Below, one piece after another: positions 1-64,000 of a stretch of DNA of 64,000 bases; position 1 is the stretch's first letter, and each line of letters opens with the position of its first letter. The position numbers and the translations under genes were made by a program. The stretch covers positions 62,001 to 126,000 of the forward strand of contig NZ_JAAMFK010000001.1 of the NCBI RefSeq assembly GCF_018437275.1. The letters run 5' to 3'. The notes under the pieces were generated by a model that was not told the origin of the DNA, ran no database searches, and saw nothing but the letters and a program-made list of their open reading frames with translations. Origin of the DNA: Fructobacillus broussonetiae (GTDB lineage Bacteria; Bacillota; Bacilli; Lactobacillales; Lactobacillaceae).

Positions 1-366
1 TACAAGGACGGTGAGAAGTTACCACCTGTACAAGACGAGTCCCTTTCGAATTCGGTCGTTATCGTTTCCGGTCGGCGGTTGGTGAGCGGTGAAAAGCCAT
101 ACGCGCAGTTGGCAAAGAAAGCCCTGGCTTACCGGGTTCTTGGATCAGCTGGTATCACGTTTACCAGACTCTTAGTTGGGTCGGCAACCGCCTATCTTTC
201 TAAATTATTACCATGGGATTTGGCGGCCGGCCGAGCGCTTGCTGAAGGGCTTGGCTACGAGGTTAAAAACCTTGACTGTTCTAGTCCTAATATGCTATTA
301 TCAAACACAGTATTAATCGCTACAACCAAGATTCATCGCGAATTGGTCAAGATGTTGAAAGACTAG
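1..366 (+). CDS. inositol monophosphatase family protein, C-terminal part (5' end outside window)
   Basis: The reading frame is open from base 1, so only the last 121 residues are visible. They carry the family signature PWDLAAG (around 230), the metal-binding WDxAAG motif of inositol monophosphatase/FIG superfamily enzymes, preceded by RVLGSAG, another conserved block. The family hydrolyses phosphate from myo-inositol phosphates or similar small phospho-compounds in the cytoplasm with Mg2+. A TTG at 79 could look like a start, but the family residues upstream of it (the IVSGRR region) show that the true start lies before the window. The stop codon sits inside a terminator hairpin at 361-381. 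The neighbour typA follows on its own. Confidence 0.85.
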   Translation, partial: YKDGEKLPPVQDESLSNSVVIVSGRRLVSGEKPYAQLAKKALAYRVLGSAGITFTRLLVGSATAYLSKLLPWDLAAGRALAEGLGYEVKNLDCSSPNMLLSNTVLIATTKIHRELVKMLKD

Positions 367-387
367 GGGAGAGCCCTAGTCTTTCTT
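361..387 (+). terminator. Rho-independent terminator overlapping the stop codon of the phosphatase gene
   Basis: GACTAGGG (361-368) pairs with CCCTAGTC (374-381) and is followed by TTTCTT. The stop codon TAG lies in the left arm. Confidence 0.75.
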
Positions 388-416
388 GTGAGTAGCGCAA
401 ATAAAGGAGCATTAAA

Positions 417-2258
417 TTGGCAAATCTTCGCGAAGATATTCGTAATATTGCAATCATCGCCCACGTCGATCACGGAAAGACGACGTTGGTGAACGAATTG
501 CTTAAGCAATCTGACACAATGGACGCCCGTAAGGAAGCTGCCTTGGACGACCGTGCCATGGATACGAACGACATCGAAAAGGAACGTGGAATCACGATCC
601 TTTCAAAGAACACGGCCGTTCGTGTTGGCGACAAGCAAATTAACATCTTGGATACCCCAGGCCACGCCGACTTCGGTGGAGAAGTTGAACGTATCATGGG
701 AATGGTTGACGGAGTTCTCTTGGTTGTCGACGCCTTTGAAGGAACGATGCCACAGACACGTTTTGTTTTGAAGAAGGCCTTCGAACAACACTTGACGCCA
801 ATCGTTATCGTTAACAAGGTGGACCGTCCAGGTGCCCGTCCGGCAGAAGTTGTCGACGAAGTGCTTGACTTGTTCATCGAATTGGGTGCGGACGAAGAAG
901 ACTTGGACTTCCCAGTTATCTTTGCTTCAGCCATGAACGGAACCACTTCAATGGATCCTGAAGTTGACACGCAAGAACACACGATGGAACCTATCTTTAA
1001 GACGGTCTTCGAAACGATTCCTGCACCAGTTGACAACTCAGACGAACCATTGCAGTTCCAAGTTGCCATGCTTGACTATAACGACTTCGTTGGTCGTATC
1101 GGTATCGGACGTGTTAAGCGCGGAACAATCAAGGTCGGTGACAACGTTACGGTTATGAAGAAGGATGGAACGCAACAGAACTTCCGTGTTACGAAGTTGT
1201 CTGGTTTCATCGGTTTGGACCAAGTTGAAATCAACGAAGCCAAGGCTGGTGACTTGATTGCCGTTTCAGGTATGGAAGACATCAACGTTGGTGAAACGGT
1301 TGCTGATCCACAACACCCTGAAGCATTGCCATTGCTTCGTATCGACGAACCTACTTTGCAAATGACTTTCCGTCAAAACGACAGCCCCTTTGCTGGACGT
1401 GAAGGAAAGTACGTTACGGCCCGTCAAATCGAAGACCGTTTGCAACGTGAATTGCACACCGACGTTTCACTCCGTGTTAACGATACGGATCAAGCGGGTG
1501 TTTGGTCAGTTTCTGGACGTGGTGAATTGCACTTGTCTATCTTGATCGAAAACATGCGTCGTGAAGGCTTCGAATTGCAAGCTTCACGTCCACAGGTTAT
1601 CTACCGTGACATCGATGGTGTTACGTCAGAACCATACGAAGAAGTTCAAATCGATACGCCTGATGAATACTCATCAGCCGTTATCGATTCATTGAACCAA
1701 CGTAAGGGTGAAATGCAAAACATGGAGTCAGTTGGAAACGGCCAGACTCGTTTGACTTACATGGCTCCTTCACGTGGTTTGATCGGTTACTCAACTGAAT
1801 TCATGACTGCAACGCACGGTTACGGAATCTACAACCACACGTATGCAGAATACCGCCCAATGGTTAAGAACTGGGCTCCAGGACGTCGTAACGGTGCCTT
1901 GGTCTCAATTAACCAAGGACAAACGACGAACTACGCCATCATGGGTGTTGAAGATCGTGGACAAATGTTCGTTGGTGCCGGAATCGACGTATACGAAGGT
2001 ATGGTTGTGGGTATGAACGCCCGTGACAACGATATCTCAGTTAACGTTACGAAGGCTAAGCCACAGTCTAACGTTCGTTCATCTAACAAGGACCAAACGG
2101 CTTCTATCAAGACGCCTCGCGACATGAGCCTTGAAGCATCACTTGAATTCTTGAACGATGACGAATACGTTGAAGTAACGCCAGAAAACGTTCGTATCCG
2201 TAAGGAAATCTTGAACACTTCTGAACGTGAAAAGGCTGCAAAGCGCAAGAACAAGTAA
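417..2258 (+). CDS. typA: ribosome-associated GTPase TypA/BipA
   Basis: This 613-residue translational GTPase acts on the ribosome and is linked to 50S assembly and stress adaptation. The G1 motif AHVDHGKTT is at residues 15-23, followed by the switch region with RGITI, G3 DTPGHADF and G4 NKVDRPGA. The EF-G-like domains and the BipA-specific C-terminal domain come after, with full family length. The start is TTG at 417, placed 7 bases after AAAGGAG (403-409); no ATG fits. The gene is monocistronic, between a terminator and a tRNA gene. Confidence 0.97.
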   Translation: MANLREDIRNIAIIAHVDHGKTTLVNELLKQSDTMDARKEAALDDRAMDTNDIEKERGITILSKNTAVRVGDKQINILDTPGHADFGGEVERIMGMVDGVLLVVDAFEGTMPQTRFVLKKAFEQHLTPIVIVNKVDRPGARPAEVVDEVLDLFIELGADEEDLDFPVIFASAMNGTTSMDPEVDTQEHTMEPIFKTVFETIPAPVDNSDEPLQFQVAMLDYNDFVGRIGIGRVKRGTIKVGDNVTVMKKDGTQQNFRVTKLSGFIGLDQVEINEAKAGDLIAVSGMEDINVGETVADPQHPEALPLLRIDEPTLQMTFRQNDSPFAGREGKYVTARQIEDRLQRELHTDVSLRVNDTDQAGVWSVSGRGELHLSILIENMRREGFELQASRPQVIYRDIDGVTSEPYEEVQIDTPDEYSSAVIDSLNQRKGEMQNMESVGNGQTRLTYMAPSRGLIGYSTEFMTATHGYGIYNHTYAEYRPMVKNWAPGRRNGALVSINQGQTTNYAIMGVEDRGQMFVGAGIDVYEGMVVGMNARDNDISVNVTKAKPQSNVRSSNKDQTASIKTPRDMSLEASLEFLNDDEYVEVTPENVRIRKEILNTSEREKAAKRKNK

Positions 2259-2311
2259 TCACTTTACTTGCCCGCTCGAAATGTTGAAATCAACGCTTTG
2301 AGCGGTCTGAT

Positions 2312-2401
2312 GGAGATATGGCACAATCTGGTACTGCAGCGGACTCGAAATCCGTCGAGCCGTCGTATGGCGGTGTGCGGGTTCAAATCCCGCTATCTCC
2401 T
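2312..2401 (+). tRNA. tRNA-Ser (anticodon CGA)
   Basis: This class II tRNA can be folded fully by eye. The acceptor stem GGAGATA (2312-2318) pairs with TATCTCC (2394-2400). The D stem is GCA/TGC with GG at 2330-2331. The anticodon stem is 2339-2343/2351-2355 with loop CTCGAAA, anticodon CGA at 2346-2348. A 21-base variable arm has a CCGTC/GGCGG stem. The T stem GCGGG/CCCGC has loop TTCAAAT. CCA is not encoded. The discriminator base at 2401 is T, whereas G is usual for bacterial tRNA-Ser. Its 3' end borders the accessory region, so it could be an integration site. Confidence 0.93.
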
Positions 2402-2418
2402 TAAGACAAATCAAAAGA

Positions 2419-2446
2419 GGATGAGCTTTTGCTCATCCTTTTTTTG
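2419..2446 (+). terminator. terminator of the tRNA-Ser transcript
   Basis: GGATGAGC (2419-2426), loop TTTT, GCTCATCC (2431-2438), then a run of seven T. Confidence 0.9.
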
Positions 2447-2514
2447 TTGTTTTCCAAAGTCAGACCCGAATCATGCTACCATTAGAGAAGACATTTTCCG
2501 AAGGTGACAATCAC

Positions 2515-2562
2515 ATGCAAAATTACATCTTTGAGAATCCCGAAGATTGATTGAATATATAA
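2515..2562 (+). pseudogene. collapsed remnant of a HAD phosphatase gene (paralogue of 6626-7264)
   Basis: An ATG at 2515 with GAAGGTGA upstream opens a frame encoding MQNYIFE, matching MQNFIFD at the start of the intact gene at 6626. A few codons later the frame continues as GAA GAT TGA TTG AAT ATA TAA, matching the intact gene end AAG GAT TGG TTG AAC ATA TAA. The Trp codon has become a stop. About 590 bases between the two ends are missing. The terminator and the sequence behind it also match those after the intact gene, so this is a duplicated and internally deleted copy. Confidence 0.75.
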
Positions 2563-2577
2563 TTGAGTAAAATGGAA

Positions 2578-2603
2578 GCGAATGGGAGCTCATTCGCTTT
2601 TTT
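2578..2603 (+). terminator. terminator left from the HAD phosphatase remnant
   Basis: GCGAATG (2578-2584) pairs with CATTCGC (2591-2597), followed by TTTTTTATTTT. It is the counterpart of the terminator at 7279-7307. Confidence 0.75.
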
Positions 2604-2626
2604 ATTTTGCGTGTCCTAAACGACAT
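2595..2626 (+). repeat. left copy of a 32-bp direct repeat flanking the PBECR4/hdc segment
   Basis: Bases 2595-2626 match 7299-7330 with a single mismatch (A versus T in CCTAAACGACAT / CCTAATCGACAT). The similarity extends left into the HAD gene 3' ends. The two copies bracket about 4.7 kb. Confidence 0.8.
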
Positions 2627-2642
2627 CAAATGATGAATTCTT

Positions 2643-2672
2643 TTGACAATATTTATTTGAGCTATGTAAAAT
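2643..2672 (+). promoter_or_regulatory. promoter of the structured RNA upstream of the PBECR4-like gene
   Basis: A consensus -35 TTGACA lies at 2643-2648. An AT-rich -10 such as TATGTA or TAAAAT follows at about 2663-2672. Transcription would start at about 2675-2680. Confidence 0.6.
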
Positions 2673-2675
2673 AAC

Positions 2676-2832
2676 GATAGAAACAACGTGTTGCGTTGTT
2701 TCGGAAGTAAAGTGTGTTCGGTCAGCAACATGCTCCCGCCGTCGGGATAATGACGGAGGTCGTCTCAATCGTGACTTCTACGGTTCGCTGACAATACATA
2801 TTTCTTAACCGAGGAAGTTCCTCGGTTTTTTA
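2676..2832 (+). ncRNA. structured RNA of unknown family, ending in its own terminator
   Basis: About 150 bases lie between a good promoter and a strong terminator and have no ORF of their own. A 5' hairpin AACAACG/CGTTGTT lies at about 2683-2700. Then GTCAGC (about 2721-2726) pairs with GCTGAC (about 2787-2792) and closes a multibranch region. Inside it are a hairpin pairing CCGCCGTC with GACGGAGG and a second pairing AGGTC with GACTT. There is no T-box, TPP, FMN or PyrR signature and no tandem repeats. The next gene starts 18 bases after the terminator T-run. It may be a free RNA or an attenuating leader; its family is not recognised. Confidence 0.55.
2807..2832 (+). terminator. terminator between the structured RNA and the PBECR4-like gene
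   Basis: AACCGAGGA (2807-2815) pairs perfectly with TCCTCGGTT (2819-2827) around a 3-base loop, followed by TTTT. Expression of the downstream gene from the 2643 promoter would need read-through. Confidence 0.85.
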
Positions 2833-2850
2833 TATGGAAAAAGGTGATAA

Positions 2851-3363
2851 ATGAAAGAGATTTTAGATGATTACCGAACAAGCTTTTGCAAGTACACTGC
2901 AGAAATAAAAACAAGTCAAGAAGAATTCCATGTTGTATTTGAGGAAAAGCAACTGCCTCACTTACTTGGGTTTCATAAATTGTTAAATATACCCAAAGGC
3001 GCTAAGAAGATATTAGGAAAAGTTGATAAAGGAGAATTAACATATACACATGTAAAAGCTGATCCAAATTATTATCTTATTAAAAATAGGATTAATAACT
3101 ATAAGTTTTTGAGAGAAGTTTTTCATCATAGAAAGATAGAGTTCCTGATGAAGAATACGACAAGGAATCCAAGAAGAATACCAGGTGTACGCGTCATTAT
3201 TCCTGATTGTATAAGTAAAAAAGATATGATCATACTTGGCTTGTCAGAAGCTAATGGGTATTATATGCCTTCAACACTTTTTTTAATTCGTTGCCCTAAT
3301 AATTTTATGGATTTACCGAAAATTAAGATTGAAAATATCGAACTTTCTTCTAAAGAAATATAG
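2851..3363 (+). CDS. PBECR4-like domain protein (putative BECR-fold nuclease or toxin)
   Basis: This 170-residue protein has no signal peptide or membrane segment. The block FHVVFEEKQLPHLLGFHKL (about residues 26-44) resembles the F-HLLG motif of the phage-Barnase-EndoU-ColicinE5/D-RelE-like nuclease 4 (PBECR4) family. A middle segment with a KNRINNYKFLREVF helix follows, then a C-terminal strand-rich part, YYMPSTLFLIR. Members are predicted RNases of mobile elements and conflict systems; no activity is shown here. AAGGTG lies just before ATG 2851. The gene is visibly richer in A+T than its neighbours, which suggests transfer. It follows a structured RNA and terminator, an arrangement like a type III toxin-antitoxin pair. 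The family call comes from motif memory and is moderate. Confidence 0.55.
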   Translation: MKEILDDYRTSFCKYTAEIKTSQEEFHVVFEEKQLPHLLGFHKLLNIPKGAKKILGKVDKGELTYTHVKADPNYYLIKNRINNYKFLREVFHHRKIEFLMKNTTRNPRRIPGVRVIIPDCISKKDMIILGLSEANGYYMPSTLFLIRCPNNFMDLPKIKIENIELSSKEI

Positions 3364-3392
3364 GAAACGACTAATTTAGTCGTTTCTCTTTA
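3364..3392 (+). terminator. terminator of the PBECR4-like gene
   Basis: GAAACGACTA (3364-3373) pairs with TAGTCGTTTC (3377-3386), followed by TCTTTAT. Confidence 0.85.
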
Positions 3393-3553
3393 TATTGTAA
3401 AATTGTCTAAAAAGATATCATTAGTATCGAATATAAATACAGTTTTACTTTTTTAACATTGATGTATCAAAAGAGTATAAATAAATTAAAGGCATTTAAA
3501 ATAGAATGTTTCTAATAATATGCCAATGGATCTTTTATTTATGGAGGTAAGAG
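3393..3553 (+). other. AT-rich upstream region of hdcA
   Basis: No ORF is present. It should contain the hdcA promoter (TATAAA-like sequences near 3475 and elsewhere), but no pair of boxes with good spacing stands out. A strong ribosome site, GGAGGTAA, lies at 3543-3550. Confidence 0.35.
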
Positions 3554-4501
3554 ATGAATTTGAATGATTACAAGAAGGCAAGGGAAATCGGGATTGATAG
3601 TACGGCATTGAATAACTATGTCGGCTACTCACGAGGTTACTTGGAGCCTGGCAATATTGGTGAAGGCTATTTGACCGGATTGAAGGTCGATGCTGCTGCC
3701 ACTAAGTTAACTGACGATAATATTCTTGATAACATTTCGTCATACGATCGGGCCGAGGCAAAGAACGCTAATTTGGCTCAGATTAACATGGAGACGGCTT
3801 CATCCTTTACTGGACCACAGGGAAACATTATTGGTTTTGATTTCTTGCATAACAAGGCTTTAGATAATCAAAAGCCAATGTTTACGAAAAAGCAATGGGA
3901 TGGTTCAGAACTACCTATTTATGATGCTAAGCCATTACAAGATGCATTGGTTGAATACTTAGGAACGGTCGATGAACCACGTTTCAAGACTGTTCCAGCT
4001 GCCTTTATCACTTGTGCAAACAAGGGAACGATGGCTAAGCGTCCTAAGGAAGACCGTCCATTGAAGCCTGGTGAAGGTTATGGTGTCTGGTCTGCCATTG
4101 CTTTGTCCATTGCTGACGATCCTGTCCACCACTCTTCGATGTATGTTGAAGATGCAGGTGTTTGGACAGAGTCTGATAACGAACAGGACTTGATTGATTA
4201 CTTGAACACGCGAAGAGCCGCAATGGCACAATCCATCGCAAATTGTGGTGAACATGCTAAGACGACCTTTAAGAAAACGTTTATTGGCTTTGCCCACACG
4301 ATGCTAAAGCCTGGCGAATTCGGTACAGCTATTACGGTTGGACCTTACTTGACGATGCCATTTGACGCTGTACCAAATGCACAGCGGACAAACGCTTCTG
4401 CTGAAGATGCGATGAACACGATGCGTCAGTTGAGTTTGCAAGACTGGTTAAAGGAAATGAATTACGAATCAATTGTTGAGAAGAATAATATCACTTATTA
4501 A
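3554..4501 (+). CDS. hdcA: pyruvoyl-dependent histidine decarboxylase proenzyme
   Basis: The enzyme decarboxylates L-histidine to histamine and CO2 and consumes a proton. At 315 residues it is full length for the Gram-positive pyruvoyl HDC family. The self-cleavage site is TASS at residues 81-84: cleavage between the two serines gives the beta chain and a pyruvoyl-capped alpha chain. Conserved blocks include RGYLEPGNIG, QWDGSELPIYDAKPLQDALV, GYGVWSAIALS and SMYVEDAGVW. The start ATG 3554 follows GGAGGTAA. Antiporter and maturation genes lie directly downstream, so histidine/histamine exchange would give acid resistance and proton motive force. It sits in a region with signs of gain and loss. 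Confidence 0.96.
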   Translation: MNLNDYKKAREIGIDSTALNNYVGYSRGYLEPGNIGEGYLTGLKVDAAATKLTDDNILDNISSYDRAEAKNANLAQINMETASSFTGPQGNIIGFDFLHNKALDNQKPMFTKKQWDGSELPIYDAKPLQDALVEYLGTVDEPRFKTVPAAFITCANKGTMAKRPKEDRPLKPGEGYGVWSAIALSIADDPVHHSSMYVEDAGVWTESDNEQDLIDYLNTRRAAMAQSIANCGEHAKTTFKKTFIGFAHTMLKPGEFGTAITVGPYLTMPFDAVPNAQRTNASAEDAMNTMRQLSLQDWLKEMNYESIVEKNNITY

Positions 4502-4525
4502 TTAAGTCTCTTTCGGAGGAGTATT

Positions 4526-5986
4526 TTGGCTACAAAACAAGCAAAAAAATTAGGAACAATTGGATTAATCGGTTTGATTGTTCCGGCTATGATTGGTGGT
4601 GGAGCGTATGATCTGCCCCAAAACATGGCATCAAATGCTGGATTAATTGGTCAACTACTTGGATGGGCTGTATCAGGTGCCATTATTTGGTGTTTGGTTT
4701 ACTCATTCTTGTTCTTGTCAAAATTACGACCTGATTATACGTCAGGCCTCTACATGTACGCAGAAGATGGATTTGGTAAATTTACCGGATTCTTTGTCAG
4801 TTGGGGCTATTGGATTTGTGAGTGTTTCGCTAACGTCACTTATGCCGTTCTTCTTGCTTCAACATTAGACGCTTTCTTCCCTGGTGTCTTTAAGGGTGGA
4901 AACAATCTTAATTCCATCATCTTGGGAACGGTGATTCTTTGGCTAATGACCGCTCTCGTTTTGAAGGGAATTCAAGGTGCTAGTTGGGTCGACAATATTT
5001 CAACGGCAGTGATTTTGCTTTCACTCGTCTTCTTCATTGTCAGCATGATTTTTGTCTTTGATCCACAAACCTTTACAACAAACATCATGGGAAGCGAGAC
5101 GATTTCGCACTTACAAGATACGAACATAGGCTCACTCTTCCACCAAATTAAGAACACCATGATGGTTACCCTTTGGGTCTTTGGTGGTGTTGAAGGTGCC
5201 GTTGTCTTGTCAGGCAACGCAAAGAGCCAAAAGAATGTTCGTGATGCCACGAAGTGGGGATTCATCATTTGCTTGATTATCTACGCTGCCGTTTCTGTTT
5301 TGGCACTTGGATTCCGCAGTTATGGTGAGATTGCAAACATGGCTTCCCCATCTACCGGGGCTTTGCTATCAATCATTTATGGTCCAATTGGTCGTTTGGT
5401 CATCGGAATCAGTGTGATTATCGCGGTTTTGGCTTCTTGGTTGACTTGGGTTTTGTTACTTTCAGAAATGCCACGTGCTGCGGCTAAATCTGGAACCTTC
5501 CCACAGTCCTTTAAGAAAGTGAATAAGAACAACATGCCTTCTTATTCCATCGTGGTATCCACAATCGTTATGCAGGTAATCTTGTTCTCAACGGCTTTTG
5601 CCGGCAAGGCCTTTAATACCATGTTGACGATTGTTGGAACGATGACTGTTCCACCATACTTGATCTCAATGATGTACCTTTTCAAGATCAGTTTGAATAA
5701 AGAATCGTTTAACCCAAGTGGTGCTCAGATTACGTTCTCACGTACGAAGCCACTCGTTTACTCATTCCTTGCGATTTTAGGTACCCTTTATATGGGTTAC
5801 TCAGCAGGGGTAAAGTACACGGCGCTTTCCTTTATCATTTATGCGCTTGGTATCCCGGTATACATGTGGGCACGTAAGCACATCCCTAGCGAAACGCATT
5901 CAACGATCTTTACGAAGTATGAAAAGATCTTTATTATCTGTATTCTTGCGGTTGCGATTATTAGCTTACTGATTATGTATGCATAG
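4526..5986 (+). CDS. hdcP: histidine/histamine antiporter (APC superfamily)
   Basis: A 486-residue membrane protein of the amino acid/polyamine/organocation superfamily with about twelve hydrophobic helices. The N-terminal GLIVPAMIGGGAYDLPQNM matches the substrate-binding unwound helix of basic amino acid antiporters. The start is TTG 4526 after CGGAGGAG, 24 bases behind hdcA. Exchange of histidine for histamine is electrogenic in the known systems. In most described lactobacilli the permease gene precedes hdcA; here it follows. The role is inferred from family and context and is secure. Confidence 0.92.
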   Translation: MATKQAKKLGTIGLIGLIVPAMIGGGAYDLPQNMASNAGLIGQLLGWAVSGAIIWCLVYSFLFLSKLRPDYTSGLYMYAEDGFGKFTGFFVSWGYWICECFANVTYAVLLASTLDAFFPGVFKGGNNLNSIILGTVILWLMTALVLKGIQGASWVDNISTAVILLSLVFFIVSMIFVFDPQTFTTNIMGSETISHLQDTNIGSLFHQIKNTMMVTLWVFGGVEGAVVLSGNAKSQKNVRDATKWGFIICLIIYAAVSVLALGFRSYGEIANMASPSTGALLSIIYGPIGRLVIGISVIIAVLASWLTWVLLLSEMPRAAAKSGTFPQSFKKVNKNNMPSYSIVVSTIVMQVILFSTAFAGKAFNTMLTIVGTMTVPPYLISMMYLFKISLNKESFNPSGAQITFSRTKPLVYSFLAILGTLYMGYSAGVKYTALSFIIYALGIPVYMWARKHIPSETHSTIFTKYEKIFIICILAVAIISLLIMYA

Positions 5987-5994
5987 GATGTTAA

Positions 5995-6468
5995 ATGGAT
6001 AAGTTTAGAAAACAAGTGAATCACTTGATTGAAAATGAAAAAATCAATCCCGCTAAAATCCTTTTCGGAAAAGATGAAAAGGGACAAGACGCTTGTGTTT
6101 TTTTCGATACCAATTATCTGTATATCAAGACGGAAAGTACGTTTGAAAAGGTTCTGCGTGAGCAGGGAATTTCGACAAAGTTCATTTCTGGCGCGCCAGA
6201 AGGAGCACTGTTGATTCAAACACCTGAATTAACGTTGTCTTTGCATGAGATTCATGAAGGACGAGTGTATGACTTTACTCAAACGCTTGATCCAAAATCA
6301 ATCTACAAAGCGTCATACAATGCGACAGAGCCGTTGCAAAATAGCGTATTAACGAATCCTGAACATGCTGAACTGATTGATCAGCTCCGTTATGAATTAC
6401 AGACGGGACAAATATCCCAACACGATTATGATTCCTTAAATCCTGTTTTACCAAAAGCTGGTAAGTAA
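5995..6468 (+). CDS. hdcB: histidine decarboxylase maturation protein
   Basis: A soluble 157-residue protein, starting 8 bases after hdcP and ending before a strong terminator. Sequence and size match HdcB, found only with pyruvoyl HDC genes and known in Streptococcus thermophilus to be needed to convert the HdcA proenzyme into active chains. It has no membrane segment. The visible part is a mixed alpha/beta domain with an acidic C-terminal third. A hisS gene often follows hdcB in other species; here none does, and hisS lies 6.3 kb away behind a T-box. Confidence 0.88.
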   Translation: MDKFRKQVNHLIENEKINPAKILFGKDEKGQDACVFFDTNYLYIKTESTFEKVLREQGISTKFISGAPEGALLIQTPELTLSLHEIHEGRVYDFTQTLDPKSIYKASYNATEPLQNSVLTNPEHAELIDQLRYELQTGQISQHDYDSLNPVLPKAGK

Positions 6469-6480
6469 TAGGAAATGTTA

Positions 6481-6520
6481 AAGGACCAGTTTTAGTTCAA
6501 CTTTAACTGGTCCTTTTTTA
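6481..6520 (+). terminator. terminator of the hdcA-hdcP-hdcB operon
   Basis: AAGGACCAGTT (6481-6491) pairs with AACTGGTCCTT (6505-6515), then TTTTTA. Confidence 0.92.
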
Positions 6521-6625
6521 TTGTCCTTTTATAGAAAAAAGTTTTTATATTGGCTATTCATAATCTTCAATTTTTAAGAGATTTCTGAGTTAATACGTTA
6601 ACAATACGTGCAATGGGGAGAGCAA

Positions 6626-7264
6626 ATGCAAAACTTTATCTTTGATTTTGATGGTACGTTAGCTAATTCTGGGAAAACTGGCGTCCTCGCCACGCAAGCG
6701 GCCTTTAAAGAAGAGGGGTACGCAGCCCCTTCTGAAGAAGACATCAACTACTACATGGGGATTCCAATTGAGGTTTCCTTTAAGAAGATGTTGCCAAGCG
6801 CCGTGTCCGAATCTGACTTTGACAGGCTCTTAGAGACCTTCAGAAAGCACTACCGTAGTTTAGAGGCAGAGAACTTGGTGCTCTTTCCCCGCATTATGGA
6901 GACGCTCGAGGAGCTTGTGAGCGAAGAAAAGAAGCTCTATGTGGTTTCTAGTAAGCACTCAACTGCGCTCCTGCGAAACTTGGAGACCCTTGGGATTAAT
7001 CAACTCTTTACCAAGGTTATTGGCTCTGATCATGTTGAGCACTTTAAGCCTGCACCAGATGGTGTGCTCGCTGTGATTGAAAGTGGTCACTTGAATAAGG
7101 ACGATTCCATTATGATTGGCGATGCCATTTTCGACCTTCAAATGGGAAAGAGCGCTGGTGTCCATACTGGTGCTGTTGCTTGGGGCGCCCATGATGTCAA
7201 GGCGCTGAAGTCAGAACAACCGGACTATGTTTTTGAAGATGCCAAGGATTGGTTGAACATATAA
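6626..7264 (+). CDS. HAD-superfamily phosphatase (phosphoglycolate phosphatase-like)
   Basis: A 212-residue HAD hydrolase that removes phosphate from an unidentified small metabolite. Motif I is FDFDGT near the N terminus with the nucleophilic Asp. Motif II is VVSS. The conserved Lys is in HFKPAPDG. Motif IV is IGDAIFDLQMG. A cap domain lies between motifs I and II. A GTG at 6608 is in frame, but GGGGAGA at 6614-6620 fits the ATG at 6626. A collapsed copy of the same gene lies at 2515-2562 with a matching terminator, so this gene took part in a duplication that brackets the hdc segment. Confidence 0.85.
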   Translation: MQNFIFDFDGTLANSGKTGVLATQAAFKEEGYAAPSEEDINYYMGIPIEVSFKKMLPSAVSESDFDRLLETFRKHYRSLEAENLVLFPRIMETLEELVSEEKKLYVVSSKHSTALLRNLETLGINQLFTKVIGSDHVEHFKPAPDGVLAVIESGHLNKDDSIMIGDAIFDLQMGKSAGVHTGAVAWGAHDVKALKSEQPDYVFEDAKDWLNI

Positions 7265-7278
7265 TTGAGAAAAGAAAA

Positions 7279-7307
7279 GCGAATGAGCGTTGCTCATCCG
7301 CTTTTTT
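7279..7307 (+). terminator. terminator of the HAD phosphatase gene
   Basis: GCGAATGAGC (7279-7288) pairs with GCTCATCCGC (7292-7301) with one mismatch, then TTTTTTATTTT. Confidence 0.85.
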
Positions 7308-7330
7308 ATTTTGCGTGTCCTAATCGACAT
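7299..7330 (+). repeat. right copy of the 32-bp direct repeat flanking the PBECR4/hdc segment
   Basis: It matches 2595-2626 with one mismatch. It starts in the terminator and runs past it. Confidence 0.8.
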
Positions 7331-7444
7331 TGAAAGTTGATTTTTCTTGCTTATCTCTCAAGACGGCCATAAGATAACGGTGTAAATAGCGCTATAGCAA
7401 GAACAGTCACTTAGATGTCGGAATTTATCTGACACCTGCATACC

Positions 7445-7464
7445 GTTTCTATTGAGATAGAAAC
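7445..7464. promoter_or_regulatory. palindrome upstream of the small-ORF/GNAT pair (candidate operator)
   Basis: GTTTCTAT (7445-7452), TGAG, ATAGAAAC (7457-7464) is a perfect 8-bp inverted repeat just before the ribosome site AAAGGAG. Position and symmetry suit autoregulation by an antitoxin, or an RNA hairpin over the start region. Confidence 0.45.
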
Positions 7465-7480
7465 AGAAAAGGAGAATGTT

Positions 7481-7702
7481 ATGACAGGTAAAGAAAAGAG
7501 TTTGCAACTTGCACGAAAGTTTAAAGAGCAAGCCAAAAACGAAACCATTGAAGATGTACATGAACGCTGGCGGAAAGTTTTTTTCCCAACGAAAGAGGAG
7601 TCGGATGCCAACGGAGCTAAGTTAAAAGCCCGGTTCGAAAAAGTAGAAAAGCAGTTTAATCGAATGATGAAAGCGGTGGAAAATGGAGAAATCAAACTTT
7701 GA
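7481..7702 (+). CDS. small hypothetical protein, putative antitoxin of a GNAT toxin pair
   Basis: A 73-residue, strongly charged, probably all-helical protein that I do not recognise as a named family. It lacks the usual ribbon-helix-helix start of TacA/AtaR antitoxins. AAAGGAG precedes ATG 7481. Its 3' end overlaps the GNAT gene start by 20 bases, the tight coupling expected of toxin-antitoxin operons. A palindrome sits before it. The antitoxin role is inferred only from size, charge and overlap. Confidence 0.5.
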   Translation: MTGKEKSLQLARKFKEQAKNETIEDVHERWRKVFFPTKEESDANGAKLKARFEKVEKQFNRMMKAVENGEIKL

Positions 7703-8253
7703 GGTTTACCCAGTTTCCTCACTGATAGAAACAGAACAGTTCGACAACTATACTTGTGGTAATCAAAAACTCGATTATTTTACAAAACAGGGTTATAAGG
7801 AGTTGGAAAAGAACCACGTAACCGCTCTGACCTCTGTTTATTGCGAAGATAATTTAGTTGGTTTATATGCTTTATGTGCTTCGGAAAGTACAGATACCTT
7901 TGTGGATATCAATCGTCAACGAACTTTCGGGGGGGGCGAGCATATATCGTTCCATTCCGGTTATTAAGATTGACCATTTATCGGTAATCAAGTCTCGACA
8001 ACATGACGTATTGAACGAGCGCTGGCATTTTGGGACCATGATTCTAGAGTATATTTTTCGAATGTTATTAGACATCGGCACGGAGCACGGTGTAGCTTTT
8101 GCTGGTGTCGTCGTTGATAGCATTCCTGATGCAATCGACTTTTACTTAAAAAATGGATTTGGATATGTTAATTTGCAAGAGGAAAAAGCAATGAATCGAG
8201 AAACGTATAAACTTGGTATTAGTTACGACGATATGCTCAAAGCCTATGACTGA
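7683..8253 (+). pseudogene. GNAT acetyltransferase (TacT/AtaT-like), frameshifted at a run of eight G
   Basis: The first frame (7683-7967) gives the N-terminal half, with YTCGNQKLDYFTKQ and LVGLYAL. The second frame (to 8253) gives the C-terminal half: IPVIKIDHLSV, the acetyl-CoA loop RWHFGTMIL, and AIDFYLKNGFGY. They join at eight G (7929-7936). With seven G the frame reads through as one 189-residue protein. GNAT toxins of this type acetylate aminoacyl-tRNA. The frame may be phase-variable, truly inactivated, or an assembly error in the homopolymer. The rest of the gene is intact, so the defect looks recent. Confidence 0.8.
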
Positions 8254-8280
8254 TCAGACAGTCGTAGCAAGTTATTTAAA

Positions 8281-8325
8281 AAAAGAGAAACACGGAGCAC
8301 TCAGCCGTTTTTCTCTTTTTTTGTT
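8281..8325 (+). terminator. terminator after the GNAT gene
   Basis: AAAAGAGAAACACGG pairs with CCGTTTTTCTCTTTT across a 9-base loop with one mismatch, then a T-run. Confidence 0.8.
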
Positions 8326-8361
8326 ATCATAGACATGTAGAATCATTTGAAAGGAGATTCC

Positions 8362-8859
8362 ATGGCGATTAAAACTGTAAACGGTACTTTACCCGATAAG
8401 TATGGGAAGTACGCACCAGAAGAATTTAAATTAGAAGGGAAGCCGGTTTGCTCACTGCCAATCGACTTGTCCGAATTACCATCAGGAACTGAGGACGTGG
8501 CCATCACCTTTATTGATTATGATGCCGTTCCAGTTTGTGGTTTTCCATTCATCCACTGGATTGCATGTAACTTCGGTCCGGTGACGGAAATCCCTGAGGA
8601 TTCATCCCGTCAAAACAAAGATATTATTCAAGGAAAGAACAGCTTGGCCTCAAAGTTCTACCCAGACTTCTCAGAAGCGCTGACCGAACACTATTCTGGG
8701 CCAATGCCACCTGACAAGGACCACCAGTACACACTGACGGTCTACGCCCTGGATGAAAAGCTCGACTTGCAAAACGGCTTCTACTTGAACGAGATGTACA
8801 AGGCCATGAAGGGCCACATCATCGACCAAACCGAGATTGATATCTTAGCCAAAGCCTAA
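8362..8859 (+). CDS. YbhB/YbcL family (PEBP, Raf kinase inhibitor-like) protein
   Basis: A 165-residue cytosolic protein of the phosphatidylethanolamine-binding fold. Diagnostic segments are DVAITFIDYDA, FIHWIACNFGP and the late HQYTLTVYALD, which form the ligand pocket. The bacterial function is not settled. An in-frame TTG at 8347 exists, but AAAGGAG (8350-8356) fits ATG 8362. The promoter and terminator arrangement suggests a single-gene transcript. Confidence 0.88.
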   Translation: MAIKTVNGTLPDKYGKYAPEEFKLEGKPVCSLPIDLSELPSGTEDVAITFIDYDAVPVCGFPFIHWIACNFGPVTEIPEDSSRQNKDIIQGKNSLASKFYPDFSEALTEHYSGPMPPDKDHQYTLTVYALDEKLDLQNGFYLNEMYKAMKGHIIDQTEIDILAKA

Positions 8860-8868
8860 AAATCCTGC

Positions 8869-8874
8869 TATAAT
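8869..8874 (+). promoter_or_regulatory. extended -10 (TGCTATAAT) for the small membrane protein gene
   Basis: A perfect TATAAT with an upstream TGC lies 35 bases before the start codon at 8909. The -35 region is weak, as is common with extended -10 promoters. Confidence 0.65.
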
Positions 8875-8908
8875 TGAAAGCATTATTTGCTTGAAAGGAT
8901 AATCAAAC

Positions 8909-9088
8909 ATGTTATCACTCATTGGATTAGCACTTGTCTTTATCGGAATCATTGTGTTGATTTTCGGAAACACGGCGCCACTCTTGCGCTTGTACTTCGG
9001 GGATCGCTCAGTGATTTCACAATTGTTCTGGGGAACCATCATCTTCTTGATTGGTGGTGGACTCCTGATTATGAACAATTTGATGTAA
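8909..9088 (+). CDS. small two-helix membrane protein
   Basis: A 59-codon ORF with GAAAGGA upstream, its own extended -10 promoter and a terminator just after it. It encodes two hydrophobic helices (about residues 2-20 and 38-56) joined by a short polar turn, LLRLYFGDRS. I do not recognise the family. No enzymatic motif is visible. The dedicated promoter, ribosome site and terminator make a real gene likely. Confidence 0.7.
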   Translation: MLSLIGLALVFIGIIVLIFGNTAPLLRLYFGDRSVISQLFWGTIIFLIGGGLLIMNNLM

Positions 9089-9096
9089 AAAATTAT

Positions 9097-9138
9097 AAAA
9101 GTCAAAATCGCACCAGCCCGCGGTTTTGACTTTTTTAT
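9097..9138 (+). terminator. terminator of the small membrane protein gene
   Basis: AAAAGTCAAAA at 9097-9107 pairs with TTTTGACTTTT ending near 9135, with a CGC/GCG extension. Confidence 0.85.
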
Positions 9139-9193
9139 TTAGGGAAAAGAGAGTGTACAATAGAATTAGAATCTCGATTGAAAGGGGACAACG

Positions 9194-10165
9194 ATGAAAA
9201 AGATTGATGGGCACCTGCACTTGGTGCAAACGATTGCGGGATTAAACGGTAAGGGCCGTTTGAACATCTTAGGGGACGGTAAGGCCATCTGGGATGACGG
9301 TGAAGTGATTAAGCTGATTCCGGATGGATCGGGCGATTCATCATTCAAGGCCGAAGCTGCCATGAAATTGATGGAAGGTTCCGAAGTTGATAAAGCCGTG
9401 TTGCTGCAGGGCTCTTTAAACGGGTATCAGAACTACTACTCTTACCAAATGGTCAAGAAGTATCCAGGCCGTTTTATCGCCGCTTTCTCCGTTGATCCCT
9501 TTGCAGAAAACTTCATGACAATCGTCAAGCGTCATGTCGAGGACCTTGGCTTTCGTGCCATCAAGTTTGAAATTTCTGAGGGTGGTGGCCTCCATGGTTA
9601 CCATACTGAGCACCCATTTAAGTTGGATAGTGAACCGAACTGCCTTCAAATTTTTGACTACCTATCCCAGTATGAGGGGATGACGGTTACAGTTGACTAC
9701 GGAGCTTCTGACCAAATCTCTTACCAGCCAGAAGCGATTGCTAATTTAGCAAAGCGCTATCCGAACATGACCTTTGTGGTTTGCCACTTGTCCTTTCCAA
9801 ACATCAATCACTTGGATCGTTTGGAATACGCCTTGAAGCTCTTTTCTGAGCAGGACAACGTCTACACTGACTTGTCTGCCATTCAAGACATCATGGGGGA
9901 GACGACTTTCCCATATGAGAATTGCCAGAAGGTCGTGAAGATGGCTAAAGAGGCATTGGGTGCTGACCACCTTATCTGGGGAACGGATTCACCATGGTCG
10001 GCTACCTTTAACACATACCACGAGCTGGCCACATGGATGGACGCAGCCAACATCTTTTCAGCAACTGAACTAGAGGATGTCATGTTTAATAACGCTAATC
10101 GCGTCTACTTTAACAAGCACGCGGTTAAAGCAGCAGAAGAGGCCTCTGACCCCGCAATGAAATAA
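9194..10165 (+). CDS. amidohydrolase-family (TIM-barrel) metal-dependent hydrolase
   Basis: A 323-residue protein of the amidohydrolase 2 family. It begins IDGHLHLV, the HxH metal ligands of strand 1. A conserved Lys/Glu region (FRAIKFEISEGGG), a His in VVCHLSFP and the late HLIWGTDSPWS with the catalytic Asp complete the barrel. The substrate is unknown; relatives include decarboxylases and lactonases. The start ATG 9194 follows GAAAGGGG. A TACAAT box at 9154-9159 may be the promoter. A UDG-fold gene follows 12 bases later, so the two are probably co-transcribed. Confidence 0.85.
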   Translation: MKKIDGHLHLVQTIAGLNGKGRLNILGDGKAIWDDGEVIKLIPDGSGDSSFKAEAAMKLMEGSEVDKAVLLQGSLNGYQNYYSYQMVKKYPGRFIAAFSVDPFAENFMTIVKRHVEDLGFRAIKFEISEGGGLHGYHTEHPFKLDSEPNCLQIFDYLSQYEGMTVTVDYGASDQISYQPEAIANLAKRYPNMTFVVCHLSFPNINHLDRLEYALKLFSEQDNVYTDLSAIQDIMGETTFPYENCQKVVKMAKEALGADHLIWGTDSPWSATFNTYHELATWMDAANIFSATELEDVMFNNANRVYFNKHAVKAAEEASDPAMK

Positions 10166-10177
10166 AAGAAGGTTGAT

Positions 10178-10753
10178 ATGTCTTTATTCGATGAAATTAA
10201 AGCTGATCCGATAAATGCGGACTATACAAAGAAGGGGCTGGACCCAATCTTTGTCGCCCCAAAGACCGCTAAGATTGTGATTATTGGTCAGGCACCAGGT
10301 TTAAAGGTACAAGAAACGGGTATCATGTTTAACGACGCCTCTGGTGACCGTCTCCGGGAATGGCTCGGTATCAGTAAAGAGGAGTTCTATGATTCTGGCG
10401 ATATTGGCATTATTCCCATGGATTTCTACTATCCTGGCAAAGCCAAATCCGGTGACAAGCCGCCGCGCAAGGGCATTGCTGAGAAGTGGCATACCAAGCT
10501 TTTGGCACAAATGCCAAATCGTCAGCTCACGATTTTGGTTGGTTCGTATTCCCAGCGCTACTACCTCGGTTTGAAGTCGTCTGTCACGATGACGGAAACG
10601 ATTAAGAACTGGAAAGAATACTGGCCACAGTACTTCCCAATTGTTCATCCTTCGCCACGTAATAACATTTGGTTGTCCAAGAACCCATGGTTTGAAAAAG
10701 ATGTACTCCCCGAACTTCAAAAGCGTGTTCGAGAAATTCTCGAAACAAAATAA
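10178..10753 (+). CDS. uracil-DNA glycosylase superfamily protein
   Basis: 191 residues with the UDG-superfamily motif GQAPGLKVQETG near residues 37-48 (motif A) and HPSPRNNIW near the C terminus (motif B). It would remove damaged or deaminated bases from DNA. The architecture matches the family 4/5-like proteins common in lactobacilli, but the FeS-cluster cysteines are absent, so the exact substrate is uncertain. It follows the amidohydrolase gene closely and ends at a terminator shared with the opposing gene. Confidence 0.82.
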   Translation: MSLFDEIKADPINADYTKKGLDPIFVAPKTAKIVIIGQAPGLKVQETGIMFNDASGDRLREWLGISKEEFYDSGDIGIIPMDFYYPGKAKSGDKPPRKGIAEKWHTKLLAQMPNRQLTILVGSYSQRYYLGLKSSVTMTETIKNWKEYWPQYFPIVHPSPRNNIWLSKNPWFEKDVLPELQKRVREILETK

Positions 10754-10754
10754 T

Positions 10755-10790
10755 TAAAAAAACCGTCAGTTTTACGCTGACGGTTTTTTA
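10755..10790. terminator. bidirectional terminator
   Basis: AACCGTCAG (10761-10769) pairs with CTGACGGTT (10777-10785). A-rich on the left and T-rich on the right, it serves the genes converging from both sides. Confidence 0.88.
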
Positions 10791-10796
10791 TATGTT

Positions 10797-11910
10797 TTAT
10801 AGGAGGATGTACAGATAAGAAAGAGCAAAACCTAGAATCAAGAACAAGACATTGTAACCGGTGAATGTCTTGAAGAATTGCATTGTCGTTTGCCTTGATT
10901 GATTGGCCTTCACCTGCCGGTAAGCGAGTAAGTTGGCAAGAGAAGCAACAAGCGTTCCAAAGCCACCAACCGAAAGTGCAAGATAGAGTGCATTTATATG
11001 ACTCGTAAAGGGTGCCAGCAGGGCACCAGCTGGTACGTTTGAGATAATTTGACTGATGAAAACACCGAAGGTGAACAAGCTAAAGGGATGCTCACCGATT
11101 GATGAAAGTGCTTGAAAAATAAATGGCCAGGACATCAGTGCGCTTACAATTAAGAAGAAGTTTTGCAATTGAAATGACGACACCGTAGTCGACTTTTTCG
11201 ATAACAGAGTTATCGAAGTAGTTGCTAATCATAAAGGTCATGACCAATGTTGTGGTTAAGCTTTTCTGGGTAATGAGTGAGGCGAGTGCAACGACCGTAA
11301 AGACAATTAAAAGAATCTGATCAGAACGAGAAAATTTCTTAGTAGCTCTTGTTGTATTAATTGGGCTGACTGCTTTTTTTGGAATAGTTAAAGAAAAGAG
11401 GGGGAAGCTAATTAATCCAAAGATAAGTAACCAGCAGGTCGGTTCAAGTAGTTGAGTAAAGGGGATGTGGTAGTGTGCCAATAGATAAATGTTTTGCGGA
11501 TTACCAATTGGCGAAACCGCAGAACCCAAGTTGGCGTAAATGGCGGTTAGTGCACTCACCTTAATCAATGGGAGGTCACTTTTCTCTGCTAATGAGAAGA
11601 CAAGTGGTAATAAAGTCAAAATCGCCACGTCGTTTGTGACGACCATGGCTGAGAAAAAAGCCAACAAGAACAAGACCAGTGCCAATGACCGCGTCGTCTT
11701 TGCCTTCTTTAAGAAGTAATCGGCTAAGGCATCGATAAGTCCAAGTGACTGGTAGAGTGTCACCATTGTTAATAGGGAAAGAAGGGAGAGAACGGTTGGC
11801 AGTGAAATGAATGACCAGCTTACCCGACCAAGCAGACCGAAGATTAAAACAGCAATCGTTGTGCCGATGAAAAGGTAGTCGTTTTTCAGTTTTTTTATGA
11901 CGGTTTGCAT
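10797..11910 (-). pseudogene. ArsB/SLC13-type anion permease, frameshifted
   Basis: Two overlapping minus-strand frames cover one permease of about 370 residues. The first (11910 down to about 11170) carries the N-terminal helices with VVTNDVAILTLLPL and SPIGNPQNIYLL, typical of arsenite/anion permeases. The second (to 10797) carries SNVPAGALLAP and the last helices. The frame changes by one base around 11165-11185, after KVDYGVV. GGAGGAG stands before ATG 11910. The rest is well preserved, so the inactivation is recent or a sequence error. Confidence 0.8.
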
Positions 11911-12014
11911 GGTGTTTTCTCCTCCAATTAATGCCCATTTTACTGAAACAAAATAATAAATAAAAGTGCTGAAAATGTATTTATATCAACGTTTTCAGCG
12001 TTTTAAAAAAGTTC

Positions 12015-12042
12015 TTGCCAAAGTCATTTTTCGTGCTATTCT
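12015..12042 (+). promoter_or_regulatory. promoter of the type I toxin mRNA candidate
   Basis: -35 TTGCCA (12015-12020) and extended -10 TGCTATTCT (-10 at 12037-12042) are 16 bases apart. Confidence 0.65.
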
Positions 12043-12087
12043 GTTGGTAGCAAACAACGTAGACGGTGGCTATCCTTTTCAAAAAAG

Positions 12088-12110
12088 GAGGTGATGCTTA
12101 TGGTGTAAAA
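12088..12110 (+). promoter_or_regulatory. strong ribosome site leading to a two-codon ORF (ATG GTG stop)
   Basis: AAAGGAGGTGAT precedes ATG GTG TAA about 40 bases before the real peptide ORF. The same leader pattern (GGTGGCT, then GGAGGT, then CTTATGG) precedes the small ORF at 24545, where the first ATG opens the peptide itself. Here it may act as a coupling or decoy ORF. Confidence 0.45.
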
Positions 12111-12147
12111 CCCACAAACAAGCACATCCTAGGAAAGGAAAAGCCTG

Positions 12148-12252
12148 ATGTCCAAGGAAGACATCCTATTTTTAGTGCTCAGCCTGATTCAAATCTGGAT
12201 CGATGGCTGGTTATTAAAAATTGAGCTCCGTAAAAACGAGCAAAAAAAATAA
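12148..12252 (+). CDS. 34-residue membrane peptide, type I toxin candidate
   Basis: A short ORF with GGAAAGGA upstream. The peptide begins MSKEDILFLVLSLIQIW, is hydrophobic for about 20 residues and ends in a charged tail (KIELRKNEQKK). This build is shared with Fst/holin-like type I toxins of Gram-positive bacteria. Its stop codon lies in a bidirectional terminator, and a convergent RNA gene follows, as in par(fst)-type loci. Expression would permeabilise the membrane unless blocked by the antisense RNA. Family assignment is by architecture; sequence identity to a named family is not established. Confidence 0.6.
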   Translation: MSKEDILFLVLSLIQIWIDGWLLKIELRKNEQKK

Positions 12253-12362
12253 CCGTCTGAGTTTTGGCGAACTGACGGTTATTTAACAAATAACAAAAAG
12301 ATAGCTACCGTTTTACGGGTTTGCTTTGGCAGGGTAGTTACCAGCTACCCTGCCTTTTCTAT
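12240..12362 (-). ncRNA. convergent small RNA, antitoxin candidate
   Basis: The minus strand has a -35 TTGCGA (12392-12397 on plus) and a -10 TATAAT (12369-12374) 17 bases apart. The RNA would start near 12362 with a stable hairpin, GGCAGGGTAG/CTACCCTGCC (12331-12357), and end at the shared terminator 12249-12282. It carries GGTAGCTATC and GGTAACTACC. Both can pair with GGTGGCTATCC in the toxin mRNA leader (12069-12079), allowing G-U pairs. No ORF is present. Confidence 0.6.
12249..12285. terminator. bidirectional terminator shared by toxin mRNA and antisense RNA
   Basis: ATAACCGTC (12249-12257) pairs with GACGGTTAT (12274-12282). Eight A precede it, giving a T-run on the minus strand. Confidence 0.85.
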
Positions 12363-12441
12363 ACACTCATTATAAAACTTCCCAAAAGTCCTCGCAAGCA
12401 CATTTTATTTGCTGAGGTTTTTTTTAAAACATCATTCTACC

Positions 12442-12469
12442 TTGACAGGTTAACCTAAACTGCTACAAT
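12442..12469 (+). promoter_or_regulatory. promoter of the hisS-aspS operon
   Basis: Consensus -35 TTGACA (12442-12447) and -10 TACAAT (12464-12469) with 16-base spacing. Confidence 0.85.
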
Positions 12470-12477
12470 GAAACTAA

Positions 12478-12706
12478 CAAATAGCCGATGAAGTAGTAAG
12501 AGATATCGAATTCTTGTTTTAGAGACCTGACGGTTGGTGAGAGTCAGGCAAGAACCGTTATCATGACAGCTACAAAGGCGCTGTTAACCCAGCCGTAAGT
12601 CTTCGTTACAGACTAAAGCGTGTGCTTTGCACACGAAAGTAAGGTGGTACCGCGCCAAAGCGCCCTTAGAGATGCAGCATTTCTGTATTTCTAGGGGCGC
12701 TTTTTT
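12478..12706 (+). promoter_or_regulatory. T-box leader of hisS-aspS
   Basis: Stem I contains the GGTTGGTGAGAG distal element. The T-box AGGTGGTACCGCG is at 12642-12654. The terminator pairs AGCGCCCTTAGA with the segment ending GGGGCGCTTTTTT (to 12706). The specifier region reads TATCATGACAGC (12559-12570). GAC (Asp, 12565-12567) is the likely specifier; the base triplet before it, CAT, is a His codon. Uncharged tRNA binding would stabilise the antiterminator and switch both synthetase genes on. Confidence 0.92.
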
Positions 12707-12735
12707 GGTTACTTGATTCATTCATTAAATAAAAT

Positions 12736-12765
12736 GGAGGCGACGCAAAGCGTCAATTACAAGAT
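12736..12765 (+). promoter_or_regulatory. ribosome site of hisS separated from ATG by a hairpin
   Basis: GGAGG (12736-12740) lies 25 bases before ATG 12766, too far for direct use. Between them GACGC (12742-12746) pairs with GCGTC (12750-12754). Folding shortens the effective spacing to about 12. No alternative start exists in frame before a stop at 12730. Confidence 0.55.
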
Positions 12766-14076
12766 ATGGCAAAAGCAAGTTTTAAAAAGCCAAAAGGAAC
12801 GGCTGATCTATTTGATAACCAGGTCTTGGCCTGGCAGAAGATTGAACAACAAGCCCGTTTGACTTTTTCACGTTATGGCTACGGTGAAATCCGTACACCA
12901 ATCTTCGAATCATTTGATTTGTTCTCACGTTCAGCTGGTGACACTTCAGATGTCGTGACAAAGGAAATGTATGACTTCATGGACAAGGGTGACCGTCACA
13001 TGGCACTTCGTCCAGAGGGGACGGCAGGTGTTGTTCGTGCCTTTGTTGAAAACAAGCTCTTCGGTCCAGAACACGAAAAGCCATACAAGACCTTCTACAT
13101 GGGACCAATGTTCCGTTACGAGCGTCCACAAGCTGGACGTTTCCGTCAGTTCCACCAAATCGGTGTGGAAGCCTTCGGTTCAACGGAACCAAGCTTGGAC
13201 GCCGAAGTGATTACGATGGTTGTTAAGTTCTTGTCTTCACTGGGATTAAAGGACTTAAAGGTTGCCTTGAACACGTTGGGTGACCAAGATTCACGCAAGG
13301 CATACCGGGAAGCTTTGATTGACTACTTGAAGCCAAACTTCGATAAGTTGTCAAAGGATTCTCAAGTACGTTTGGAAAAGAATCCATTGCGTGTTCTTGA
13401 TTCAAAGGATGAAAACGACCAAGCAATCGTTGAAGGTGCACCAACGATCTTTGATTACTTGTCTGAAGAATCAAAGGCTCACTTCCAAGCGGTTCAAAAC
13501 TACTTGGATGCTTTGGGTATTGAATACGAAATTGATTCAAACATGGTGCGTGGATTGGATTACTATAACAACACCATCTTTGAAGTGATGACGACTGATC
13601 CGAACTTGAAGGGGGCCGCTACCATTGCTGGTGGTGGACGTTACTCTGGTTTGGTCGAAGAATTTGGTGGCCCTGAAACACCAGGTATCGGATTCGGTTT
13701 GGGTGTGGAACGCTTAATTGCCTTGTTGACAGCCCAAGACCAGTTGAACTTGGACGAAGACGGGCTTGACTTTTACATTGCCCACATCGGGGACAACAGT
13801 GTGTTGAAGACTTTGGAATTGGCTACGAACTTGCGTGATCTCGGCTACTCAGCCGACATGGATTTTGAAAATCGTTCCGTGAAGGCCCAATTCAAGACGG
13901 CTAACCGTCGTAAGGCTCGTTTCGTCATTACCATTGGTGATAACGAAGTGGAATCAAACGAGGTTAAGGTTAAGGACATGGTCACTGGAAGCCAAGCGGA
14001 TTTGAACTTGGCTTACGTGAAGGAAAAGATGGAAACTGTGATTGCTGCTTTGTCAGCAGAGGAGGAAGGAAAATGA
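12766..14076 (+). CDS. hisS: histidine--tRNA ligase
   Basis: This class II synthetase (436 residues) charges tRNA-His in the cytoplasm. The N-terminal KGTADLF is followed by motif 2 ([19 protein letters not shown]), the His-specific [12 protein letters not shown], and GGGRYSGL, with the anticodon-binding domain at the C terminus. It overlaps aspS by 4 bases, so translation is coupled. The T-box at 12478-12706 controls both. The hdc cluster lacks its own hisS, so this is the histidyl-tRNA synthetase for the decarboxylating cell. Confidence 0.97.
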
Positions 14077-15857
14077 AGCGGACGACCTATGCAGGTTTAG
14101 TCGATGAAAAGTACATTGGACAAAAAGTCCAATTAGCTGGTTGGGTGCAAAAGCGCCGTAACTTCGGAGAATTAGTCTTTATTGATTTGCGTGACCGCGA
14201 AGGTATCGTCCAATTGACTTTCTCAAACAAAGAAGAAGCAGCTTTGGAAGTTGCTCAAAGCGTTCGTAACGAATACGTTATCGCCGTTGAAGGTGAAGTG
14301 GTTGCGCGTGCCGAAGGGCAACACAACGATAAGATTAAGTCCGGTGGCGTTGAAGTGAAGGTCACAAAGGCCGAAGTACTTGCTGATTCAAAGACGCCAG
14401 TCTTTGATATCAAAGACGATGTTGAAGCTGGTGAAGAACTGAAGCTCCAATACCGTTACTTGGACTTACGCCGCCCAGTCATGCAGAAGAACTTGAAGGT
14501 TCGTTCAAAAATCATGTCATCGGCTTACCGTTTCATGGAAGAACACGACTTCATCAACATTGAAACGCCATACTTGGCGAAGTCTACGCCAGAAGGTGCC
14601 CGTGATTACTTGGTACCATCACGTATCTACCCGGGTTCTTTCTACGCCTTGCCACAGTCACCACAGCTCTTCAAGCAACTCTTGATGGGTGCTGGATTCG
14701 ACCGTTACTTCCAAATTGCTCGATGCTTCCGTGATGAAGATTTGCGTGGAGACCGTCAGCCAGAATTTACGCAGCTCGATTTGGAAACGTCATTTATGTC
14801 TGCTCCTGAAATTCAGGAATTAGTTGGCCACTGGGTACAACACATCATGAAGGATGTAAAGAACTACGACTTGAAGTTGGAAGACATCGATCGTTTGACT
14901 TGGCAAGAATCAATGGATCGCTTCGGTACTGATAAGCCTGACTTGCGTATTCCATACGAAATTAAGAACTTGTCAGACGTTGTGAAGGATTCAGACTTTG
15001 GTGTCTTTGCTAACGCCGTGAAGGACGGGGGAGTTGTTAAGGCTTTGGCCGTTCCTGGTGCTGCTGAATCATATTCACGTAAGGACATCGACAAGCTTGG
15101 TCAATACATCGAACGTTTCGGTGCTAAGGGACTTGCTTGGATGAAGGTTTCAGACGAAGGTTTGACTGGACCAATCGCTAAGTTCTTCGACGATGCAAAG
15201 GCGAAGGAAGTCATGGAAGCCGCTGGTGCCAAGGTTGGCGATCTCTTGCTCTTCGGTGCAGGACGTGCTGACGTGGTAGCTGCTTCACTGGATTACCTTC
15301 GTCGTCAAACGGCTAAGGAAATGAACTTGATTGACCAAGAAACACCATGGCGCTTTGCCTGGATCGTTGACTGGCCACTCTTCGAATACTCAGAAGACTT
15401 TGATCGCTGGATTGCGGCTCACCACCCATTCACTATGCCAAACGAAGAAGACTTGCACTACTTGAACGAAGGCGAAGACCCACACAAGGCACACGCACAG
15501 TCATATGACTTGGTCTTGAACGGTTACGAATTGGGTTCAGGTTCAATCCGTATCCACCGCATGGACATTCAAGAAAAGATGCTCCGCGCTTTGGAATTCA
15601 CGCCAGAACAAGCACAAGAAGCTTTCGGATTCTTGCTTGAAGCCATGGAATACGGATTCCCACCAATGGGTGGAATCGCTCTTGGATTGGATCGCTTGGC
15701 CATGCTCTTGGCAGGACAAGATAACATCCGTGAGGTGATTGCCTTCCCTAAGAATTCAAAGGCCACTGAACCAATGACGGAAGCCCCAACGCCAGTTGAC
15801 GCTAAGCAATTAGCTGAATTGGGATTGGAATCTGACGCAAACGATTCTGCTGAATAA
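14073..15857 (+). CDS. aspS: aspartate--tRNA ligase
   Basis: A 594-residue class II synthetase of bacterial type. It has an N-terminal OB-fold ([20 protein letters not shown]), motif 2 ([22 protein letters not shown]), the bacterial GAD insertion (about residues 300-420) and motif 3 ([15 protein letters not shown]). The C-terminal tail is acidic. The start ATG overlaps the hisS stop as ATGA. A terminator follows at 15880-15926. Confidence 0.97.
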
Positions 15858-15879
15858 GTTCACTTATAAGAATAATGAT

Positions 15880-15926
15880 AAAACGCTGCATCAAGGTCGG
15901 TTTTGACTTTGACACAGCGTTTTTTA
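15880..15926 (+). terminator. terminator of hisS-aspS
   Basis: AAAACGCTG (15880-15888) pairs with CAGCGTTTT from 15915. An inner helix TCAAGGTC/GACTTTGA extends it. Confidence 0.9.
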
Positions 15927-15998
15927 TTCGCAATTTTTATGACATTTTAAAGACAAATGCCTATTTTGTTCCCATATTTTATGGTTTCTTGTTAAAAT

Positions 15999-16107
15999 GA
16001 TAGGGTAGTTCACTGCTTTGTTGTGAACCCAGCCAACGGCCAGGCTGAATTTTGGCAAAAGATGCTAAGAACAAGGGCTTTACCTGAGTCTACTTAGCAA
16101 AAAGATC
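15999..16107 (+). promoter_or_regulatory. structured leader of the YitT gene (unclassified)
   Basis: Downstream of a TAAAAT -10-like box (15993-15998) three helices can be drawn. GTTCAC (16008-16013) pairs with GTGAAC (16023-16028). CAGCC (16030-16034) pairs with GGCTG (16042-16046). TGCTAAG (16063-16069) pairs with CTTAGCA (16093-16099). The last helix ends 8 bases before the ATG, where a Shine-Dalgarno sequence would be, and no good one is seen. I do not recognise a known riboswitch. Confidence 0.45.
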
Positions 16108-16974
16108 ATGCTAATCAAATTAGGAAAAAAATTGAATCACCATTATTATCATCAGATTATGGGGGCCATGCTTTACGCCTTTGCGGTGTCCATTGCACTG
16201 AATTACTTTTGGATTCCTGGACACATTTATTCATCCGGATTTAACGGTTTAGCGCAGCTGATTGATACATTGACTCACGGCCACTTCCCGGTTGCATGGG
16301 GAATTGCTGCTGCCAATTTACCACTGTTGATTGTCGCTTGGTTGACGCTTTCAAAGCGTTTTGCCATTTTTACGGCACTTGCCGTTGGTATGTCAGCGCT
16401 GTTTGTACCACTTTTCCAAACGAACACGGTTTTGACGCCAGACCCATTGATGTGTGCCATCTTTGGTGGCGCCTTGAACGGAATGGCTGTTGGAACAGCT
16501 TTGCGCTGTGGCCTTGGAACCGGTGGATTGGATATTATTGGGATGATTGCCAAGCAAAAGTTCCATACGAAGGTCGGATCAGTTAACCTTGCCTTTAATG
16601 CGGCCATCATGGTTGGAGCCGGTTTGACTTACGGTTGGCAGTACGCCTTGTATTCCATCATTGGAGTCGTGGTTTCAGCCCACTTTATTGATGTCTTCTA
16701 TACCCATCAGCAACAAATCCAAGAGATGATTGTGACGAACAAGCCAGAAATGATGTGTGAGCACATTCAAAACAATATGCGTCGTGGTGTAACGATCATC
16801 GATTCAGCTCACGGAGGCTACACTGGAAAAGATAAGTCAGTCTTGCTTACCGTTGTGACGCAGCACGAATTAAACGACTTGCGAGAAGCAATTCGCGAAG
16901 TTGATCCAGCGGCGTTTTACTCCGAATCAAAGGTGGAACACACGGGTGGGCACTTCTACGAACCAGAACCTTAA
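16108..16974 (+). CDS. YitT family membrane protein
   Basis: 288 residues: about five or six hydrophobic helices of the YitT/DUF161 type (AVSIALNYFWIPGHIYSSGFNG, ALRCGLGTGGLDIIGMI), then a soluble C-terminal DUF2179 domain (about residues 205-285) with GVTIIDSAHGGYTGKDKSVLL. The function is unknown; the family is widespread in Firmicutes. ATG 16108 lacks a clear ribosome site. An in-frame TTG at 16132 has AGGA before it and is an alternative start. A YczE-like membrane gene follows in the same direction. Confidence 0.85.
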   Translation: MLIKLGKKLNHHYYHQIMGAMLYAFAVSIALNYFWIPGHIYSSGFNGLAQLIDTLTHGHFPVAWGIAAANLPLLIVAWLTLSKRFAIFTALAVGMSALFVPLFQTNTVLTPDPLMCAIFGGALNGMAVGTALRCGLGTGGLDIIGMIAKQKFHTKVGSVNLAFNAAIMVGAGLTYGWQYALYSIIGVVVSAHFIDVFYTHQQQIQEMIVTNKPEMMCEHIQNNMRRGVTIIDSAHGGYTGKDKSVLLTVVTQHELNDLREAIREVDPAAFYSESKVEHTGGHFYEPEP

Positions 16975-16978
16975 TTAA

Positions 16979-17012
16979 AATAAAAAGAGCAGCCGCTTGG
17001 TTGCTCTTTTCT
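16979..17012 (+). terminator. terminator of the YitT gene
   Basis: AAAAGAGCA pairs with TTGCTCTTTT around GCCGCTTGG. Confidence 0.8.
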
Positions 17013-17089
17013 ATTTTTGGTATATTGATGTTATCAAGTATTGTTTCGTATCCACTTGTAAAAACAATACAAAACGGACTCCGGAGTAT

Positions 17090-17767
17090 ATGACTAAACA
17101 GAACACAATCAGTAAAAGAGTTCTTTTCTTTTTAATCGGCCTCGTGCTTGTAGCGGCTGGAAACGCCATGACTATTGTGTCCGGTGCTGGAAACGGCATG
17201 TGGACGGCTTCGGCACTTGGCGTTGGAACCGTCATCCATCAGCCCTTTGCGCTGATGTGGTTTGCTCTTGGCGTTATCGTGATCTTTGTAAACGCCATTC
17301 TCGTGAAAGAGTGGGACTGGTTTACGGCCGTGGGGGAATTCTTCTTCGTGCTCTTTTTCGCCCAGTTGATTCATGTCTTCGTGTCGACTTTTTCTTATTA
17401 TCAGGGCAAAGTCCATGCCGGACCGATGGAGAAAATTGGACTAGTCGTACTAGGTATTCTTATTGTCTGCCTCGGTACGTCCTTTTACCAACGGGCTAAT
17501 CTCTGGATGTATCCAACGGATTCACTCACAGACATCCTGGCCTGCCGGTTCTTCAGAGGAAATGTGTTCTTGGGGCAGATCGTTGCTTTTGCGCCTGCAG
17601 TATTCATTATTTTGTTAGTAGCTTTGAAAGAACATGAGCTCGTCGGGGTGCAGTTAGGGACAATCCTAGCTTTGGCCTTTAACGGTGAACTTATCGACTG
17701 CTTTAATAAGCACGCCTTTACGTCCCTGAAACATAACGACCGTTTCACAGTTCAACGTCATGATTAA
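17090..17767 (+). CDS. YczE/YyaS-type membrane protein
   Basis: 225 residues with five hydrophobic helices. The first block, LVLVAAGNAMTIVSGAGNGMWTA, and the later LWMYPTDSLTDILA match the YczE/YitT-like membrane family of unknown function. The frame is open upstream to 16997, but CGGAG (17082-17086) supports ATG 17090. Two related small membrane transporter-like genes side by side suggest a duplication or a shared role, which I cannot assign. Confidence 0.72.
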   Translation: MTKQNTISKRVLFFLIGLVLVAAGNAMTIVSGAGNGMWTASALGVGTVIHQPFALMWFALGVIVIFVNAILVKEWDWFTAVGEFFFVLFFAQLIHVFVSTFSYYQGKVHAGPMEKIGLVVLGILIVCLGTSFYQRANLWMYPTDSLTDILACRFFRGNVFLGQIVAFAPAVFIILLVALKEHELVGVQLGTILALAFNGELIDCFNKHAFTSLKHNDRFTVQRHD

Positions 17768-17791
17768 AGCCTGCCATGCAGGCTTTTTTAC
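17767..17791 (+). terminator. terminator of the YczE-like gene
   Basis: AAGCCTGC (17767-17774), CAT, GCAGGCTT (17778-17785), TTTTA. Confidence 0.9.
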
Positions 17792-17879
17792 TTTTTATAC
17801 AGGTGTAATGCTAGATTTAATCTTTGTTTCGAAAAGGAGTACAATGAATATATAGAAAGAAATGAAAGGATGTGTCTCA

Positions 17880-19079
17880 ATGTCTAAATCAAGACAAAAA
17901 TGGGACCCGAAGACGGCGACGCACCGTTTTTGGATTCTGGCCGTTTCACTGATCATTACTTCAGGAACAGCAATTTCACCAGCGCTTCCAGCTATGCAAA
18001 AGGCTTTTGCAGGTTATCCAAGCACGTTGGTGAACATGGTTGCCACCATTCAACAGGTGCCCGCCTTTATCGTTTTAATCTTCTCAAGTCAGTTAGCAAA
18101 CCGCTTTGGAATTAAGAAGATTGTCAGCATCGGTATGCTCCTCATGGGTATCTCCGGTGTTGCACCCGCTCTTTTGTCAAACATCTGGCTTGTCTTACTT
18201 TGCCGGATTATCTTTGGTATCGGAATTGGAATGACAAATTCCCTGGCCTATACCTTGATTAACATGTACTACGAAGGAGACGATCAAGCCCAGATGCTGG
18301 GTGAGCGTTCCGCCTTTGAGCCAATTGGAATCTGCATTATTAACTTGCTCGCAGGATTCCTTTTGAACGTTTCATGGCAGGCTGCCTTCTTAGCCTATGG
18401 TTTGATTTTTATTGTCTTCCTAGGCTTCACCAAAGTCGTGCCTGAATACCATATGTCAAAGAAAGAGCAGAAGAAGGCCGCCAAGCCTAAGCTCTCATGG
18501 CCAATCGTTTGGTCAGCTGTCTTCTGCTGTGCATTGACCATCGGAATGGCCATTGTGAACGTTTTGACGCCTTCCGTTGTTGTGGCAAATCACATGGGAA
18601 ACGGAACCACCGCTTCCTATATCATCACGGGTTATACCTTAGCCTCAATGGTTGCCGGATTTATGTTTGGTGCCTTTTTCAAAGCACTTCGCCGCTACGT
18701 ACTCTTAGCCGGATTGGCTTGCATGGTTGTCGGAACTTTGATGATGAACTTTGCTTCAAACATTGGACTATTGCTCGTGGCGGTTGCCATTATCGGTTTT
18801 GCATACCCACTTGCTGGAACCTATGTCTTCGACACTATCGATAGTCGAATTCCAAAGGAAGCGGATGGCTTGGCCAACTCCATTCTCTTGATTGGATGTA
18901 ACGTTGGGACGGCCTTCGCGCCAGCCATCGTTTCCTTCTTAGGTAATTTCTCACCAGTATCTGGTGTTAATCCAGGAATTGGAATGTACGGTCTTCTCAT
19001 CCTTATCTTAGCTATTGTAGTTACGATCACGATGTTAGGGAAGGACATCAAGAAGATGTTTTCTAAGAAACTTTCATAA
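17880..19079 (+). CDS. MFS transporter (CynX/NimT-like)
   Basis: A 399-residue major facilitator with twelve helices. SLIITSGTAISPALPAMQKAF opens helix 1, and FGIGIGMTNSLAYTLINMYY with ERSAFEPIGICI resembles motifs C and D of the cyanate/nitroimidazole-type subgroup. The substrate is unknown. The ATG at 17862 is in frame, but the AAAGGA inside that segment fits ATG 17880. The gene stands alone between a terminator and rpsU. Confidence 0.82.
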   Translation: MSKSRQKWDPKTATHRFWILAVSLIITSGTAISPALPAMQKAFAGYPSTLVNMVATIQQVPAFIVLIFSSQLANRFGIKKIVSIGMLLMGISGVAPALLSNIWLVLLCRIIFGIGIGMTNSLAYTLINMYYEGDDQAQMLGERSAFEPIGICIINLLAGFLLNVSWQAAFLAYGLIFIVFLGFTKVVPEYHMSKKEQKKAAKPKLSWPIVWSAVFCCALTIGMAIVNVLTPSVVVANHMGNGTTASYIITGYTLASMVAGFMFGAFFKALRRYVLLAGLACMVVGTLMMNFASNIGLLLVAVAIIGFAYPLAGTYVFDTIDSRIPKEADGLANSILLIGCNVGTAFAPAIVSFLGNFSPVSGVNPGIGMYGLLILILAIVVTITMLGKDIKKMFSKKLS

Positions 19080-19186
19080 AAAGTATGATTTTTCTTGACT
19101 TTGACAGGCCTTGTTGCCATAATAGTTTAAGTTAAGTGCATATCGTTATAGACGAAATAAAATGCCGGAAAGGAGGGGAATCGCAC

Positions 19187-19375
19187 ATGGCAAAGGTTGT
19201 TGTTCGTAAGAATGAATCTTTGGATGATGCATTGCGCCGTTTCAAGCGTGGTGTTTCTAAGGACGGTACTCTCCAAGAATACCGGAAGCGCGAATTCTAC
19301 GTTAAGCCTTCAGTTGAACGTAAGTTGAAGTCTGAAGCTGCACGTAAGCGCAACAAGAAGAAGAACAAGCGTTAA
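19187..19375 (+). CDS. rpsU: 30S ribosomal protein S21
   Basis: A 62-residue basic protein, [21 protein letters not shown] at the start and a Lys/Arg-rich tail. S21 is part of the 30S platform and helps initiate translation. The frame runs upstream to 19136, but AAGGAGGGG (19169-19177) fits ATG 19187. It is followed by a terminator and then yqeY, the common rpsU-yqeY order. Confidence 0.96.
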
Positions 19376-19383
19376 TTCGTTTG

Positions 19384-19415
19384 TAAAAACGTCAACATTT
19401 GTTGGCGTTTTTTTT
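19384..19415 (+). terminator. terminator of rpsU
   Basis: AAAACGTCAACA pairs with TTGGCGTTTT around a short loop and is followed by T-rich sequence. Confidence 0.85.
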
Positions 19416-19469
19416 GTGCCCTCGTGGTAAACTATAATATATGTAGAACGTTTAAAAAGGAGCAGGTAT

Positions 19470-19916
19470 ATGACTTTATTGGAAACTGTACAAAACGACA
19501 TGAAAGAGGCCATGAAGGCTAAGGACAAGGCAAAGTTGGCCGTTGTCCGCCAAATCAAGTCAGCAGTAATGAACGAACAGATTAACTTGGGTCACGACTT
19601 GAACGAAGACGAAGAGTTGGCTGTTTTGGCTCGTGAAGTAAAGCAACGTAAGGAATCCCTTTCAGAATTCAAGGATGGAGGCCGTGAGGACTTGGCCGAA
19701 GCGACGCAAGCTGAATTGGATATCTTGGCATCTTATATGCCAGAACAAATGTCTGATGAAGACGTTGATGCCGCTGTTTCAGCAGCCATCGAAAAGACGG
19801 GTGCTTCATCAATGGCAGACATGGGTAAGGTCATGGGGATTGTTTCTGCCCAAACAAAGGGCCGTGCCGATGGTAAGGTTGTCGCTGACAAAGTGAAGGC
19901 CGCATTGTCAAAGTAA
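19470..19916 (+). CDS. yqeY: GatB/YqeY domain protein
   Basis: A 148-residue all-helical protein of the YqeY family, related to the tail domain of GatB, which binds tRNA in amidotransferases. Typical blocks are MKEAMKAKDKAKLAVVRQIKSA and the C-terminal MGKVMGIVSAQTKGRADGK. A free-standing YqeY has no proven function. AAAGGAGCAGG precedes ATG 19470. Confidence 0.92.
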   Translation: MTLLETVQNDMKEAMKAKDKAKLAVVRQIKSAVMNEQINLGHDLNEDEELAVLAREVKQRKESLSEFKDGGREDLAEATQAELDILASYMPEQMSDEDVDAAVSAAIEKTGASSMADMGKVMGIVSAQTKGRADGKVVADKVKAALSK

Positions 19917-19937
19917 TGAATTGAAGAGAGTCGGACG

Positions 19938-19962
19938 AAAAGAAGGGTTGCCTTCTTTTTTG
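19938..19962 (+). terminator. terminator of yqeY
   Basis: AAGAAGG, GTT, GCCTTCTT and a T-run lie between yqeY and cvfB. Confidence 0.75.
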
Positions 19963-19989
19963 ACTTTTAATATGAAAGGAAGTTTGAAT

Positions 19990-20880
19990 ATGGCAGATGA
20001 ACGTTTAGGATTGGTTGTGAAGGCCAAGGTTACTGACGAAAACGATGATTATTTCTACGCACAGGTCGATGGTGGCCACACGTATGAAATCGATAAGTTA
20101 GAGCTTTTAAAGCCGCTTAAATTAGGTGGAATGGTGACGGGCTTTGCTTACCAAAACGACCAACACCGTTTGCAAATCACAAAGAACATCCCCGATGTTC
20201 AAAAAGACATTTACGCCTGGGGAAAGGTCGTGCAATCACGTTCTGATCTTGGGGTATTCGTTGACATCGGTTTGTACAACAAGGACTTGGTTGTTTCATT
20301 GGATGACCTGCCAACCATCAAGGAACTCTGGCCTAAGAAGGGTGACCGCTTGCTTCTTTCAATCAAAGAAGACAACAAGGGCCGCCTCTGGGGACAGCTT
20401 GCGCAACAAGACATCGTGAAAGCGGTGTCCCGCCGTGCCCATGAAGGTGCCGGTATCAAGAAGGGTGACAAGATCAAGGCAACGGTTTACCGTAACAAGC
20501 TTGTTGGAACCCTCGTGTTGACTGATGATTACTGCCTTGGATTCATTCATCCTTCACAGCGTGAAGTAGAACCACGCCTTGGTGAAGTTGTCGAAGCACG
20601 CGTGCTTGGCGTGAACGAACACGGTATCGTGAACTTGTCTTTGAAGCTTCCAGCTTACAAGGTGATGGATGAAGACGCGAAGTTCTTGCTCTTGCAGCTG
20701 CGTCGTAAGCCAAAGCACTTCCTGCCATTTAACGATAAATCTGACCCCGAAGACATTAAGAAGCAGTTTGGCTTCTCTAAGTCACAGTTCAAGCGGGCTC
20801 TTGGTCGTTTGTACAAGGACCGGCTCATCGAACAAGTGGAAGATGGTATTCAATTGACAGAGAAGGGGATGGAAGACTAA
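19990..20880 (+). CDS. cvfB: CvfB-family S1 RNA-binding protein
   Basis: A 296-residue protein with several OB/S1 domains: an N-terminal S1-like segment, an S1 domain with GKVVQSRSDLGVFVDIGLYNKD (about residues 70-130), another to about 220, and a C-terminal winged helix (FGFSKSQFKRALGRLYKDRLI). CvfB of staphylococci affects virulence gene expression. The frame extends upstream to 19921, but AAAGGAAG and ATG 19990 mark the start. The stop overlaps the xerD start by one base. Confidence 0.9.
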   Translation: MADERLGLVVKAKVTDENDDYFYAQVDGGHTYEIDKLELLKPLKLGGMVTGFAYQNDQHRLQITKNIPDVQKDIYAWGKVVQSRSDLGVFVDIGLYNKDLVVSLDDLPTIKELWPKKGDRLLLSIKEDNKGRLWGQLAQQDIVKAVSRRAHEGAGIKKGDKIKATVYRNKLVGTLVLTDDYCLGFIHPSQREVEPRLGEVVEARVLGVNEHGIVNLSLKLPAYKVMDEDAKFLLLQLRRKPKHFLPFNDKSDPEDIKKQFGFSKSQFKRALGRLYKDRLIEQVEDGIQLTEKGMED

Positions 20881-21767
20881 TGCTTCCTGCTGAAATGGAA
20901 GACTACCTCCGCGACGTTCAAATCGACCGGGGATTGTCTAAGAACACCATCACGGCATACCACCAAGATCTTCTGACTTTTACCAAGTTTTTGGAAAAGA
21001 AGCACAAAAAGCTCCAAGACGTGGACCACCTGCTTGTTCTTACTTTCTTGAATGAGCTTCGTTCACTGGGACGAGCCAATTCATCGGTTGCCCGTATGGT
21101 GACAACCTTGCGTAAGTGTTTTGCCTATCTAAAAAAAGAAGGCATGGTCGCACACGATCCCATGCAGACGATTAAGCCACCTAAAAAAGCGCAACATTTA
21201 CCTGCTGTGTTGACGGTGGAAGAAGTCGACACGCTGCTGGACTTGCCTGATGTGACGAAGCCTTTAGGACTTCGAAATAAAGCACTCTTGGAGTTGATGT
21301 ATGCAACAGGACTGCGAGTTTCCGAGCTCGTGGGTTTGACTTTGGCAGACTTACACCTGGACTTAGCTTTGATTCAGACAATTGGTAAGGGTGACAAGGA
21401 ACGAATCATTCCCGTGGGTGAGGTTGCCATTGACTGGTTAAAACGTTACTTACGGGATTCCCGACCGTTTCTGCTAAAGGGGCAAAAGTCCGACCAGATC
21501 TTCTTAAACGATCATGGTCGTTCCTTATCCCGACAAGGCGTTTGGCAAATCATTAAGAAACTGGTGGAACAGGCTGGCATCAAAAAGGATGTTTCACCGC
21601 ACACGCTGCGTCATTCCTTTGCTACGCACATTCTTGAAAACGGTGCTGATTTACGGATTGTTCAAGAACTCTTGGGACACTCTGATATTTCAACCACCCA
21701 GATTTATACTCATATCTCAAAGGGACGACTCACTCAGGTTTATGATGAGTTCCATCCCCGCGCATAG
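20880..21767 (+). CDS. xerD: site-specific tyrosine recombinase XerD
   Basis: 295 residues. The N-terminal SAM-like core-binding domain is followed by the catalytic domain with Arg in ATGLRVSELVGL, HTLRHSFATH (His-x-x-Arg), LLGHSDISTT and the nucleophile Tyr in IYTHIS. XerD acts with a partner at dif to resolve chromosome dimers. The ATG overlaps the TAA of cvfB. The position before ribT-scpA-scpB is the standard lactobacillar order and identifies XerD, not a phage integrase. Confidence 0.94.
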   Translation: MLPAEMEDYLRDVQIDRGLSKNTITAYHQDLLTFTKFLEKKHKKLQDVDHLLVLTFLNELRSLGRANSSVARMVTTLRKCFAYLKKEGMVAHDPMQTIKPPKKAQHLPAVLTVEEVDTLLDLPDVTKPLGLRNKALLELMYATGLRVSELVGLTLADLHLDLALIQTIGKGDKERIIPVGEVAIDWLKRYLRDSRPFLLKGQKSDQIFLNDHGRSLSRQGVWQIIKKLVEQAGIKKDVSPHTLRHSFATHILENGADLRIVQELLGHSDISTTQIYTHISKGRLTQVYDEFHPRA

Positions 21768-21775
21768 GAGGGCAT

Positions 21776-22132
21776 ATGTTAGTACAACCGAGACCAGACG
21801 ATGAAAAGACCATCATGGGCCTTTTTTCATTGGTACCTGAGTTGAAGGATTTCAACCACTTAAACCAGGTCATGAGCGATTACGAAAAAGAGGGACACTT
21901 TCTCTACTTCTTTCAAGATGAAGTTCAAGATCCCATTACCGGTTTGTTAGGTTATGAGACTTACAAGGAAAACATTCTCTTAGTACGTCGTATTATTGTG
22001 ACGCCTGGTTCGCCTAAGAAGGCAACGCAGTCACAAATGCTTACGGACTTACAGGAACAAAATCCCGAAAAGACGTTGATGGGAACATTAGAGACCCAAA
22101 CTGCCATTGATAAGTGGAGAAAGCACTATTAA
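21776..22132 (+). CDS. ribT: RibT-like acetyltransferase-fold protein
   Basis: A 118-residue protein starting behind AGGAGG. Sequence and position match RibT, an orphan GNAT-fold protein that in Bacillus closes the riboflavin operon and in lactobacilli sits between xerD and scpA. The central ILLVRRIIVTPGSPKKATQSQML holds the acetyl-CoA-type turn. No riboflavin synthesis genes occur in the window and riboflavin is imported by RibU, so the protein is probably not a riboflavin biosynthesis enzyme here. Confidence 0.8.
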   Translation: MLVQPRPDDEKTIMGLFSLVPELKDFNHLNQVMSDYEKEGHFLYFFQDEVQDPITGLLGYETYKENILLVRRIIVTPGSPKKATQSQMLTDLQEQNPEKTLMGTLETQTAIDKWRKHY

Positions 22133-22898
22133 TAACTCTGATTTAACAATTAAGATCACGGATTTCGAAGGTCCGTTGGATTTGCTTTTGCACTTGATTA
22201 AAAAGCACGAGATGGACATCTTGGCTTTGCCAATTGCCGAAGTAACGGAGCAGTACCTGTCTTTCATCAAAGAGCAGCAGGCCATGCAGCTCGATGTTGC
22301 GGCTGAATACCTGGTGATGGCGGCAAAGCTCATTCGAATTAAGTCAAACGACCTCTTGCCACAGCCTGAAGTTGAAGAAGAGCTTGATGACGAAGAAGGA
22401 TTGGATCCAAAGGAAGAATTGATTAATCGTTTGCTCGTTTACCAACGCTTCCAGCAGGCCACTGAATTCTTTGATGACCGTCAGGAAGTGGGCATGCAGT
22501 CCTTTGGACGTCCTGCTTTGGTGGATGAGACACCAGCCGATGAGAAGCACCTAGTCTTAGCACCAGGGCTATCATTAATTGATTTGCAGCTGGCTTTTGA
22601 CAATGTTGTTGCTCGTCAAAAGGACTTAGTGCCAAAGACGCGTCAGGTTCATTCCGAATCCTATACGATTGGGGATGGAATCAAAAACATCAAATCAAAG
22701 TTGGCGGTTTTGCCAGCTGAAGAGTCAATGACTTTTACAGCCTTATTCGATGGTGTCTTTGGCGCCGAACGATTGGTGATGACCTTCCTTGGCCTTTTGG
22801 AAATGGCGAAGAGCAAGGAACTTGCCATCTGGCAGCCAAGCCTATCAGACGAGATTTTAATTAAAGCGGTGAACCATGAAGACGATTTCGCAAATTGA
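22128..22898 (+). CDS. scpA: segregation and condensation protein A
   Basis: ScpA is the kleisin subunit that bridges the SMC heads with ScpB in chromosome condensation. The N-terminal IKITDFEGPLDLLLHLIKKHEMDI is the family signature. The C-terminal winged helix has TFLGLLEMAKSKELAIWQ. No ATG or GTG fits. A TTG at 22107 is in frame but has no ribosome site. GGAGA (22115-22119) sits 8 bases before an ATT at 22128 that overlaps the ribT stop (ATTAA). ATT 22128 is my preferred start, TTG 22107 the alternative. The 3' end overlaps scpB by 23 bases. Confidence 0.93.
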   Translation: MNNSDLTIKITDFEGPLDLLLHLIKKHEMDILALPIAEVTEQYLSFIKEQQAMQLDVAAEYLVMAAKLIRIKSNDLLPQPEVEEELDDEEGLDPKEELINRLLVYQRFQQATEFFDDRQEVGMQSFGRPALVDETPADEKHLVLAPGLSLIDLQLAFDNVVARQKDLVPKTRQVHSESYTIGDGIKNIKSKLAVLPAEESMTFTALFDGVFGAERLVMTFLGLLEMAKSKELAIWQPSLSDEILIKAVNHEDDFAN

Positions 22899-23586
22899 AT
22901 CCCTGCTGTTCGTAGCGGGAGAAGACGGTCTTTCGACCGGTGAATTAGCTAAGTTAACGGGCCTTGAAAAAGGGGCCATTCCTGCCCTAGTGGATGAACT
23001 CTGGCAACAATTAAATGACAGTGAACAGCCACTTACCATTCGTTCAGCAGATGGACGTTACGTATTGGTGACAAAGCCAGCTTACGGTAAGTTAGTATCC
23101 TCGTACTTTGACTTGCCTGTTAACACCAAGTTGACGCAACCACAGTTGGAAACGTTGGTTATCGTCGCTTACCAACAACCCATCACGCGAGTTGAAATCG
23201 ATCAAATCCGTGGGGTACGTTCTGCTGGAACGTTGCAGAAGTTGATGCTTCACCAGTTGATTGAGCCAGTTGGCCGTAAGGAAGAAGTTGGGCGTCCAAT
23301 CTTGTATGGAACAACAACCGATTTCTTGGATTACTTCGGTTTGGGTTCATTGGCTGAACTACCAGAATTACCTGATATTAAAGACGTTATTTTGTCTGAG
23401 GATCAGCAACAAGAAGTCGCGCTCTTCGATGAAATTGATGAAGATGGGGATGTCACCGAACAAGAAGCGGCTGAAGCAGCGGTTGGTGCAGTGGATAAGA
23501 CATCCGTTCCAGCTGACGCTGTGCAAGCTGTGGATGGGGATGGCCATAATACTGAAGCGACTGATGAACACTCAGAAGATGATTAA
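22876..23586 (+). CDS. scpB: segregation and condensation protein B
   Basis: A 236-residue partner of ScpA with two winged-helix domains. ESLLFVAGEDGLSTGELAKLTG opens domain 1 and TLVIVAYQQPITRVEIDQIRGV domain 2. After about residue 180 comes an acidic, low-complexity tail of roughly 55 residues not present in the family core. The start overlaps scpA, and rluB follows after 30 bases. Confidence 0.95.
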   Translation: MKTISQIESLLFVAGEDGLSTGELAKLTGLEKGAIPALVDELWQQLNDSEQPLTIRSADGRYVLVTKPAYGKLVSSYFDLPVNTKLTQPQLETLVIVAYQQPITRVEIDQIRGVRSAGTLQKLMLHQLIEPVGRKEEVGRPILYGTTTDFLDYFGLGSLAELPELPDIKDVILSEDQQQEVALFDEIDEDGDVTEQEAAEAAVGAVDKTSVPADAVQAVDGDGHNTEATDEHSEDD

Positions 23587-23616
23587 TAAAGACCATAAGT
23601 ACGGGAAAAGGAAGAA

Positions 23617-24369
23617 ATGATGGAAGAAAAGGCTGAACGCTTACAAAAAGTCATCGCCCAGGCTGGGATTGCTTCCCGCCGGGCCTCTGAACAATTGATT
23701 TTAGAAGGTCGTGTTGCCGTTAATGGTGAACAAGTTTCAAAGCTTGGAACGAAGGTAACGTCTCATGATGAGGTCAAGGTGGACGGTGTTCCATTGGACG
23801 GGCGAGAAAAGAAGGTCTACTACCTTTTGAACAAGCCCCGTGGTGTCGTGACAACGGCCTCCGACGACAAGGGACGTACGACTGTCGTTGATATTTTGTC
23901 CGATGTTGATGCCCGCGTTTACCCCGTTGGTCGGTTGGACTACGATACGACCGGTGCCTTGATTATGACAAACGACGGTGAGTTGGCTAATCAACTCATG
24001 CACCCAAAGGGGAAGGTCGATAAGGTTTATACGGCTAAGGTCAAGGGAATTGCAACAATGGAGGCCCTTGCACCTTTGAAGCGTGGAGTTGTTATCAAGG
24101 GAAAGAAAACAGCCCCAGCGCGTGTCGCCATTGAAAAGGTTGATACAGACAAGAAGGTTTCCTTTGTCACGATTACGATTCACGAAGGGCGTAACCACCA
24201 AGTGAAGGATATGTTGCAAAAGGTCGGGTTGCCAGTTGAAAAGCTGCGCCGTGACCGTTATGCCTTCTTAGATTTGGTTGGTTTACAGCCAAGCGAATAC
24301 CGTGACTTGAAGCACGATGAAGTAAAGCGCTTGAAGGCAGGGGACTACCGCTACTTGCGCCGTAAGTAA
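23617..24369 (+). CDS. rluB: 23S rRNA pseudouridine synthase RluB
   Basis: A 250-residue pseudouridine synthase. The N-terminal S4 domain (RLQKVIAQAGIASRRASEQLI) is followed by the catalytic domain with GRLDYDTTGALIMTNDGE, whose Asp is the nucleophile, and the late GRNHQVKDML. It would modify U2605 of 23S rRNA. Two adjacent ATGs (23617 and 23620) are possible. The gene ends the xerD-scpAB cluster at a terminator. Confidence 0.93.
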   Translation: MMEEKAERLQKVIAQAGIASRRASEQLILEGRVAVNGEQVSKLGTKVTSHDEVKVDGVPLDGREKKVYYLLNKPRGVVTTASDDKGRTTVVDILSDVDARVYPVGRLDYDTTGALIMTNDGELANQLMHPKGKVDKVYTAKVKGIATMEALAPLKRGVVIKGKKTAPARVAIEKVDTDKKVSFVTITIHEGRNHQVKDMLQKVGLPVEKLRRDRYAFLDLVGLQPSEYRDLKHDEVKRLKAGDYRYLRRK

Positions 24370-24374
24370 AATAA

Positions 24375-24402
24375 AAAGAGGAGCGAGAGCTCCTCTTTTT
24401 TT
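24375..24402 (+). terminator. terminator of rluB
   Basis: AAAGAGGAGC (24375-24384), GAGA, GCTCCTCTTT (24389-24398), T-run. Confidence 0.92.
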
Positions 24403-24424
24403 GTATCCTGTTTTGGCAAAGATA

Positions 24425-24480
24425 TGGCCTAAATGATAGTTAGGCCAATCTGAACGATTTTTGATGACTATTCGTTCAGC
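24425..24480. repeat. two neighbouring palindromes upstream of the small ORF at 24545
   Basis: TGGCCTAA (24425-24432) pairs with TTAGGCCA (24440-24447). CTGAACGA (24450-24457) pairs with TCGTTCAG (24472-24479). Neither has a T-run. They could be operators for the promoter of the small ORF or a structured RNA. Confidence 0.6.
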
Positions 24481-24544
24481 TGCCTTTATGATGATGTTGG
24501 CAGATAAGTGAAGCCGGTGGCTCCAAAGATAAGGAGGTACACTT

Positions 24545-24676
24545 ATGGGTAACCTAAGTAGAGACTTTTTTCAAAGGAGCCGGAAGTCCGTGGACTTTCT
24601 AGAAGAGTTAATCGACTTGATGACTGACGTTGTTTTGTTGATTAAGAACATTCTCGATTTGTTTCGTAAGAAATAA
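24545..24676 (+). CDS. 43-residue peptide in a second type I toxin-antitoxin-like locus
   Basis: A short ORF behind AAGGAGGTACACTT. The N half is basic and polar (MGNLSRDFFQRSRK), and the C half (LIDLMTDVVLLIKNILDLF, then RKK) is an amphipathic hydrophobic helix. The leader carries CGGTGGCTCC, matching the leader of the locus at 12069. As there, the stop lies by a bidirectional terminator and a convergent promoter follows. I do not recognise the peptide family. The toxin role is inferred from layout. Confidence 0.5.
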   Translation: MGNLSRDFFQRSRKSVDFLEELIDLMTDVVLLIKNILDLFRKK

Positions 24677-24790
24677 AAAGCAGCTAACTTCACTTTGACC
24701 AGGGGTTAGCTGCTTTTTTCGTTAATTACTTGAGTCACCGTTTTCACGGATCTGTCAGCGGGTTGGTGTTGTCGCACCGACCCGCTTTTC
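24670..24790 (-). ncRNA. convergent small RNA, antitoxin candidate of the second locus
   Basis: On the minus strand an extended -10 TGCTATACT (plus 24797-24802) would start an RNA near 24790. A stable hairpin built on GCGGGT/ACCCGC (24756-24786) follows, then a CCGTGAAAACGG hairpin near 24736-24747 and the terminator at 24678-24715. The element order is the same as in the RNA at 12240-12362. Confidence 0.5.
24678..24720. terminator. bidirectional terminator of the second type I-like locus
   Basis: AAGCAGCTAAC (24678-24688) pairs with GTTAGCTGCTT (24705-24715), with A on the left and T on the right. Confidence 0.88.
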
Positions 24791-24849
24791 ATATATAGTA
24801 TAGCAGATTTTTTTGGAGAAGAAAGCGGGCTGTTTTCGTTAAAAAGCGC

Positions 24850-24877
24850 TTGCCTTTTTTTATCAACATGCTAAACT
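24850..24877 (+). promoter_or_regulatory. promoter of ribU
   Basis: -35 TTGCCT (24850-24855) and -10 TAAACT (24872-24877) with 16-base spacing. The -35 overlaps AAAAAGCGCTTGCC, which resembles half of a cre site. Confidence 0.65.
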
Positions 24878-24903
24878 AAAAAATGTTCAATAGAACAAGA
24901 AAA

Positions 24904-25113
24904 CTTCGGGGTCGGGTGCAAGTCCCAACCGGCGGTAATTCAGTATGACTGATAAGCCCGTGACCTGCTTTTGCAGCTGATTTGGTGAAAATCCAAAGCC
25001 GACCGTACAGTCGGGTATAAAGAAGTTTAAAGACAGCTTTTTTAGGCTGGCCTTTATTTTGCCCCCGCGTGAAATCAAAGGTCATTTTTTTTGGCCTAAA
25101 AAAGGAGAATAAT
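24904..25113 (+). promoter_or_regulatory. FMN riboswitch (RFN element) of ribU with expression platform
   Basis: The aptamer spans 24904-25025, closed by CTTC/GAAG. It shows the conserved RFN strings GGGTGCAAGTCCC, CCGGCGGTAA, GATTTGGTGAAAATCC and GCCGACCGTACAGTC. Behind it CTTTTTTAGG (about 25037-25047) can pair with CCTAAAAAAG just before the start, covering the Shine-Dalgarno AAAGGAG (25102-25108). This suggests control of translation in addition to, or instead of, termination. FMN would turn ribU off. Confidence 0.95.
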
Positions 25114-25701
25114 ATGAATATTCACGCGACAAAACGTCTCACAACACTTTCGGTCTTAACGGCGATTTCTTTCGTCTTAACGATCTTTCCAAAGGTGGCT
25201 TTGCTTCCAGGCGCCTCCTTTCTGAAGCTGGACTTCTCAATTGTGCCGATCTTCCTAGCACTGTCATGGTACGGGCTTGGTTCTGCTACTTTGGCACTCT
25301 TTGTTCGCACGTTGTTGAAGGTCATTATCTTTAATGAAGGAGTGAACACTTACATTGGTATGCCTGTTAACTTCGCGGTTGCCTGGTCATTTCTCTTTAT
25401 GTATGTTCTCGTTGTAAAGAGCCCAATGGTTGAAAAATGGAATGGATTGGCCAAGGAGGGGGCAAGACTTGTTGCAGCTGTCATCTACATGACGGTCATT
25501 GCCGTTATTGTGAACATTGTCTGGGCCATTCCGCTCTACGCCCAGTTTGCCCATTTTGACATCGCCAAGTTCATTGGAGTGAAGCCTTATTTGTTTGGCA
25601 TAGTCTTACCATTCAACTTAATTCAAGGATTTATCTGGTACTTAGCCTGCCAAGTGGTCGTTAAAGCGTTGGCACCTTTTAAGAAAAGTTATCAAGCTTA
25701 A
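25114..25701 (+). CDS. ribU: riboflavin ECF transporter S component RibU
   Basis: A 195-residue membrane protein with about six helices that binds riboflavin and works with the shared EcfA-EcfA'-EcfT module, which is not in this window. The N-terminal RLTTLSVLTAISFVLTIFP and LKLDFSIVPIFLALSWYGLG are typical of RibU. The FMN riboswitch upstream confirms the substrate. The open frame begins at 25069 but AAAGGAG fits ATG 25114. Confidence 0.95.
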   Translation: MNIHATKRLTTLSVLTAISFVLTIFPKVALLPGASFLKLDFSIVPIFLALSWYGLGSATLALFVRTLLKVIIFNEGVNTYIGMPVNFAVAWSFLFMYVLVVKSPMVEKWNGLAKEGARLVAAVIYMTVIAVIVNIVWAIPLYAQFAHFDIAKFIGVKPYLFGIVLPFNLIQGFIWYLACQVVVKALAPFKKSYQA

Positions 25702-25773
25702 GAAAAGGTTATCAATTTGTCTTTGCCTTTCGTGTTAGACTAAAAATACGAAGGAATTGGAGGCATTATCCCA

Positions 25774-26271
25774 ATGAATAACGATGGAGCTATTCTTTCC
25801 CGTAAGAACCGTTTTGAAGGTTCAAAGAAGGGAAATGAAAACCAAACAAACGATGGAAACCACGGTGGCTTGTTAGTCTTCTTGGTATTCGTATCACTCT
25901 TCTTATTGGCTTCTGCGCCAGTATATGGAATGGTGCGCAACCAACCCAAGTTGACCCATGAAACTAAGACAAGTTCATCTTCTAAGTCTGATTCAAAGAA
26001 GGCAACGAAGTCTTCAACATCAAACGATGATGAAGCAATGGAATCATCATCAGACGCTGACTCATCAGCAAGTTCTTCTTCATCTGCACAAAGTGCTCAA
26101 AAAGATGAAGCAGCAGCCGATGCAAACAGCGCCGTACTTGGTGCAAATCAGACGTTGTACAACTTCGCCGTGACCCATAACACGAACGCAGCTGCGATCA
26201 TCAACCTGAACCCAGGCTTGACGACTGAGAATTACTCACAGTATGCAGGACAATCATTGAAGATTAAGTAA
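25774..26271 (+). CDS. LysM-domain membrane-anchored protein
   Basis: 165 residues: a charged cytoplasmic N terminus, one membrane helix (about 31-54, GGLLVFLVFVSLFLLASAPVYG), a Ser-rich low-complexity linker (about 65-112) and a C-terminal LysM-like domain (LYNFAVTHNTNAAAIINLNPGLT). It probably binds peptidoglycan outside the membrane. The same small LysM gene commonly precedes cmk in lactobacilli. GGAGG lies 11-12 bases before ATG 25774. Confidence 0.85.
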   Translation: MNNDGAILSRKNRFEGSKKGNENQTNDGNHGGLLVFLVFVSLFLLASAPVYGMVRNQPKLTHETKTSSSSKSDSKKATKSSTSNDDEAMESSSDADSSASSSSSAQSAQKDEAAADANSAVLGANQTLYNFAVTHNTNAAAIINLNPGLTTENYSQYAGQSLKIK

Positions 26272-26289
26272 TAGGACGGAAACGTACTC

Positions 26290-26967
26290 ATGACTAAACC
26301 CGCTTTTTTCCAAGTTGCCATTGACGGACCAGCTTCCGCTGGTAAGTCAACCATTGCCAAGATTCTCGCTTCAAACCTCCACTACGTATACGTGGATACC
26401 GGAGCAATGTATCGTGCAATTACCGTAGCTGCGAAGAAGGCGGGTCTTTCTTATGAAGACGAAGCTGGCATCAAAGCTTTGCTTCCAAAGACATCCATTG
26501 AGTTCAAGCCTGGAACGCCGGTGCAACGTGTCTTTCTGAACGGTGAAGAGGTGACGGAAGAGATTCGATCCACTGAAATCACCAATAATGTTTCATTGGT
26601 TTCTTCCTACGCTGCGGTTCGTTCTGACATGGTTGATAAGCAACGTAAAATGACCGAAGAAAATCCCGTGATTATGGATGGACGTGATATTGGAACGACC
26701 GTCTTACCCGATGCGCAAGTCAAGATTTTCTTGGTGGCTTCAGTTTCAGAACGAGCTGAACGTCGCTATAAGGAAAACAAGGAAAAGGGCATGACCGTTG
26801 ACCTTGAAACTTTGAAAAAGGAAATCGAAGCGCGCGATTACAAGGATTCACACCGTGAAATTTCACCTTTGACAAAGGCGTCTGACGCCATTGAAGTTGA
26901 CACGACGGGTGTGTCAATTGAAGAAGTGGTGAACACCATTCAAGATTTGATTTCAAAGCAACAGTAA
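26290..26967 (+). CDS. cmk: cytidylate kinase
   Basis: A 225-residue P-loop kinase that phosphorylates CMP and dCMP with ATP. The P-loop is [24 protein letters not shown] binds the nucleotide, and [23 protein letters not shown] is the family signature. It lies 18 bases after the LysM gene and ends inside a terminator (26955-26985). Confidence 0.95.
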
Positions 26968-26985
26968 AAAGCTGTTGCTTTTTTC
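26955..26985 (+). terminator. terminator of cmk
   Basis: AAAGCAACAG (26955-26964) pairs with CTGTTGCTTT starting at 26972, followed by T-rich sequence. It includes the stop codon of cmk. Confidence 0.85.
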
Positions 26986-27172
26986 TTTGCTTATTTAGGG
27001 TGTTTCCTGCTAGAATAGAAGATAATAAGTCGGTAGGAATCAATAGAATTGTCTGCATAACTCAATAAGAGAAGTAGATGGCTTTCGATTTTTCAAATGT
27101 TTTACTATGAAAAATTGTGAAGCTCTGATAAAATACCCTTATAAGTGTAAATGTAGGAGGACGTTTGACGTC

Positions 27173-28363
27173 ATGAGTGATACAAACAGCGAATTACTAG
27201 CAGCTCTGGAAAGTGCTGATCAAATTAAGGTAGGCGATGTCGTAACTGGAGAAGTTTTGGCAATCGACAACGATAACCAAGCGGTTATCGGTTTGCATAC
27301 CGGTGAAGAAGGAGTTGTGCCAGCGCGTGAGTACTCTGACGATCGTAGCGTTAACTTGGCCGACGACTTGAATGTTGGAGACACGATCGAAACGGTTGTT
27401 GTTTCTAACGTTACGTCAGACAAGGAAGGGGTTGCATACCTCTTGTCAAAGAAGCGTTTGGAAGCCCGCAAGGCATGGGAAAAGCTCTCATTTGCTGAAG
27501 GTGATGTTGTTGACGCCACTGTATTGAACGCCGTACGCGGTGGTTTGATTGTTGACGTTGCAGGAATCCGCGGATTCGTTCCAGCTTCAATGGTTGCAGA
27601 ACGCTTTGTTTCAGACTTGGGTCAATTCAAGGGCCAAGACATCAAGGCAGAAGTAATCGAAATCGACCCAGCCAAGGCACGTTTGATCTTGTCACGTAAG
27701 GCTGTGGCCGCACAAGAACGTGCAGAAAAGTTGCAAGAAGCATTCTCACGCCTTACTGTTGGTGAAGTAGTTGAAGGTACTGTTGCTCGTTTGACAGACT
27801 TCGGTGCATTCGTTGACTTGGGTGGCGTTGATGGATTGGTTCACGTTTCTGAAATCTCACACGACCGTGTGAAGAACCCAGCTGACGTATTGTCAAAGGG
27901 TGACAAGGTTAACGTTAAGATCTTGGCTTTGGATACTGAACGTGGACGTATTTCATTGTCAATTAAGGCAACTCAACCAGGACCTTGGGATGAAGTTGCT
28001 GAAAAGGCACCAGCCGGTACTGTTCTTGAAGGAACGGTTAAGCGCGTTAAGGACTTTGGAGCATTCGTTGAAATCTTCCCTGGTATCGAAGGATTGGTTC
28101 ACGTTTCTCAAATCTCACACAAGCGTGTTGAAAACCCTGCTGACGTTTTGAAGTCAGGTGACAAGGTTAAGGTTCAAGTCTTGGACGTAAAGCCACAAGA
28201 AGAACGTATTTCATTGTCAATGAAGGCTTTGGAAGAAAAGCCAGCTAACAAGCAAGATGAAAACGACAACTCAAACGGTGCTTCACGTGCCGATGTTGCC
28301 GCTTACCAACAAGACGATGAAGGTGCCGCTACTTTGGGTGACATCTTCGGCGACAAGTTGTAA
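27173..28363 (+). CDS. rpsA: 30S ribosomal protein S1 homologue
   Basis: 396 residues with four S1 domains (about residues 25-95, 110-175, 190-260, 275-345), fewer than the six of E. coli S1 and usual for lactobacilli. The last two share ...EGTVxRxxDFGAFV...GLVHVSxISH repeats. It binds mRNA and assists initiation. The acidic tail ends ATLGDIFGDKL. The frame is open to 27107, but AGGAGG (27155-27160) and ATG 27173 mark the start. It lies between cmk and der as in related genomes. Confidence 0.93.
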   Translation: MSDTNSELLAALESADQIKVGDVVTGEVLAIDNDNQAVIGLHTGEEGVVPAREYSDDRSVNLADDLNVGDTIETVVVSNVTSDKEGVAYLLSKKRLEARKAWEKLSFAEGDVVDATVLNAVRGGLIVDVAGIRGFVPASMVAERFVSDLGQFKGQDIKAEVIEIDPAKARLILSRKAVAAQERAEKLQEAFSRLTVGEVVEGTVARLTDFGAFVDLGGVDGLVHVSEISHDRVKNPADVLSKGDKVNVKILALDTERGRISLSIKATQPGPWDEVAEKAPAGTVLEGTVKRVKDFGAFVEIFPGIEGLVHVSQISHKRVENPADVLKSGDKVKVQVLDVKPQEERISLSMKALEEKPANKQDENDNSNGASRADVAAYQQDDEGAATLGDIFGDKL

Positions 28364-28372
28364 GATGACATA

Positions 28373-28402
28373 AAAAGGCTGGCTCGCCAGTCTTTTTTTA
28401 TT
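28373..28402 (+). terminator. terminator of rpsA
   Basis: GGCTGG, CTCG, CCAGTC with one G-T pair, then seven T. Confidence 0.75.
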
Positions 28403-28423
28403 GTAAAGAAAGGAGCAGTTCTT

Positions 28424-29734
28424 ATGGCAGCACCAATCGTAGCTGTTGTTGGCCGACCAAACGTCGGTAAATCAACTCTCTTTAACCGAATCGTAGGGGA
28501 ACGAATGGCCATTGTTGAAGACATGCCAGGAGTAACTCGAGACCGTCTGTACGCGAAGGCAGAATGGCTGAACTATGACTTCCGTGTGATTGATACCGGT
28601 GGGTTAGAAATGGGAAACGCCCCATTTTTGACTGAAATTCGTGGCCAAGTTGAATTGGCCATCGATGAAGCTGATGTCATCGTGATGGTTGTTTCTGGTC
28701 GTGAAGGAATGACGGCTGATGATCAAGCCGTGGCCAACCTTTTGTATGGTATTGATAAGCCCGTTGTTTTGGCGGTTAACAAGGTTGATAACCCTGAAAT
28801 GCGTGCAGACATTTATGATTTCTATTCACTTGGATTAGGTGACCCATACCCAGTTTCTGGTTCTCACGGAATCGGGTTGGGTGATGTCTTGGATCAAGTG
28901 GTTAAGCACTTCCCAGACGAAGCTGCTGTCCAAGATGATGACGCTGTTCGATTCTCAATTATCGGACGTCCAAACGTTGGTAAGTCATCCATCGTTAATG
29001 CCATTCTTGGTGAACAACGAATGATTGTTTCTGACGTTGAGGGGACAACTCGTGACGCGATCGATACACGTTTCATGACACCGGAAGGTGATGAATTTGT
29101 GATGGTGGATACGGCCGGTATCCGTAAACGTGGAAAAGTTTATGAAAATACGGAGAAGTACTCTGTAATGCGCGCTATGAAGGCCATAGACGACTCTGAA
29201 GTTGTTTTAATGGTATTAGACGCAGAGACGGGAATTCGCGAACAAGACACTCACGTGGCCGGATATGCGCATGATGCGGGTAAGGCTGTTGTTATTGTCG
29301 TGAATAAGTGGGATGCCATCGAAAAGGATACGCATACCATGCACGACTTTGAAAACGTTGTCCGTGATCGTTTCAAGTTCTTGGATTATGCACCAATCGT
29401 CTTTGTTTCTGCTAAGACGAAGCAGCGTTTGGACCGTTTGCCTGACTTGATTTTGTCTGTAAACGAAAACCACAGTAAGCGTGTTTCATCATCAATGTTG
29501 AACGACGTCTTGATGGACGCTTTGGCAACCAATCCGGCACCGTCTGATAACGGTCGTCGTTTGCGCGTCTACTATGCGACGCAGGTGGCTATCCAACCAC
29601 CAACCATTGTTGTCTTTGTAAACGACGTTGAACTGATGCATTTTTCATATCAGCGATTCTTGGAAAACCAAATCCGGTCCGCTTTTGACTTTTCAGGTAC
29701 GCCAATTAAGCTGATTATCCGGCAACGAAAGTAA
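28424..29734 (+). CDS. der: ribosome biogenesis GTPase Der (EngA)
   Basis: A 436-residue double GTPase needed for 50S assembly. G domain 1 has GRPNVGKST (10-18) and DTGGLEMG. G domain 2 has GRPNVGKSS near residue 182, [10 protein letters not shown] and NKWD. A KH-like C-terminal domain (about 350-436) ends in [16 protein letters not shown] is placed before ATG 28424. Confidence 0.97.
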
Positions 29735-29913
29735 TTTTACGTAATTTTTGAGACATATAGTGTTTCAAATGTTAAATTATTAGGATTTGCTACACATTTT
29801 AATTTAGTTGTGCTAAGCTTGTCCTATGGGAGTTGCTACGGTAGCTTTTCCAGCCCATCGACGATTGTCACGCCATGGGTATTCTAAATTAATTTTTTGC
29901 AAGGAGAAAAGGA
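29735..29913 (+). promoter_or_regulatory. promoter and structured leader of hup
   Basis: An extended -10 TGCTAAGCT lies near 29808-29816. The leader has an outer ATGGG/CCCAT pair around an inner GCTAC/GTAGC hairpin, and a further CCATGGG follows. No ORF is present. Confidence 0.45.
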
Positions 29914-30189
29914 ATGGCAAACAAGCAAGAATTGATCGATTCAGTCGCAATGAAGACTGGTTTAACTAAGAAGGATGCTGACAAGGCTGTTGCAGCCGTA
30001 TTGTCATCAATCGAAGACGCCTTGAAGAAGGGTGAAAAGGTTCAATTGATTGGCTTTGGTAACTTCGAAGTACGTGAACGTGCAGCCCGCAAGGGACGCA
30101 ACCCACAAACTAAGGAAGAAATCCAAATTCCTGCATCAAAGGTTCCTGCATTCAAGCCTGGTAAGGCTTTGAAGGATGCTGTAAAGTAA
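29914..30189 (+). CDS. hup: DNA-binding protein HU
   Basis: A 91-residue nucleoid protein. [26 protein letters not shown] forms the helical dimer base, [20 protein letters not shown] the DNA-binding arm. It bends and compacts DNA. It has its own promoter and leader, AAGGAG before ATG 29914, and a terminator behind, and probably is the only HU of the cell. Confidence 0.97.
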
Positions 30190-30196
30190 ACCTTTT

Positions 30197-30223
30197 AAAA
30201 GACACCGTTTTGGTGTCTTTTTT
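30197..30223 (+). terminator. terminator of hup
   Basis: AAAAGACACC (30197-30206) pairs with GGTGTCTTTT starting near 30212. A second T-rich hairpin, AGCGCTTTT/AAAAGCGCT, follows at about 30304-30328. Confidence 0.9.
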
Positions 30224-30354
30224 CTTTTCAAAAAATTTATCGAATGTTTGAGCAAACTTTAGCCAATGTTTTCTCGTAATTTTCTTGATGAATAACGTTT
30301 TTTAGCGCTTTTTAAAAGCGCTTTTTTATTTTTTAAAAAAACTTCGTGAATTCG

Positions 30355-30382
30355 TTGACAAGCGTAATCTCTGTTGTATAAT
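30355..30382 (+). promoter_or_regulatory. promoter of the NADH oxidase gene
   Basis: Perfect -35 TTGACA (30355-30360) and perfect -10 TATAAT (30377-30382) with 16-base spacing, which predicts strong expression. Confidence 0.9.
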
Positions 30383-30425
30383 CGAAATAGAATTGTAACA
30401 AAGCAGAGCCACAAAGGAGTTTCTC

Positions 30426-31763
30426 ATGAAAGTAGCAATTATTGGTGCCACACACGCTGGTGTGTTCTCAGCAAAGCAGATTAAGGCTGAACATCCTGAC
30501 GCCGAAATTCACGTATTTGAAAAGAACGATACAGTTTCTTTCCTTTCTTGTGGAATCGCACTTTGGATTGGTGATCACGTTTCATCCCCAAACAAGATGT
30601 TCTACGAATCACCTGAATCAATGGCTAAACAGGGCATTACGATGCACATGAACACGGAAGTGCTCGAAGCGAAGTTGGTCGACAAGCACTTGGTTTATAA
30701 GGACCTTGCTTCTGGTGAAGAAACAGCCGCTGACTTTGATAAGATCGTTATCACGACTGGTTCAAAGGCCATCAAGCCAAACTTGCCAGGTATTCACTCA
30801 GACCGTGTCTTTGATTCAAAGAACTGGAAAAACGCGAACGACTTGAAAAAGGTGACCCCTGAGATTAAGTCCGCCATTGTTATCGGTGCCGGTTACATCG
30901 GTGCTGAATTAGCTGAACAATTGTCAGTGAATGGCAAGAAGGTAACTTTGATTGATGGTTTGGATCGAGTCTTGGCTAAGAATACGTCCGACGAGTTCTC
31001 ATCAGTCTTTGAAGAAGCCTATAAGAAGCATGGTGTTCAACTAGAATTAAACCAAATGGTGTCATCTTTTGAAGACATTGAAAACGGCGTGAAGGTGAAG
31101 ACTGATAAGGGTGAATACGAAGCTGATATCGCCATCTTGGGAATCGGTTTCTTGCCAAACACTGGTTTATTCCAAGGCCAAGTAAATATGTTGAAGAACG
31201 GTGCCATCGAAACAAACGAGTACATGGAGACTTCAGTACCCGGTGTATTCGCTGCTGGTGATGCGGCGACCGTTTTCTATAACCCAACGCAAAAGTATGA
31301 CTACATCCCACTGGCAACGAATGCTGTTCGCCAAGGAGTCTTGGTTGGTAAGAACATCGAAAAGAATACGGTGGCTTACCAGGGGACACAAGCAACGTCT
31401 GCCGTTGAATTGTATGAATTGGCTTACGCAGCAACTGGTTTGACCAAGGAATCAGCTAAGATCAAGGGCGTTGATGCAGAATCCGTTACTATCGAGGAGG
31501 ACTACCGTCCAGACTTCATGTTGTCGACGACGCCAGTTAAGGCCTCATTGACTTGGGAAAAGGGAAGTCGTCGCATCGTTGGTGCTGCTTTCATGTCAAA
31601 GCACGACATCTCACAGGCAGCAAACGTTGTTTCCTTGGCCATCGAAAACAAGATGACGATTGATCAGTTAGCGATGACTGACTTCTTCTTCCAACCAAAC
31701 TTTGGACAACCAATTAACTATGTATCATCCGTAGCGATGGCTGCTCAAGCAAAAGCTGAATAA
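30426..31763 (+). CDS. nox: NADH oxidase (FAD-dependent, water-forming type)
   Basis: A 445-residue flavoprotein of the pyridine nucleotide-disulfide oxidoreductase family. The FAD site is AIIGATHAG. The redox Cys lies in SFLSCGIALW (about residue 42), as in NADH oxidases that make water and in CoA-disulfide reductases. The NADH site is VIGAGYIGAELAE, and GVFAAGDAATV is the second FAD motif. It regenerates NAD+ with oxygen. A very strong promoter precedes it and a terminator follows. Confidence 0.92.
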   Translation: MKVAIIGATHAGVFSAKQIKAEHPDAEIHVFEKNDTVSFLSCGIALWIGDHVSSPNKMFYESPESMAKQGITMHMNTEVLEAKLVDKHLVYKDLASGEETAADFDKIVITTGSKAIKPNLPGIHSDRVFDSKNWKNANDLKKVTPEIKSAIVIGAGYIGAELAEQLSVNGKKVTLIDGLDRVLAKNTSDEFSSVFEEAYKKHGVQLELNQMVSSFEDIENGVKVKTDKGEYEADIAILGIGFLPNTGLFQGQVNMLKNGAIETNEYMETSVPGVFAAGDAATVFYNPTQKYDYIPLATNAVRQGVLVGKNIEKNTVAYQGTQATSAVELYELAYAATGLTKESAKIKGVDAESVTIEEDYRPDFMLSTTPVKASLTWEKGSRRIVGAAFMSKHDISQAANVVSLAIENKMTIDQLAMTDFFFQPNFGQPINYVSSVAMAAQAKAE

Positions 31764-31774
31764 TGAATGAAATA

Positions 31775-31802
31775 AAAAGCAGGACTTATATCCTGCTTTT
31801 TT
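31775..31802 (+). terminator. terminator of nox
   Basis: AAAGCAGGA and TCCTGCTTT flank CTTATA, followed by a T-run. Confidence 0.9.
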
Positions 31803-31856
31803 AGTACATTAAAATAGTGTTTGATGCTTTAATATTAAATATTTATAATAAAACTG

Positions 31857-31884
31857 TTGCATTATGAGAATAAGATGATATAGT
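31857..31884 (+). promoter_or_regulatory. promoter of the T-box/ABC transporter/argH operon
   Basis: -35 TTGCAT (31857-31862), -10 TATAGT (31879-31884), spacing 16. Confidence 0.7.
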
Positions 31885-31904
31885 TAATGAAAAGTTAATA
31901 TTCA

Positions 31905-32152
31905 AAAACATTTGTAGGAAGTAGTAATCTTAAACTTACAGGACAGTGAAGTGTTGGTTGGTGAGAAACACGTGTAAGTAAGATGAACGTCGCCTATTGG
32001 TGCATGCGAGACAAACCATGCTGGGTGCTCCCATTATCGAGCTGACGATTAGTAGTTTTGATCGAATAAGAGAGGTGTTCTTTGTGGAGCACAAACTAGG
32101 TGGTACCGCGTGCAAACGCCCTTTAGTCATTTTGACTAAAGGGCGTTTTTTT
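31905..32152 (+). promoter_or_regulatory. T-box leader of an amino acid ABC transporter and argH
   Basis: Stem I shows GTTGGTTGGTGAGAAACAC. The T-box AGGTGGTACCGCG is at 32098-32110, and the terminator pairs AAACGCCCTTTAGTCA with its complement before seven T (to 32152). The specifier region is AAGATGAACGTCGCC (about 31980-31994). Arg (CGT or CGC), Asn (AAC) or another codon can be read, so I leave it open. argH downstream favours arginine. Confidence 0.9.
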
Positions 32153-32190
32153 ATTTATTAACGCCAATCAAACACAAGAGGAGAAGGAAG

Positions 32191-33648
32191 ATGAAAAGGA
32201 ATTTAGGAATAGCATTAGCGACCTTGTTGATATTTATTATGTCGGTGGTTGCCGGAGGAACTAAGGCTTCTGCTGATGATAATAGTTTGCAAAAGATGAA
32301 GGATGCGGGCGTGTTGCGTGTTGCCACGTCACCTGATTATCCGCCGTTTGAGTTTCAAGCTACGATTGATGGTAAGTCCAAGGACGTTGGTATGGACATC
32401 GAAATTGCCAAGCAAATTGCAAAGGATCTCGGCCTGAAACTGAAAGTCATGGACATGGATTTTGGTTCGACGCTTGTAGCCGTTCAGACCGGTAAAGTGG
32501 ACATGGCCATTACGGGCGTGAACCCGACGGAAGCACGTCGTCAATCCGTTGACTTTTCAAAGATTTACTACAACGGTGGCCAAGCGTTTCTTGTTAACAA
32601 AAAGCAGCTAAAGGAATTTAACAACGCTAAAAAATTGCACGGAGCAAAGATTGGAGCTCAGACAGGGTCTTTGCAGCATAAGTTAGCAAAACAGGATTTT
32701 TCTGATAGCGACATTCAAAGCATGGATAAAACACCGAATTTAATCTTTGCTCTTAAAAACGGTAAGTTAGATGCCGTTGGGTTGGAAAAGCCCGTAGCAG
32801 AAGCGTATGCAGCAAATAACAAAGACTTTGCCATGATTGATGCCGGTTATAAGCTTGATGCTAACGAAACTGGAGCAGCCATTGCCTTTGCAAAGGGTTC
32901 TGATTCATTAGCTTCTGAGGTCAATAAAAGTATTGATAAGATTCACAAAAATAACTGGATCCCTAAGTACCTGAAAACAGCTGGAAAGTACATGAAGGAC
33001 AATCTACAAGATACTTCGATGATGCACTACTGGAAGTATTTCTATAACGGATTCTTGAATACCACTTTGATTTCAGTATTGGCTGTTATCTTCGGTATCC
33101 TGCTCGGAATTCTCTTGGTCCTCATGAAGTTGTCTTCTTGGAAACTGCTTTCCTGGACAGCAACTTCTTACATCGAAATCGTTCGTGGAACCCCAATGAT
33201 GGTTCAAGTTTTGCTCGTTTACTTTGGTTTAGGAGCTGTGTTAAACCTTTCGGCATTGGTTGCCGGAACGATTGCCATTGCGCTGAATTCCGGTGCCTAC
33301 GTTGCTGAAATTATCCGTGGTGGAATCAACAGTCTGGATAAGGGGCAAAACGAGGCAGCTGCTAGTATTGGTCTTTCCAAAGTCGACACGTTGCGTTTTG
33401 TGATTTTGCCTCAGGCCTTTAAGAACATCTGGCCATCCCTTGGAAATGAATTCATTTCCGTCGTGAAGGAAAGTTCCATTGTTTCCATCATCGGGGTGTC
33501 CGATTTGATTTACCAGTTGAACGTCGTGCGTGCCGATACTTACCGTGCTGTTGCACCAATTGTTGTCGTCATGGCGATTTACTTCCTCATGACCTTCACG
33601 TTAACCCGGTTGTTAAACCACTTTGAAAGGAAAATGAACAATGACTAA
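32191..33648 (+). CDS. amino acid ABC transporter, fused substrate-binding and permease protein
   Basis: A 485-residue fusion. A signal peptide (residues 1-28, ending near TKASADD) is followed by a periplasmic-type binding domain (about 30-265, LRVATSPDYPPFEF) and a permease domain with about five helices (about 280-480) holding EIVRGTPMMVQVLLVYFG and the EAAASIGLS coupling loop. It imports a polar amino acid. The fusion type is common in lactic acid bacteria (GlnP-like). The ATPase gene overlaps it by 8 bases, and the T-box controls the operon. Confidence 0.92.
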   Translation: MKRNLGIALATLLIFIMSVVAGGTKASADDNSLQKMKDAGVLRVATSPDYPPFEFQATIDGKSKDVGMDIEIAKQIAKDLGLKLKVMDMDFGSTLVAVQTGKVDMAITGVNPTEARRQSVDFSKIYYNGGQAFLVNKKQLKEFNNAKKLHGAKIGAQTGSLQHKLAKQDFSDSDIQSMDKTPNLIFALKNGKLDAVGLEKPVAEAYAANNKDFAMIDAGYKLDANETGAAIAFAKGSDSLASEVNKSIDKIHKNNWIPKYLKTAGKYMKDNLQDTSMMHYWKYFYNGFLNTTLISVLAVIFGILLGILLVLMKLSSWKLLSWTATSYIEIVRGTPMMVQVLLVYFGLGAVLNLSALVAGTIAIALNSGAYVAEIIRGGINSLDKGQNEAAASIGLSKVDTLRFVILPQAFKNIWPSLGNEFISVVKESSIVSIIGVSDLIYQLNVVRADTYRAVAPIVVVMAIYFLMTFTLTRLLNHFERKMNND

Positions 33649-34384
33649 AACAGCGATTGAATTACAAAACGTCGAAAAGTCCTTTAAAGATAATTTGGTC
33701 TTAAAAGGCGTGAGCGGACAGATTGAAGAGGGGAAAGTTCTAAGCATTATTGGACCGTCAGGATCTGGGAAGTCAACGCTCTTGCGAACAATTAACCAGT
33801 TGGAGAAGCCGACGTCAGGCGGCGTTTTCTTCGAAGGAAAAAACCTAGTTGAAGCCACTAGCAAAGAATTAAAGCACCTCGGTGAATCGATTGGAATGGT
33901 TTTTCAAAGTTTCAACCTCTTTCCAAACCACACGGTTTTAAAGAACGTCACACTTGGGCTCGTCCGTGTGAAGAAGATGGATGAAGCAGAGGCAAAAAAG
34001 ACAGCAAACGACTACCTGACAAAAGTCGGGATGGATAACAAGGCCGATGCGTACCCAGCCTCTTTGTCCGGTGGTCAAAAGCAAAGGGTGGCCATCGCCC
34101 GTGCCTTGGCCATGAAACCAAAAGTATTATTCTTTGACGAACCAACCTCCGCCCTTGACCCAGAAAACGTTGGGGAAGTCTTGAAGGTTATTCAGGAGCT
34201 AGCCGAAGAAAAGTTGACTATGGTCATTGTGACCCACGAAATGGCATTCGCTAAGAAGGTGGCTGATAAAGTTTGGTTCATGCAAGACGGTCAATTGGTT
34301 GAAGAAGACACGCCGGGCGTCATTTTTAACCATCCAAAGCATGAACAAACACAGCACTTTATTGAACAAGTCTTACTTGATTAG
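33641..34384 (+). CDS. amino acid ABC transporter ATP-binding protein
   Basis: A 247-residue ATPase. Walker A is GPSGSGKST, the signature LSGGQKQRVAIARAL and Walker B VLFFDEPTSALDP; VTHEMAFAKKVAD carries the switch His. It pairs with the fused permease just upstream to power uptake at the membrane. Its end lies 21 bases before argH. Confidence 0.95.
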   Translation: MTKTAIELQNVEKSFKDNLVLKGVSGQIEEGKVLSIIGPSGSGKSTLLRTINQLEKPTSGGVFFEGKNLVEATSKELKHLGESIGMVFQSFNLFPNHTVLKNVTLGLVRVKKMDEAEAKKTANDYLTKVGMDNKADAYPASLSGGQKQRVAIARALAMKPKVLFFDEPTSALDPENVGEVLKVIQELAEEKLTMVIVTHEMAFAKKVADKVWFMQDGQLVEEDTPGVIFNHPKHEQTQHFIEQVLLD

Positions 34385-34405
34385 AAGAAAAGGATAGGTA
34401 CCGTT

Positions 34406-35791
34406 ATGGTTGATAAGCTTTGGGGAGGGCGCTTCCAGCAGGGAGCTGCCAGTTGGGTAGAGGACTTTGGTGCCTCCATTCATTTCGATTATCAGTTGGC
34501 CCACGAAGACATTGAAGGGTCACTCGCGCATTCAAAAATGTTGAGTAAAGTTGGAATCATCTCAGAAGAAGAGTGTGCCTTTATTCAGGGTGGGCTAAAA
34601 GAGATTTTAGCTGACATTGAAGCGGGGAAGGTACAGTTCTCTGTTCAAAACGAGGACATTCACTTGAACATTGAGTCCTTACTGACAGAAAAGATTGGCT
34701 CGGTAGCTGGTAAGCTGCATACGGCTCGTTCAAGAAACGATCAAGTGGCAACGGACTTTCACCTTTGGATGAAGCACCGCCTGCCAGACGTGAAGGCAGC
34801 CATTAAGAACTTGCAAACCGAATTAGTACTCTTAGCTGATAAGCACGCTGATACGATTATGCCTGGTTATACGCATCTTCAGCACGCTCAGCCCATTTCC
34901 TATGGTCACTACTTACTAGCTTACTTTGAGATGCTGCAACGGGATTACGAACGTTTTGAATTCAACGAGAAGCACACTGATATCCTCCCACTAGGAGCCG
35001 CGGCGCTCGCGGGGACGACTTTTCCAATTGATCGTGAATACGTTGCTGATGAATTAGGTTTCGGAAACATTTATCACAACAGCTTGGATGCCGTTTCAGA
35101 CCGTGATTTCGCCATTGAATTCCTGGCCAACGCTTCGATGCTCATGATGCACCTTTCCCGGATGGCAGAAGAACTGATTCTCTGGACGTCCTTTGAATTC
35201 AACTACTTGGAATTGTCCGATAGTTACTCAACCGGATCATCCATTATGCCACAGAAGAAAAACGCCGACTTCGCCGAACTCAGCCGTGGTAAGACGGGCG
35301 CCGTTTACGGTCAGTTAATGGGCTTGCTTACCGTCATGAAGGGCTTGCCTTTGGCTTATAACAAGGACATGCAAGAAGATAAGTCCGGGACTTTTACAAC
35401 TTTTGACACGATTATCGCCGTCTTGAAGGTGTTTACGGGGATGCTTGAAACGGTCACCGTGAAAAAGGACAACATGAAGGCCGCTTTGAAGACGGACTAT
35501 TCCAATGCAACCGAATTGGCTGATTACCTGGCAAAGAAGGGGATGCCGTTCCGTCAGGCCCACGAAGTGACGGGAAAGTTAGTCTTTGAAGCCATTCAAG
35601 AAGGAATTGCCCTCGAACAGTGTGAACTGAAAGCGCTGCAGGAACACTCCGCTTTGATTGAAGACGATGTGTACGTGGTATTGAACCCAATGACGGCCGT
35701 TAATAAGCGGACCTCACTCGGTGGAACAGCAATCTCAAACGTTAAAAAAGAAGTTGTTCGGGCAAAGGGAATACTTGCTTCTAAAATGTGA
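34406..35791 (+). CDS. argH: argininosuccinate lyase
   Basis: A 461-residue fumarase/aspartase superfamily enzyme that splits argininosuccinate into arginine and fumarate. The signature [15 protein letters not shown] carries the flexible catalytic loop. N-terminal [19 protein letters not shown] and [14 protein letters not shown] are typical. No argG or other arginine genes lie here. The gene shares a T-box operon with an amino acid transporter, so either ArgG is encoded elsewhere or the substrate is imported. Confidence 0.94.
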
Positions 35792-35816
35792 TTTTCAAAT
35801 TTTTGCATGAATTTTA

Positions 35817-35855
35817 TAAAAAGCGCTTGCATTATTTTTGAAAGCACCTTAACAT
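35817..35855 (+). promoter_or_regulatory. promoter of the ykoEDC operon
   Basis: -35 TTGCAT lies near 35827 and a TTAACA -10-like box near 35849-35854. AAAAAGCGCTTGC overlaps the -35, as it does at the ribU promoter. Confidence 0.5.
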
Positions 35856-35882
35856 AAAACACGTATTTAATTGCATATAGAA

Positions 35883-36013
35883 CTGGGGTACCTGTTTGGT
35901 TGAGATAACACCCATTGAACCTGTCCGGTTAATACCGACGTAGGGAGTTCGCACAATAAAGCTTTTTTAGCGCCGCTTGTGTATGACTTCCGTCTATCAC
36001 AGGCGGCTTTTTT
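35883..36013 (+). promoter_or_regulatory. TPP riboswitch with terminator upstream of ykoEDC
   Basis: The aptamer 35883-35947 shows the Thi-box pattern GGGGTACC, GGTTGAGATAACACCC, TTGAACCTG and AATACCGACGTAGGGA. The terminator GCCGCTTGTG/CACAGGCGGC (35972-36007) with TTTTTT follows. Thiamin pyrophosphate should shut off the transporter genes by termination. Confidence 0.95.
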
Positions 36014-36055
36014 ATTGCGATCAATGGTTCCCCTTCAGAATAAAGGAGGATAAGC

Positions 36056-36628
36056 ATGAAGAATACACAGTGGAAATTGAAAGACGCCATCTTGTTGGCC
36101 CTGATTGGAATCATCTTTTCGGTGGTTTACTTTTTGATGGACCCGCTCTATCAAATCATTTCAGGCGTCCTAACAACGGTTGGTTTGCAAAACCTTGCAA
36201 ACGATATTGTCCTTGGCATTTGGATGATGGCAGGGCCTTTAGCAGCCTACGTTTTGAAGAAGCCCGCTACGGCTTTGATTGATGAAATGATTGGGGCTGC
36301 CGGCGAAATGTTCTTAGGTGGTTTTTACGGTGTTGGAACGCTTGTTTCTGGTTTGGTTCAAGGATTGGGATCAGAACTTGGTTTCACCTTCACCGGCTAC
36401 AAGAACTACAAAACTGGTTTGTGGTTGTCAACTTTGACTGGAACCATCGTCACCTTTGCCTGGAGTTTGATTGCTGAAGGATACGCTTCTTACCATTTCG
36501 CTTTGCTGATTGTGCTCTTCATCGTTCGTTACTTGTCCATTTTCTTCTTCGGTGGCGTTTTGGTTTTTGCCATCGAACGTCTCTTGGACCGTTCAAAGTT
36601 CTTGTCATCAAAGGACGAAGAGGAGTAA
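36056..36628 (+). CDS. ykoE: thiamin/HMP ECF transporter S component YkoE
   Basis: A 190-residue membrane protein with five or six helices. It starts KLKDAILLALIGIIFSVVYFLMDP, and EMIGAAGEMFLGGFYGVGTL is the conserved YkoE stretch. It binds a thiamin precursor (hydroxymethylpyrimidine) or thiamin itself and works with the ATPase and EcfT-type partner encoded next. The TPP riboswitch supports the substrate. Confidence 0.92.
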   Translation: MKNTQWKLKDAILLALIGIIFSVVYFLMDPLYQIISGVLTTVGLQNLANDIVLGIWMMAGPLAAYVLKKPATALIDEMIGAAGEMFLGGFYGVGTLVSGLVQGLGSELGFTFTGYKNYKTGLWLSTLTGTIVTFAWSLIAEGYASYHFALLIVLFIVRYLSIFFFGGVLVFAIERLLDRSKFLSSKDEEE

Positions 36629-36634
36629 GCCCAC

Positions 36635-38029
36635 ATGGCGCTCACTGCTAAAAACTTAAGTTTTTCGTATCGGAAGAAAAGCCCAATCTTTGAAAACGTG
36701 AACCTGAACATTGAAAAGGGTTCCTTCACGTTAATGATGGGGCCATCTGGTTGCGGGAAGTCGACACTGTTTAAGTGCTTAGCTGGTTTGTTTCCGCAGT
36801 ACGGCGGGATGGTGAGTGGCTCTGTCACTGTTGATGGCGAGCCGGTCGCGGAATCAGCAGCCAACGAACGGGTGAAGAAAGTTTCTATGCTTTTTCAAAA
36901 TCCGAAAGAACAATTTGTTTTGGAGACGGTCGAGGCGGAGATTGCCTTTGCCCTTGAGAACTTATCGTTAGAACCCGCTGAGATTGAGAATCGAATCGAT
37001 AAGGCCCTGGCCATGGTTCACATCTCTGAATTTAAGCACCGTTTTCTTGGACAGTTGTCCGGGGGAGAGATGCAAAAGGTCGTCCTAGCTGAAGTATTGG
37101 CTCTGGGTGCTGAATACCTTTTGCTAGACGAACCATTTGCTGCCGTTGACCATGACTCAAGGGTTGAGTTACAGGAACTTTTCTTGGAACTTTCAAAAGC
37201 TGGTTATGCGGTTTTGGTTTGTGATCATGACGATGCAGGATACGAAAACAGGATTACGGACTTCTATCGCTGCTCAAAGGGTGAAGTGACTTCCGTTGAG
37301 TCGGACAACTGGCCGAAGGACCTGGGAGAAGAGGTCTTCGAGTTGGCAGCAAAACTGCCTGGTACGGGTCTGACTTTGACAGCTTCAGAATTAGCTTTAG
37401 AAAACGACCAGCGCTTACTGCTCTTTCAAAAGGAACTTGAGGTAAACAAGGGGGATTTAATCCTGATAACCGGTGAGAATGGATCAGGGAAGTCGACCTT
37501 TCTAAAAGCCATCTCAAAGCTTCAAAAGTACGATGGAGCGCTTCATTTTAACGGAAAGAATTTGAGTGACTGGAAGAACAAGGCGTACTACCAATCCGTC
37601 GGGCTCGTCTTTCAAAGCGCACTCGATCAGTTTTTGACCATAACGGTCGAAGAGGAGTTGGCCCAAGTCAAACGGTACGCGAAGAATCAGCGTTACTGGA
37701 CGGAGGATCGAGTCGATGACGCCCTTGAGCGTTTAGAGCTAACGGGACTTTCGAAACGTTCCGTCTACACGCTTTCAGGTGGCCAACAGAAAAAGTTGCA
37801 GGTGTTGCTCATGTTAATGACTGAAAAGGAACTGTTGCTCTTCGATGAGCCCTTCGCTGGTTTGGACAACGACTCTTTCCAAAAAGTCATTGAACTGATT
37901 CAGGAGAGTCGGGCTGCGCTCGAACAGACGATGCTCATTGTTTCGCATCAGATTCGTCCTTTGATGGGCGTGGTTAACCGTCGCTTGCACTTGCAAAACC
38001 GTGAGTTAAACGAGGAGGTGCACGCATGA
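36635..38029 (+). CDS. ykoD: ECF transporter double ATPase YkoD
   Basis: A 464-residue protein with two ABC ATPase domains in one chain. Domain 1 has Walker A GPSGCGKST and signature LSGGEMQKVVLAEVL. Domain 2 has GENGSGKST and LSGGQQKKLQVLLML, with Walker B LLLFDEPFAGLD. It is a dedicated group I ECF energy module. The gene sits 6 bases after ykoE and overlaps ykoC by 4. Confidence 0.93.
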   Translation: MALTAKNLSFSYRKKSPIFENVNLNIEKGSFTLMMGPSGCGKSTLFKCLAGLFPQYGGMVSGSVTVDGEPVAESAANERVKKVSMLFQNPKEQFVLETVEAEIAFALENLSLEPAEIENRIDKALAMVHISEFKHRFLGQLSGGEMQKVVLAEVLALGAEYLLLDEPFAAVDHDSRVELQELFLELSKAGYAVLVCDHDDAGYENRITDFYRCSKGEVTSVESDNWPKDLGEEVFELAAKLPGTGLTLTASELALENDQRLLLFQKELEVNKGDLILITGENGSGKSTFLKAISKLQKYDGALHFNGKNLSDWKNKAYYQSVGLVFQSALDQFLTITVEEELAQVKRYAKNQRYWTEDRVDDALERLELTGLSKRSVYTLSGGQQKKLQVLLMLMTEKELLLFDEPFAGLDNDSFQKVIELIQESRAALEQTMLIVSHQIRPLMGVVNRRLHLQNRELNEEVHA

Positions 38030-38691
38030 ACGCAAGTCAACGCTTGTTCCTCGCACTGCTTATTTCAATAGAAATTGCTGTGACGAAATCAGTGACGCTG
38101 AATCTGACACTCTTTGGAATGTTCTTCATCCTGTTACTTTGCCAACGAATTAAGTTTAAACGACTTGGTTTTTACATTGCTGTTTCAATCTTGCCAACGC
38201 TTGGAACATTTTGGTCCTTTTACCTTTTTGGAATTGGTGGGGCATTTGAACGAATGCATACGGGGATGATTATGGGGTCTCGTATTATGCTTTTCGTCTT
38301 TGTTAGTGCCTGGTTAACGAATTCGGTTACACCGTCTGTTTTACTTCATTCACTTCAACAAAATCTAAAACTGTCACCAACCTTCATTTACGGGCTGTTG
38401 GCAGCCTTGAACTTCGTGCCACGTTTCAAGGACGCTTTCAAAAGTATTCAAGCTTCGGCTAACATGCGCGGCCAGTCTTTGAGCTGGTACCAACCAACGA
38501 TTTACTTTAAAGCGTTAATTCAAGCCATTAATTGGTCTGAAACGGTGGCGATGGCGATGACCGCACACGGCTTTCAGGAGGGAGCTTCACGCTCATCCTT
38601 TAAACGTTATCCCTATAAAAAGTCGGGGTTTGCGGTGATTGCTGCTGCCTTATTTGCAACCGTTGTTCTATTGAACTTCAGCCAGTATTAA
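38026..38691 (+). CDS. ykoC: ECF transporter transmembrane T component YkoC
   Basis: A 221-residue EcfT-family membrane protein. The coupling helices are seen as SANMRGQSLSWYQP and AMAMTAHGFQEGASRS, which contact the ATPase. It completes the YkoEDC thiamin-precursor transporter. A bidirectional terminator follows. Confidence 0.92.
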   Translation: MNASQRLFLALLISIEIAVTKSVTLNLTLFGMFFILLLCQRIKFKRLGFYIAVSILPTLGTFWSFYLFGIGGAFERMHTGMIMGSRIMLFVFVSAWLTNSVTPSVLLHSLQQNLKLSPTFIYGLLAALNFVPRFKDAFKSIQASANMRGQSLSWYQPTIYFKALIQAINWSETVAMAMTAHGFQEGASRSSFKRYPYKKSGFAVIAAALFATVVLLNFSQY

Positions 38692-38730
38692 AAAAGGGCC
38701 GCAAGATTTTATCTTGCGGTCCTTTTTGTT
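38691..38730. terminator. bidirectional terminator between ykoC and the LysR gene
   Basis: AGGGCCGCAAGA pairs with TCTTGCGGTCCT around TTTTA, with A before and T after. Confidence 0.9.
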
Positions 38731-38731
38731 T

Positions 38732-39598
38732 TTACATGATATCTTGTATGATTTCTTCCTTCATGGCTTTTACCAATGGATCAGCCGTTGCGGAAGGATT
38801 TGTAACGAGCCCGAGATGACGGAAGTAGGCCTTTTCGAAAGGATAGGCTTTGACCTCGCCGGATAGACGGGTGAGGGCGAGGTCTGGCAGGATTCCCCAA
38901 CCAAGGCCAGCCTCGACCATCGCAAGAATCGACTGGTCATCAATGGAATAGTTGATGGCCTGTGGCTTCACGTCGAGTTCGTCTAACGCAGCCTTCGTAT
39001 CGGAATCATAGTCCGCTCGTTGAAGAATAAAATGCTGATTTTCAAGGTCAGCCTGCGTAATCGTCTGACCGTTTTTTGGGATAAAGTCAGCCTGCGTGAT
39101 GCATTTAATCTCATCGTCTAGCAAGAAGGCGGTGTCCAGGCTTTCCTTACTTGGAAGAGCTGAGAAACCAATGTCAATTCGTCCCTGTGCCACACCTTCT
39201 TCAATCTCTTTAAATGATCCTTGGAAGACGGTCACATCGACGGCTGGATAGTTTTTTTTGAATTTTTGGATGATGGTTGGCAACCAGGCAATACAGACGG
39301 AAGAGATGGCGCCAATACGCAGATTACCAGCAGCTAACCCAGCGAGGTTGGCTGCCCGTGCGTGAATCTTTCGGTCTTCGTTTAGAAGGCGTTCCACCAT
39401 TGGCAAAATATCTGCGCCAGCCTGAGATAAAGCCATCTCAGAGCGGTTACGTACCAGCAGTGGTAAACTGAGCTCGCTTTCTAAAGAAGCGATGGCGTGT
39501 GAAACGGCGGAAGGGGTAATGTTTAATTGATCCGCGGTCTTTTTAAAAGATGCCGTCTCTGCAACCGTCGCAAAGATTTGATAGGTGAAGGTTTTCAT
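38732..39598 (-). CDS. LysR family transcriptional regulator
   Basis: 288 residues. The N-terminal winged HTH (SFKKTADQLNITPSAVSHAIASLE) is followed by the effector-binding domain of the LysR family. It reads away from the amino acid permease gene at 39717 with a 118-base shared upstream region, the usual layout when a LysR protein controls the divergent gene. Effector unknown. Confidence 0.9.
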   Translation of the reverse strand: MKTFTYQIFATVAETASFKKTADQLNITPSAVSHAIASLESELSLPLLVRNRSEMALSQAGADILPMVERLLNEDRKIHARAANLAGLAAGNLRIGAISSVCIAWLPTIIQKFKKNYPAVDVTVFQGSFKEIEEGVAQGRIDIGFSALPSKESLDTAFLLDDEIKCITQADFIPKNGQTITQADLENQHFILQRADYDSDTKAALDELDVKPQAINYSIDDQSILAMVEAGLGWGILPDLALTRLSGEVKAYPFEKAYFRHLGLVTNPSATADPLVKAMKEEIIQDIM

Positions 39599-39716
39599 CG
39601 ATTTTCCTTTCTGAGAAGTAAGATGAATTTTTCTAACTTTAAATTGAAAATCTTTAGTTTTACTTATTTATTAGCTAAGTATAAACTACAAGTATGGATA
39701 TTTAAAGGAGTATTGT

Positions 39717-41057
39717 ATGGAAGAACAACAACAAGGCTTCGCCCGCACGCTATCTCACCGCCACGTGGCGATGATTGCATTGGGTGGAACAATTGGAACC
39801 GGACTTTTCTTAGGAGCCGGTTCCGCCATTCAAAAGGCCGGACCAGCCATCTTGTTGGTCTACATCATTACTGGACTCTTCGTCTTTGCGATGATGCGGG
39901 CGCTTGGGGAATTGCTTGTTTCAGACGATTCCAAGCCCGTCTTCATCGACTTCATGACACAGTACCTTGGTGAAAAGGCTGGCTTCGTTCTGGGTTGGAC
40001 CTACTGGATTGGTTGGGTTGTTATCGCCATGACCGAATTGACGGCCATTGGAACCTACATGAAGTTCTGGTTCCCTGGCATGGACGCCTGGCCGTTTGAA
40101 CTTGGCTTCCTCGTCGTTTTGTACTTACTAAACGTTGTGGCCGTTAAGGCCTTTGGAGAAGCTGAGTTTTGGTTTTCAACCATCAAAATCATCGCCATCG
40201 TTGCGATGATCGCGACTGGTTTGTTTTTGGCCCTCGGTCAAGTTCACACACCGCTTGGTAAAACAGAATTTTCAACGCTTTGGTCACACGGCTTGATTGC
40301 GAACCATGGAAAGACGCTTTTGACAGCCTTCCAAATGGCTTTCTTCTCCTTCTTAGGGGTTGAGTTCGTCGGCGTTACCGCTGCGGAAACAAAGGATCCG
40401 TTGCAGACGATTCCAAAGGCCGTTAACTCCATCGTTGTTCGAATCTTGATTTTCTACATCGGTGCGTTGTCAGCCATCATGATCATCCAACCATGGACAA
40501 ACTACGAAGCTGGTCAGTCACCGTTCGTTCAAGTCTTTGCTGGTATTGGTGTTCAATCCGCTGCAGCACTGATTAACTTCGTTGTGTTGACTGCTGCCGC
40601 CTCTGCCATCAACTCGGCCTTCTTCACGACTGGTCGCATGTTGTACTCATTGTCAGGTCCAAAGTCACGCTTTGGTAAGCTGAATCACAATCAGATTCCA
40701 CGAGCAGCCATCAACGTTTCAACCCTGATCGTTGGTTTGTCAGTTATTGTAAACTACCTTTACCCAACGGACGCCTTCAACTTGATTTCATCAACGGCTT
40801 CCGCCGCTTTCTTGATTATCTACATGAGCTTGATGCTCACGCACGTTGTCTACAAGAAGCAGGTGAAGAAAGGGCTGGTTGAAGAAGCAGGGTTCTTCAA
40901 GTTACCATTTGCGCCATATTCAAATTACTTGACGATTGCCTTCTTGGCACTCATCTTTGTCTTGATGCTTTTGAACAAGGGCACGATGTTTACGACGATT
41001 TTGGCCATTATCTGGTTGATCGCTCTTACAGGAGTTGCTTACATTAAGAAGAAGTAA
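39717..41057 (+). CDS. amino acid permease (APC superfamily)
   Basis: A 446-residue transporter with twelve helices. It opens with LSHRHVAMIALGGTIGTGLFLGAG, the substrate-binding GTGLF motif of the AAT family, and has IGWVVIAMTELTAIGTYMKFW. It is a proton-coupled importer; the amino acid cannot be read from sequence. AAAGGAG precedes ATG 39717. It is probably controlled by the divergent LysR regulator. Confidence 0.9.
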   Translation: MEEQQQGFARTLSHRHVAMIALGGTIGTGLFLGAGSAIQKAGPAILLVYIITGLFVFAMMRALGELLVSDDSKPVFIDFMTQYLGEKAGFVLGWTYWIGWVVIAMTELTAIGTYMKFWFPGMDAWPFELGFLVVLYLLNVVAVKAFGEAEFWFSTIKIIAIVAMIATGLFLALGQVHTPLGKTEFSTLWSHGLIANHGKTLLTAFQMAFFSFLGVEFVGVTAAETKDPLQTIPKAVNSIVVRILIFYIGALSAIMIIQPWTNYEAGQSPFVQVFAGIGVQSAAALINFVVLTAAASAINSAFFTTGRMLYSLSGPKSRFGKLNHNQIPRAAINVSTLIVGLSVIVNYLYPTDAFNLISSTASAAFLIIYMSLMLTHVVYKKQVKKGLVEEAGFFKLPFAPYSNYLTIAFLALIFVLMLLNKGTMFTTILAIIWLIALTGVAYIKKK

Positions 41058-41073
41058 TAAAACGTTTATTGCT

Positions 41074-41103
41074 AGTCGGAAGCGCATGCTTCCGACTTTT
41101 TTA
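41074..41103 (+). terminator. terminator of the amino acid permease gene
   Basis: AGTCGGAAGC (41074-41083), GCAT, GCTTCCGACT (41088-41097), T-run. Confidence 0.92.
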
Positions 41104-41176
41104 GTCCCTTAAAAAGCCTGATTTAACACGTTTCTATGGTAGAATAGCACTTAGTTAAAACGTTAGGAGAAAGTTA

Positions 41177-41941
41177 ATGAAAGTTGGAATCGTTGGTCTC
41201 GGCCACATGGGAACTGCTTTGGCTAAGGGGTTGCTGAACGTTTCGGGTACCACACCTGTTGGGCTGTCCTCAAATGCTAAAAAGGCACAAGAACTAAGTA
41301 TCGCTGTGTTCAAAGAGACAAATGACTTTGTCTCACAGGAGATGGATGCGCTTATCTTAACTGTTCCAGCCAAGCACACAGTGAACACCTTGGAAAAGCT
41401 GGTTAAGGCTGGCTTATCATCCTCTGTCATTGTGATGTCTGCTGCAGCTGGCGTTTCGGCTGAAGCACTCCACAATGTTTCAAACGACAACCCAATCTAT
41501 CCCTTCATTCCAAACATTCCTTCAGCAATCAACGCCGGAACAACCGCTTTGGCCGTTACGGAATACGGAACGGGTGAGGCAACAATTACTGTAAAAGAAC
41601 TTCTTGAAAGTCTAGGAGACGTTCTTGTTGTTCCAGAAGATCAATTGGCCATTGCTGGAACTGTCGGCGGCTGTTCACCAGCCTTTATCGACGTCATGAT
41701 GGACGCCATGGAAGACGCTGCTGTTGCACAGGGATTGGACCGCTCCAAGGCGGCTGACCTTATTGCTTCCGTTGTTTTGGGAAGTGCAAAGCTCGCTCAA
41801 AGTTCAGATCTTTCGACCGCTGACCTCAAGGGACAGATTACATCCCCCGGTGGTTCGACCATCAAGGGCGTTTTGGCTTTGGATGCGAACGGTTTCCGCC
41901 ATGCTATTCACGAAGCAATTATCAAAGCTTCTGGAAAATAA
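41177..41941 (+). CDS. proC: pyrroline-5-carboxylate reductase
   Basis: A 254-residue NADPH-dependent enzyme catalysing the last step of proline synthesis. The Rossmann start is VGIVGLGHMGTALAKGLL. The C-terminal signature DLKGQITSPGGSTIKGVLALD binds the substrate. No proA or proB is next to it. It has a short upstream region and no visible terminator of its own. Confidence 0.94.
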   Translation: MKVGIVGLGHMGTALAKGLLNVSGTTPVGLSSNAKKAQELSIAVFKETNDFVSQEMDALILTVPAKHTVNTLEKLVKAGLSSSVIVMSAAAGVSAEALHNVSNDNPIYPFIPNIPSAINAGTTALAVTEYGTGEATITVKELLESLGDVLVVPEDQLAIAGTVGGCSPAFIDVMMDAMEDAAVAQGLDRSKAADLIASVVLGSAKLAQSSDLSTADLKGQITSPGGSTIKGVLALDANGFRHAIHEAIIKASGK

Positions 41942-41990
41942 GCACACTTATTACTTTAACGTTTTAAATTCATTTTACTGAGGAGAGAAC

Positions 41991-42461
41991 ATGCTATCAC
42001 TACCAAAGAAAGTAAAAGGGGTCTGGTACCTCTCTGAGCTGGTTTCAGGAATTGTGATTTTTGCGATTTTATTTGGGCTGACCTGGGCGTTGCCAATTTT
42101 TACTAGCTGGACGTTACCGTCATGGTTGCTTTCAGCATTGTATGTACCGGCCGCAATCATGGTCGTCTTTGGCTTTAGCATGGTCCACTACCGATACGCC
42201 GTCTATCACTATCAGGTTAACCCGACAGATGTTGAAATTATGCGTGGCTTTTTCTATCGTCGCCTGACTGCTATTCCAATTGATCGTGTACAAAACGTCG
42301 ATTTGGACCAGGGACCTTTTTTGCAAATTTTTAAGCTCCAAAAGGTTGTGCTTGTCACCGGAGGGGGCCATCATTCAATCGAGGCCTTGACTGAAGAAGA
42401 TGCTATTGCTTTCAAGGACCAAGTCATGACGTTGGCAAAGGAGGCCCGTCATGAAGCCTAA
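41991..42461 (+). CDS. PH domain membrane protein, YdbS-like
   Basis: 156 residues: two membrane helices in the first half (about 20-65), then a bacterial PH domain (DUF304) with RRLTAIPIDRVQNVDLDQGPFLQIF. Function unknown; in Bacillus a YdbS-YdbT pair relates to sensitivity to a bacteriocin. GAGGAGA precedes ATG 41991. It overlaps the next gene by 11 bases, so the two proteins are likely to act together. Confidence 0.85.
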   Translation: MLSLPKKVKGVWYLSELVSGIVIFAILFGLTWALPIFTSWTLPSWLLSALYVPAAIMVVFGFSMVHYRYAVYHYQVNPTDVEIMRGFFYRRLTAIPIDRVQNVDLDQGPFLQIFKLQKVVLVTGGGHHSIEALTEEDAIAFKDQVMTLAKEARHEA

Positions 42462-43974
42462 ACACCTACACATTTTAGCTTTCTTTGAGCAGGTGTTTTT
42501 GGACGGACGAACGACCTTCTTTGCTTTGATTGGTGTGATGGCTCTGCTTCACTGGACATGGTGGGAGTTTACTCTTCTGTTCTTGGCTTGGTTCACCTTT
42601 GAAGGACTCGATTACTGGATGCGCCGCTACTGGTTAACGGAAAATGAATTGGTCTTAACTTCTGGAATCTTAAGAAGAAAATGGCGCCACCTTCCATACC
42701 AAAAGATTCAAAATATTCACCGGTCACAATGGTTTTTCCTGAAGCCTTTCCGGCTTGAAAAGATTGCTGTTGATTCCGGGGGACAGGGAGGTGAACGCGA
42801 GAACCAAATCACACTTCCTGTCATTCCAACCTGGGTAACCTGGGTAATTGAACAAAAGCATCAGAATCCAAATACGGAATTGGACGTGCTTTTAGAGATC
42901 GCCGACCAACAGGTAGCCATGAAATCAGAGGACTTCTCGAAGGCGCTTTTGGATAAAACGGGTGATCGTCAGGACCATCATCTAACGGTAAAAGATGGAA
43001 AAGAGGTCGAACACAAGACTAGCGTGAAAGAATTGTTCTTGTATGCCTTAACGGCACCTGAAGTTCTTTTGCAGTTCGCCATTGTTTTTGGCTTCTTAGG
43101 CCGATTGGACTCTCACGTTCACGTTTTTGAAACGATTAGCGATGAGGTAAGTACCAAAAGCGTGTTGATGATTGTCGGTGTTGTGATTGCCTTTCTCGTC
43201 GTTCTCTTTATCTTTAACATTATTAAAACGGTCATCTTATACTATGACTTTACCTTTAGTAAAAAGGACGGACATTTGCAGATTCAGCGTGGCCTGTTCG
43301 AGGTGCGTGGCCTAACATTTGCTGAGAATCGGATTCAGTCTTTGCAAATCGAGCAAAATCTTTGGCGTAATCTGTTAAAACTCGCTACTGTTCGTTTGCG
43401 TTTGATTACTGACAAAAGCGGTGACGACGAGGTGCAAAGAAAGCTGCCGACAATGTTTCCTTTGGTTAAATCAAAGGAAGCCAATGACTTGGCGCACGCT
43501 TTCTTGCCTTCGCTGGTGCCCGAAAAAAAGCCGGCGATTAAATCAGGCAGTTTCTTTCAATCATGGGCGATGGCGCGTAATGCTGTTGTTTACCTCGGAG
43601 TAATTTTGGCAGTTGCCCTTTATTTCTGGTTGAATACTTACAGCGTGATGGTCGCGATTTTCTTGCTTGTCCTTGGTGCGCTTTCCGGGTATTACAAGGG
43701 CCGTGTGACAGGGACAGCCATCGTTGAAGAGGGGAAGGTGCTCGTTCTTCAAACCGCCCGTCTTTTTAACAAGAAGACGGTTTACGTGAAGTGTGAAAAC
43801 ATTCAGTCTGTCAGCTTGACGCAATCCTTCTGGATGGCGCTCTTTAATAAGCGTGCGCATCTGATCGTTGTCATACGAACGAATGATGGATCGGCTGAGA
43901 TTGAAACCCGTTACTTGCCATTGCAAGAAGCAAGGGCAATTTATGCAGCTTATCAAGCGGCATACCAAAAGTAG
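42451..43974 (+). CDS. PH domain membrane protein, YdbT-like
   Basis: A 507-residue protein with three PH (DUF304) repeats separated by membrane helix pairs: WRHLPYQKIQNIHRSQWFFLKPF, then LTFAENRIQSLQIEQNLWRNLLK, then KKTVYVKCENIQSVSLTQSFW. It is the partner of the YdbS-like protein. The repeats and spacing are those of the YdbT family. Confidence 0.86.
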   Translation: MKPKHLHILAFFEQVFLDGRTTFFALIGVMALLHWTWWEFTLLFLAWFTFEGLDYWMRRYWLTENELVLTSGILRRKWRHLPYQKIQNIHRSQWFFLKPFRLEKIAVDSGGQGGERENQITLPVIPTWVTWVIEQKHQNPNTELDVLLEIADQQVAMKSEDFSKALLDKTGDRQDHHLTVKDGKEVEHKTSVKELFLYALTAPEVLLQFAIVFGFLGRLDSHVHVFETISDEVSTKSVLMIVGVVIAFLVVLFIFNIIKTVILYYDFTFSKKDGHLQIQRGLFEVRGLTFAENRIQSLQIEQNLWRNLLKLATVRLRLITDKSGDDEVQRKLPTMFPLVKSKEANDLAHAFLPSLVPEKKPAIKSGSFFQSWAMARNAVVYLGVILAVALYFWLNTYSVMVAIFLLVLGALSGYYKGRVTGTAIVEEGKVLVLQTARLFNKKTVYVKCENIQSVSLTQSFWMALFNKRAHLIVVIRTNDGSAEIETRYLPLQEARAIYAAYQAAYQK

Positions 43975-43995
43975 CGTTAACAAATTATTTTCGAA

Positions 43996-44032
43996 AAAAG
44001 GCAGTCAAATTTTCTTGGCTGTCTTTTTCTAA
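43996..44032 (+). terminator. terminator of the ydbS-ydbT pair
   Basis: AAAAGGCAGTCAA pairs with TTGGCTGTCTTTT, then T. Confidence 0.85.
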
Positions 44033-44164
44033 ATATTTAAAAAGTAACATTAAAAACGGGCTTTTTATTAAGTGTTTTCATTTGAAAATCCGAAATAATT
44101 GTTAATATTTATAAAATGTAAAGGGTTACATTGTAAAACATCCTTTGTATTTTTTCAAATTAGA

Positions 44165-44193
44165 TTGACTTTTTAATAAAAGTCCTCTAAACT
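44165..44193 (+). promoter_or_regulatory. promoter of the organophosphate antiporter gene
   Basis: -35 TTGACT (44165-44170) and -10 TAAACT (44188-44193), 17 bases apart. The RNA would start near 44200, just before the repeats. Confidence 0.75.
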
Positions 44194-44209
44194 TCTATAT
44201 AAAGCAGAT

Positions 44210-44300
44210 GAGGCGAAAGGCTTCACTGTACAACTGAATCCAGCGTTTTGAGGTGAAAGGCTTCACTGTACAACTGAATCCAGCGTTTTGAGGTGAAAGG
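44210..44300 (+). repeat. 40-bp tandem repeat in the 5' leader
   Basis: The unit runs 44219-44258 and is repeated exactly at 44259-44298. A partial third start (GAGGTGAAAGGC) follows and a related GAGGCGAAA precedes. Each junction contains GTGAA AGGC TTCAC, a short hairpin. A closing hairpin GTGAAAGGCCG/CGGTTTCAC lies at about 44293-44321, before the start codon. Confidence 0.9.
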
Positions 44301-44348
44301 CCGAAGAACCACGGTTTCACACTATTTTATGAATACGAGGATTACAGT

Positions 44349-45689
44349 ATGTTTTCATTCAACAAGGCTAACGTAAAGCCTGTTGCACAAGACAAGATTG
44401 CTGGTGAATACAAGCGCCGTCAATTGGGTGTTTTGCTTGCAACATCATTTTCATACATTGGTTACTACATCATCCGTTTGGTTTTCACGACGGAACAAGT
44501 TAACATTATGAACAACTACGGATTTGACATTGGTCAAATCGGTTTGATTCTTTCAACCTTCGGTGTTGGGTACGGAATTGCCAAGCTCTTCATGGGAGCC
44601 TTGGCTGATAAGTCCAATGCTCGTTGGTTCTTGGCCGGTGGTTTGTACCTTTCAGCATTCTTCAACTTGCTGATTGGTTTCACGTCAAACTTCTACTTGA
44701 TTTTGGTGTTGATGCTTTTCATCGCCGTCACGCAATCAATGGGAGCGCCTGCTTGCCAACGTCAGATTTCAATGTGGTTTTCTAAGAAGAACCGTGGAAC
44801 GGCCTACTCAATCTGGTCATCAGCTCACAACGCCGGAGCGTTCTTCTGTGTTTTGTCAATCGAATTGGCAACGGTTCTTTTCTCAGGTTCACTTGTGATG
44901 GTCTTTGTCACGGCATCAGTAATCTCAGCTGTTTTGGCAACGTTGATGCTTTTGATCAACACGGACAAGCCAGAATCAGTTGGCTTGCCTGACATCGGAA
45001 CTTACTCTGGTTATGTCGAAGTTGACATCAAGGGTGAAAAGACGAACCAAGCAACGACTGATATGTCTGTCTTCCAAATCTTGGTTAAAAGCATCTTGTT
45101 GAACAAGGTTGTTTGGTTGGTGACGTTGACGTCAATGTCTTTCTACATCATCCGTTACGGTGTGATGTCATGGATTCCATCTTACTTGCCAACGAAGGGC
45201 TTCTCAGTTTCTTGGGCAAAGTGGTTAGTTGGTATCTTTGAAATCTCAGCCGTTCCTGGTGTTATCGCCTTGGGAATGTTGTCAGACTTCTTGAACGGAC
45301 GTCGTGCTTTGATTTGCTTGATTGCCGCTATTGGAACGTTGGCATCATTGACTGTTTACTTCACGACTTCAAATCACGTGGCTTTGATCATCGCCTTGTT
45401 TGCAATGGGAACGATGATTTACGCTCCAATTACGTTGGTTGGTTTGATGATCAACGAAGCGGTGCCAAACTACGCGGTTGGTTTGTCAGCCGGATTCATG
45501 GGCTTCTTCCAGTACATCTTTGGAGAAACGATTGCCACTGCTGTTATCGGTGGTTTGGTTCGTTCATACGGCTGGAGCATGGCTTCTAACGTGATTTACT
45601 TCGCGGCTGCTGTTGCCATTGCTTTGCTTGTTGCATTGCTCTTCGAAGAAAAGAAGATTCGCGCCATGGAAGCATCCGTTAACAACTAA
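44349..45689 (+). CDS. organophosphate:phosphate antiporter family MFS transporter (GlpT/UhpT-like)
   Basis: 446 residues with twelve helices. The N-terminal EYKRRQLGVLLATSFSYIGYYIIRLVFT and GYGIAKLFMGALADKSNARWF match the OPA family that exchanges sugar phosphate or glycerol-3-phosphate for phosphate. Its leader carries an unusual 40-bp tandem repeat. The translation start GAGG...ATG 44349 follows the closing hairpin of that leader. The substrate is not determined. Confidence 0.88.
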   Translation: MFSFNKANVKPVAQDKIAGEYKRRQLGVLLATSFSYIGYYIIRLVFTTEQVNIMNNYGFDIGQIGLILSTFGVGYGIAKLFMGALADKSNARWFLAGGLYLSAFFNLLIGFTSNFYLILVLMLFIAVTQSMGAPACQRQISMWFSKKNRGTAYSIWSSAHNAGAFFCVLSIELATVLFSGSLVMVFVTASVISAVLATLMLLINTDKPESVGLPDIGTYSGYVEVDIKGEKTNQATTDMSVFQILVKSILLNKVVWLVTLTSMSFYIIRYGVMSWIPSYLPTKGFSVSWAKWLVGIFEISAVPGVIALGMLSDFLNGRRALICLIAAIGTLASLTVYFTTSNHVALIIALFAMGTMIYAPITLVGLMINEAVPNYAVGLSAGFMGFFQYIFGETIATAVIGGLVRSYGWSMASNVIYFAAAVAIALLVALLFEEKKIRAMEASVNN

Positions 45690-45700
45690 TTGCTAAATTA

Positions 45701-45738
45701 AAAAAGTCGCTTGAGCGAAAGGCTCGAGCGGCTTTTTG
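45701..45738. terminator. terminator between the antiporter and the GNAT gene
   Basis: AAAAGTCGCTTGAGC pairs with GCTCGAGCGGCTTTTT with small mismatches. Confidence 0.85.
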
Positions 45739-45772
45739 TTTGCCTCGTTGATGTAAAAGTCAAAGGCGTGCG

Positions 45773-46306
45773 TTATTCTTCTAGACCATCATTCCATTTT
45801 GTCAGTAGGATGGTTCCGTCTTTGATTTGAGGGACTGGTGCTGGATTGTGGCTGTTATAAACCGTAATGCCCTTAAAGTCGGCTTGGTTGATGTAAAAGT
45901 TTAATAGGGCAGTATCCTTTTCATAGACAAGGGTCGACCAAGCCTTGATTTGTGGAAAGGATTCTTCAATCATTTCAAGAAAGCGGGTAGCAATTCCTTG
46001 TCCCTGATGGTCAGCTTTAACAAACAAGAAGATGATGTCAGAAAAGCCTTGTTTATACTTTGGGTGAAAGATGGCGCCAGCTACCATTTCGTCGTTTAAG
46101 GTGAGCTTCAAGTTAACGCTGTCCGCATAGAAAAAGGCACCTGCAATGTCTTCGATGTCCGGTAGACTCTCTGGATCAAAGTCATCATCTTCATCGCTGT
46201 ATTTTTGAAAGGCAGCTCGAGTCGCGCCATACAGATTGTCCCTGAACTCATGGAGTTCTTCCGCTTCTAGATATGAGATTAAAAGCTTGTTTTCTTGTTT
46301 TGACAT
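45773..46306 (-). CDS. GNAT family acetyltransferase
   Basis: 177 residues. The acetyl-CoA loop is visible as KADHQGQGIATRFLEMI, preceded by IIFLFV. The target is unknown. It lies in the same direction as a second 177-residue GNAT gene and the MarR gene, so the three may form a unit with the MarR regulator first. A short gap of 47 bases separates it from the next GNAT. Confidence 0.82.
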   Translation of the reverse strand: MSKQENKLLISYLEAEELHEFRDNLYGATRAAFQKYSDEDDDFDPESLPDIEDIAGAFFYADSVNLKLTLNDEMVAGAIFHPKYKQGFSDIIFLFVKADHQGQGIATRFLEMIEESFPQIKAWSTLVYEKDTALLNFYINQADFKGITVYNSHNPAPVPQIKDGTILLTKWNDGLEE

Positions 46307-46353
46307 GAAGTTCCTTTCGACTGAGATGGGGAAGGGCGATGATGACGCTTTAA

Positions 46354-46887
46354 TTAAAAGTTGTCTTTACGTAACACATAGTTGCTATCAGACGATGAGT
46401 TATCGCCTTCTTTTCGGTGGTGTGGATTCAGAAACTCGATAATCTCAAAACCACATCGATTAACGAATAAGTTAACTAACTCATGGTCACCTGAGTAGAT
46501 GTTCATTTCCCAAAGGTCAATGTCGTGGAACTGTTTGGACATCTTCAAAAAGAACTTCGAAACGATTCCGGTGTTTTGAAAGGCGGGTGCCGTAAAAAGG
46601 TAGATTGGCGTGCCAACGACGACCTGGTCGCCTTTCGTCAGAAAGGTTATACCGGCAATGATGGCGCCGTTTGACTTAGCGACGATTGAAGATGTTCTCT
46701 TTGCTTGTAAGAAGTCAGTGATTTCTTGTTCTTCTGGCGTTAGCAGATCAATCGGCATGAATTCTCCGTAGTGTCGTGGAATGCTATACCGATAGGCAGC
46801 CTGTAAAGTCCTTCTAAAAAGATCATAATCGTCTTCTTTTAAATATTCGAGGTGAAAGTCTTGTGCTTGCCGCATGAATTCATTCAC
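46354..46887 (-). CDS. GNAT family acetyltransferase-like protein
   Basis: 177 residues, similar in layout to its neighbour at 45773. TPIYLFTAPAFQNTGIVSKFFLKM aligns with the acetyl-CoA region, but the Q/RxxGxG motif is degenerate (QNTGIV). It may be a divergent duplicate with changed activity. The start lies 28 bases from the end of the MarR gene. Confidence 0.7.
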   Translation of the reverse strand: MNEFMRQAQDFHLEYLKEDDYDLFRRTLQAAYRYSIPRHYGEFMPIDLLTPEEQEITDFLQAKRTSSIVAKSNGAIIAGITFLTKGDQVVVGTPIYLFTAPAFQNTGIVSKFFLKMSKQFHDIDLWEMNIYSGDHELVNLFVNRCGFEIIEFLNPHHRKEGDNSSSDSNYVLRKDNF

Positions 46888-46914
46888 CTTGTGTTTTCTA
46901 TTTTTTGAGCTCTC

Positions 46915-47358
46915 TTAAATCTTCTTTTTGAAGTTTGCGATGAGTTCCTGACGGTTGGGATTGGTGTCTTTCCAGTAGGCCTTGTCAAAGTCGTTCATCA
47001 CAATGAGCGCCTTTTCCAGGTTGTTCTTTCCGTGCTGTGTGAGGCGAATGGCCTTCGAACGTGGATTTTTCTTTCCAGGGAAACGGTCCAAGAAATCTTC
47101 ACGGGCCAGCTTGGTAATGATGGCAGATGCCGTCATTGGATCAATGTCAGCTTCCTTTGCGACCATCGCCTGTGTCACTTCTGGAGCTTCCAAGTTTAAC
47201 TTTTCAACGGTGGCCAAAACTTGAACCTGTGGGTGGGTTAGATTTAACCGACGGAGTTGACTTTTGGTCTGTCGGAACCAGTCCGTATAGAGCGCAAAGA
47301 AGCTTTGCGATGTTGAATGTTGATAATCGTTGATTAATTCTTCATGAGATTTTGTCAT
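46915..47358 (-). CDS. MarR family transcriptional regulator
   Basis: 147 residues with a winged helix. LNLTHPQVQVLATVEKL is followed by MVAKEADIDPMTASAIITKLAREDFLDR (recognition helix) and the wing FPGKKNPRSKAIRLT. GAGGATAAC precedes the ATG. The palindrome at 47380-47393 next to its promoter is a likely autoregulatory site. Ligand unknown; the two GNAT genes downstream are candidate targets. Confidence 0.88.
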   Translation of the reverse strand: MTKSHEELINDYQHSTSQSFFALYTDWFRQTKSQLRRLNLTHPQVQVLATVEKLNLEAPEVTQAMVAKEADIDPMTASAIITKLAREDFLDRFPGKKNPRSKAIRLTQHGKNNLEKALIVMNDFDKAYWKDTNPNRQELIANFKKKI

Positions 47359-47379
47359 TGTTATCCTCTGTTTAATATC

Positions 47380-47393
47380 ATAAGTATACTTAT
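47380..47393. promoter_or_regulatory. palindrome in the MarR gene promoter, candidate operator
   Basis: ATAAGTATACTTAT is a perfect 14-bp palindrome 22 bases upstream of the MarR gene start. Confidence 0.6.
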
Positions 47394-47441
47394 AATATAT
47401 GGCATAAACGCTCTACGTTCAAGCGCTTTTTAAGAAATCAG

Positions 47442-47470
47442 TTGGCGCTTTTTTCTTTTCATGCTATACT
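47442..47470 (+). promoter_or_regulatory. promoter of the thiamin salvage operon
   Basis: -35 TTGGCG (47442-47447) and extended -10 TGCTATACT (-10 at 47465-47470), spacing 17. Confidence 0.7.
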
Positions 47471-47489
47471 TTTTTCGACAATTGAAAAA

Positions 47490-47624
47490 GTTGGGGTGCC
47501 TTGTGCTGAGATTATACCCATTGAACCTGAAGCCGTTAGTACGGACGCAGGGAACGAGTGGCAGATACTGTCTTTTTTAATTACGTTCTATGACGTCCTT
47601 GGCTTATGCCAGGGACTTTTTTTA
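47490..47624 (+). promoter_or_regulatory. TPP riboswitch with terminator upstream of tenA
   Basis: The aptamer 47490-47556 shows GGGGTGCC, GCTGAGATTATACCC, TTGAACCTGA and the closing GGACGCAGGGA. The terminator GTCCTTGGC/GCCAGGGAC (47595-47616) with seven T follows. This is the second TPP switch in the window. Confidence 0.95.
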
Positions 47625-47661
47625 TTGTCAAAAATAAGTGTCAGAGAATAAAGGAGAGAGT

Positions 47662-48300
47662 ATGACAGAATACAGTGAAAAAATGGAAGAAATTTTGGCC
47701 ACGCACTTGCCTGAATTTTATAACAATGCTTTCATTCAAGAAATGATCAATGGGGATGTTAACGCAGAAGCCTTGTTGAACTACGTGAGCCAGGATCAAT
47801 CCTACTTAGGTTACTTCCTGCCAATTTTTGGCGAGACATTGGAAGCCTTTGGCATCGACTCAAAGGAACTTGAAGCTTTTCAAGAAGACGGTGATACAGA
47901 ACCACACGAAATGCTTTTGAATTTGGTCGAAGAAGCGAGTGGTCGACCAGAAGAAGTAAAAGAAGTTGACCTTTTGCCTGGTACGAAGCAGTACTTAAAC
48001 CTTTTGAAGACGAGCCGAGAAGCCAGTCCTTTTATCTCAATGTCGGCCTTAGCTGCATGCCCATACGTCTATGCTTACCTTGCTGAACAATCAATTGCTG
48101 CTGGAAAGATGACACCAACAAACCCGTTTTACGAGTGGTTCGACTTCTACCAACGAACGGATGGTGGCATCACCGTCCACTTGCTTCAGGCATTGGATGA
48201 AAAAGCTAAAAAAATGAGTGAAGAAGAGCAAGCCGCTGGGCTTGAAGCATTTCTTCAAGCTGTGAAGTGCGAAGATCTTTTCTTTGCACAAGCCATGTAA
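47662..48300 (+). CDS. tenA: thiaminase II / aminopyrimidine aminohydrolase TenA
   Basis: A 212-residue helical protein that salvages the pyrimidine of degraded thiamin by hydrolysing aminopyrimidines to HMP. The Cys nucleophile is in the ALAACPYVYAYLAE region, and the C-terminal catalytic Glu is in KCEDLFFAQAM. The open frame begins at 47638, but AAAGGAGAG fits ATG 47662. It is the first gene of a TPP-controlled salvage operon with thiD-thiE and thiM. Confidence 0.9.
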   Translation: MTEYSEKMEEILATHLPEFYNNAFIQEMINGDVNAEALLNYVSQDQSYLGYFLPIFGETLEAFGIDSKELEAFQEDGDTEPHEMLLNLVEEASGRPEEVKEVDLLPGTKQYLNLLKTSREASPFISMSALAACPYVYAYLAEQSIAAGKMTPTNPFYEWFDFYQRTDGGITVHLLQALDEKAKKMSEEEQAAGLEAFLQAVKCEDLFFAQAM

Positions 48301-48311
48301 GGTGGTTTAGC

Positions 48312-49772
48312 ATGCAAAAGAAAGTGATGTATCCAACGGCATTGACGATTGCTGGTTCTGACTGCGGAGGCGGTGCCGGGCTCCAGGCGGACATCAAAAC
48401 CATGCAGGCCTTTGAAGTTTATTCCACTTCTGTGATTGTGGGGCTGACCGCTCAAAATACTTACGGCGTGCAAGATGTCATGCCAACACCAGTTGAGATG
48501 ATTAATGCTCAGTTTGATTCTTTGTACGCGGACTTTGATATCAAAGCGGCTAAGACTGGCGCTTTGTTTGATGCTGACCGTGTGCAGGCAGTAGCGGAGA
48601 ACGTCGTGAAATACGGTGTTAAAAATTTGGTTGTTGATCCCGTTATGGTCGCAAAGGGCGGTGCTCAGTTGCTCGATGACAACGGCGTTTTGGCAGTAAA
48701 GAAAGACTTGCTGCCAAAGGCCTTGCTCGTTACACCAAACTTGCCTGAAGCGAAACTGCTTGCTGGCATGACCATTGAATCAAAAGAAGATATGAAGACT
48801 GCGGGCCTTATTATCCAAGAAAGCGGTGTTCCAAACGTGATTGTGAAGGGTGGACACCTTGAAATGGAAACGGTCTACGACTATGTCTTGTTAGAGGACG
48901 AAGAGTTCTTCATGACCGGTCCTAAAGTTCATAACGAAAACAAACACGGCACTGGTGATACCTTGTCTTCTGCTATCACTTCAGGATTGGCAAAGGGCCT
49001 GTTTTTGAAACAGGCCATCGTTGAAGGACATGCCTACATGAACCGAATCATCAATCATTCACTTTTTGTTGGACACGGGCACGGACCACTCAATCATGGT
49101 AACTGGGCAGACCCCAACAAGGTGAGAACTGGATTTGGCCTTGAGGTCCTTGGACCGCAGCTGGTTATTGAAACAGAGAACATTAGCGGCAGTCCGCGCG
49201 CGTTGGCTAATTTAGTTAAGAGCGCCTGCCGTTCAGGCGTCAAAGTTGTTCAGCTTCGTGAGAAGGACGAAACGAAGCTGAACTGGGAAGACAAGGTCGT
49301 CCTTGCCAAAGCATTAAAACAAATTTGTAGCGATAACCATTCCTTATTCTTCATCGATGACGACCTTGATCTTGCCATTTTGTCTCATGCCGATGGCATT
49401 CACGTTGGTCAATCCGATACAAGCGTCGAGCACATTGTTCAGCAAGCCCCCAATCTTCTCATCGGCCTCTCCATCTCTACCATGGAAGAATTCAAAAAGA
49501 GCGAGCACCTCTTCCAACACCTCGCCTATATCGGTGTCGGTCCGGTCTTCGCCACACAGACGAAGAAAGATGCCAAGTTGCCCATTGGTTTGGACGGCTT
49601 AAAAGCGATTAAAGCGAAGTCGCCCGTTCCCGTCATTGGAATTGGGGGTGTAAGTGAAGAAACCGCTTCCCGTATCCTTGATGCCGGCGCCGATGGAGTC
49701 GCTGCCATTTCCGCCTTTACGAAAAGCAATAATTTGTACAAAACTGTCTTTGAACTGAGCAAGAAGGAGTAA
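48312..49772 (+). CDS. thiDE: bifunctional HMP(-P) kinase / thiamin-phosphate synthase (ThiD-ThiE fusion)
   Basis: A 486-residue fusion. Residues 1-265 are ThiD (TIAGSDCGGGAGLQADIKTM, KHGTGDTLSSAI), which phosphorylates hydroxymethylpyrimidine twice. From about 275 the chain is ThiE (VVQLREKDETK, FFIDDDLDLAILSHADGIHVGQSD, YIGVGPVFATQTKKD), which joins HMP-PP with thiazole phosphate to give thiamin phosphate. Both active sites look complete. AAGGTGG precedes ATG 48312. thiM follows after 3 bases. Confidence 0.93.
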   Translation: MQKKVMYPTALTIAGSDCGGGAGLQADIKTMQAFEVYSTSVIVGLTAQNTYGVQDVMPTPVEMINAQFDSLYADFDIKAAKTGALFDADRVQAVAENVVKYGVKNLVVDPVMVAKGGAQLLDDNGVLAVKKDLLPKALLVTPNLPEAKLLAGMTIESKEDMKTAGLIIQESGVPNVIVKGGHLEMETVYDYVLLEDEEFFMTGPKVHNENKHGTGDTLSSAITSGLAKGLFLKQAIVEGHAYMNRIINHSLFVGHGHGPLNHGNWADPNKVRTGFGLEVLGPQLVIETENISGSPRALANLVKSACRSGVKVVQLREKDETKLNWEDKVVLAKALKQICSDNHSLFFIDDDLDLAILSHADGIHVGQSDTSVEHIVQQAPNLLIGLSISTMEEFKKSEHLFQHLAYIGVGPVFATQTKKDAKLPIGLDGLKAIKAKSPVPVIGIGGVSEETASRILDAGADGVAAISAFTKSNNLYKTVFELSKKE

Positions 49773-49775
49773 ACA

Positions 49776-50552
49776 ATGTTAAACAAAATGCGCAATAATC
49801 CCGCTATGGTTATCATGAATAGTAACCACGTTACTGAACAATTAGTTGCGGATGCTATCTCTTATTTGGGCGGCTCACCCTTAGCGAACGATGACGAACG
49901 CGACGACGAAACACTCGTCGGCCTCGCTTCAGCCGTGGTCATTAACATGGGCACGACTAAAAAAGAAAGCCACGAACGTGCACTTCGCCTGGGAAAGGTG
50001 GCCAAGAAGCTTGGCAAGCCCGTCGTCTTTGATCCCGTTGGTGCCGGTGCTTCTAATTTGCGTCGCTTGAACGCCATTGACACGATGAAACAAGTCCAAC
50101 CCGAAGTTGTTCGTGGTAACTTGTCTGAAATCGCTGCGCTTTTGATGAACGAACAATCCGCATTGGGCATTGACTCGACCTCTCATGCAAACGCCGTTCA
50201 GGTCGCAAAGGCATACGCCAAGCAAGAAGAAGTCTGGGTTGTCATTTCAGGTGAAGTGGATGTTGTGACCGATGGTGAAACGGTTTATGAACTTCGCAAC
50301 GGACACCCTTACTTATCCGTCAACGTGGGGATGGGGGACGTCTTAGACGCTATTTTGGCATTAGGATTAGCCCACGGCGTTTCATTAGAAGATTTAGCTA
50401 AGGTTGCCTCCATCTTAACGGTGGCGGCGGATTTGGCCATCGAACGCGACGATGTGCACGGACCAGCGACATTTCGGAACGCCGTCTTCGACTATTTGGC
50501 GACATTGTCGGATGCAACGTTGGCAAAACTTGCAAATATTAAAGTGCTTTGA
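49776..50552 (+). CDS. thiM: hydroxyethylthiazole kinase
   Basis: A 258-residue ribokinase-like enzyme that phosphorylates 4-methyl-5-hydroxyethylthiazole for ThiE. The family motifs are seen as VVFDPVGAGASNLRRLNA and VNVGMGDVLDAILAL (the usual T-G-C/S-G is varied to V-G-M-G-D). A second initiation codon (ATG 49806) exists, but AGGAG lies before ATG 49776. The product completes thiamin salvage with TenA and ThiDE. Confidence 0.9.
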   Translation: MLNKMRNNPAMVIMNSNHVTEQLVADAISYLGGSPLANDDERDDETLVGLASAVVINMGTTKKESHERALRLGKVAKKLGKPVVFDPVGAGASNLRRLNAIDTMKQVQPEVVRGNLSEIAALLMNEQSALGIDSTSHANAVQVAKAYAKQEEVWVVISGEVDVVTDGETVYELRNGHPYLSVNVGMGDVLDAILALGLAHGVSLEDLAKVASILTVAADLAIERDDVHGPATFRNAVFDYLATLSDATLAKLANIKVL

Positions 50553-50627
50553 AAATAATGTAAGCTCTTTTTGTTGTTGAAAGTGTTAAACTAGGTTTAT
50601 TCATTTCATGTAATAAAGGAGTTACTT

Positions 50628-51020
50628 ATGCCACTTTTAAAGATGGATTTAATCAAGAATCAATACCAACCTGAAGAAATCAAGAACTTGATGCAATTGT
50701 CATTCGACGTTGCCAAGGAAACGCTGAACTTGCCTGATCGCGATCGTTTCCAAATCGTCACGCAACACGAAGACTACGAAATCTGCTTCCAAGACGTTGG
50801 TTTGGGATACGAACGCACGAACAAGGCCTTGTTCTTCACGGTCTTGTCAACGCCACGCCCAATGCCAGCCAAGAAGGCCTTCACGAAGAAGTTGGTTGAA
50901 GTATTGGAAAAGGAAGCTGGTGTCCGTCCTGAAGACGTCATCATTTCCTTTGCGACAAACCACGCCGAAGACTGGTCATTTGGAATGGGAAAGAACCATT
51001 TCTTGGACGGTAGCCTTTAA
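50628..51020 (+). CDS. tautomerase superfamily protein (MSAD/MIF-like)
   Basis: A 130-residue protein with Pro directly after Met (MPLLKMDLIK), the catalytic amino-terminal Pro of the tautomerase superfamily. The length fits the longer, two-beta-alpha-beta class such as malonate semialdehyde decarboxylase-like enzymes. The substrate is unknown. AAAGGAGTT precedes ATG 50628. It stands alone with a terminator. Confidence 0.85.
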   Translation: MPLLKMDLIKNQYQPEEIKNLMQLSFDVAKETLNLPDRDRFQIVTQHEDYEICFQDVGLGYERTNKALFFTVLSTPRPMPAKKAFTKKLVEVLEKEAGVRPEDVIISFATNHAEDWSFGMGKNHFLDGSL

Positions 51021-51031
51021 TACGTATTGAT

Positions 51032-51072
51032 ATAAAGCAGTTCTTTTAAGACAAAAGAGCTGTTTTTTTCTA
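51032..51072 (+). terminator. terminator of the tautomerase gene
   Basis: AAAGCAGTTCTTTT and AAAAGAGCTGTTTTTTT pair around AAGAC with few mismatches. Confidence 0.8.
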
Positions 51073-51110
51073 GTTTAAAAAGGAATTGTTGTGTTTTTTT
51101 TAAATAAATC

Positions 51111-51139
51111 TTGTTTCTTTGAAAAAAGAGTGCTAAGCT
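51111..51139 (+). promoter_or_regulatory. promoter of the pyrimidine operon
   Basis: -35 TTGTTT (51111-51116) and extended -10 TGCTAAGCT (-10 at 51134-51139), spacing 17. Confidence 0.65.
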
Positions 51140-51159
51140 TTCAGTAACTCAAATCAAAC

Positions 51160-51347
51160 CTTTAAAGTCGATCAGAGAATCGAAAAAGGCTTGGTTGGAT
51201 TGTTGCCGCATTGTTTACCGAGGAAGTCCAGAGAGGCGGAGGTAGGCAAGCTTATTTGGCGAATCCTGACTTAAAAACCCAGGGACTCAGTCCAACTACA
51301 AACAAAGCCTTTTTCGTAAGCTCTGATCGTTGATCAGGGCTTTTTTT
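51160..51347 (+). promoter_or_regulatory. PyrR-type attenuator of the pyr operon
   Basis: The PyrR-binding loop AGTCCAGAGAGGC is at 51225-51237. The terminator AAGCTCTGATC/GATCAGGGCTT with T-run is at 51318-51347. The antiterminator pairs GATCAGAG...CGAAAAAGGCTT (51173-51192) with AAGCCTTTTTCG...GCTCTGATC (51305-51328). With UMP, PyrR would stabilise the anti-antiterminator and stop transcription. pyrR itself is not in the window. Confidence 0.93.
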
Positions 51348-51371
51348 GTACGAAAAATAGGGGGCGTTTTC

Positions 51372-52295
51372 ATGTCAGTAGGAAAAGACTGCTTAGATTT
51401 GTCGAACTTGGACAAGCAAGAAATCTTTGAGTTAGTTGCCTTAGCGGAGAGCTACGAAAAAGGGCAGAAGCCAAAGGCGTTGAAGAAGGATGTTAAGGTG
51501 GCCAACCTCTTCTTCGAGAATTCCACTCGAACGGTCACGTCTTTCCAAATGGCCGAGCACAACTTGGGACTCAGCCGATTCGATCTTAACCTCGCTGCTT
51601 CTTCTGTCAAAAAAGGCGAGACCTTGTCAGACACCTTAAAGACCGTTGAATCAATCGGCATGGACATTGCGGTGGTTCGCCACTCTGAAGACGCCTGGTT
51701 CAATACGGTGAAGCAAGAAGGCGTGAAGCTCGCATTAGTAAATGCGGGTGACGGAGCTGGGGTTCACCCATCCCAAACCATGCTGGACCTGCTCACCATT
51801 AAGCAGGAATTTGGAAAGTTCGACGGCTTAAACGTCTTGATGGTTGGTGACCTCAGTCACTCACGGGTGGTGAACTCGGACGCCCACGTGTTCAAGAAGC
51901 TCGGTATGGGTTTGACTTTTGCAGGGCCGAAAGAATGGTGGAACGAAGACCTAAACAACTACGGCCGCTACGTCGAACTAGACGAAGGCATCAAGGACGC
52001 CGACGTCGTCATGTGCCTCCGCGTGCAAAACGAACGTCTAGACGACAAGGAAGCCTCAAGCTTTTCAGTAGACGACTACGTTTCACACTACCGAGTTGAT
52101 GAAGCACGAGCCAAGTTGATGAAGGATTCAGCCATCTTCATGCACCCGGGACCAGTTAACCGCGGCATCGAAATCGAATCCAAGCTGGTCGACGGACCAC
52201 GCTCCCGCATCTTCAAGCAAATGAAGAACGGCGTCTTCGCACGCATGGCACTCTTAACCAAGGTGCTTCAAGCAAACGACTGGATGGAGGATTAA
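51372..52295 (+). CDS. pyrB: aspartate carbamoyltransferase
   Basis: A 307-residue enzyme joining carbamoyl phosphate and aspartate, the first committed pyrimidine step. Carbamoyl phosphate site FENSTRTVTSFQMAE, then HPSQTMLDLLT and HPGPVNRGIE. The frame is open to 51330 within the attenuator, but GGGGGCG precedes ATG 51372. It is the first gene of the operon. Confidence 0.95.
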   Translation: MSVGKDCLDLSNLDKQEIFELVALAESYEKGQKPKALKKDVKVANLFFENSTRTVTSFQMAEHNLGLSRFDLNLAASSVKKGETLSDTLKTVESIGMDIAVVRHSEDAWFNTVKQEGVKLALVNAGDGAGVHPSQTMLDLLTIKQEFGKFDGLNVLMVGDLSHSRVVNSDAHVFKKLGMGLTFAGPKEWWNEDLNNYGRYVELDEGIKDADVVMCLRVQNERLDDKEASSFSVDDYVSHYRVDEARAKLMKDSAIFMHPGPVNRGIEIESKLVDGPRSRIFKQMKNGVFARMALLTKVLQANDWMED

Positions 52296-52297
52296 AC

Positions 52298-53560
52298 ATG
52301 AAAACGTTAATCGAAAACATCATCGTGGACGGTGAGCAAACCGACATGATCATTGAAGACGGACGTATCAAGGCTTTCTTGAACGAATCTTCTAAGGAGG
52401 GTTACGACAAAATCATCGACGGAAAGTGTTACACGGCACTTCCGGGTTTGGTCGACGTGCACGTGCACTTCCGCGATCCTGGTCAGGAAGCAAAGGAAAC
52501 GATTGAAACCGGCTCAAAGGCCGCAGCTGCTGGAGGCTTCACTTCCGTCCTCGCCATGGCCAACACAAAGCCGGTCATCGACAACGTCGAACGCTTGGAA
52601 AGCCAGATTAAGCGTAATGAAGAAAACGGTGTAATCAAGGTCGGTCAAATCGCGGCCATCTCAGCGGACCTAACCGGAAAAGAAGTTGGCCCAATCGAAG
52701 AGCTCGCCGATGCTGGAGCAGCCGCTTTCTCAAACGACGGGCACGGTTTGCAATCGGCCAAGACCATGTACGAAGCCCAGCTAGCCATTAAGGCCGCTGG
52801 AAAGGTTTTGTCTGCCCACATCGAAGACGACGACCTCGTCGACGGAGGGGTAATGAACGCGGGTGACCGAGCAGACAAACTCGGCTTGCCAGGAATGAAC
52901 AGCCTGTCTGAATCAAGCCAGCTAGCCCGCGATTTGATGATGGTCCGTCAAACGCGCTGCTCCTACCACGTGGCCCACATTTCAACGAAAGAGTCAGTGG
53001 ACTTAGTTCGCCAAGCCAAGAAGGAGGGCCTTCCGGTAACCGCCGAGGTTTCCCCGCACCACCTCTTCTTGGACGAAACAGACATCATCAGTGATGACCC
53101 CATGTTCAAGATGAATCCACCGCTTCGCTCCCGTGAAGACCGCTTGGCTTTGGTTGCCGGCTTGCTTGACGGCACCATCGACATGGTCGCCACCGACCAC
53201 GCCCCACACCAGGCCCACGAAAAGCAGGGTTCCATGTGTGGCTGCGCCTTCGGAATTGTCGGTTTGGAAACCGCCTTCCCACTGATGTACACGCGCTTTG
53301 TAGCGTCCGGCTTGGTCGACCTGCAAACGCTTCTTAAGTGGATGGTTAAGAATCCGATTGCTGTCTTTGGACTAAAAGACGCAGGAGAGCTCAAGGTCGG
53401 TGATAGTGCGGACCTGACTTTGATAGACCTAACCGAAGAATTTGAAATTGATGCAAAGGACTTCTACTCCAAGGGGAAGAACAGCCCATTCATCGGAGAG
53501 TCAGTCTTTGGACGCGTAAAGAAAACAATGGTCGATGGCAACATCGTCTTTGAACAATAA
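52298..53560 (+). CDS. pyrC: dihydroorotase
   Basis: A 420-residue class I dihydroorotase. Metal ligands are in DVHVHFRDPGQ, and ATDHAPH is the late signature. It closes carbamoyl aspartate to dihydroorotate. The start is 2 bases after the pyrB stop. Confidence 0.96.
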   Translation: MKTLIENIIVDGEQTDMIIEDGRIKAFLNESSKEGYDKIIDGKCYTALPGLVDVHVHFRDPGQEAKETIETGSKAAAAGGFTSVLAMANTKPVIDNVERLESQIKRNEENGVIKVGQIAAISADLTGKEVGPIEELADAGAAAFSNDGHGLQSAKTMYEAQLAIKAAGKVLSAHIEDDDLVDGGVMNAGDRADKLGLPGMNSLSESSQLARDLMMVRQTRCSYHVAHISTKESVDLVRQAKKEGLPVTAEVSPHHLFLDETDIISDDPMFKMNPPLRSREDRLALVAGLLDGTIDMVATDHAPHQAHEKQGSMCGCAFGIVGLETAFPLMYTRFVASGLVDLQTLLKWMVKNPIAVFGLKDAGELKVGDSADLTLIDLTEEFEIDAKDFYSKGKNSPFIGESVFGRVKKTMVDGNIVFEQ

Positions 53561-53570
53561 GGGGAAGCAG

Positions 53571-54677
53571 ATGAAACGGTACTTAGTGTTAGAAAACGGC
53601 TCCATCTACAGCGGTGAAGCGTTCGGATCAAACGAAGAATTGCTCACGGAAGTGGTGTTCTCAACCGGCATGACCGGTTACCAAGAAACCATGACCGACC
53701 CGTCTTACTTCGGGCAAAGCATGGTTTTCACTTATCCATTGATTGGTAACTATGGCATCAACTTGGACGATAACGAAGGAAGCCGCCCGGCGGTGGACGC
53801 GATTGTTGCCAAGGAAATCACCAAGCGCCCATCAAACTTCCGCTCTGTGATGTCAATTCCTGAATACGCCAAGGAAAACGGCGTGGTCGGCATCGAAGGC
53901 GTTGATACGCGTAAGCTTGCTAAGGAACTGCGGACGCAGGGCTCCATGAAGGGCGTGCTGGTTAACAGCCTAGACGAAACAAAGATTCAGGAGCTCTTCG
54001 CCCAGGACTACGACCAACTCCTCGTTGAACGAAGCAAGAAGGAAGAGTACGTGGCTGGTAATGGAAAAGTCAAAGACGAGGGCGCTGTTCGGATTGCACT
54101 CATTGACTTCGGCTTGAAGAACTCCATCGCCCAGGCACTCGAGAAGCGTGGTGTGAACGTCTTGCACTTTGACTGGACAACCGACATCGAAAAGATTCGC
54201 GAAGCTGACCCAGACGGTGTCTTGCTTTCAAACGGTCCTGGTAACCCTGAACTCTACGAAGCATCTTATCCAATGATTCTAGCACTACAAGACGAATACC
54301 CACTCCTCGGTATCTGCCTCGGACACCAACTCTTCGCCTTGGCTAACGGGGCTAAGACCTACAAGATGAAGTTTGGTTACCGCGGCTTCAACCACGCGGT
54401 CTGGGACGTCGATAAGCAAGAAAAGCACTTCACGTCTCAAAACCACGGTTACGCCGTTGACCGTGACTCCGTTAAAGACACTAAGTTAGAAGTAACCCAC
54501 GAAGAAATTAACCAAAACACGGTGGAGGGGGTTCGCTTGAATGACCGCACCGCCTTCTCTGTTCAGTTCCACCCGGATGCTTGCCCTGGTCCACACGATT
54601 CAGAGTACATCTTCGATAAGTTTTTAGCAGCTGTTAAAGATGCGAAAAAGGAGCCTTTCTATGCCAAAGCGAACTGA
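53571..54677 (+). CDS. carA: carbamoyl-phosphate synthase small chain
   Basis: A 368-residue glutamine amidotransferase. The N-terminal domain has VFSTGMTGYQETMTDPSYFGQ. The class I GATase domain has the nucleophile in GICLGHQLFALA and catalytic His/Glu near FHPDACPGPHDSEYIFD. It supplies ammonia to CarB. An ATG 53535 is in frame but inside pyrC; GGGGAAG before ATG 53571 decides the start. Confidence 0.96.
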   Translation: MKRYLVLENGSIYSGEAFGSNEELLTEVVFSTGMTGYQETMTDPSYFGQSMVFTYPLIGNYGINLDDNEGSRPAVDAIVAKEITKRPSNFRSVMSIPEYAKENGVVGIEGVDTRKLAKELRTQGSMKGVLVNSLDETKIQELFAQDYDQLLVERSKKEEYVAGNGKVKDEGAVRIALIDFGLKNSIAQALEKRGVNVLHFDWTTDIEKIREADPDGVLLSNGPGNPELYEASYPMILALQDEYPLLGICLGHQLFALANGAKTYKMKFGYRGFNHAVWDVDKQEKHFTSQNHGYAVDRDSVKDTKLEVTHEEINQNTVEGVRLNDRTAFSVQFHPDACPGPHDSEYIFDKFLAAVKDAKKEPFYAKAN

Positions 54678-57600
54678 TTTAAACAAAATCCTGGTTATTG
54701 GTTCAGGACCAATCATCATCGGACAAGCAGCGGAATTCGACTACTCCGGATCCCAAGCCTGCCTGGCCTTGAAAGAAGAAGGCTACGAAGTGATCTTGGT
54801 GAATTCGAACCCCGCCACGATTATGACGGATAAAGAGATTGCCGACCGGGTTTACGTTGAACCAGAAACGACTGGCTACATTGAACAAATCATTCGCAAG
54901 GAAAAGCCAGACGCCATCCTGCCAACGCTTGGTGGGCAGACCGGATTGAACCTCGCCAAGGAATTGGCCGACTCCGGTTTGCTGGAAGAACTAGACATCG
55001 AACTCCTTGGAACAAAGTTGAAGGCCATTGAACAGGCCGAAGACCGTGAATCCTTTAAGGAATTGATGGCTGACTTAAACGAACCGGTACCCGCCTCAGC
55101 CATCGCAACAAACATGGCAGAAGCAAAGGAAATCGCCGAACGCATTGGTTACCCATTGGTTGTTCGTCCAGCTTACACACTGGGTGGTTCCGGTGGCGGT
55201 TTCGTTCACAACGACGAAGAACTCGAACATATCGCTGCCCACGGTTTGGACCTCTCACCAGTAACCCAGGTCTTGATTGAAGAATCCATCGCGGGCTTTA
55301 AGGAAATCGAATTCGAGGTCATGCGTGACCGCGAAAACAACGCCTTGATCGTTGCCTCAATGGAAAACATCGACCCAGTTGGTGTGCACACCGGTGACTC
55401 AGTCGTTGTCTCACCAACACAAACACTGGCCGACCGCGAGTTTCAAATGATGCGTGATTCCGCCTTGAAGATCATCCGCGCTTTGAAAATTGAGGGTGGG
55501 GTGAACATCCAAATGGCGCTGGACCCACAGTCCTTTAACTACCGCATCATCGAGGTGAACCCACGAGTATCCCGTTCATCTGCCTTAGCTTCTAAGGCAA
55601 CGGGTTATCCAATCGCCAAGATGGCTGCCAAAATTGCGGTCGGCCTGAATTTGGATGAAATCAAAAATCCCATCACGATGACGACCTGGGCGGCCTTCGA
55701 GCCTGCCTTGGACTATGTTGTCGTTAAGATTCCACGCTTCCCATTCGACAAGTTCAAGGATGTTGAACCAACGCTTGGCACGCAAATGAAGGCAACCGGA
55801 GAAGTCATGGCCATCGGTCGTAACTTCGAAGAAGCCATGCAAAAGGCGGTATCATCTCTGAAAAGTACGCAAAACGACTTCTCGGGGGATGCCTACGCCG
55901 AAATATCTGTCGCAGACATGAAGGCCAAGCTCATGCCCGCCACAAACGACCGACTCTTCATGATTGCGGAACTGCTCCGTCGCGGTGTGAGTGTCGAAGA
56001 AATTCATGACATCACCCAGATGGACTTCTTCTTTCTGGATAAGGTTGAAAACGTGGTGGCCTTTGAACGTAAGTTGAAGCAGGTCTTTGATAAGGACGAA
56101 CTTCGTCGCGCTAAGGAGCTTGGCTTCCCAGACGAATACATTGCAAAGCTAAGCGGACAACCTGAAAGCGCTATCCGAAAGCTGCGCAAGGACGAAGGCG
56201 TCTTACCCGTCTACAAGATGGTCGACACGGCCGCCGGTGAATTCGAATCCAAGACGCCTTACTACTACTCAACCTACGAAGAGGAAAACGAATCCGTTAA
56301 GTCGGACAAGCCTTCCATCTTGGTTGTTGGTTCCGGACCAATCCGGATTGGGCAGGGAGTCGAATTCGACTACGCCACGGTGCACGCCGTAAAGGCCATC
56401 CAAAAGGCGGGTTACGAAGCCATCATCATTAACTCAAACCCCGAAACGGTTTCAACCGACTTTGCTATCTCTGACAAGCTCTACTTCGAACCGTTGACGC
56501 GTGAACACGTGTTGAACGTGATCGATTTGGAACAGCCGGAAGGTGTGCTTCTCCAGTTCGGTGGCCAAACAGCCATCAACTTGGCTGCTGCCATCAACGA
56601 AAACGGCACCATAATCTTAGGAACGGACCTGAAGGCCATCGACCTGGCCGAAGATCGAGACAGTTTCAACCACATCATTCAAAAGCTCGGTTTGCACCAA
56701 CCAAAGGCCGCATTCGCCATCTCACAAGAGGAAGCAAAAGAAAAGGCCAAGGAAGTCGGTTACCCAGTCTTGATTCGTCCATCGTACGTGATTGGTGGAC
56801 AGGGGATGGCCGTCATCCAAAACGAAGCGGAATTGCAGGGCTACTTAAACGTAGCCGCTTGGGTTTCAAACGACCACCCAGTCTTGATTGATTCCTACTT
56901 GGCCGGTCAAGAAGCCGAGCTGGACTTGCTTTCAGACGGTAAGGAAGTCAGCATCCCCGGCATCATGGCCCACATCGAACGCTCTGGGGTTCACTCAGGT
57001 GACTCCATGGCGGTTTACCCAGCCATCACGCTTTCAGACGATGTTGTCGACCAAATGGTCGATGCTTCAACGAAGCTTGCCAATGAACTTGGTGTCATCG
57101 GGTTGATGAACATGCAGTTCATCATCCACGAAGGCAAGGCCTACGTGATTGAAGTGAACCCACGAGCCTCACGGACGGTGCCATTCTTGTCCAAGGTCAC
57201 GAAGATGGCCATGACACAGATTGCGACTTGGCTCTCGATGGGAAAGTCGCTTTCGGACCTGGGCATTAAGCCAGGCCTCAAGCCAGCAGGAAACATGATT
57301 CACGTCAAGGCGCCGGTCTTCTCCTTTGAGAAGTTAAACGACGCCAACACAAAGTTGGCACCAGAAATGAAGTCAACGGGTGAAGTCATGGGCTCTGCAC
57401 CAGACTTTGCTACCGCACTCCAAAAGGCATTCGTAGCTGCTGGTGTGAAGGCACCGGTGGCAAAGCGACTCGTGCTAAATAACGTGGGCGACGACGCTGT
57501 CGAAATGGCAGAAACGCTAAAAAAGATGACTGGTGCGGGTTGGACTTTGGAAGCGTCAGAAGAATCGGTAAAGTCACTTGAAAAGGTAGGTTTTGCTGTA

Positions 57601-57819
57601 AGTGCGCTTATTACTAAGGACGAAGTAGAAGCCGAAATGGTTGCTGGAACGATCGATTTGCTCGTCGATTTCGGCACAAACGAAGAAGCGGTATGGCGCG
57701 GCATGGCCGTCGAACAGGGAACAGCCTTTGTCTCCGCCATCGACACATTCTTGGCTTACGCAAAAGCATTCGAGAACCTCGATGCAGAGAAGAAAGTTTA
57801 CGAATTAGGAGAAGGATAA
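54661..57819 (+). CDS. carB: carbamoyl-phosphate synthase large chain
   Basis: A 1052-residue synthetase with two ATP-grasp halves (about 1-550 and 550-930) and a C-terminal MGS-like regulatory domain. KILVIGSGPIIIGQAAEFDYSG begins the first half, and ILVVGSGPIRIGQGVEFDYAT begins the second. The start ATG 54661 overlaps carA by 17 bases behind AAAAAGGAG. As the only CPSase here it serves pyrimidine synthesis. Confidence 0.97.
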   Translation: MPKRTDLNKILVIGSGPIIIGQAAEFDYSGSQACLALKEEGYEVILVNSNPATIMTDKEIADRVYVEPETTGYIEQIIRKEKPDAILPTLGGQTGLNLAKELADSGLLEELDIELLGTKLKAIEQAEDRESFKELMADLNEPVPASAIATNMAEAKEIAERIGYPLVVRPAYTLGGSGGGFVHNDEELEHIAAHGLDLSPVTQVLIEESIAGFKEIEFEVMRDRENNALIVASMENIDPVGVHTGDSVVVSPTQTLADREFQMMRDSALKIIRALKIEGGVNIQMALDPQSFNYRIIEVNPRVSRSSALASKATGYPIAKMAAKIAVGLNLDEIKNPITMTTWAAFEPALDYVVVKIPRFPFDKFKDVEPTLGTQMKATGEVMAIGRNFEEAMQKAVSSLKSTQNDFSGDAYAEISVADMKAKLMPATNDRLFMIAELLRRGVSVEEIHDITQMDFFFLDKVENVVAFERKLKQVFDKDELRRAKELGFPDEYIAKLSGQPESAIRKLRKDEGVLPVYKMVDTAAGEFESKTPYYYSTYEEENESVKSDKPSILVVGSGPIRIGQGVEFDYATVHAVKAIQKAGYEAIIINSNPETVSTDFAISDKLYFEPLTREHVLNVIDLEQPEGVLLQFGGQTAINLAAAINENGTIILGTDLKAIDLAEDRDSFNHIIQKLGLHQPKAAFAISQEEAKEKAKEVGYPVLIRPSYVIGGQGMAVIQNEAELQGYLNVAAWVSNDHPVLIDSYLAGQEAELDLLSDGKEVSIPGIMAHIERSGVHSGDSMAVYPAITLSDDVVDQMVDASTKLANELGVIGLMNMQFIIHEGKAYVIEVNPRASRTVPFLSKVTKMAMTQIATWLSMGKSLSDLGIKPGLKPAGNMIHVKAPVFSFEKLNDANTKLAPEMKSTGEVMGSAPDFATALQKAFVAAGVKAPVAKRLVLNNVGDDAVEMAETLKKMTGAGWTLEASEESVKSLEKVGFAVSALITKDEVEAEMVAGTIDLLVDFGTNEEAVWRGMAVEQGTAFVSAIDTFLAYAKAFENLDAEKKVYELGEG

Positions 57820-57820
57820 C

Positions 57821-58747
57821 ATGAACTTGAAAACAAGCATTGCAAACAACCACTTTGAAATGCCATTCTTGAACGCATCCGGCATTATCTGCCAGACGCA
57901 AGAAGAACTCGATTCTTTGGAAGCAACCAAGGAACTCGGTGGAATCGTGACGAAGTCAGCTACCTTGCAGCCACGCGAGGGTAACGAACAACCCCGCTAC
58001 TACGATTTGGCAAACGGATCAATCAATTCCATGGGGCTCCCAAACTTGGGTTACCCATTCTACTTGGACTACGTGCAACATGATCACAGTAAGCCAACGA
58101 TTCTGTCCGTTGCTGGAATGAACGCCGATGACGCCATCGAACTCATGCGTAAGGTGCAGGATTCCGACTACGAAGGTTTGACGGAATTGAACTTGTCTTG
58201 TCCAAATGTGATTGGCCATCCGCAAACGGCCTACGACTTTGAAGCAACCGAAAAGATTTTGACGACGGTTTGCTCCTTCTTCAAGAAGCCATTCGGTGTG
58301 AAGTTGCCACCTTACTTTGACTTAGCCCACTTTGACGGGATTGCCAAGGTCTTGAACAAGTTCCCACTCACACACGTGAACACGATTAATTCGGTTGGTA
58401 ACGGTCTGGTCGTTGACGTTGATAAGGAACAGGTTGTGACGAAGGCAAAGGGTGGCTTTGGAGGACTTGGTGGGGCAATGGTTTTGCCAACTGCCTTGGC
58501 GAACGTTCGCGCCCTGCGCCTTCGTTTAAACGACGACATCGCCATCATCGGAACTGGTGGGGTAACGACTGGAGTGGATGTTTTCGCCCACATTCTCTGT
58601 GGGGCTGACATGGTTTCTGTTGGAACCCAAGTCATTAAGGAAGGCCTGGGTGTCTACGCCCGCCTCCAAAAGGAACTCGAAGAAATCATGGCTGACAAGG
58701 GTTATGAATCACTCGACGACTTCCGCGGCAAGGTAAAAGAACTGTAA
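57821..58747 (+). CDS. pyrD: dihydroorotate dehydrogenase, class 1A
   Basis: A 308-residue FMN enzyme. FLNASGIICQTQEEL and the catalytic Cys in LTELNLSCPNV are typical of the fumarate-using class 1A. FGGLGGAMVLPTAL follows. There is no pyrK gene for an electron-transfer subunit, which supports class 1A. It starts 1 base after carB. Confidence 0.94.
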   Translation: MNLKTSIANNHFEMPFLNASGIICQTQEELDSLEATKELGGIVTKSATLQPREGNEQPRYYDLANGSINSMGLPNLGYPFYLDYVQHDHSKPTILSVAGMNADDAIELMRKVQDSDYEGLTELNLSCPNVIGHPQTAYDFEATEKILTTVCSFFKKPFGVKLPPYFDLAHFDGIAKVLNKFPLTHVNTINSVGNGLVVDVDKEQVVTKAKGGFGGLGGAMVLPTALANVRALRLRLNDDIAIIGTGGVTTGVDVFAHILCGADMVSVGTQVIKEGLGVYARLQKELEEIMADKGYESLDDFRGKVKEL

Positions 58748-58761
58748 GAAGGAGACAAGAC

Positions 58762-59478
58762 ATGGCAAAACCATTGATGATTGCACTGGACTTTCCAACC
58801 GGGAAACGGGCGCTGGACTTCCTTTCGGCCTTTGATCAACCCGAAAAATTGACGGTCAAAATCGGGATGGAACTTTTTTACGCGGAAGGGCCAAGTATTA
58901 TTGAACGTGTCAAAGCCCTTGGCTGCGACATCTTCCTCGATTTGAAGCTTTTCGACATCCCAAACACCGTGAAGCAAGCCATGCATCGTTTGGCCTTGCT
59001 TGGTGTCAATTACGTCACGGTCCATGGGCTCGGAGGCTCTGAAATGATCGCGGCCGCAAAGGCTGGCTTGAAGGAAGGGGCCGAAGAGGCCGGTTTGAAA
59101 GAGCCCGTCTTGCTGGCTGTCACGGAATTAACATCCATCTCAGACCAGGTGTTGAAAGAAGAACAAAACGTTCAATTGCCAATGAAGGATATGGTTTTGT
59201 CGCTTGCACAAACGGCTCGAAAGGCCGGGGCAGACGGTGTTGTCTGCTCGAGTCAAGAACTCCAAACACTGAATGAATCAATGGCTGATGGTTTCTTCTA
59301 CCTCGTGCCTGGCATCCGCTTGCCAGAAGACGGTGTCCAAGATCAAAAGCGGGTGGCAAGCCCAGCCTTTGCACGTAAAAACGGGGCGTCGGCCATCGTT
59401 GTCGGCCGTCCCATCACGAAGAACGCCTACGTAAAGGAAGCCTACAATCGCTATGAAGAGGACTGGTTGGACGCCTAA
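58762..59478 (+). CDS. pyrF: orotidine 5'-phosphate decarboxylase
   Basis: A 238-residue TIM-barrel enzyme making UMP. The catalytic Lys-Asp region is FLDLKLFDIPNTV, and the phosphate site is FYLVPGIRLPEDGVQDQKR. AAGGAGA precedes ATG 58762. Confidence 0.96.
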   Translation: MAKPLMIALDFPTGKRALDFLSAFDQPEKLTVKIGMELFYAEGPSIIERVKALGCDIFLDLKLFDIPNTVKQAMHRLALLGVNYVTVHGLGGSEMIAAAKAGLKEGAEEAGLKEPVLLAVTELTSISDQVLKEEQNVQLPMKDMVLSLAQTARKAGADGVVCSSQELQTLNESMADGFFYLVPGIRLPEDGVQDQKRVASPAFARKNGASAIVVGRPITKNAYVKEAYNRYEEDWLDA

Positions 59479-59482
59479 GTTA

Positions 59483-59530
59483 ACGTTTCGATTCAAGAAA
59501 CGGGCCCATCCACGGTCAAGTGGGTCCAAC
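59483..59530 (+). other. two hairpins in the pyrF-pyrE gap
   Basis: CGTTTC and GAAACG form one hairpin (about 59484-59502). GGGCCCA and TGGGTCC form another (59503-59530). Neither has a T-run, so they may be processing or partial termination signals between the two genes. Confidence 0.55.
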
Positions 59531-59565
59531 AACCAGCATTTTTAAACTGAAAGGAAGAACACACC

Positions 59566-60195
59566 ATGACAAACACCGCTGAAATTTCAAAGCAACTCCT
59601 CGAAAAGAAAATCGTTTCCTTCAAGGAAAGTGGTCACTACGAATTTGCTTCTGGTATCCATTCACCAATCTACACGGACTTGCGCCAGACAATTTCTTAC
59701 CCAGCCTTGCGTAAGCAAATCACGAAGGCTTTGGCAAAGCAGATTCAAGATATGTACCCAGAAGTGACGGTTATCGCTGGAGTGGCGACAGCTGGTATCC
59801 CACAGGCCGCTTTGGTCGCAGAGGAAATGAACCTCCCAATGGTTTACGTTCGCTCAAAGCCAAAAGATCACGGGAAGGGCAAGCAGATTGAAGGTGTTTT
59901 GAACGATGACGACCAAGTGGTGTTGATTGATGACTTGCTTTCAACCGGTGGCTCCGTCTTGAAGGCCGCCCAAGCCGTAACGAAGGAAGGATATCAGGTT
60001 GCCGGTATCTCTGCCATCTTTTCTTACGGCTTCACGGATTTGAAGAAGAACATGGACGAAGCCGGTTTTGCTTACGGGACCATCTTGAACTACCAGGATT
60101 TGCTTAGTGCCGCACACGAAGGCAACTGGCTCTCAGATGAACATTTGGAGTCCTACAAGGCCTTCCAGTCCGATCCATGGGGATTTGACCGCTAA
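59566..60195 (+). CDS. pyrE: orotate phosphoribosyltransferase
   Basis: A 209-residue transferase making OMP from orotate and PRPP. The PRPP motif is VVLIDDLLSTGGS. KPKDHGKGKQIEG holds the catalytic Lys loop. GGAAGAA precedes ATG 59566. It is the last gene of the operon. Confidence 0.96.
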   Translation: MTNTAEISKQLLEKKIVSFKESGHYEFASGIHSPIYTDLRQTISYPALRKQITKALAKQIQDMYPEVTVIAGVATAGIPQAALVAEEMNLPMVYVRSKPKDHGKGKQIEGVLNDDDQVVLIDDLLSTGGSVLKAAQAVTKEGYQVAGISAIFSYGFTDLKKNMDEAGFAYGTILNYQDLLSAAHEGNWLSDEHLESYKAFQSDPWGFDR

Positions 60196-60252
60196 GCGGT
60201 TGGATGCGCATGGAGGCTGCTGTTAGAGAACAGTTCCTTGAATATGTACATG

Positions 60253-60289
60253 AAAAAAAGAACCCCCGAAGGGGTTCTTTTTGTTTTTT
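60253..60289. terminator. bidirectional terminator between pyrE and the alpha-glucosidase gene
   Basis: AAAAAGAACCCC and GGGGTTCTTTTT pair around a CGAA loop. The A and T runs serve both strands. Confidence 0.93.
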
Positions 60290-60293
60290 CATC

Positions 60294-61979
60294 TTACTTA
60301 GCGTAACGGTAAACCTTTGATTCGTAAGGGCGCAGCGTCTTACCCGCGTCGTCCTTGTAGTTTGAAATCAAGATTTCTGCACCTTCCGGCACATCGAATT
60401 CGCGCACGATCGATTCTTCTGCAAATGAGTTAATCACGAGCAATTCCTCGTTTTCACCCACACGCTTGTAAGCGTAAACCTGTTCGTCTTCTGGATCCAA
60501 CAATTCGTAGCGACCCGTCGTCACGATATCCAAATCATGGCGGAATGCAATCAACTTCTGGTAGTGGTAGAAGATTGAATCCTCATCTTCCAAGGCCTTG
60601 TCCACGTTAATCTTGTTGAAGTTGTTATTCAACTTCAACCATGGCGTTCCCGTCGTAAAGCCGGCGTTTTCACCATCCGTCCACTGCATTGGCGTCCGGG
60701 CGTTATCACGACCCTTGTAGTGCACGTAATCAAGCAACGTATCCGCATCAATCAAGCCATCGCGTTCCACGAGGTAGCGACGCGCGTTTTTGATTTCGAT
60801 ATCGTTGAAGTCTTCCCAGTCCAAGTTATAGGCGTTCGTCATTCCAATTTCTTGTCCCTGGTAGATGTAAGGCGTTCCCTGCATGAAGTGCAAAAGTGTT
60901 GCCAACATCTTCGCTGACACCGCGTGGAATTCTGGCTTATCAGAACCAAAGCGGGAGACAGAACGTGGTTGGTCGTGGTTTTCCCAGTAGAGGGAGTTCC
61001 AGGCGATATCCGCCAATTCGTTTTGCCACTTCGTCAAGTTCTCCTTCAACTTAGGCAATGGAAGAGGGGTGTTATCCCATTTACCCAATGCTGGATCAGC
61101 GTTCTCATCCAATTCCATGTGTTCGAACTGGAAGACCATGTTCAATTCAGAACCGTCCTTTGCCGCATAACGCTTGGCGTTCTTGATATCCACGTTCGAT
61201 GCTTCTCCAACCGTCATAATATCCGCGTTGTTCAAAACCTTTTCACGCATTTCTTGCAAGTAATCGTGAATCTTTGGACCGTTTGCGACCATGTCGTTTG
61301 ATGACGCGTAGTGGGCGTCTTCTGGGACGGGCCCATCAGGCAAACCATCTGGCTTTGACAAGAGGGAGATAACGTCCATACGGAAACCATCGATTCCCTT
61401 GTCAACCCAACGGTTCATCATGTCAAAGACCGTCTGACGGACTTCTGGGTTTGCCCAGTTCAAATCAGGTTGACCCTCGGCAAAGAGGTGCATGTAGTAC
61501 TGACCAGTTTCTTCATCGAACTTCCAAGCTGGACCTGAGAAAAATGATCCCCAGTTGTTTGGTTCGTGACCGTCTACTGGGTCACGCCAGATATAGAAGT
61601 CACGCTTTGGGTTATCCTTTGAAGACTTCGATTCGATAAACCACTTGTGCTTTGATGAAGAGTGGTTGACGACCAAGTCCATCACAATTTTGATACCACG
61701 TGCGTGGGCTTCAGAAAGGAGTGACTCGAAATCTTCCATTGAACCGAATTCCGGGTTAATGACTTCGTAGTCAGAAATATCGTAACCGTTATCTTCGTTT
61801 GGTGAATCGTAAACCGGGTTCAACCAGATAACGTCCGCACCCAACTTCTTCACGTAGTCGAGGCGTGATTCGATTCCCTTCAAATCACCAATTCCATCGT
61901 TGTTGGAATCTTGGAATGAGCGGGGGTAGATCTGGTAAACGACGGCTTTTTGCCACCACTTAATTGATTGTTCTGTCAT
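60294..61979 (-). CDS. GH13 alpha-glucosidase / oligo-1,6-glucosidase
   Basis: A 561-residue intracellular glycosidase. The catalytic triad is visible: Asp in DGFRMDVISLL, Glu in MTVGEASNV, Asp in ENHDQPRSVSR. The MDVISL type (Val after the nucleophile) goes with alpha-1,6 bonds, as in isomaltase. The N-terminal WWQKAVVYQIYPRSFQDSNNDGIGDL is typical of the oligo-1,6-glucosidase subfamily. It has its own promoter with a cre-like site and follows a sugar transporter gene on the same strand. Confidence 0.93.
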   Translation of the reverse strand: MTEQSIKWWQKAVVYQIYPRSFQDSNNDGIGDLKGIESRLDYVKKLGADVIWLNPVYDSPNEDNGYDISDYEVINPEFGSMEDFESLLSEAHARGIKIVMDLVVNHSSSKHKWFIESKSSKDNPKRDFYIWRDPVDGHEPNNWGSFFSGPAWKFDEETGQYYMHLFAEGQPDLNWANPEVRQTVFDMMNRWVDKGIDGFRMDVISLLSKPDGLPDGPVPEDAHYASSNDMVANGPKIHDYLQEMREKVLNNADIMTVGEASNVDIKNAKRYAAKDGSELNMVFQFEHMELDENADPALGKWDNTPLPLPKLKENLTKWQNELADIAWNSLYWENHDQPRSVSRFGSDKPEFHAVSAKMLATLLHFMQGTPYIYQGQEIGMTNAYNLDWEDFNDIEIKNARRYLVERDGLIDADTLLDYVHYKGRDNARTPMQWTDGENAGFTTGTPWLKLNNNFNKINVDKALEDEDSIFYHYQKLIAFRHDLDIVTTGRYELLDPEDEQVYAYKRVGENEELLVINSFAEESIVREFDVPEGAEILISNYKDDAGKTLRPYESKVYRYAK

Positions 61980-62023
61980 AAAAAACCTCCAATGGTTTAT
62001 GCATTGTTTCTCGAGTTATTATC

Positions 62024-62037
62024 GGCAGTTGTCTGCC
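62024..62037. promoter_or_regulatory. inverted repeat at the transcription start of the alpha-glucosidase gene
   Basis: GGCAG, TTGT, CTGCC directly follows the -10 of the minus-strand promoter, an expected place for a repressor operator. Confidence 0.45.
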
Positions 62038-62068
62038 ATTATATCGAACTCTTGTGTATTCGTAAACA
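62038..62068 (-). promoter_or_regulatory. promoter and cre-like site of the alpha-glucosidase gene
   Basis: On the minus strand -35 TTTACG (plus 62061-62066) and -10 TATAAT (62038-62043) are 17 bases apart. TGTTTACGAATACA (plus 62055-62068) fits the CcpA cre consensus TGNNARCGNWWWCA with one mismatch and covers the -35, so catabolite repression is likely. Confidence 0.65.
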
Positions 62069-62175
62069 GGTGGAACCCTGATTAAACCTGATTTTTAAGC
62101 CTTTGAATGAATCGAATTTAGGTCTGTTTTGGTCATTTCTTTGACTATGTGGGTGTCCTTTTCGTGTTCGCCATT

Positions 62176-63528
62176 TTAATGCTCATCAGGCACCAGCCAA
62201 ATCATCACTGCTCCTAAGATGAAGCAGGCGGCGTTGATGTAAAACATGTTGGCCATCGAGTGCCCTAAGAGTGGAAAGAGGAAGAAGGAAATCGTGGAGG
62301 CAACAATTTGGGGAATGCAGATGAAGCAGTTATAGAGCCCTAGCAAGACCCCGTTACGCTCACCGGTTAAGGCGTTCGTCAGAATGGTAAAGGGCACGGT
62401 GATAATGGCAATCCATGCGATTCCAAAGAGCGCAAAGGCGAGAACGGACAGTCCCTTGCTTGTGCCGAGCGCGATGAGCAGGAAACCAAAGGCACCGAGT
62501 ATCAAAGCAAGGCTGTAAGCCGGTCGACGTGTCTTCTTATTCAACTTAACGAAGAGGAAGCCGACCAAAACAGCGGTCACACAGTAGACCGCCTGCACCA
62601 TTCCAAACCAGTTCCCGGCTGCTTGGTAAGCAGCGGTCGTTGGGTCAGTCGTCTTCCAAATCTTTTCTGCTAAAGCGCCAGTTGAATAAGTCCACATATA
62701 AGGAATCGCAATCCAGACGAAGAAATCAGCCAATCCGAGGAGCCAAAAAACCTTCGGTGCGGACTTCACAACTTCCACGAAGTTGATTCGGTTACTTGCC
62801 ACATCTTTGCTGCTTTTTGAGAGTCCGTGGAAGGCCTGCATCTGTTCCGGTGTATACTCATCGACTGAAAGGACCGTGAAAAGAACGGACAGCGCCAGGA
62901 TGATGGCAGCCAGGTAGAAAGAAATCCGAACGGATGGTGGAATCGTACCGACTGGTTCAGTGTTTGCGATGCCCATTTTTGTGAGAAAAAAAGGAAAGAC
63001 AGAGGCGGTCAACGCGCCAAGCGACCCCCAGATGTTTTGCATCGACCAGAGTGTTTGCGACTGTTCTTCGTTGGCCATATCCGGGATTAGCATCTTAAAG
63101 GGCTGCTGTGTCACGTTACAGGCAACGTCCATGAAAAGCACCGTTGTTGCTGCGAAGGCGAGGGCGGTGGCTGAAGCAAACCCGAATCCAAAGGAACCAG
63201 CGTTTGGTAAGAGCATCATCACGATGATGGCGACGATGGCACCACCAATCAGGTAGGGCATCCGCCGACCTAAGCGCGGACACCAGGTCCGGTCAGAAAG
63301 ATACCCGATAACGGGCTGTGCAATAAGGCCGGCTAATGGCGGTAAAATGAAGAAGAATCCCAGCTTATTTGGATCGGCGCCAATGGTCTGGAAAATACGC
63401 CCCATCGTTCCAGTCTGCATGGAAAAGGCGAGCTGTGTTCCGAAGAAGCCAAAAGTCATGAAGAAGATTTGGAGCTGACTGAGTTTTGGTAGGGCATTCT
63501 TCTTCGTGCTTTTCTGTTTGTTTGTCAT
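62176..63528 (-). CDS. MFS sugar transporter (SLC45/MalT-like)
   Basis: A 450-residue transporter with twelve helices. LSQLQIFFMTFGFFGTQLAFSMQTGTMGRIFQTIGADP and IGYLSDRTWCPRLGRRMPYLIGG are typical of sucrose/maltose-proton symporters. The alpha-glucosidase gene downstream suggests maltose or isomalto-oligosaccharides as substrate. GAGGTAAAACC precedes the ATG. A cre site lies in its promoter. Confidence 0.88.
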   Translation of the reverse strand: MTNKQKSTKKNALPKLSQLQIFFMTFGFFGTQLAFSMQTGTMGRIFQTIGADPNKLGFFFILPPLAGLIAQPVIGYLSDRTWCPRLGRRMPYLIGGAIVAIIVMMLLPNAGSFGFGFASATALAFAATTVLFMDVACNVTQQPFKMLIPDMANEEQSQTLWSMQNIWGSLGALTASVFPFFLTKMGIANTEPVGTIPPSVRISFYLAAIILALSVLFTVLSVDEYTPEQMQAFHGLSKSSKDVASNRINFVEVVKSAPKVFWLLGLADFFVWIAIPYMWTYSTGALAEKIWKTTDPTTAAYQAAGNWFGMVQAVYCVTAVLVGFLFVKLNKKTRRPAYSLALILGAFGFLLIALGTSKGLSVLAFALFGIAWIAIITVPFTILTNALTGERNGVLLGLYNCFICIPQIVASTISFFLFPLLGHSMANMFYINAACFILGAVMIWLVPDEH

Positions 63529-63620
63529 GGTTTTACCTCGTAGTTCAATGAAAAAGTCGTTTTCGCGGATGGTTGCTTTTTCTGCAAGCCAACCGCTAGC
63601 GCATACGTACTTGCACGCTT

Positions 63621-63650
63621 AGAGTAAGCGCTAACATTTGCTCTGGTCAA
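63621..63650 (-). promoter_or_regulatory. promoter with cre site of the sugar transporter gene
   Basis: On the minus strand -35 TTGACC (plus 63645-63650) and -10 TACTCT (63621-63626) with 18-base spacing. ATGTTAGCGCTTACT (plus 63623-63637) is close to the cre consensus and lies between the boxes. Confidence 0.65.
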
Positions 63651-63751
63651 CGGGTGTGTCCTACATTGCATATATGCGACCCTAACTGTTAGATAGGACA
63701 TCTTTTCTAAAAAGCTGTACAATAGAACTTAGAATTTGGAGGTCTTCATTG

Positions 63752-64000
63752 ATGAAGAAACACAAACACAGTAGAGTCAGAACCGTTTTGATCATTGCAC
63801 TCGTCTGCTTAATTGGCTACGCGGGAGTCGAAACTTTTTCTGCACACAATCGTTCCAATCCCGCACCTGAGAAACAGAGTCCAAAGACGGCGACCGTCTT
63901 CTTCCACGGTTATGGTTCTTCCAGAAACGCCGAGAAGTCCATGTCAAAGTACCTTGTTGACCATGGTTATTCAAACCGTCGCATGGACGTGACCGTTTCA
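63752..64000 (+). CDS. DUF915-type alpha/beta hydrolase, N-terminal part (3' end outside window)
   Basis: The first 83 residues are visible. A signal or anchor helix (about 11-28, VLIIALVCLIGYAGVET) is followed by ATVFFHGYGSSRNAEKSMSKYLV, the oxyanion-hole HGxGSS region of DUF915 alpha/beta hydrolases. The protein is probably exported or membrane-anchored. GGAGGT (63738-63743) precedes ATG 63752, and TACAAT (63717-63722) may be the -10. The catalytic Ser and His lie beyond the window. Confidence 0.8.
   Translation, partial: MKKHKHSRVRTVLIIALVCLIGYAGVETFSAHNRSNPAPEKQSPKTATVFFHGYGSSRNAEKSMSKYLVDHGYSNRRMDVTVS

Follow-up and report, generated by a model that had tools for sequence, protein, structure and literature searches.

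A conserved pseudoknotted RNA upstream of PBECR4 genes: a probable type III-like toxin–antitoxin module in prophages of Bacilli

We analysed a stretch of 64,000 nucleotides from the genome of Fructobacillus broussonetiae (contig NZ_JAAMFK010000001.1, positions 62,001–126,000), hereafter the window. Near its beginning lie a promoter, a structured non-coding RNA, a perfect intrinsic terminator and a 170-residue ORF resembling PBECR4; all four had been proposed in the initial annotation of this DNA, and all were confirmed (Table 1). The module forms an isolated transcription unit, flanked by a tRNA-Ser gene (2312–2401, with the anticodon identified by eye) and a histidine decarboxylase gene at 3554. 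The DNA directly after the module (3554–6465) encodes HDC, an amino acid permease and HdcB, which make up a histidine decarboxylase cluster, and FMN and TPP riboswitches are found elsewhere in the window, at 24898–25031 and 35874–35963.

Table 1. Features of the PBECR4 locus in the window
Feature	Position	Strand	Basis or detail
Promoter, TTGACA 2643–2648 / TAAAAT 2667–2672	2643–2672	+	Spacer 18; 11/12 consensus bases
5' hairpin of the RNA	2680–2702	+	9-bp stem; hairpins at the same place in relatives, by eye
Pseudoknotted RNA core	2709–2796	+	Full-length match (1–92 of 92) to covariance model R1
Hairpin P2	Arms 2711–2718 / 2727–2734, loop 2719–2726	+	R1 alignment, sequence
Pseudoknot helix	GTCAGC 2721–2726 with GCTGAC 2787–2792	+	Sequence; equivalent helix covaries in relatives
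Hairpin P3	CCGTC 2739–2743 / GACGG 2752–2756	+	R1 alignment
GTC 2762–2764 and hairpin P4, AATCGT 2767–2772 / ACGGTT 2780–2785, loop GACTTCT	2762–2785	+	R1 alignment
Intrinsic terminator between RNA and PBECR4 gene	2807–2831	+	Arms 2807–2816 / 2818–2827, 100% complementary, then T's
Ribosome-binding site AAAGGTGA	2840–2847	+	Read from the sequence
Protein of 170 aa with a PBECR4 domain, predicted to be a BECR-type RNase toxin	2851–3363	+	Pfam PF18813, phrog_3446, conserved residues
Terminator after PBECR4 gene	3363–3387	+	Terminator scan

The promoter was the best among six promoter-like sites in 2400–3600, where 5.3 were expected, and the same interval contained eight terminator-like sites, compared with 0.5 in shuffled sequences under the same scan. 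The start of the PBECR4 ORF is 19 bases downstream of the T-run of the first terminator. Tandem repeats are absent from 2600–2850, in agreement with the earlier description of the RNA as free of repeats; the sole direct repeat is a 15-nt pair (87%) common to the promoter region (2644–2658, TGACAATATTTATTT) and the 3' end of the RNA (2789–2803, TGACAATACATATTT). The order of promoter, RNA, terminator and gene was found in the window and, read by eye, in relatives too.

Including its terminator, the RNA (2676–2840) folds at −57.9 kcal/mol (z −4.1), and none of 200 shuffled sequences folded as well. GTCAGC and GCTGAC had been taken for the stem of a closed multibranch fold. Since GTCAGC lies in the loop of hairpin P2, and since the pairing of this loop with the 3' strand covaries in relatives, we read the two strands as a pseudoknot instead. 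The covariance model R1, trained on 36 class A cores only (classes are described below), matched the window RNA at 15.3 bits (E 0.011) with filters off, the default filters not reporting this match; it was the best on both strands of the 64 kb, the next scoring 9.9 bits. The window pseudoknot is one single pairing that fits the R1 model, the covariation evidence coming from its relatives. Class A RNAs conserve both the GTC and the GAC, the P4 loop GACTTCT is identical in Staphylococcus copies, and TACAT follows the window core at 2795–2799, as in many class A and class C RNAs. No Rfam family, rli62 and Bacilli-1 included, reached its gathering score in the window RNA. Judging from these modest statistics together with the position and the matching parts, we read the window RNA as a diverged member of the R1 superfamily. 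A similar loop-to-tail pairing was seen by eye at L014, L027, L028, L029 and L069, single-sequence searches of which were not significant.

The protein encoded in the window matches the Pfam family PBECR4 (PF18813) with an E-value of 6.4e-10 and 40.1 bits (cut-off 27), the match being restricted to residues 2–103; a Pfam scan at E ≤ 1 detected nothing but PBECR4. It also matches phrog_3446, a PHROG without a named function. Neither PADLOC 2023 (0 models at E ≤ 1) nor NCBIfam contained a model for this protein, and five relatives gave one weak, unlikely match (14.1 bits) with PADLOC 2023. PBECR4 stands for a phage-Barnase-EndoU-ColicinE5/D-RelE-like nuclease with a predicted H...T/S active site (PMC5512222). 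The histidine in the N-terminal part and the threonine or serine near the C-terminus that this family requires are present in the window protein: in an alignment of 36 PBECR4 rows, the window being counted twice, H37 and R80 were each conserved in 36 rows and T142 in 35, the remaining row carrying S. The protein is predicted to be a BECR-type RNase.

The window's own genome contains one PBECR4 gene. Whole-genome searches of the family detected the gene in 16 of 301 genomes, those of the genus in 4 of 13 and those of the class in 10 of 398; among other genera, it was detected in 15 of 147 genomes of g42 (several of them weak matches), 5 of 81 of g57 and 2 of 19 of g89. The g42 loci resemble those of Streptococcus phages, and the g57 loci those of Staphylococcus phages. 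A tblastn search identified relatives in 31 phage records (12 Staphylococcus, 10 Streptococcus and 9 Listeria) and in one plasmid record. Most of the annotated phage records that were opened have the gene downstream of the lysin and close to either the integrase or the record's end, a location typical of phage cargo genes. The PBECR4 module is carried mostly by prophages, and its relatives are found in prophages and genomes of Bacilli.

To describe the upstream RNA, we assembled a set of 80 loci that include the N-terminus of a PBECR4 gene, 46 of which had non-redundant upstream DNA. Class A comprises 19 loci (among those named, Lactobacillaceae, Staphylococcus and Listeria) and resembles rli62; class B comprises 16 (Streptococcus where named) and contains Bacilli-1; class C comprises three, all of which belong to the genus of the window. 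Outside these classes stand the window, L014 and six distant genes. At E ≤ 0.05, an R1 match preceded 37 of the 46 non-redundant genes, namely 19 of class A, which are in or near the training set of the model, and 16 of class B and two of class C, which are outside it. Homologues regularly lacking the RNA were not seen. Ahead of one distant PBECR4 gene of the window's genus (L035, approximately 1150–1400), two similar hairpin repeats, CTTGTYRGACTTCGGGTGCYRACCCAG, are present, which resemble a repeat-type antitoxin and have no Rfam match at E ≤ 1.

The RNA is a pseudoknot: the P2 hairpin loop forms base pairs with a 3' strand, and hairpins P3 and P4 lie between the two. In class A, P2 consists of approximately 7 bp with a loop of approximately 9 nt, and the core spans approximately 90 nt; 87.8% of cells are paired, compared with 72.2 in shuffles, and two-sided changes occur at 22 of 25 pairs, including all five of the pseudoknot, so that the conserved base pairing anticipated for the RNA is present in its relatives by covariation. 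The class A covariation score was 0.560 against 0.289 ± 0.014 in shuffles, and dropped to 0.114–0.159 when the structure was slid. Class B shows the same topology (0.515 against 0.256 ± 0.017), but only one of the six pairs in its pseudoknot helix shows two-sided changes. In an alignment-free test, in which the P2 loop was compared with its own tail and with swapped tails, a pseudoknot of at least 5 bp was found in all 20 class A RNAs with a gene (mean 6.20 against 4.48 ± 0.28). Mapped on the protein tree, the RNA class changed five times (the minimum plus one), compared with 15.2 times after shuffling, as expected for partners.

Two Rfam families were recognized at these loci: rli62 (RF01486; 142.5 bits) directly upstream of the PBECR4 gene of a Listeria phage (L079), with sub-threshold matches elsewhere, and Bacilli-1 (RF02931) upstream of Streptococcus PBECR4 genes. 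As judged by R1, which joins them, rli62 and Bacilli-1 are pieces of one RNA superfamily, and the RNA can no longer be considered unrelated to known families, as it had been at first. The original proposal of a nuclease under a non-repetitive structured RNA in type III order has gained from the upstream position of the RNA, its covariation and the agreement of its class with the protein tree; its view of the RNA had to be revised, both in the pseudoknot at the centre and in the kinship with known families.

The same RNA also occurs away from PBECR4 genes: in genomes, in temperate phages and next to tRNA genes of phages. In a sequence-only scan for the class A core, PBECR4 was found within 1 kb at 36 loci and was absent at 56, 13 more being too near an end; these loci collapse to 12 clusters with the gene and 13 without. 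The ten loci in genome contigs included seven followed by PBECR4, two without it and one too near an end, and the 95 in viral contigs included 29, 54 and 12, respectively. Of 36 class B cores, 33 were followed by PBECR4, two were not and one was too near an end. With R1, 21 places were detected in 19 of the 301 family genomes, ten with the gene and 11 without (one of the latter, L243, retains a visible gene start), and 12 places in 11 of the 81 g57 genomes, five with PBECR4 and seven without; the RNA adjoins PBECR4 in all five g57 genomes that have the gene. No PBECR4 match was detected anywhere in 37 gene-less loci. The core is usually kept in gene-less copies, and, by eye, the 5' hairpin is absent from many Staphylococcus copies. 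A pseudoknot of at least 5 bp was present in all 32 distinct gene-less copies (mean 6.31 bp, compared with 4.21 ± 0.19 with swapped tails; 0 of 2000 as high), which indicates that the RNA does something on its own. Conversely, the RNA is retained beside a broken PBECR4 gene at 8 of the 46 loci.

Several further elements were noted around these copies. One viral contig (L157) contains two gene-less RNA copies approximately 350 nt apart (1082–1175 and 1524–1615). A plasmid record of Staphylococcus chromogenes (L083) contains three R1 matches (2304–2396, 3211–3304 and 4495–4589; 77.0, 71.6 and 17.1 bits) surrounding a broken PBECR4 gene, an integrase and a TIR-domain gene. A second small structured motif, CACACCTCTTRACAATGTG, enclosed by an outer stem that seems to covary, was recognized by eye at several phage loci of Lactobacillus and Listeria (L113, L176, L109, L140 on the minus strand, and L134), where it closely follows the gene-less RNA; it is possibly another decoy RNA. 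Sequences resembling tRNA-Leu, seen by eye and unreported by ARAGORN, adjoin gene-less RNAs at L134, L154 and L247 (Listeria phages and one genome) and may be tRNA mimics.

These observations bear on how the RNA might act. An attenuating riboregulator had been named as the main alternative to an antitoxin, that is, a cis-acting attenuator or riboswitch that only controls read-through into PBECR4, the signal being a ligand, translation or the protein itself. The terminator directly after the RNA is in line with it, as is the Rfam typing of rli62 as Cis-reg, and in class B the 3' strand of the pseudoknot runs straight into the U-run, so that folding could affect termination. However, 56 of 92 testable class A cores and more than half of the R1 places in both genome sets (11 of 21 and 7 of 12) lack the gene, their pseudoknot is kept throughout, and copies between tRNA genes have no neighbouring gene to regulate. 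Control purely in cis is weakened by this persistence of RNA and pseudoknot without the gene, and we consider it unlikely, although cis control alongside action in trans is possible. Selection on the pseudoknot of gene-less copies is explained by an inhibitor and not by a purely cis-acting leader, since an antitoxin alone would benefit any phage or cell exposed to the toxin. The broken genes with a retained RNA fit an inhibitor as well, but could be recent. The RNA might instead activate or guide the nuclease or be its substrate, protein and RNA together forming the active effector. The tight association and matched evolution fit any RNA–protein partnership, this one included, but an activator would be useless by itself in the many gene-less loci and beside the broken genes, making this very improbable.

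We analysed the gene-less copies of phages further. The Lactobacillus phages Bacchae, SA-C12 and Maenad, which we take to be lytic, carry the RNA between tRNA-Trp and tRNA-Met (R1 94.8 bits), between tRNA-Gly and tRNA-Asn (93.3 bits) and next to tRNA-Arg (91.6 bits), respectively, and Staphylococcus phage K carries it after tRNA-Met (51.1 bits). With Staphylococcus phages B2-102, phi 12 and phi 13 and Listeria phages B025 and A118, R1 confirmed the RNA in all nine phage stretches opened. A blastn search with the SA-C12 RNA matched 253 phage records, 223 of them from Staphylococcus, mostly over 31 nt. The core of phage K (NC_005880.2, 13967–14059) lies within a published long non-coding RNA (13595–14229, minus strand; named differently in the text and the table of PMC9241854). 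Likewise, the core of kayvirus vB_SauM-515A1 (14065–14157) lies within lncRNA1 (13730–14300), which accounts for 2.2% of counts and is assigned no function in the accessible part of PMC7698491, where kayviruses are termed obligately lytic.

Lactobacillus phages have their gene-less copies close to terminase genes and tRNAs, and Listeria phages have them close to the right end. Such positions would suit an RNA that primarily serves phages in another role, for example in tRNA clusters, packaging or host takeover, and that PBECR4 genes adopted as promoter, leader or antitoxin. This origin appears unlikely, given that the RNA class follows the protein tree within PBECR4 loci and that class B is nearly always followed by PBECR4 (33 of 35). 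Alternatively, the gene-less copies may be RNA antidotes in an arms race between phages and prophages, a proposal to which we give an even chance: lytic phages such as K would carry a highly transcribed antitoxin mimic beside their tRNA genes, the kayvirus lncRNA would contain a counter-toxin, and phage tRNA clusters would be anti-RNase islands of spare tRNAs and decoys. Phage tRNA genes have been described as serving against tRNA-cutting defences (PMC13096335), and by analogy PBECR4 may cut tRNA.

Taken together, we propose that the locus is probably a type III-like toxin–antitoxin or abortive-infection module, in which the pseudoknotted RNA inhibits the PBECR4 RNase and the gene-less copies are decoy antitoxins. 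The single promoter would yield mostly the short pseudoknotted RNA, stopping at the terminator, and occasional read-through would produce the PBECR4 protein, for which an RNase activity independent of metal and an H...T active site are predicted. Such an arrangement, with a terminator between RNA and gene, is well suited to making far more RNA than protein. The RNA would bind the protein and keep it inactive. Upon failure of host transcription, for instance during phage infection, the RNA would be depleted first, and the released RNase would act as a toxin. The module sits mostly in prophages, at the genome end among cargo genes; other phages and some chromosomes have only the RNA, which would serve them as a decoy antitoxin.

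If this proposal is true, the module represents a second large class of RNA-antitoxin modules, widespread in Bacilli prophages, in which a BECR-type RNase is held by a non-repetitive pseudoknot. It would also provide a testable function for two orphan Rfam families and for part of an abundant RNA of therapeutic staphylococcal phages, and a ready natural experiment, in which the same RNA occurs with and without the toxin, in defence and counter-defence.

Finally, we compared the module with known systems. Rfam files rli62 and Bacilli-1 as separate, unrelated RNAs, whereas R1 joins both. The accessible part of PMC5512222 discusses polyvalent and solo phage proteins with PBECR4 and mentions no associated RNA. 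Our literature search, with little coverage of subscription journals, returned no report of a PBECR4–RNA pair, no function for rli62 or Bacilli-1, no link of either to PBECR4, and no mention of RF02931, RF01486, PF18813 or phrog_3446. As described in the accessible part of PMC12373285, the AbiF/RCd22 system of Clostridioides difficile is likewise a prophage locus with a promoter, a short structured RNA, a terminator and a toxic protein, and the RCd22 RNA binds AbiF, thereby acting both in cis and in trans. It differs from the PBECR4 module in that the AbiF protein belongs to Abi_2 and the RCd22 RNA contains two copies of the abiF motif (RF03085); this motif was not detected at gathering score in the window, and none was reported in the loci scanned with Rfam. 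The closest parallels are ToxIN, CptIN and TenpIN, which share a single operon with an RNA, a Rho-independent terminator and a predicted endoribonuclease, as well as a pseudoknotted RNA and a link with phages (accessible part of PMC5086642). Unlike them, the window RNA lacks tandem repeats, with a core of approximately 90 nt whose pseudoknot encloses two hairpins, and the putative toxin belongs to the PBECR4 family and not to ToxN, CptN or TenpN. Because these two defining features, repeats and toxin family, set it apart, we do not file the module as type III. Nevertheless, gene-less mimics in phages are common to ToxIN and the PBECR4 RNA: phage phiTE has a pseudo-ToxI RNA, the expansion of which allows it to evade ToxIN (PMC3475682).
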